The notes beneath the pieces were generated by a model. The model was not told the DNA's origin, did no database searches, and saw only the letters and a list, made by a program, of their open reading frames with translations. A stretch of DNA of 19,140 bases from Streptomyces sp. NRRL F-6676 (GTDB lineage: Bacteria > Actinomycetota > Actinomycetes > Streptomycetales > Streptomycetaceae), in contig NZ_JOHS01000083.1 of NCBI RefSeq assembly GCF_000725625.1, forward strand, positions 1 through 19,140, written 5' to 3'. Positions 1 to 19,140 of this stretch are shown here, in pieces; position 1 is the stretch's first letter; the number at the start of each line of letters is the position of its first letter. The position numbers and the translations under genes are program-made.

Positions 1-17
1 CCCACCCCCCGTGCCCC

Positions 18-665
18 CTACCCCCGCAACGCGGCGAGCCGCTCCTCGAAGGGCGTGACCTCCTCGAAGGAGTCACGTCGGGGCACCCGGCGGCCCGCCG
101 ACGCCCCCGACAGCCCAGACGGCCCCGACAGCCCCGCCATGAGCGCGCCCAGCTCCGTCGCCGCCCGCCCGATCCGCGCGTCCAGCCCCTCCGCACCCCA
201 GTCCTCCGAGGCGGCGTAGACCCCGGTGGGGACGACGACCGCCTTCAGGTAGGCGAAGAGCGGCCGCAGCGCGTGCTCCAGCACCAGGGAGTGCCGCGCG
301 GTACCGCCGGTCGCGGCGATCAGCACCGGCTTCCCGGTGAGCGCGTCCTCGTCGGTGACGCTCAGCGCGTCGAAGAACGACTTGAACAGCCCGCTGTACG
401 ACGCCGAGAACACCGGCGTGACGACGATCAGCCCGTCGGCCGCGGCGACCTCGGCGAACGCGTCCGCGAGCGCCGGCGCCGGGAACCCGTTGGTGAAGGT
501 GTGCGCGATCTCCACGGCGAGGTTGCGCAGCTCGATCACCCGGACGTCGGCCGGAGCGGGCTCGGGAGCGGTGGCGGCCGGGGCCGCGACCGCGGCCAGC
601 CGGTCGGCGAGCAGCCGGGTGGACGACGGCACGCTCAGCCCCGCGGAGACGACGACGAGCTTCAT
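18..665 (-). CDS. CE1759-type NADPH-dependent FMN reductase
   Basis: A 215-residue flavodoxin-fold reductase expected to use NAD(P)H to reduce FMN in the cytoplasm and to feed reduced flavin to the luciferase-like monooxygenase just upstream. The N-terminal beta strand leads into GLSVPSSTR (residues 9-17), the phosphate-binding loop of the NADPH-dependent FMN reductase family. PVFSASYSGLFK (84-95) is the second family signature, near the flavin ring. The ATG overlaps the TGA of the upstream gene by four bases (ATGA), so the two are translationally coupled, and an AAGGAAGGGG stretch before it serves as ribosome site. The tail after about residue 185 is Gly/Ser/Arg-rich and looks disordered. 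The pairing matches the family duo named after Corynebacterium CE1758/CE1759. The natural substrate of the pair cannot be read from the sequence. Confidence 0.9.
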   Translation of the reverse strand: MKLVVVSAGLSVPSSTRLLADRLAAVAAPAATAPEPAPADVRVIELRNLAVEIAHTFTNGFPAPALADAFAEVAAADGLIVVTPVFSASYSGLFKSFFDALSVTDEDALTGKPVLIAATGGTARHSLVLEHALRPLFAYLKAVVVPTGVYAASEDWGAEGLDARIGRAATELGALMAGLSGPSGLSGASAGRRVPRRDSFEEVTPFEERLAALRG

Positions 666-1774
666 GCGCGCGCCCCTTCCTTCTTCTGCTGCTCCTGGCC
701 GGCGGCCTTCGCGGCCACCAGCGCCGCGTGGTTCGGCGCGTCCGGCACATCCGCCGGGCGGTCCTTGGCGAACTCCCTGCGCAGCACCGGCACGACCTCC
801 TCGCCGAGCAGGTCGAGCTGCTCGAGGACGGTCTTCAGCGGCAGCCCCGCGTGGTCCATCAGGAACAGCTGGCGCTGGTAGTCGCCGGCGTACTCGCGGA
901 AGCCCAGCGTCTTCTCGATCACCTGCTGCGGCGAGCCCACGGTCAGCGGCGTCTGCTCGGTGAAGTCCTCGAGCGACGGCCCGTGCCCGTACACCGGCGC
1001 GTTGTCGAAGTACGGCCGGAACTCCCGCACCGCGTCCTGGGAGTTCCTCCGCATGAACACCTGACCGCCCAGCCCCACGATCGCCTGCTCGGCGCTCCCG
1101 TGCCCGTAGTGGGCGTACCGGCTCCGGTACAGCTCGACCATCCGCTTGGTGTGGTCGGCGGGCCAGAAGATGTTGTTGTGGAAGAAGCCGTCGCCGTAGT
1201 ACGCGGCCTGCTCGGCGATCTCCGGGGAGCGGATGGAGCCGTGCCAGACGAACGGCGGCACGCCGTCCAGCGGGCGCGGGGTGGAGGTGAAGCCCTGCAA
1301 CGGGGTGCGGAACTTCCCCTCCCAGTCGACGACGTCCTCGCGCCACAGCCGGTGCAGGAGGGCGTAGTTCTCCACCGCGAGGTTGATGCCCTGACGTATG
1401 TCCTGGCCGAACCAGGGATAGACCGGGCCGGTGTTGCCGCGCCCCATCATCAGGTCCACCCGGCCGTCGGCCAGGTGCTGGAGCATCGCGAAGTCCTCGG
1501 CGATCTTCACCGGGTCGTTGGTGGTGATCAGGGTGGTGGAGGTGGAGAGGATCAGCCGCTCGGTGCGGGCCGCGACGTAGCCGAGCATGGTCGTCGGCGA
1601 CGAGGGCACGAAGGGCGGGTTGTGGTGCTCACCGGTCGCGAAGACGTCGAGTCCGACCTCCTCCGCCTTCAGCGCGATGGCGACCATGGCCTTGATGCGC
1701 TCACGCTCGGTCGGCGTGCGCCCCGTGGTCGGGTCGGGCGTGACATCCCCGACGCTGAAAATCCCGAACTGCAT
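662..1774 (-). CDS. CE1758-type luciferase-like flavin monooxygenase
   Basis: A 370-residue LLM-class (bacterial luciferase-like, TIM-barrel) FMN-dependent monooxygenase. It is the first gene of a two-gene operon with the FMN reductase, which would supply reduced FMN. Family features include the N-terminal strand MQFGIFSVGD, GEHHNPPFVPSSP (48-60) on the flavin side of the barrel, and DGRVDLMMGRGN (103-114). The length is normal for the family, and the Lys/Gln/Ala-rich last 25 residues look like a disordered tail. The ATG follows a GGAGGG ribosome site at suitable spacing. Upstream lie a TATAGT -10-like hexamer and an inverted repeat that could bind a repressor. The oxidised substrate is unknown; close relatives are annotated only as oxidoreductases. 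Confidence 0.92.
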   Translation of the reverse strand: MQFGIFSVGDVTPDPTTGRTPTERERIKAMVAIALKAEEVGLDVFATGEHHNPPFVPSSPTTMLGYVAARTERLILSTSTTLITTNDPVKIAEDFAMLQHLADGRVDLMMGRGNTGPVYPWFGQDIRQGINLAVENYALLHRLWREDVVDWEGKFRTPLQGFTSTPRPLDGVPPFVWHGSIRSPEIAEQAAYYGDGFFHNNIFWPADHTKRMVELYRSRYAHYGHGSAEQAIVGLGGQVFMRRNSQDAVREFRPYFDNAPVYGHGPSLEDFTEQTPLTVGSPQQVIEKTLGFREYAGDYQRQLFLMDHAGLPLKTVLEQLDLLGEEVVPVLRREFAKDRPADVPDAPNHAALVAAKAAGQEQQKKEGARA

Positions 1775-1794
1775 GGCCGCTCACCCTCCGGTTT

Positions 1795-1812
1795 GTTGAC
1801 GGTTCAACTATA
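1795..1812 (-). promoter_or_regulatory. Candidate promoter and operator of the LLM/FMN reductase operon
   Basis: On the minus strand TATAGT (1812-1807) matches the TANNNT -10 consensus. The inverted repeat GTTGA-4-TCAAC (1795-1808) overlaps the expected transcription start, about 20 bases before the ribosome site. A repressor of the MarR/TetR size class at this spot would block transcription. No convincing -35 was found and no regulator gene is adjacent, so the call rests on the -10 and the symmetry only. Confidence 0.4.
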
Positions 1813-1983
1813 CCCTGCCAACGATGCCCCCGCCCCGCCTATTCCAACCGCCCCCGCGGGCCCGGCCCACCCCGCGTCCCCCCGAGCCGGGCCACCTATC
1901 CTGACGACCGGGCCCCCAGCCACCCGCCCGCACCCGCACCCCACCGCACCGCCCCCTTCCACCCACACCGCGCAGGAGCACCC

Positions 1984-2748
1984 ATGACCTCCACCGCCTC
2001 CCGCATCGCCGTCGTCACCGGCGCGAGCAGTGGGATCGGTGCCGCGACGGCCCGGCAGCTGGCCGCCGCCGGCTACCGCGTCGTCCTCACCGCCCGCCGC
2101 AAGGACCGCATCGAGGCGCTCGCCGCGGAACTGACCGCGGCCGGCCACTCCGCGACGGCGTACGCGCTGGACGTCACCGACCGCGCGGCGGTGGACGAGT
2201 TCGCCACCGCCTTCCCCACCCTCGGCGTCCTGGTCAACAACGCGGGCGGCGCCCTGGGCGCCGACCCGGTCGCCACCGGCGACCCCGAGGAGTGGCGCCG
2301 GATGTACGAGACGAACGTCCTCGGCACCCTGCACATGACCCAGGCGATGCTCCCCGCGCTCACCGCGAGCGGCGACGGCACGGTGGTCGTCGTCTCCTCC
2401 ACCGCCGGCCACGGCACGTACGAGGGCGGCGCGGGCTACGTCGCCGCCAAGCACGGTGAGCACGTGCTCGCCGAGACGCTGCGCCTGGAGATCGTCGGCA
2501 CCCCGGTCCGGGTGATCGAGGTCGCCCCCGGCATGGTGAAGACCGACGAGTTCGCCCTCACCCGCTTCGCCGGCGACGAGACGAAGGCGGCGAAGGTCTA
2601 CGAGGGCGTCGCCGAACCCCTCACCGCCGACGACGTCGCCGACACGATCACCTGGGCCGTCACCCGCCCCTCCCACGTCAACATCGACCTCCTGGTGGTC
2701 CGCCCCCGCGCCCAGGCCTCCAACACGAAGGTCCACCGCGAACGGTGA
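1984..2748 (+). CDS. Short-chain dehydrogenase/reductase, YdfG-like
   Basis: A 254-residue classical SDR with a Rossmann fold, expected to oxidise or reduce an alcohol/carbonyl with NAD(P). The cofactor loop TGASSGIG is at 12-19 and NNAG at 85-88. The catalytic tetrad is N111, S139, Y152 and K156 (YVAAK). Arg38-Arg39 after the second beta strand suggests preference for NADP(H). The C-terminal stretch ending in NIDLLVVRPRAQ resembles the YdfG group (3-hydroxy acid and serine dehydrogenases), so a small hydroxy acid is a reasonable but unproven substrate. ATG 1984 is preceded by AGGAG at good spacing. The gene is divergent from the monooxygenase operon across 209 bp, so a shared regulator is possible. 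Nothing is truncated. Confidence 0.93.
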   Translation: MTSTASRIAVVTGASSGIGAATARQLAAAGYRVVLTARRKDRIEALAAELTAAGHSATAYALDVTDRAAVDEFATAFPTLGVLVNNAGGALGADPVATGDPEEWRRMYETNVLGTLHMTQAMLPALTASGDGTVVVVSSTAGHGTYEGGAGYVAAKHGEHVLAETLRLEIVGTPVRVIEVAPGMVKTDEFALTRFAGDETKAAKVYEGVAEPLTADDVADTITWAVTRPSHVNIDLLVVRPRAQASNTKVHRER

Positions 2749-2752
2749 CGCC

Positions 2753-2766
2753 GAGCGGCGCCGCTC
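2753..2766. terminator. Palindrome after the SDR gene, possible weak terminator
   Basis: GAGCGGCGCCGCTC is a perfect 14-base palindrome four bases after the SDR stop codon. As RNA it could fold to five pairs with a GCGC loop, extended imperfectly by GTGA/TCAC outside. No U tract follows. Its position suits transcript termination, but the same sequence could be a protein-binding palindrome. Confidence 0.35.
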
Positions 2767-2849
2767 ACTCACAGGGATGAACCTCACCGATCACCGGAGC
2801 GACGCTCGAACCACCGACCTAGGCTCGCGCCACAACCTCGAACGAAGAC

Positions 2850-2886
2850 GGCCCTCGGGCCGGGGCTGCATCCCGGACCGAGGGCC
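2850..2886 (+). promoter_or_regulatory. Strong hairpin in the leader of the homing endonuclease gene
   Basis: GGCCCTCGG (2850-2858) pairs with CCGAGGGCC (2878-2886). After one G-A mismatch, CCGGG (2860-2864) pairs with CCCGG (2872-2876) around a 7-base GCTGCAT loop, giving 14 pairs in total. It ends 10 bases before the ribosome site of the LAGLIDADG gene. No U tract follows, so a standard intrinsic terminator is not clear. It could insulate the gene from SDR read-through, protect the mRNA, or limit endonuclease expression. A TAGGCT hexamer at 2820-2825 could be a -10 that places the hairpin in the 5' leader. Confidence 0.55.
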
Positions 2887-2896
2887 CGACCGCCAA

Positions 2897-2910
2897 GGAA
2901 GTGGGCTTCC
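2897..2910 (+). promoter_or_regulatory. Ribosome site within a small hairpin, decides the start at 2913
   Basis: GGAAG (2897-2901) is the only purine-rich site near the start of the LAGLIDADG gene. It can pair with CTTCC (2906-2910) around a TGGG loop, which would mask the ribosome site. GTG 2901 overlaps the site itself, so GTG 2913, about 11 bases downstream, is the more plausible start. Masking would give low translation, which fits a DNA endonuclease, but this is inferred from pairing alone. Confidence 0.4.
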
Positions 2911-2912
2911 CT

Positions 2913-3785
2913 GTGGCCGAACGCGAGCCTAACGCGCACCAATTCACCCTCGACGACGCCCTCGGCGTCGACACGACGGGTTTCATGGACCTCACGGTCC
3001 CCGAGTACGCCTACATGTTCGGCTTCTTGCAGGCGGACGGGCATGTGCATCAGGGCATGGGACAGAAGGGCCGCCTGACGGTGGAAGTGAACGTGCGGGA
3101 CATCGACATCCTGCGCGCCTTCCAGAAGCTGACCCCGTACAACAGCAGCATCAGGGAGCGGATCCGGTCGACGAACTTCGCCGCGACGCATCACTCGGCC
3201 ACCTGGAGCCTGTACTCCCTAGAAGCCAGGACCCGGATCAACGAACTCGGCATGCCCTACGGCCGTAAGTCCCTCACCATCGCGCCGCCCGGCCCGGGCT
3301 TCGCGGTCCCCGACTACCTGCGGGGGCTGCTCGACGCCGACGGGTCCGTCGGTATCACCGGGCAGGGCTACCCCTTTGTCAGCCTCACCACGGCCAGCGC
3401 CGCCATCGGCTCGTACTTCTGTTTCGCCGCGGGCAAGATCAGCGGTGCCGAGCGCTCACTCAAGCGCAACGCCCGGGACGCCGTTTTCAACATCCTCTAC
3501 GTCAAGGAAGCGGCACAGGCGCTCGGTGCCCATCTCTACTATCCGGGTTGCCTGGCCCTGGAAAGGAAAAGGGCTGCGGCCGACTCGCTGGCCGCCTGGG
3601 TTCGTCCCGTCGACATGAGGATCGCCCCCGACCGCCGCCGCTGGACTGCGCGGGAGGACCGCGTTCTGCTGCGGCTGAACGACGATGCCGCCTCGGCCAG
3701 GGAACTCGATCGCACCGAGAAGAGCTGCTACATCCGCCTCTGGCGACTGCGCACGGGCAAGGTCCCGATGCCGAGCGACAAGTGA
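2913..3785 (+). CDS. Free-standing two-motif LAGLIDADG homing endonuclease with C-terminal Myb/SANT-like domain
   Basis: A 290-residue protein with two LAGLIDADG helices: YMFGFLQADGHV (34-45, catalytic acid D42) and YLRGLLDADGSV (135-146, D143). Two motifs about 100 residues apart are typical of a single-chain enzyme that recognises a long asymmetric DNA site and makes a double-strand break. Residues about 242-283 (W244, W277, repeated Arg and Leu) resemble a Myb/SANT or HTH DNA-binding module. There are no intein splicing motifs: no N-terminal Cys/Ser block and no C-terminal His-Asn. No host exon or intron is visible around it. Both acidic residues are intact and the frame is open, so it may be active. 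It is convergent with rtcB, which contains an anomalous recoded patch. GTG 2901 is an alternative start but overlaps the ribosome site. LAGLIDADG-fold transcription factors exist, so a regulator without nuclease activity is the main alternative. Confidence 0.85.
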   Translation: MAEREPNAHQFTLDDALGVDTTGFMDLTVPEYAYMFGFLQADGHVHQGMGQKGRLTVEVNVRDIDILRAFQKLTPYNSSIRERIRSTNFAATHHSATWSLYSLEARTRINELGMPYGRKSLTIAPPGPGFAVPDYLRGLLDADGSVGITGQGYPFVSLTTASAAIGSYFCFAAGKISGAERSLKRNARDAVFNILYVKEAAQALGAHLYYPGCLALERKRAAADSLAAWVRPVDMRIAPDRRRWTAREDRVLLRLNDDAASARELDRTEKSCYIRLWRLRTGKVPMPSDK

Positions 3786-3789
3786 CCGC

Positions 3790-3820
3790 GTGAGCGGGTC
3801 CCCGCCGGGGACCCGCTCAC
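3790..3820. terminator. Bidirectional terminator between the endonuclease gene and rtcB
   Basis: GTGAGCGGGTCCCC (3790-3803) and GGGGACCCGCTCAC (3807-3820) form a perfect 14-bp stem with a three-base loop. It begins four bases after the endonuclease stop and ends just before the rtcB stop. A perfect stem at the meeting point of two convergent genes is the usual design for a shared terminator in high-GC actinobacteria, which often lack a U tract. Confidence 0.88.
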
Positions 3821-3821
3821 C

Positions 3822-5015
3822 TCAGCCCTTCACACAGACGAACTGCTTCAGCTTGGCCACGACCTCCACCAGGTCGCTCTGCTGAGCCATCACCTGGTCG
3901 ATGTTCTTGTAGGCCCCGGGGATCTCGTCGAGCACGCCGGAGTCCTTGCGGCACTCCACTCCGCGTGTCTGCTCCTCCAGGTCCCGGACAGTGAACCGGC
4001 GCTTCGCCGCGTTGCGGCTCATGCGCCGGCCCGCTCCGTGCGACGCCGAATTGAACGCCGCCTCGTTTCCGAGGCCCTTCACGATGTACGAACTGGTGCC
4101 CATCGATCCCGGAATGATCCCGTACTCGCCGGAGCCCGCCCGGATCGCGCCCTTACGGGTGACCAACAGGTCCATGCCCTCGTAGCGCTCCTCCGCCACG
4201 TAGTTGTGGTGGCAGGAGATCTCCGGCTCGAAGGTGGGCCGCGCCTTCTTGAATTCCTTGCGGACGGCTTCCTTCAGCAGCGCCATCATGATCGTCCGGT
4301 TGTACCTGGCGTACTCCTGGGCCCAGTAGAGGTCGTTGCGGTACGCGGCCATCTGCGGGGTGTCCGACACGAAGACCGCGAGGTCGCGGTCGACCAGGCC
4401 CTGATTGTGCGGAAGCTTCTGGGCCACGCCGATGTGGTGTTCCGCCAACTCCTTGCCGATGTTCCGGGAACCGGAGTGCAGCATCAGCCATACAGAATTT
4501 GCCTGATCAAGACATATCTCAATCATATGATTTCCCGATCCGAGCGTTCCCATCTGCTTCGTGGCACGTTCCTGACGGAACTTGACCGCCTCCGCGACAC
4601 CCCCGAACCGCCCCCAGAACCCCTCCCACCCCGCCGTCGCCAGGCCGTGGAAGCGGCCGGGGTCGATCGGGTCGTCGTGCATGCCGCGGCCGACCGGGAT
4701 GGACTGTTCGATCTTGGAGCGGAGGCGGGAGAGGTCGCCGGGGAGGTCGTTGGCCGTCAGGGACGTCTTCACCGCCGACATGCCGCAGCCGATGTCCACG
4801 CCCACCGCCGCCGGGCAGACCGCCCCCTGCATCGCGATGACCGAGCCGACCGTCGCACCCTTGCCGTAGTGGACGTCCGGCATGACGGCCAGGCCCTTGA
4901 TCCACGGCAGCGTCGAGACGTTGCGCAGCTGCTGCATCGCCACGTCCTCGACCCCCGCAGGGTCGGTCCACATTCGGATCGGGACCTTCGCGCCCGGTAC
5001 CTCCACGTACGACAT
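3822..5015 (-). CDS. rtcB: RNA-splicing ligase RtcB
   Basis: A 397-residue RtcB ligase, which joins RNA 2',3'-cyclic phosphate or 3'-phosphate ends to 5'-OH ends using GTP and Mn2+ in RNA repair. Active-site elements in order are DVHYGKG (47-53), GVDIGCG (72-78, metal ligands D74 and C77), GSGNH (159-163, N162 and H163), LHSGSR (179-184), SCHHN (267-271) and SHGAGR (325-330), whose H326 is the guanylated His. The family motif usually reads GNHF; here it is GNHM. ATG 5015 is preceded by GGGGA. The frame stays open about 490 bp further upstream, but that extension has no RtcB character. Codons for residues 156-175 are A/T-ending, unlike the rest of the gene (see the separate entry). There is no archease or RtcR-type regulator beside it. 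Confidence 0.95.
   Translation of the reverse strand: MSYVEVPGAKVPIRMWTDPAGVEDVAMQQLRNVSTLPWIKGLAVMPDVHYGKGATVGSVIAMQGAVCPAAVGVDIGCGMSAVKTSLTANDLPGDLSRLRSKIEQSIPVGRGMHDDPIDPGRFHGLATAGWEGFWGRFGGVAEAVKFRQERATKQMGTLGSGNHMIEICLDQANSVWLMLHSGSRNIGKELAEHHIGVAQKLPHNQGLVDRDLAVFVSDTPQMAAYRNDLYWAQEYARYNRTIMMALLKEAVRKEFKKARPTFEPEISCHHNYVAEERYEGMDLLVTRKGAIRAGSGEYGIIPGSMGTSSYIVKGLGNEAAFNSASHGAGRRMSRNAAKRRFTVRDLEEQTRGVECRKDSGVLDEIPGAYKNIDQVMAQQSDLVEVVAKLKQFVCVKG
4491..4550 (-). other. rtcB: Recoded low-GC patch inside the rtcB active-site region
   Basis: These 60 bases encode rtcB residues 156-175, including the metal-binding GSGNH. By my count the first 50 bases (4491-4540) are about 36% G+C, in a gene whose other codons nearly all end in G or C. 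Fourteen of the twenty codons end in A or T, including ATA, CTT, GTA, TCT and TGT, which Streptomyces rarely uses. The frame and the key residues are kept. The patch contains the palindrome ATCATATGAT (4522-4531). Flanking codons return quickly to normal use. This looks like selection on, or replacement of, the DNA sequence rather than the protein. See findings for a homing hypothesis. Confidence 0.85.
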
Positions 5016-5232
5016 GCCGTCCCCATTCCCCGTAAACACAACAGAAGCCGCAAAGCGCAAAAACCGTCGCCAAGGTCGTCGTACCGGACAACGGACCGGC
5101 ATCCACGGCAGCGCGTGCGATAGACATTGTCCCCAGGGGCACCTACCGCGCGGCAACCGAATAACCGCAGGGCACGCCCCGCCCCCGCCCGCCGGACCCG
5201 GCCCGGGGAACCCGACGAGAGGAGCCTGAACC

Positions 5233-6111
5233 GTGCAGCGGAAGGCGTACGTCCCGGCCGCCGTCGCGCTCCTCGCGGCGCTCCTCGCCGCGTGCACCGG
5301 CGGCTCCGGCGACGGCTCGGCCCAGGACGACAAGGCCGGCGGCTCCGCCACCTCCACCCCGGTCGCCCAGCCCGGCAGGTACAGCACCCTCTCCGACGCC
5401 TGCACCGCGCCCGACCACGACCAGCTCGAGACGCTGCTGCCCGGCCTGAAGCAGCTGACGGACGAGGAGCAGCGCGAGAAGGCGTACGACGGCACCGCGA
5501 CCCTCACCTACGACAACGACCGCCGCTCCGGCTGCCGTTGGAAGGCGGAGTCGGACTCCGCCTCGGACCAGCTGTACATCGACTTCGAGCGGGTCGTGTC
5601 GTACGACTCCTCGGTCAGCGACGACGACAGCGCGGCGCGGGTGTTCGGCGAGAAGGAGGACGCGGCGGACATCCCGGAGGGCGGTGCCTCCACCTCCGTC
5701 ACCCCGTCCCGCACGGCGTCTCCCTCGCACTCGAAGGACTCGAAGGGGACGAAGAGCTCGAAGGGGACGGAGGGGACGGAGGGCAAGGGCTCGAAGGGCG
5801 CCTCCGCCGAGGACTCCGCGTCCGGCGGCGCGGACTCCTCCGGAGGCTCCTCCTCCGACCCTGCCGCCTCCGCCTCCGCCACCGTCCAGCCGCGCGCGCT
5901 CGACGGTCTGGGCGACGAGGCCTTCCTGGACGACGAGCTGAGCCCCACCCAGCAGCGCACGGTGACTGTGGTGTTCCGCACGTCCAACGTGCTCGTGACG
6001 GTCCAGTACGAGGAGCAGCCGACGCGTACCGGCACGGTCGCGGGCAGCGCGGAAATGCAGGACAGGGCCCAGATTCTGGCGCGGCAACTGGCCGACTCCT
6101 TCGAGGGTTAG
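5233..6111 (+). CDS. DUF3558-type lipoprotein, first of a tandem pair
   Basis: A 292-residue secreted lipoprotein. The signal peptide ends in lipobox LAAC with the lipidated Cys at 21, so it is anchored on the outer face of the membrane. A folded region around C57 and C101, a likely disulfide, is followed by a Ser/Lys/Gly/Glu-rich low-complexity segment (about 165-215). A second folded part (about 218-292) is rich in beta strands. The Cys spacing and overall plan match DUF3558, a family of unknown function common in actinobacteria, and the next gene. The low-complexity segment splits the domain, which is unusual and makes the protein longer than simple members. The GTG start has a GAGGAG ribosome site. 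The next lipoprotein gene is 134 bp downstream on the same strand. Confidence 0.85.
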   Translation: MQRKAYVPAAVALLAALLAACTGGSGDGSAQDDKAGGSATSTPVAQPGRYSTLSDACTAPDHDQLETLLPGLKQLTDEEQREKAYDGTATLTYDNDRRSGCRWKAESDSASDQLYIDFERVVSYDSSVSDDDSAARVFGEKEDAADIPEGGASTSVTPSRTASPSHSKDSKGTKSSKGTEGTEGKGSKGASAEDSASGGADSSGGSSSDPAASASATVQPRALDGLGDEAFLDDELSPTQQRTVTVVFRTSNVLVTVQYEEQPTRTGTVAGSAEMQDRAQILARQLADSFEG

Positions 6112-6131
6112 CGGCCCCGCGGCGGTCGTCG

Positions 6132-6152
6132 GGGTGCGGGCAGCGCGCACCC
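6132..6152 (+). terminator. Hairpin between the two lipoprotein genes
   Basis: GGGTGCG (6132-6138) pairs with CGCACCC (6146-6152) around a 7-base loop, 20 bases after the stop of the first lipoprotein gene. No U tract follows. It could be a partial terminator ahead of a new promoter for the second gene. Confidence 0.4.
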
Positions 6153-6157
6153 GAACC

Positions 6158-6186
6158 GGAACCGCGGGCTGTTCCCACCGCGTACC
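6158..6186 (+). promoter_or_regulatory. Possible ECF-sigma promoter for the second lipoprotein gene
   Basis: GGAACC (6158-6163) is followed after 17 bases by CGTACC (6181-6186). A GGAAC -35 element is typical of ECF sigma factors that act on cell-envelope genes. The -10 match is weak, and such a short pattern arises easily by chance in this base composition. Confidence 0.25.
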
Positions 6187-6245
6187 GTGGCCCCTCGGAC
6201 CCGTCCGACCGCACGAAGCACAAAAGCGTCATGAGTGAAGGAACC

Positions 6246-7262
6246 ATGCACCGACCTGCACAGCGAGACCGTCGAGAGCATTCGCCCGCGGACGGCGCGG
6301 GGCACGAGGGGCACGGCCCGCGGGGCGCACGGCGGCCCGGCAGGCTGCTGTGGGGCGCGGCCGCCGTCGTCCCGGCGCTGCTGCTCGCCGCGGGCTGCTC
6401 CTCCGGCTCCTCGGACGACGGCGGCGACGCCAAGAAGCCGGAGTCGAGCGCGACGCCGTCGGGCTCGGCGTCGCAGTCGGCGAACGCGGTGCGCGAGGCG
6501 GCGTACGCGAAGCTGCCGGAGCCGTGTGCCGTGCTGCCGAGGAAGACCCTGGAGGACCTGGTCCCCAAGGGCGTGAAGTCGCCGAAGAAGGGCAGCTCCG
6601 ACGAGACGGACACCCGCTCGAACTGCTCCTGGGACAGCCTCGACGACAACGGGGTGAAGGGTTCGCAGTACCGCTGGCTCAACGTCGCCCTGCTGCGCTT
6701 CGACTCGGACGCCTCGCGGGGCGAGGGCGAGACGCAGGCCAAGGCCTACTACACCAAGCAGCTCGGTGACGCGCAGGCGACCGAGGGCGCCAAGAACACG
6801 AAGACGGAGCCGGTGCCGGGCACGGGCGACGAGGCGACGCTGGTGCGGTACGACCTGAAGAAGAAGGAGGGCACCTTCAAGCAGCAGACGGTCGTCGCGC
6901 GCGTGGAGAACGTGGTCGTCACGCTCGACTACAACGGCGCGGGGCTGGCCGGCGACAAGACGCCGGACGCGGACGGCCTGGTGAAGCTGGCGAAGAAGGC
7001 GGCGAAGGAGGCGGTGGCCTCGGTCACGTCGGCCAACACGGACGGCGGTTCGGGTTCGGACTCGGGTTCGGGTTCGGGTTCGGACTCGGGCGCCGATGCG
7101 TCGAAGTCACCGTCGAAGGACTCCTCCAAGGACTCCTCCAAGGACTCCGAGGACTCCAAGGACTCGGCAGACTCCAAGGACGCGAAGGAGACCAAGGCGG
7201 CGAAGGACTCGAAGTCGTCGCCCTCGGCCGGGGCCTCCCTCAAGTCGGGTGCCGACAGCTGA
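6246..7262 (+). CDS. DUF3558-type lipoprotein, second of a tandem pair
   Basis: A 338-residue lipoprotein paralogous to the gene before it. A long charged N-region (1-33) precedes a hydrophobic stretch and the lipobox AAGC with the lipidated Cys at 51. The folded domain (about 80-255) carries the C94/C127 pair seen in the first copy. The C-terminal ~75 residues are pure low complexity: a GS/DS run, then SKDS repeats, then Lys/Ala/Ser. This is the reverse of the first copy, where the low-complexity part lies inside the domain. ATG 6246 was chosen because AAGGAA lies just before it; ATG 6231 in the same frame has no ribosome site. A strong terminator follows. Function is unknown; a cell-wall or sensing role would be a guess. 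Confidence 0.83.
   Translation: MHRPAQRDRREHSPADGAGHEGHGPRGARRPGRLLWGAAAVVPALLLAAGCSSGSSDDGGDAKKPESSATPSGSASQSANAVREAAYAKLPEPCAVLPRKTLEDLVPKGVKSPKKGSSDETDTRSNCSWDSLDDNGVKGSQYRWLNVALLRFDSDASRGEGETQAKAYYTKQLGDAQATEGAKNTKTEPVPGTGDEATLVRYDLKKKEGTFKQQTVVARVENVVVTLDYNGAGLAGDKTPDADGLVKLAKKAAKEAVASVTSANTDGGSGSDSGSGSGSDSGADASKSPSKDSSKDSSKDSEDSKDSADSKDAKETKAAKDSKSSPSAGASLKSGADS
7047..7090 (+). repeat. Gly-Ser/Asp-Ser hexamer repeat in a lipoprotein gene
   Basis: GGTTCG units alternate with GACTCG units and encode a Gly-Ser/Asp-Ser linker in the second DUF3558 lipoprotein. Near-perfect repetition at the DNA level suggests slippage, so the length may vary between strains. Confidence 0.75.
7101..7185 (+). 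repeat. SKDS-type 12-bp repeats in a lipoprotein gene
   Basis: Three clear 12-bp units (about 7113-7148, Ser-Lys-Asp-Ser) are followed by decayed copies. They encode a charged, disordered tail at the C-terminus of the second DUF3558 lipoprotein, probably spanning the peptidoglycan layer. Confidence 0.7.
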
Positions 7263-7282
7263 GGTTGCCGGCGGAGTTTCGT

Positions 7283-7309
7283 GGGCCCGGTCCGGCGCGG
7301 ACCGGGCCC
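7283..7309 (+). terminator. Terminator after the lipoprotein pair
   Basis: GGGCCCGGTCCG (7283-7294) and CGGACCGGGCCC (7298-7309) form a perfect 12-bp stem with a three-base loop, followed by TT, 20 bases after the stop codon. This is a strong intrinsic-type terminator that separates the lipoproteins from the DUF2637 gene. Confidence 0.88.
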
Positions 7310-7412
7310 TTCGCGTATCGGTTCCCGGTCGCTTCCGGACCGGGCGTCCGTTCACCCGCACATGTGTGCCACTCTGTTCCGCGCAACAACACGCACAGGG
7401 AGGGGAGTCAGG

Positions 7413-8831
7413 GTGGCCGCGCCACTGAAGCTGACACGGATGCACCGGGTGCTCATCGGCGTGGTCGTCACCGGTGCCGTCATCATCGCCGGGATCGGCT
7501 TCGCGGGATCGTACGCGGCCGTGCGGGAGCTGGCGCTCAAGAAGGGCTTCGGGAACTTCAGTTACGTCTTCCCGGTCGGCATCGACGCGGGCATCTGTGT
7601 ACTGCTCGCCCTCGACCTGCTGCTGACCTGGATCCGCATACCCTTCCCGCTGCTGCGCCAGACGGCGTGGGTGCTGACCGCGGCGACGATCGCGTTCAAC
7701 GGCGCGGCGGCCTGGCCGGACCCGCTGGGCGTGGGCATGCACGCGGTGATCCCGGTGCTGTTCGTGGTGTCGGTGGAGGCGGCCCGGCACGCGGTCGGCC
7801 GGATCGCGGACATCACGGCCGACAAGCACATGGAGGGCGTGCGGCTGACCCGCTGGATGCTCTCGCCGCTGCCGACGTTCCTGCTGTGGCGGCGGATGAA
7901 GCTGTGGGAACTGCGGTCGTACGAGCAGGTGATCAAGCTGGAGCAGGAGCGGCTGGTGTACCAGGCGCGGCTGCGTTCCCGCTTCGGCCGGGCGTGGCGG
8001 CGCAAGGCGCCGGTGGAGTCGCTGATGCCGCTGCGGCTCGCCCGGTACGGGGTGCCGTTGGCGCAGACGGCGCCGTCGGGACTGGCGGCGGCGGGCATCG
8101 AGCCGGCGGTGCTGCCGCCGGTGTCGCTGGCGTCGGCTCCGGCGTCGGCTTCGGCTCCGGCTTCGGTGGAGCCGGTGCCCGGCGAGGCGTCCGCCGCCGG
8201 GGCGGCCCCGTCCGGCGGCCACCGGCCCGAGCTGGCGGGCGGCGCGGCGCGGGGCCCCGCCGGGCAGCAGGGGCCGCAGGGCTTCGAGGCGTACGAGGGC
8301 CCCGGCGGCTTCGAGGGCTACGAGGAGCAGCTGCCGCCCGACGTCCGGGACGGCCCCGGCGGCGAGCAGAGCCCGTGGTTCAGGCCGCCGCGGGACATCA
8401 ACTACCAGGGCGGTTACGACCCCTCGTACGACCCGTCGTACGACCCCACGTACGGGCCCGAGGACCAGTACGAGCAGTGGTACGAGGAGCAGCCGGCGGA
8501 GCAGTTCGAGGCGCCGGGGCCGGAGGACACGGGGAGTTTCCCGATCCCGGCGGGGCCGGAGGACACGGGGAGATTCCCCATCCCGGCGGGGCCGAACCGG
8601 ACGCGGGAGCTGGGCGAGGGCGGCGGGACGCCGGCGCCGGAGCCGGACGAGGACTCCTACTACCAGGTCTTCAAGAAGTCGATCAACGGGAGTTACCCGA
8701 CGCCGAGGGAGTTCGGGGACAACGTGGAGGCGGAGTTCGGCAGCCGGCTGCCGGGCGAGGAGGCGAAGCGCATGGTCACCCGCTTCACCAACCGCCACAC
8801 GGCGGAGCTGGAGGACGACCACATCGCGTGA
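7413..8831 (+). CDS. DUF2637 (SpdB-like) membrane protein with long repetitive cytoplasmic tail
   Basis: A 472-residue protein. Four membrane helices are visible at about 13-36, 54-74, 82-101 and 107-121, which is the DUF2637 domain. This domain is shared with Streptomyces Spd plasmid-spread proteins and found in many chromosomal proteins. A basic, probably helical region (about 130-215) follows, then an Ala/Pro/Ser-rich stretch. Next come Gly/Glu/Tyr-rich segments with YDPS repeats and two copies of GPEDTGSFPIPA. A conserved-looking C-terminal segment (about 415-472) contains an SYPTPREFGDNV motif reminiscent of DNA-binding segments in transfer-related proteins. The GTG start follows GGGAGGGGAG at good spacing. 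No transfer genes lie nearby, so a plasmid-spread role is unlikely here; function is unknown. It is convergent with lysS. Confidence 0.85.
   Translation: MAAPLKLTRMHRVLIGVVVTGAVIIAGIGFAGSYAAVRELALKKGFGNFSYVFPVGIDAGICVLLALDLLLTWIRIPFPLLRQTAWVLTAATIAFNGAAAWPDPLGVGMHAVIPVLFVVSVEAARHAVGRIADITADKHMEGVRLTRWMLSPLPTFLLWRRMKLWELRSYEQVIKLEQERLVYQARLRSRFGRAWRRKAPVESLMPLRLARYGVPLAQTAPSGLAAAGIEPAVLPPVSLASAPASASAPASVEPVPGEASAAGAAPSGGHRPELAGGAARGPAGQQGPQGFEAYEGPGGFEGYEEQLPPDVRDGPGGEQSPWFRPPRDINYQGGYDPSYDPSYDPTYGPEDQYEQWYEEQPAEQFEAPGPEDTGSFPIPAGPEDTGRFPIPAGPNRTRELGEGGGTPAPEPDEDSYYQVFKKSINGSYPTPREFGDNVEAEFGSRLPGEEAKRMVTRFTNRHTAELEDDHIA
8415..8453 (+). repeat. YDPS 12-bp repeats
   Basis: Three near-identical 12-bp units encode Tyr-Asp-Pro-Ser/Thr in the disordered tail of the DUF2637 protein. 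Short Tyr-rich repeats of this kind could mediate weak protein contacts or be phosphorylated; nothing in the sequence decides this. Confidence 0.7.
8517..8588 (+). repeat. 36-bp tandem duplication in the DUF2637 gene
   Basis: Two 36-bp units (8517-8552 and 8553-8588) differ at two positions and encode GPEDTGSFPIPA and GPEDTGRFPIPA; a third unit starts (GP) and then diverges. It is in frame and so recent that the DNA is nearly identical. Confidence 0.88.
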
Positions 8832-8836
8832 GCCGG

Positions 8837-8869
8837 CCGCGCCCACGCGGCGGAGCCGCATGGGCGCGG
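8837..8869. terminator. Terminator between the DUF2637 gene and lysS
   Basis: CCGCGCCCA (8837-8845) pairs with TGGGCGCGG (8861-8869). After one mismatch, GCGGC and GCCGC form an inner stem closed by a GGA triloop. It begins six bases after the DUF2637 stop. With lysS converging, it may act in both directions. Confidence 0.8.
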
Positions 8870-8897
8870 AACGGGGCGAAGCACCGTCCGGGGGTCA

Positions 8898-8912
8898 AGG
8901 GGCGGAGCCCCT
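8898..8912. repeat. GGGGCGGAGCCCC dispersed-type hairpin
   Basis: AGGGGC-GGA-GCCCCT is a six-pair hairpin with a GGA triloop inside a purine-rich stretch. From general knowledge, short elements of this form recur between Streptomyces genes, often near gene ends. A second hairpin with the same triloop lies 40 bases before it. It may add to termination between the convergent genes. Confidence 0.5.
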
Positions 8913-8958
8913 CGAAGGGACGGGAGGGCAGGGGCCGCAGGGACGGCGGGGGCGGAAA

Positions 8959-10692
8959 CTACTCCCCCAGCAACGTCCGCACCCGCTCCTGCCCCACCGC
9001 CAACAGCAGCGTCGGCAACCGCGGCCCCGTGTCCCGCCCCACCAACAGCTCGTACAGCAACGCGAAGAACGCCCGCTGCGCCGTCTTGATCTCCGCCGGC
9101 AACTCCTTCGGCGTGGCGTCCGCCGAGAACCCCGCCTGCACCTTCGGCACTCCGTACACCAGGTGCGTCAGCCCGTCCAACGACCAGTTCGCCTCCAGTC
9201 CGTCCAGCAGCAGCCGCACCGACTGCCGCCCCCGCTCGTCGAGCGACTTCAGCCGCTCGGCGTCGGGCTCGGTCCGGACGATCGTGCGCTGGTCGGCGGG
9301 GACGTGCGTGTTGATCCACGCCTCCGCCCGGTCGTACCGCGGCCGCGCCTCGTCCAGCGACCCCAGCGGATGCGCCGGGTCCAGCTCGGAGAGGATGCGC
9401 AGCGCCTGGTCCCGGTGCCCGGCGGTGACGTCGGCGACGGAGGCCAGCGTCCGGTACGGCAGCGGCCGCGGGGTGCGCGGCAGCTCACCGGCGGCGGTGC
9501 CCACGGCCCGGGTGTACGCGGCGACGTCCCCCGGCAGCGCGGACCCGTCGGCGACCTTCGCGGCCAGCTTGTCCCACTCGTCGTACAGCCGCTGGATCTC
9601 CTGGTCGAAGGCGATCTTGAAGGACTGGTTGGGGCGGCGGCGGGCGTAGAGCCAGCGCAGGAGCTGCGGCTCCATGATCTTCAGCGCGTCCGCCGGCGTG
9701 GGCACGCCGCCCTTCGAGGACGACATCTTGGCCATGCCGGAGATGCCGACGAAGGCGTACATCGGCCCGATCGGGCGTTCGCCGCCGAAGAGGGTGACGA
9801 TCTGGCCGCCGACCTGGAACGAGGAGCCCGGCGAGGAGTGGTCGACGCCGCTCGGCTCGAAGATCACGCCCTCGTAGGCCCAGCGCATCGGCCAGTCGAC
9901 CTTCCACACCAGCTTGCCCCGGTCGAACTCGCTGAGCCGGACGGTCTCGGTGTGCCCGCACGCCGTGCAGGTGTACGACAGCTCGGTGGTGTCGTCGTCG
10001 TACGCGGTGACCGTCGTCAGGTCCTTCTCGCAGTTGCCGCAGTACGGCTTGTACGGGAAGTAGCCGGCGCTCCCGGAGCTGCCGTCGTCCTCGGCGGCGG
10101 CGCCGGAGCCCTCGGCGGCCTCCAGCTCGGCCTCGTCCACCGGCTTCTGCTGCTGCTTCTTGGCCGGGGCCTTCTTCGTGCGGTACTGGTCGAGGATGGC
10201 GTCGATGTCGCCGCGGTGCTTCATCGCGTGCAGGATCTGCGCGCGGTAGGCGCCGGAGGTGTACTGCGCCGTCTGGCTGATGCCGTCGAACTCCACGCCG
10301 AGGTCGGCCAGCGAGGCGGTCATCGCGGCCTTGAAGTGCTCGGCCCAGTTCGGGTACGAGGATCCGCGCGGCGCCGGCACCGAGGTGAGCGGCTTGCCGA
10401 TGTGCTCGGCCCAGGACTCGTCGATGCCGGGGACGCCGGCCGGCACCTTGCGGTAGCGGTCGTAGTCGTCCCAGGAGATCAGGTGCCGGACCTCGTACCC
10501 CCGGCGGCGGATCTCGTCGGCGACCAGGTGCGGGGTCATGACCTCGCGCAGGTTGCCGAGGTGGATGGGGCCGGACGGGGAGAGTCCGGACGCGACGACG
10601 ACGGGTTTCCCGGGGGCGCGGCGCTCCGACGATGCGATGACCTCGTCCGCGAAACGGGAGACCCAGTCGGTGGTCTCGGTGCTCTGAGCCAC
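8959..10692 (-). CDS. lysS: Class I lysyl-tRNA synthetase
   Basis: A 577-residue class I LysRS, which charges tRNA-Lys in the cytoplasm. The Rossmann-fold signatures are the HIGH-type PIHLGN (42-47) and KMSSSKG (322-328). Four cysteines (C218, C221, C242, C245) form a zinc-ribbon insertion, preceded by a Lys-rich then acidic low-complexity spacer (about 172-208) that looks like a lineage-specific insertion. The C-terminal half is the helical anticodon-binding part and ends in VRTLLGE. GTG 10692 was chosen because the protein then begins AQSTETTDWV, as in Streptomyces relatives known to me, with GAGGA about ten bases before it. In-frame ATGs at 10740 and 10902 would add residues with no family character. 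The gene is divergent from argS. Bacteria more often use the unrelated class II enzyme; whether this strain also has one cannot be seen here. Confidence 0.95.
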   Translation of the reverse strand: MAQSTETTDWVSRFADEVIASSERRAPGKPVVVASGLSPSGPIHLGNLREVMTPHLVADEIRRRGYEVRHLISWDDYDRYRKVPAGVPGIDESWAEHIGKPLTSVPAPRGSSYPNWAEHFKAAMTASLADLGVEFDGISQTAQYTSGAYRAQILHAMKHRGDIDAILDQYRTKKAPAKKQQQKPVDEAELEAAEGSGAAAEDDGSSGSAGYFPYKPYCGNCEKDLTTVTAYDDDTTELSYTCTACGHTETVRLSEFDRGKLVWKVDWPMRWAYEGVIFEPSGVDHSSPGSSFQVGGQIVTLFGGERPIGPMYAFVGISGMAKMSSSKGGVPTPADALKIMEPQLLRWLYARRRPNQSFKIAFDQEIQRLYDEWDKLAAKVADGSALPGDVAAYTRAVGTAAGELPRTPRPLPYRTLASVADVTAGHRDQALRILSELDPAHPLGSLDEARPRYDRAEAWINTHVPADQRTIVRTEPDAERLKSLDERGRQSVRLLLDGLEANWSLDGLTHLVYGVPKVQAGFSADATPKELPAEIKTAQRAFFALLYELLVGRDTGPRLPTLLLAVGQERVRTLLGE

Positions 10693-10837
10693 GTTCGGCA
10701 CGTCCTCTTGATTTCTGGTCCTCTTGATGGGCGTCTCCATCTTCCCATCCCGGCGTGCGACCGGGAAAACCGCTTTACCCCCCATGGGATACTGGGCGTG
10801 CCCATCCGATCCCTCGAGGAGAACGGCAACCCTTCCT
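10693..10837. promoter_or_regulatory. Divergent promoter region of lysS and argS
   Basis: These 145 bases must hold the 5' ends of both synthetase transcripts. GATACT at 10788-10793 is a fair -10 for argS, with GAAAAC (10764-10769) 18 bases upstream as a poor -35. GATGGGC (10727-10733) and GCCCATC (10799-10805) are inverted copies flanking the centre, which would suit a factor acting on both genes. No T-box specifier or antiterminator structure was recognised. Confidence 0.4.
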
Positions 10838-12598
10838 ATGACCTCGGTCACGCCCCTCAGCGACTCCGTCCAGCAGCAGCTCGCGTCCGCCCTCTCGGCC
10901 ACCCGGCCGGAGGCCGCCGGTGCCGACCCGCTGCTGCGACGTAGTGACCGGGCGGACTACCAGGCCAACGGCATCCTCGCCCTGGCCAAGAAGGCGAAGG
11001 CCAACCCTCGGGAGCTGGCGACGGAGGTCGTCGCCCACCTCACGACCGGTGACGAGCTGATCAAGGAGGTCGAGGTCTCCGGACCCGGCTTCCTCAACAT
11101 CACCGTCGCCGACCGGGCGATCACCGCCAACCTCGCCGCCCGGCTCGCGGACGGCGAGCGCCTCGGCGTGCCGCCGAAGCGGGACGCAGGCATCACGGTC
11201 GTCGACTACGCCCAGCCGAACGTGGCCAAGGAGATGCACGTCGGCCATCTGCGGTCGGCGGTCATCGGCGACGCCCTGCGCAACATGCTCGACTTCACCG
11301 GCGAGAAGACGATCGGCCGGCACCACATCGGCGACTGGGGCACCCAGTTCGGCATGCTCATCCAGTACCTGTTCGAGCACCCCGGCGAGCTGGCCCCGGC
11401 CGACGACGTCGACGGCGAGCAGGCCATGTCGAACCTGAACCGGGTCTACAAGGCCTCGCGCGCGCTCTTCGACGCGGACGAGGAGTTCAAGGAGCGGGCC
11501 CGCAAGCGGGTCGTCGCCCTCCAGTCCGGCGACAAGGAGACGCGCGAGCTGTGGCAGCAGTTCGTGGACGAGTCGAAGGTCTACTTCTACTCCGTCTTCG
11601 ACAAGCTCGACATGGAGATCCGTGACGAGGAGATCGTCGGGGAGTCCGCGTACAACGAGGGCATGCCCGAGACCGCCCGCCTCCTGGAGGAGATGGGCGT
11701 CGCCGTCCGCTCCGAGGGCGCGCTCGTGGTGTTCTTCGACGAGATCCGCGGCAAGGACGACCAGCCGGTCCCGCTGATCGTGCAGAAGGCGGACGGCGGC
11801 TTCGGCTACGCGGCCTCCGACCTGACCGCGATCCGCAACCGCGTCCAGGACCTGCACGCCACCACGCTGCTGTACGTCGTGGACGTCCGCCAGGCGCTGC
11901 ACTTCCGGATGGTCTTCGAGACCGCCCGCCGGGCCGGCTGGCTCGGTGACGACGTCACCGCGCACAACATGGCCTACGGCACGGTGCTGGGCGCCGACGG
12001 CAAGCCGTTCAAGACGCGTGCGGGCGAGACCGTGCGCCTGGAGGACCTGCTGGACGAGGCCGTGCAGCGGGCCGCGGAGGTCGTACGGGAGAAGGCGCGG
12101 GACCTCACCGAGGACGAGATCCAGGAGCGGGCGGCGCAGGTCGGCATCGGCGCCGTGAAGTACGCGGACCTGTCGACGTCGGCGAGCCGCGACTACAAGT
12201 TCGACCTGGACCAGATGGTCTCGCTCAACGGCGACACCAGCGTCTACCTCCAGTACGCCTACGCCCGGATCCGGTCCATCCTCCGCAAGGCCGGCGAGGT
12301 CCGCCCCGCCGCCCACCCGGAGCTGGTGCTGCACGAGGCGGAGCGCGCGCTGGGCCTGCACCTGGACGCGTTCGGGGACACGGTCCTGGAGGCGGCCGCG
12401 GAGTACGCCCCGCACAAGGTGGCCGCGTATCTGTACCAGGCGGCGTCGCTGTACACGGCGTTCTACGACAAGTGCCCGGTGCTGAAGGCCCAGTCGCCGG
12501 AGCAGGTGGAGAACCGGCTCTTCCTGTGCGAGGTCACGGCGCGCACGCTGCACCGGGGCATGGCGCTGCTCGGCATCAGGACGCCCGAGCGGCTCTGA
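10838..12598 (+). CDS. argS: Arginyl-tRNA synthetase
   Basis: A 586-residue class I ArgRS, which charges tRNA-Arg. The N-terminal additional domain (about 1-110) is followed by the HIGH motif HVGH (134-137) within [16 protein letters not shown]. The KMSKS motif is degenerate (GKPFKTR, 388-394), as is normal in many ArgRS. A C-terminal DALR-type anticodon-binding domain (about 460-586) ends in RTPERL. The length is normal. ATG 10838 gives the expected N-terminus, but the only GGAG lies about 16 bases upstream, so the ribosome site is weak. The gene is divergent from lysS. A stem-loop terminator follows. The gene is essential and ordinary. Confidence 0.96.
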
Positions 12599-12639
12599 GG
12601 GTCACCGGGATTCAGGGACTCAGGGCGAACTCAGGGAGA

Positions 12640-12667
12640 GGGCGGCATCGCGACGGCGGTGCCGCCC
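12640..12667 (+). terminator. Terminator after argS
   Basis: GGGCGGCA (12640-12647) pairs with TGCCGCCC (12660-12667) around a 12-base loop that itself contains TCGCGA. It is followed by CTTTC, 41 bases after the argS stop. Confidence 0.72.
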
Positions 12668-12783
12668 CTTTCGGTTGCGCGCGCGAGTACGGTCCCGGCC
12701 GTCCGCGCAAGCGGTTCGGGGACGAACAACCCGGGAGAGTTACACAGCTCTTGTTCTCTGCATACGAACGCCGCCGGGGGTCG

Positions 12784-12789
12784 TAGGCT
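12784..12789 (+). promoter_or_regulatory. -10 element that would give a leaderless kinase-like transcript
   Basis: TAGGCT fits TANNNT and ends seven bases before ATG 12797. Transcription would then begin at or next to the start codon. This fits the absence of a clear ribosome site before that ATG. No good -35 was found. Leaderless genes are common in Streptomyces. Confidence 0.45.
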
Positions 12790-12796
12790 GCCGCGC

Positions 12797-13729
12797 ATGT
12801 TGCCCACAGTGGACACATTCGAAGAGCTGCAAGCGGTGCGCGCCGACGAGAAACTGACGCGGGCCGCCTGCCGGGAACTGGTGCACCAACTGGGGCTCTA
12901 CGGAGCGCCGGTGGTCCCCTTCGAGAACGGCTCCCTGCCGGTGTTCGCGGTCGGGGACGACATGGTGTTCAAGTTCTACCCGGGGTTCCAGGCCGCCAAG
13001 TCCTCCTTCGAGGCGGTCGTCCTCGACCATCTGTGGCGCCAGCTGCCCGTCGAGACCCCGCGTCTGATCACCACGAACGAGCATGTGAACGGCTGGCGCT
13101 ATGTGATGATGACGCGCCTGACCGGCATCGACATGGCCCGCGGCTGGCACCGGATCCCGCCGGCCGACAAGGACCGGCTGATCAGCGAGTCCGGCGAAGT
13201 TCTCGCCGCGCTGCACAAGATGGACATCACCCCGCTGAAGGGCTCGATCCCGCCGCTCGACTGGGACGAGTTCGTCGCCGATCGGCGCGCGGACGCGATG
13301 AGGCTGCACAGCGCCAAGCAGGTGCCCCGGGTCTGGCTGGAGCAGATCCCCGACTTCCTGGACTCGGTACGGCTTCCGGTCACGGACGAACGCGTGCTGC
13401 TGCACACCGAGTTCATGCGCGAGCACCTGACCGTCGCGCCCCGCGAGAACTGGCGCCTGACGGGCCTGTTCGACTTCGAGACGGCGCTGATCGGCGACCC
13501 GGTGTACGACTTCGCCAGCGTCGGCGCGTTCGTGACGTACGGGCAGCCGCGGCAGATGCGGCGCTTCTTCCGGGCGTACGGGCGCGAGCCGTTCGATCCG
13601 GACCAGATGCTGGCGTACCTGCTCCTGCACCTGTACTGCGACCTGCCGTTCTACTTCCGCGAGCTGCCGACTCCGGCGGAGCCGCGCCTGGATGTGCTTG
13701 CGGAGACGTGGTTCGGCACGGGTGGATGA
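12797..13729 (+). CDS. APH-fold phosphotransferase-like protein with altered catalytic loop
   Basis: A 310-residue cytoplasmic protein with the kinase-like fold of aminoglycoside/hygromycin phosphotransferases. K59 in VFKFYP is the likely ATP-binding lysine. The catalytic loop reads LLHTEFMREHLTV (201-213), where the family norm is HxDxxxxN; the catalytic Asp is Glu205 and the Asn is His210. The metal-binding segment LFDFETALIGDPVYDF (224-239) keeps D226 and GDP. These changes mean it may be inactive, may use a different mechanism, or may belong to a subfamily in which they are the norm. Resistance to an antibiotic should not be assumed. The start was chosen at ATG 12797; the same frame is open upstream without family sequence. 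It lies alone between argS and a convergent regulator gene. Confidence 0.78.
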   Translation: MLPTVDTFEELQAVRADEKLTRAACRELVHQLGLYGAPVVPFENGSLPVFAVGDDMVFKFYPGFQAAKSSFEAVVLDHLWRQLPVETPRLITTNEHVNGWRYVMMTRLTGIDMARGWHRIPPADKDRLISESGEVLAALHKMDITPLKGSIPPLDWDEFVADRRADAMRLHSAKQVPRVWLEQIPDFLDSVRLPVTDERVLLHTEFMREHLTVAPRENWRLTGLFDFETALIGDPVYDFASVGAFVTYGQPRQMRRFFRAYGREPFDPDQMLAYLLLHLYCDLPFYFRELPTPAEPRLDVLAETWFGTGG

Positions 13730-13817
13730 CCGACGGCCGGTGGGGAACCGCGCGAGCAACCACGACGCACCCGCCACACCCCCAGAAGCCCCCGAGCCAG
13801 AACGCGCCGTACCGGCC

Positions 13818-15257
13818 TCAGTCCTCGTTCTCCACCCGCTCCCAGCCCCCGTCCCCCGTCAAGGCGTACCCGTAGTACGACTTCTCCCCCGCACTCGTAC
13901 GGAACGGCTGCCCATGGTTGTCGATCCGGATCGTGCCCTTGCGGTTCCCGCTGGACCAGTCCATCTCCAGGTACCAGCGGACGTCATGCCCGCTGGTGTG
14001 CGCGGTGACGTAGAACACCTCGGGGTCGGACTCGCTCACCCGGTACGGGAAGTTCCGCTGCCCCCCGATCGGCATGGCCAGCGGGTCGCCCTGGTCGAGC
14101 GAGACGTCGAACGACTTCGTGTTCACCGTGCCGCCGCAGCCGATGCCCATCGCGTACCTGGACCAGCCGAGCGGCGGGTTGCTGCTCACCACCCGCACGT
14201 GCAGTTCGCGGAGCACCACGGTCTCCGGGCCGGTGCCCTGCACGGCGAGGGAGACCGTCTGGCTGTCGGCGGCGACCCCGTCGAACGGAGTGACCCAGCC
14301 GACCACGTTCTGCTGGACCGGCGGCGGCGGGACGTTCTCCGGCTTGCGGTCCAGCAGGAAGTGCTGTTCGCAGGGCGCGTCCCAGTAGTACGGATTGGTG
14401 GTCACGGCGAGCGGTACGCCGCCGGAGTTCCCGGAGCCGTTCGTGCCGCCGGCACGTGAGGAGGTGGCCTTCGGGGTCGCCGTGCGCTTGCCGGACGCGG
14501 TCGGCGAGGGCGAGGCGCTCGCGCTCTTGGATGCCTTGCGGGTGGGGTGCGAGGCGGAGACGGAGGAGTCGGCGGAGACGGTGGCCGCGGCTCCCTTCGT
14601 CGCGCCGGTCCCGCGCTCGCCGTCGCCCGGCAGCAGGCTGACGAGCAGCGCCACGGTGGCGACGGCGACGACCCCGCCCCCGGCGAGCACCGCGGTCCGC
14701 CGCGGGCGGCGGCGGGGAGCGGAAGGGGTGAGCGAGGTGACGGGGTCCTGGAGATCGGAGACGTCGGACTCCGTCGGCTCGGAACCACCCGGAACGTCCT
14801 GCGCCTTCGCCGCCGCCCAACCGGCCGGTGTCCCCGCACCCGCCGAACCGGCCGCAGCCGCCGGGGCCTCCGAGGCCGCCGCAGCCGCCGAGGCCGTCGG
14901 CGCGTCCGGGGCCTCCGAAGCGGCCGGCGCCGCCGAGGCCGCCGAGGCCGCCGAGGTCACCGAACCCGCCGGTGCCTCCGGCTCCTCACTCGCCCCCGCC
15001 GCCGGCTCCCCCTTCACCCCCCGCAGCGCATCCGCCCGCACCCACCGCCGGTGCAGTTCGAGGAGTTCGTCGGGTGTGGCCCGGCACAGTCGGGCGAGGC
15101 GTTCGACGGGTGCGTACTCCACGGGTACGACGTCCCCGTTGACGTACCGGTGGAGCGTCGAGGCGCTCATGTGCAGCCGCTTGCCCAGCACCCCGTAACT
15201 GAGCCCGGAACGCTCCTTCAGCGTCCGCAGCAGTTCGGCGAAATCATCCCCCGCCAC
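13818..15257 (-). CDS. Membrane-spanning HTH (XRE-like) protein with secreted C-terminal domain
   Basis: A 479-residue protein. An N-terminal helix-turn-helix of the XRE type (about 5-60, core LSYGVLGKRLHMSASTLHRY) is followed by an Ala/Ser/Glu-rich linker (about 80-180). After RRRPRR at 182-187 comes one membrane helix (about 188-208). A Ser/Thr/Lys-rich external stalk (about 215-280) leads to a compact domain (about 285-479) with C296 and C374, many aromatics and a beta-rich pattern. The layout, DNA-binding head inside and ligand-sized domain outside, suggests a one-component membrane sensor-regulator; the ligand is unknown. GTG 15257 has GGGAG five bases upstream. The gene is divergent from a DUF4232 lipoprotein, and a palindrome lies just before its start. 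Alternatively it is a structural envelope protein with a vestigial HTH. Confidence 0.8.
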   Translation of the reverse strand: MAGDDFAELLRTLKERSGLSYGVLGKRLHMSASTLHRYVNGDVVPVEYAPVERLARLCRATPDELLELHRRWVRADALRGVKGEPAAGASEEPEAPAGSVTSAASAASAAPAASEAPDAPTASAAAAASEAPAAAAGSAGAGTPAGWAAAKAQDVPGGSEPTESDVSDLQDPVTSLTPSAPRRRPRRTAVLAGGGVVAVATVALLVSLLPGDGERGTGATKGAAATVSADSSVSASHPTRKASKSASASPSPTASGKRTATPKATSSRAGGTNGSGNSGGVPLAVTTNPYYWDAPCEQHFLLDRKPENVPPPPVQQNVVGWVTPFDGVAADSQTVSLAVQGTGPETVVLRELHVRVVSSNPPLGWSRYAMGIGCGGTVNTKSFDVSLDQGDPLAMPIGGQRNFPYRVSESDPEVFYVTAHTSGHDVRWYLEMDWSSGNRKGTIRIDNHGQPFRTSAGEKSYYGYALTGDGGWERVENED

Positions 15258-15273
15258 CGTTTCTCCCTTTCCC

Positions 15274-15288
15274 CGCGTCCCGGACGCG
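15274..15288. promoter_or_regulatory. Palindromic candidate operator before the membrane HTH gene
   Basis: CGCGTCC-C-GGACGCG is a perfect 7+1+7 palindrome 17 bases upstream of the HTH gene start, between it and the divergent lipoprotein gene. Its size and symmetry suit a dimeric XRE regulator and so autoregulation. A hairpin in the leader is not possible with a one-base loop unless inner pairs open. No second copy was seen in the 216-bp gap. Confidence 0.4.
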
Positions 15289-15473
15289 CATTCCAGCTGG
15301 TTGCCATTTCCCCAGGTCAGGGCCGTTCTCAGCGTTCCATTGTCCCTCATCCCCCGGCGGCTGTGGCGACTGGGACGACTGCTGACCCAAGCTGTGGTCA
15401 TCCAAGCACGCCGCTCCCGGCAACCGGTCGAGTGGCACCCCCCATTCCCCACTTCTCCCCAAGGAGTTCAGCC

Positions 15474-16262
15474 ATGTCCGCTCGCACGGCTCGTACCGCC
15501 CGCACCACCTCCCGCGCCTCCTTCCGTACCCCCCGCACCCGTCTGCTGGCGGCCGCCACGATCGCGGTGGCCGCGTTCGCCCTGACGGCCTGCGACGACG
15601 GCACGGGTACGGAGACCAGCTCGCTCGGCTCCACCTCGGCGGGCACCTCGGCGGTCGGTTCCGCCTCCAAGGACACCTCGTCGGCCGGCACGGCCGAGTC
15701 CGGTTCCGGCGCCGCGAAGGGCGGCACGAACACCGGGAGCGACACGAACGCCGGCGGCAGCGGCAGCGGCGGGAGCGGGTCCAAGGCCTCCGGTTCGCAG
15801 GGGTCCGGCAAGCAGAGCTCCGCCGGGCAGAGCGCCGGCAAGGAGGACTCGGGGAAGCCGGCCAAGTGCTCCGCGTCCACCGTGCGGTTCACCGCGACGA
15901 AGGTGAGCCGCCCCGTCAACCACCTGCTGCTGACCGCCACCAACCACGGCTCGAAGTCCTGCGTCCTGCCCCCCTACCCGATGGCGCGGTTCGGCGACGC
16001 GCAGTCCGTGCCGCCGGTCATGAACGCCTCGCGTCCGCAGTCGACGGTGGTGCTGTCCCCGGGCGGTTCCGGGTACGCGGGGGTCCTGCTGTCGGCCGCC
16101 GACGGCAGCGGGTCGAACGGCTACACCGCGAAGACCCTGACCGTCCCCTTCGACGACGGCTCGGTGGGCAGCGCGGCCCTGCCGTCGGGCGGCGTCCACG
16201 TGGACGACTCGCTGAAGGTGACGTACTGGCAGAGCGGCATGGACGACGCCCTGGCGTACTGA
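15474..16262 (+). CDS. DUF4232 lipoprotein
   Basis: A 262-residue lipoprotein. A long Arg/Thr-rich N-region (1-23) precedes a hydrophobic core and the lipobox LTAC with Cys40, followed by DD. Residues about 41-130 are Gly/Ser/Thr/Lys low complexity, a likely cell-wall-spanning stalk. The DUF4232 domain (about 131-262) has C132 and C163 and a beta-sandwich-like pattern with a PPYPMARF segment. The function of this family is unknown. ATG 15474 follows AAGGAG at ideal spacing. It is divergent from the membrane HTH gene, which could sense or control it. Its last codons and stop lie in the first unit of a 17-bp tandem repeat. Confidence 0.87.
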   Translation: MSARTARTARTTSRASFRTPRTRLLAAATIAVAAFALTACDDGTGTETSSLGSTSAGTSAVGSASKDTSSAGTAESGSGAAKGGTNTGSDTNAGGSGSGGSGSKASGSQGSGKQSSAGQSAGKEDSGKPAKCSASTVRFTATKVSRPVNHLLLTATNHGSKSCVLPPYPMARFGDAQSVPPVMNASRPQSTVVLSPGGSGYAGVLLSAADGSGSNGYTAKTLTVPFDDGSVGSAALPSGGVHVDDSLKVTYWQSGMDDALAY

Positions 16263-16333
16263 GCGCTCTGACGTACCGAGCGCTCTGACGTACTGAGCGC
16301 TCTAACGTACTGAGCAACTCTGACGTACTGAGG
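16255..16333 (+). repeat. 17-bp tandem repeat across the DUF4232 stop codon
   Basis: Units begin at 16255, 16272, 16289, 16306 (18 bases) and 16324 (partial). The consensus is CGTACTGAGCGCTCTGA, with one or two changes per copy. Each full unit except the fourth contains the palindrome GAGCGCTC. The first unit supplies the final Tyr codon and TGA of the lipoprotein, so the array looks like a slippage expansion of the gene end. It lies just before the terminator. Confidence 0.93.
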
Positions 16334-16346
16334 CGCAGCCCCGCAC

Positions 16347-16381
16347 AGGCGCGGCCGTCCCGAAGGGGACGGACCGCGCCT
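16347..16381. terminator. Bidirectional terminator between the DUF4232 gene and hemB
   Basis: AGGCGCGG (16347-16354) and CCGCGCCT (16374-16381) form the outer stem. CCGTCCC (16355-16361) and GGGACGG (16366-16372) form the inner stem, with one bulged A and a GAAG loop. This gives 15 pairs, placed between two convergent genes. Confidence 0.88.
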
Positions 16382-16449
16382 CAGCGGTATGTGGGCCCGA
16401 TGGCGCGGGCGACGTACCCCAGTGGCCCGGCCCGGCGGCGGCCCGCGCC

Positions 16450-17442
16450 TCAGCGCAGCCGGTGGGCGACCTCGACCGCCCAGTACGTCAGGATGTTCCG
16501 CGCCCCGGCGCGCCGGATGCCGAGCAGGGACTCCATGATCGCCGCGTCCCGGTCGATCCAGCCCTTCTCCGCGGCGGCCTCGATCATCGAGTACTCGCCG
16601 GAGATCTGGTACGCGGCCACGGGCACGTCGGCGGCCTCGGCGAACCGCGCGAGGATGTCGAGGTAGGGCCCGGCCGGCTTGACCATGACCATGTCGGCGC
16701 CCTCCTCCAGGTCGAGCGCCAGCTCCCGCAGGGACTCGCCGATGTTCCCGGGGTCCTGCTGGTAGGTCTTGCGGTCACCCTTGAGGGAGGAACCGACCGC
16801 CTCGCGGAACGGGCCGTAGAAGGCGGAGGAGTACTTGGCGGTGTAGGCGAGGATGGAGACGTCCTCGCGGCCGATCTGGTCCAGCGCGTCGCGGATGACG
16901 CCGATCTGCCCGTCCATCATGCCGCTGGGGCCCACGACGTGGGCGCCGGCGTCGGCCTGGACCTGGGCCATCTCGGCGTAGCGCTCGAGCGTGGCGTCGT
17001 TGTCGACGCGGCCCTCGGCGTCGAGGACGCCGCAGTGGCCGTGGTCGGTGAACTCGTCCAGGCACAGGTCGGACATGACGATCAGCTCGTCGCCGACCTC
17101 GGCGCGGACATCGCGCAGGGCGACCTGGAGGATGCCGTCGGGGTCGGTGCCCGCGGTGCCGAAGGCGTCCTTCTTCTCCTCCTCGGGCACGCCGAACAGC
17201 ATGATCCCGGAGATCCCCGCCTCCACGGCCTCGACCGCGGCCTTGCGCAGGCTGTCCCGGGTGTGCTGCACGACTCCGGGCATCGCCCGGACGGGCACGG
17301 GCTCCCCGACGCCCTCGCGCACGAAGGCGGGAAGGATCAGGTCGGCCGGGTGCAGCCGGGTCTCGGCGACCATGCGACGCATGGCCGGGGTGGTACGCAG
17401 ACGCCGGGGCCGCGTACCCGGAAAGGATCCGTACGTCGTCAT
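16450..17442 (-). CDS. hemB: Delta-aminolevulinic acid dehydratase (porphobilinogen synthase)
   Basis: A 330-residue HemB, which condenses two 5-aminolevulinate molecules to porphobilinogen in tetrapyrrole (heme, B12) synthesis; it works as an octamer in the cytoplasm. The Schiff-base lysines are K203 ([12 protein letters not shown]) and K255 ([10 protein letters not shown]). The metal segment is [14 protein letters not shown] (125-138): C127 and C137 match two of the three zinc cysteines, and the third position is D129. This is a mixed form between the zinc type (three Cys) and the Cys-free magnesium type. ATG 17442 gives the family N-terminus; GTG 17451 in frame is a possible alternative. 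It stands alone here, without hemA, hemC or hemD in the window. Confidence 0.96.
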
Positions 17443-17670
17443 ACCATCCACGCTACGCCCGCGGAGGGCATGCCTTTGCCGACGCGGAGTCGGGCGGGTG
17501 GGCCCGCCGCGCGGGGGCACCCCCACGGTGGACGGCCTGGACACGGCAGCCTTCCCACGCGAAATCCCGTCAGCGGTCGCGTCCCTGAACCCGAGCTCGG
17601 AAGGGGGCCGTTCGATCCGGGGCCCGGAAGCCGCAGGCGCTGTCGGCACACCGGCACCATCCGGGAATGC
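17443..17670. other. Gap between the winged-helix gene and hemB
   Basis: This gap must hold the end of the winged-helix transcript and the start of hemB. GGCGGG-TGGG-CCCGCC (17493-17508) is a six-pair hairpin and CCGAGCTCGG (17591-17600) a ten-base palindrome. Neither is followed by a U tract. An open frame across the gap has no protein-like pattern. I could not place a hemB promoter. Confidence 0.4.
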
Positions 17671-18609
17671 TCACGCCGCACGAATGGCATCGTCCGTCCT
17701 CGCCTCGTCGAAGCGGCAGTCGCCGCAGCGGCCCGGTTGGGGTGAGCGGAAGACTCGGTCGCAGCCGGGGCAGTCCTGGAAGGGGTGGGGGCGGGGTGGA
17801 GGTTCCTCGCGGGGGACGGGGGCGCGGGGTGGGAGTGCCGGTGGGAGCAGCTCGTGGAGGCGGTGGGCGATCAGGGCGGCGGGGTTTCTGATGTCCGTCG
17901 GCAGGTTCGCGGTGAGGGTGCGGAGCACGGCCGTGGTGCTGAGCCCGCAGTCGAGCCAGGGCACGGCCGCGTCCGCGAGCCGGTCCACGTCCCGGAGGGA
18001 CAGGACGAGCCGGTCGTCGATCCGGCGCAACCGCGCGAGGAGCGCGACGGCCTCGCCGTGCCGCTCGCTACGGCGGGGCGGTTCGGTGGGCGATTCGGCG
18101 GGTGATTCGGCGGCCGTCGCGGCTTCGGGCGCGGCCGGGGTGTCCTCTGACCCGCGAGCCACGGGCTCGGCGGGAGACGGAACCGGGGGCGGAACCGGAT
18201 GCGGCAGTGTCACGTCCTGCCGCTCCTTCTCCCTGGCCCGCGTGGCGGCCGGGGCGTTGAAGGCGTACGTGCGCGTGATCACCCTGCCGCCCGGCGTACG
18301 TTCCCGTACCCGCCGCAGATAGCCGTGGGCCTCCAGCTCCCGCAGGGCGAAGGCGATGCGGTCACGGCTCTCGGGGAACCGGTCGGCGAGGGTGCGGATG
18401 TCGACGGGGGTGCCGTCGGGCAGCGACAGGATGTACGTGGCGAGCCCGATCGCGAGCGCGGACATCTCGCGGTGCTGGGCGAGGTGGTTGCCGATGATCG
18501 TGTACCGGTCGCGCTGGTACTCGCGGATGTGGGTGACACCGGAGTGGGTGGCGGTTCGACGAACACCGCTCGGCGGGCGTAGGCCAGCGATAGGCTTTTC
18601 AACAGCCAT
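17671..18609 (-). CDS. Winged-helix DNA-binding protein with C-terminal zinc ribbon
   Basis: A 312-residue regulator-like protein. A winged helix-turn-helix lies at about 37-118: SALAIGLATYILSLPDG, then DIRTLADRFPESRDRIAFALRELEAHGYLRR as recognition helix and wing. A Pro/Ala/Glu-rich linker (about 135-180) follows, then a helical domain (about 183-256). A zinc ribbon with C280-x2-C283 and C295-x2-C298 ends the protein. The plan belongs to a Streptomyces family with several copies per genome, of unknown targets. ATG 18609 was chosen because the protein then starts MAVEKPIAGLRPPSG, as in relatives I recall; GAGGAAGG lies about 12 bases upstream. ATG 18648 in frame is an alternative. The zinc ribbon could bind nucleic acid or a protein partner. 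Confidence 0.8.
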   Translation of the reverse strand: MAVEKPIAGLRPPSGVRRTATHSGVTHIREYQRDRYTIIGNHLAQHREMSALAIGLATYILSLPDGTPVDIRTLADRFPESRDRIAFALRELEAHGYLRRVRERTPGGRVITRTYAFNAPAATRAREKERQDVTLPHPVPPPVPSPAEPVARGSEDTPAAPEAATAAESPAESPTEPPRRSERHGEAVALLARLRRIDDRLVLSLRDVDRLADAAVPWLDCGLSTTAVLRTLTANLPTDIRNPAALIAHRLHELLPPALPPRAPVPREEPPPRPHPFQDCPGCDRVFRSPQPGRCGDCRFDEARTDDAIRAA

Positions 18610-18919
18610 GGGGAAGAGTTGCCTTCCTCTGTGGTCAGGCCCTCGCACCGGGATGGCAGTCCCAGCGGGGGCCGACGCATATCGGGCAGTCGGTCAGGGC
18701 CGAGACTGCCCGCCCGCACACCCCCCACGCCAGCCACACCAGCCGCTTTCACCCACCCGAGTGACATACAGCAGGTTTGGCAGGTGGGAAGGGTTCTTTC
18801 CCCCGCTTCTTTACTCCTTGACCACCCACCCCTCCGCCCACCACACCACCGGGTCCCGCGTTTCCGGACGCCGGTGGGCCGGGGTTCGTCGCCGCGCGGG
18901 GCTGAGGCGTCCGGCCGGT
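18610..18919. other. Intergenic region that should hold the winged-helix gene promoter
   Basis: There are 310 bases without a recognisable gene. Since a terminator closes the upstream hydrolase gene, the winged-helix gene must start its transcript here. The section around 18765-18815 is richer in A/T than its surroundings and contains the inverted repeat GGGAA-7-TTCCC (18786-18802). I found no convincing -10/-35 pair. The open frames crossing it have no protein-like pattern. Confidence 0.45.
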
Positions 18920-18958
18920 GCCGGAGGGGGCGCGGGTCAGGCCGGTGCCCCCTCCGGC
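18920..18958 (-). terminator. Terminator of the partial hydrolase gene
   Basis: GCCGGAGGGGGC (18920-18931) and GCCCCCTCCGGC (18947-18958) form a perfect 12-bp stem with a 15-base loop, starting ten bases after the hydrolase stop on the minus strand. Confidence 0.82.
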
Positions 18959-18968
18959 GTCTCCGCCG

Positions 18969-19140
18969 TCAGCGGCCCGCGTGGCCCCACCAGCCGCCGT
19001 TCCGCTGCGTCACCTGCGCGGCGACCCGCTGGATGGAATTGACGGCGATGTCCTTGCGGTCGACGTAGATGTAGTGACCGCTGCCCTCCGCCTTGCGGAT
19101 CACCGAACGGCCCGAGACCGCCGTCCACGCGTACTGGCCC
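18969..19140 (-). CDS. Alpha/beta hydrolase-like protein, C-terminal fragment
   Basis: The last 56 residues of a gene that continues beyond the window. The frame has no in-frame start and ends at TGA (18971-18969). The segment GSGHYIYVDRKDIAVNSI (residues 19-36 of the fragment) matches the C-terminal pattern of alpha/beta hydrolases, in which the His of GH is the catalytic base and a helix follows. Codons end almost always in G or C, which supports this frame over a competing frame at 18937-19128. The tail ends NGGWWGHAGR. The nucleophile and acid lie outside the window, so the substrate class is open. Confidence 0.7.
   Translation of the reverse strand, partial: GQYAWTAVSGRSVIRKAEGSGHYIYVDRKDIAVNSIQRVAAQVTQRNGGWWGHAGR

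Follow-up and report, generated by a model that had tools for sequence, protein, structure and literature searches.

A gene at positions 2901–3785 of the Streptomyces DNA analysed here (the window, 19,140 nucleotides) very probably encodes a homing endonuclease that stands free on the chromosome and spreads without an intron (intronless homing), a reading to which we give a probability of roughly 0.83. The gene faces rtcB, and comparison of strains with and without it strongly supports the intronless mode. With somewhat less confidence, we consider it likely that a LAGLIDADG-driven intronless homing cycle has run on bacterial chromosomes across the Streptomycetaceae, that a single, largely rtcB-bound nuclease lineage has switched between phage group I introns and free-standing phage and bacterial genes, and that cells free of the gene preserve, within the rtcB active site and mostly as synonymous changes, a visible trace of having escaped the cut. 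The initial annotation of the window had read a recoded patch in rtcB as a cleavage-immune allele that travels with the endonuclease gene; that interpretation is supported in part, through the rtcB-tied family, the site and an exchanged block, and fails for a carrier-only patch and a single allele.

An endonuclease gene facing a recoded rtcB

The homing endonuclease gene (HEG) lies on the forward strand at 2901–3785, with a possible GTG start at 2913 that aligns with the start of its relatives. It matches Pfam LAGLIDADG_3 above the cut-off, and alignment of HEGs places two LAGLIDADG motifs on the forward strand, motif 1 (YAYMFGFLQADG, with D46) at 3006–3041 and motif 2 (DYLRGLLDADG, with D147) at 3312–3344, whose core strings in the open reading frame are YMFGFLQADG and YLRGLLDADG. 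The putative catalytic acids D46 and D147 are kept in 65 of 65 HEGs and the predicted protein has the LAGLIDADG fold, placing it in the LAGLIDADG family by sequence. HEG ends 36 bp from the stop codon of the convergent rtcB; both motifs and the Pfam match uphold the earlier description of a complete two-motif gene converging on rtcB 700 bp from the patch. The protein shares its fold and two catalytic motifs with PI-PfuI, I-Tsp061I and I-DmoI, but is only 12–18% identical to them and has an extra C-terminal helical part. This three-helix part, encoded at window positions 3650–3780 with a WT..ED pattern, presumably resembles Myb/SANT-like helix-turn-helix domains; Pfam gave nothing beyond a weak sigma-region-4 match for a phage HEG relative. 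Protein P0002 had no pattern match in IMG/VR. No group I intron reached the Rfam gathering score between window positions 1900 and 5300, and we rejected assignment to the group I intron-encoded endonucleases because rtcB is uninterrupted over 397 codons and has no intron match.

On its far side HEG is bordered by an SDR oxidoreductase gene (named by eye; 1984–2748, forward strand), the first gene past HEG and the probable outer border of the mobile block, as judged from the spacing between rtcB and SDR and from its near lack of linkage to HEG state. A conserved 5′ flank (2768–2918, forward strand), defined by alignment of 65 HEG loci, appears to be carried with HEG. Remnants of this flank persist in the HEG-free strains L165 (E 9e-32) and L128 (E 2e-12) and weakly in L091 and L114; in L165 the flank and first HEG codons are kept and a serine-recombinase-like open reading frame (identified by eye) replaces the HEG body, apparently because another mobile gene inserted into HEG. 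Part of the flank coincides with a divergent hit of the scr4677 sRNA/leader family (2729–2912; Rfam RF02673, 44.6 bits, cut-off 41), which suggests that the leader of HEG is of host type. This family is matched in 243 of 295 Streptomyces genomes and is hence not HEG-specific; among 11 further loci tried, it was matched at the HEG flank in L002 (5812–6009) and L165 (3197–3392). In S. coelicolor, scr4677 is described as a leader and antisense RNA beside a regulator gene (PMC3896431). A stem–loop seen by eye between the two convergent stops (3790–3820) may be a shared terminator; it is absent from the output of a promoter and terminator scan, which gave one weak site.

The window's rtcB encodes an RNA ligase of 397 amino acids on the reverse strand (3822–5015; Pfam RtcB, E 6e-124), the only match to the RtcB family across the window's genome, and its translation runs through 397 codons without a break. 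The recoded patch, which we take as the target-site region on the evidence of codon counts, an entropy peak and tree linkage, comprises codons 156–175 (4491–4550, reverse strand) and encodes GTLGSGNHMIEICLDQANSV. A recount confirmed the codon bias described earlier, with 14 of 20 patch codons ending in A or T compared with a fraction of 0.07 among the remaining codons, and the translation agrees that the frame and N162/H163 are intact and that phenylalanine 164 has become methionine, changing GNHF to GNHM. N162 and H163 are metal ligands of RtcB, and F164 is the usual residue, present in 84 of 90 HEG-free Streptomyces rtcB genes.

For comparison, 193 rtcB loci were reduced to 168 distinct genes: 67 with HEG (carriers), 90 HEG-free and 11 adjoining HEG fragments, the last left out of carrier versus HEG-free counts. 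The 90 HEG-free genes, taken from among the matches listed, which were headed by the rtcB most like that of the window, came from 80 fetched loci (2 of which proved to hold HEG fragments) and 12 of 30 given loci; because this set is headed by window-like genes, carriers were also restricted to the HEG-free identity range (45 of 67). The scan of synonymous variation along the gene that the initial annotation had proposed peaks at the patch: codons 156–175 form the 20-codon window of highest synonymous-codon entropy in the 67 carriers and, separately, in the 90 HEG-free genes. The patch is thus beyond chance, with its maximum at the same codons in both sets, and the fact that these codons are the most variable synonymously in both groups indicates diversification rather than a conserved element. 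Comparison of close pairs shows divergence reaching beyond the named patch, over about codons 141–180.

Phage relatives and the putative target site

Relatives of HEG in the Bacillus phages BSP36 and 278BB001, with 43–44% identity over 256 amino acids, sit between two halves of rtcB inside a group I intron (RF00028, E 9e-17). The first exon of phage rtcB ends with GTLGGG and the second begins with NHFIEL, a junction equivalent to codons G161|N162 here (4530–4535, reverse strand), which we take as the putative cleavage region. The phage and Streptomyces endonucleases are homologous and appear to share target gene and site, but the former is encoded within an intron whereas HEG lies past the rtcB stop with no intron. 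Intron endonucleases are described as cutting no more than 25 bp from where the intron inserts (PMC2988022), so the target of the intron-borne branch is expected to fall in the patch, and we infer that the Streptomyces enzyme kept this intron-site target. The earlier suggestion of an endonuclease aimed at rtcB active-site DNA thus gains support from intron-borne phage relatives that split rtcB at GGG|NHF.

Other viral loci extend this association. Among 15 viral loci with at least 33% identity to HEG (L271–L285), rtcB is split by the HEG relative in 5 (L277, L279, L280, L282 and L284, the last with only the left part on the contig) and adjacent to it in 9, so that it is split or adjoining in 14, and it is absent within 4 kb in L276; L272 and L280 are apparent repeats of L271 and L279. 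The junction at codons 161|162 was found on both sides in L277, on the left in L268 and on the right in L279, and Rfam detected a group I intron in L277 and not in L279. On a Jeotgalibacillus plasmid, rtcB is followed by a free-standing HEG relative with an in-frame stop. Five remoter viral relatives (25–27% identity) have no rtcB nearby. Together with the bacterial loci described below, the HEG family appears largely tied to rtcB. Three loci differ in arrangement: in L277 (3186–5462) the HEG relative runs on the strand opposite to rtcB and the group I intron within it; in L282 (3520–5618) rtcB is interrupted by the HEG relative at about codons 114–124, not 161|162, with no intron at the Rfam gathering score; and in L267 (3049–5693) a 26% relative lies in a Staphylococcus phage amid short genes annotated as RecA-like and UvsX-like.

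Patchy distribution and an exchanged block

HEG is patchily distributed beside rtcB. All 54 HEG loci found in GTDB are Streptomyces by title, and in 52 of them HEG converges with rtcB across a gap of 10–167 bp; locus L004 and genome G079 hold the same HEG and rtcB. In L013 (6843–7000) and L051 (6840–6900), HEG is kept and the rtcB reading frame is gone, with HEG abutting the region upstream of rtcB. Only 45 of 295 Streptomyces genomes match HEG, fragments counted, compared with 285 that match rtcB. Across the family, 11 of 101 genomes have a HEG match, 7 of them outside Streptomyces, and 6 of these 7 HEGs adjoin rtcB; L255 (1300–1400) has HEG without rtcB, probably at the same locus, with only weak traces of the rtcB region. 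A phylum-wide sample yielded matches in 2 of 149 genomes, both Streptomyces, and a profile search of a class-wide sample yielded 8 of 296, three of them outside Streptomycetaceae: HEG converges with rtcB in G532, and in G537 and G692 no rtcB lies within 6 kb of HEG. In such loci of another actinobacterial family (L302, 7000–7770; L303, 6307–7101), the HEG relatives have 48–51% identity and no rtcB within 6 kb, which weighs against the proposed cycle.

Empty sites accompany this patchy presence of a gene outside any intron or intein beside its putative target. The SDR gene was found in 77 of the 90 HEG-free strains; the gap that separates it from the rtcB stop measures 10–40 bp in 13 of these and does not exceed 353 bp in 47. 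SDR was found in 46 intact carriers (of 65), and there the gap is never shorter than 956 bp. With the patch removed, a FastTree tree of rtcB requires 30 switches of HEG state, a count that does not separate gain from loss, and 19 independent pairs fall on well-supported branches.

Trees of 116 strains with full SDR (49 carriers and 67 HEG-free; FastTree) delimit the region that follows HEG state. State changes, which again do not separate gain from loss, number 33 on the rtcB 5′ half, 12 on codons 141–185, 18 on each of two 420-nt pieces of the 3′ half, and 34 and 31 on two SDR pieces; shuffled HEG labels gave 37–38 changes on the four trees tried and 37.5 for codons 141–185. HEG state is therefore associated with the patch and the 3′ half of rtcB, and hardly at all with the 5′ half or SDR, the pattern predicted if a break at the patch is repaired from a carrier. 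Codons 185–397 (3825–4463, reverse strand), which show both excess divergence and linkage to HEG state, would thus form the co-conversion tract between cut site and HEG. AT3 was compared in carriers of the same identity range and HEG-free strains, with SDR comparisons after the identity cut covering 106 strains (39 carriers and 67 HEG-free), and reached 0.077 and 0.067 in the 5′ half, 0.093 and 0.048 in the 3′ half (p 1e-9), and 0.029 and 0.030 in SDR; the 3′ half of carriers has about twice the HEG-free level of A/T-ending codons, with no difference in the 5′ half or SDR.

Matched pairs show the same block. Where pairs were matched on the 5′ half (<0.05), patch divergence is 0.335 in those that differ in HEG state (n = 8) and 0.071 in pairs of HEG-free strains (n = 6); the corresponding values are 0.107 and 0.028 for the 3′ half, and 0.028 and 0.031 for SDR. 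In disjoint pairs with background distance below 0.06, the median ratio of 3′ half to background is 2.21 for 8 pairs of unlike HEG state versus 0.96 for 11 HEG-free pairs (p 0.002). Three distance cut-offs all return this 3′ excess (p 0.002, 0.008 and 0.0003); at the 0.10 cut, 22 of 24 unlike pairs have a 3′ half more diverged than background, versus 8 of 21 HEG-free pairs. Pairs matched on both rtcB halves show no 3′ excess; such matching masks a replaced 3′ half, and pairs were therefore matched on the 5′ half or SDR alone. In three pairs (L022/L171, L015/L118 and L020/L182) the patch has changed and the 3′ half has not, which means that the block is not always exchanged whole. With these exceptions, the comparisons carry the footprint expected of co-conversion. 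They also bear on the earlier proposal that the patch travels with HEG by conversion: exchange of the patch-to-HEG block in pairs and trees supports it, but the distance between two HEGs does not predict the distance between their patches (partial Mantel r 0.06, p 0.16), and we rejected strict distance-wise co-travel. HEG distance does correlate with distance in the rtcB 3′ half (partial Mantel 0.28, p 0.003), and HEGs with 90% identity can also adjoin very different rtcB 3′ halves.

These observations suggest a cycle in which a HEG-free cell would meet HEG-bearing DNA and the enzyme would cut rtcB near codons 161|162. Repair from the HEG-bearing homologue would then copy the cut site, the rtcB 3′ half and HEG, and the copied tract would end in homology past HEG, in the SDR gene. 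The carrier's own site would be spared by its differing patch. The main competing account, which we consider improbable, is that homing has ceased, HEG now being only inherited and lost, and that the block pattern stems from two old haplotypes reshuffled through ordinary recombination. Consistent with this account, HEG similarity partly tracks host relatedness, so that much of the distribution may reflect old inheritance and losses; HEG fragments adjoin 11 of 168 distinct rtcB genes; and no recent donors of the 3′ half were found in carriers beyond near relatives, the nearest 3′ neighbour lying within half the background distance for 3 of 49 carriers (two being one near-identical pair) versus 13 of 67 HEG-free strains. 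Ordinary recombination, however, gives no reason for borders at the patch and HEG, with the adjoining outer pieces near random for HEG state, and most HEGs are intact, with a median dN/dS of 0.20 across 87 overlapping pairs.

Homing by the Streptomyces endonuclease would have parallels in known systems. Carriers of the T4 Seg and Mob genes have a diverged target site, as HEG carriers do at their putative one. As with SegF, SegG and MobE, the Streptomyces gene is free-standing and co-conversion would extend to a cut, here inferred, hundreds of base pairs away in the neighbouring gene (PMC2988022); the T4 enzymes are of the GIY-YIG or HNH families and belong to a phage, whereas HEG is a LAGLIDADG gene on a bacterial chromosome with a footprint across its host family. 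The cyanophage enzyme F-CphI is likewise free-standing and aimed at the intron insertion site of a neighbouring gene, psbA (PMC3984707, PMC6083498); it is of another enzyme family, and in the rtcB system the form borne by the intron and the free-standing one are clearly related (43%). In Haloferax glycosylation islands, free-standing LAGLIDADG genes on a cellular chromosome have been proposed to home, with gene conversion suggested; that system is archaeal, and the accessible part of the report gives neither target site nor tract (PMC5867893). Intronless homing has thus been described for phages (PMC2988022, PMC3984707) and suggested for Haloferax (PMC5867893); among the papers listed in literature searches, we found no account of an intronless homing cycle at a bacterial chromosomal gene or of an endonuclease at Streptomyces rtcB. 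If the cycle proposed here is correct, homing, escape and loss could be measured in bacteria from the numerous carriers already sequenced and from the empty sites, scars and target alleles, and the system would supply a large natural set of meganucleases with matched target variants. Intron-borne and free-standing forms with a common target would also bear on the origins of mobile introns.

Diversification of the patch

The initial annotation expected the low-GC patch only in carriers, and named its equal occurrence in strains without the endonuclease as counter-evidence; such occurrence is in part what we find. Mean patch AT3 is 0.371 in carriers versus 0.297 in HEG-free genes (p 3e-4; whole gene, 0.11 versus 0.07). 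Patch AT3 is at least 0.30 in 45 of 90 HEG-free genes and at most 0.10 in 13 of them and in 4 of 67 carriers (L039, L042, L073 and L076), and it is 0.09 in L253, a carrier outside Streptomyces. A carrier-only immune allele was rejected, since HEG-free strains share the patch and some carriers are without it. Nor does the patch represent one cleavage-immune allele: the HEGs of L029 and L032 are 90% identical and their patches differ by 39%.

Residue changes separate the groups more sharply. Position 164 is not phenylalanine in 45 of 67 carriers versus 6 of 90 HEG-free genes, position 168 is not cysteine in 24 of 67 versus 0 of 90, and position 178 is not methionine in 22 of 67 versus 1 of 90; these three residues identify carriers more reliably than A/T-ending codons do. 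In phylogenetically independent pairs, any F164/C168/M178 change goes in the expected direction in 5.4 versus 0.3, with few informative pairs (median p 0.0625), and high patch AT3 in 8.4 versus 1.4 (median p 0.039).

The A/T-ending patch is nearly confined to Streptomycetaceae. Among 19 actinobacterial rtcB genes from outside the family (58–69% identity; HEG presence was looked up for part of these genomes), patch AT3 is at most 0.23 in 18. The exception, L242 (0.41 versus 0.25), comes from a genome with a convergent HEG, and L244 is raised (0.23 versus 0.06); outgroup genes below 58% identity were left out as other RtcB subfamilies, for example L204 (0.32 versus 0.15).

That the patch occupies the same codons in many HEG-free Streptomyces would fit a conserved functional element of Streptomycetaceae rtcB that is independent of HEG, for instance a regulatory site within the gene or a structure in its RNA. 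We regard this as very unlikely, because no part of the gene varies more at synonymous sites than the patch, which also matches no RNA family in Rfam, is low in AT3 in those 18 of 19 other actinobacterial genes, and is tracked by HEG state; at matched background distance it also differs far more, about twofold, in pairs of unlike HEG state than in HEG-free pairs. Still less probable is a role for the protein in regulating rtcB, as a WhiA-like DNA-binding factor with a LAGLIDADG fold that has lost its activity: WhiA has a LAGLIDADG domain without the nuclease acids, and we rejected membership because the catalytic acids are kept and protein P0002 has no WhiA Pfam match at E 1. Least probable of all, a small conversion tract imported from low-GC DNA without relation to HEG would account for the sharp tract of about 120 bp in L022/L171, but the A/T-ending positions vary from strain to strain, so that a single import is insufficient, and HEG state tracks the patch.

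The whole patch is instead best described, on comparative grounds, as a putative target site under recurrent diversification across Streptomycetaceae. As a target site, it would differ among HEG-free strains mostly by synonymous codons and in carriers by residue changes too; A/T-ending codons would be expected, since a synonymous change from a preferred codon in so GC-rich a gene will usually put A or T at the third position. Elsewhere, in a genome with no HEG match, one rtcB (G146:C38:6257-7447) carries a single in-frame TAG.
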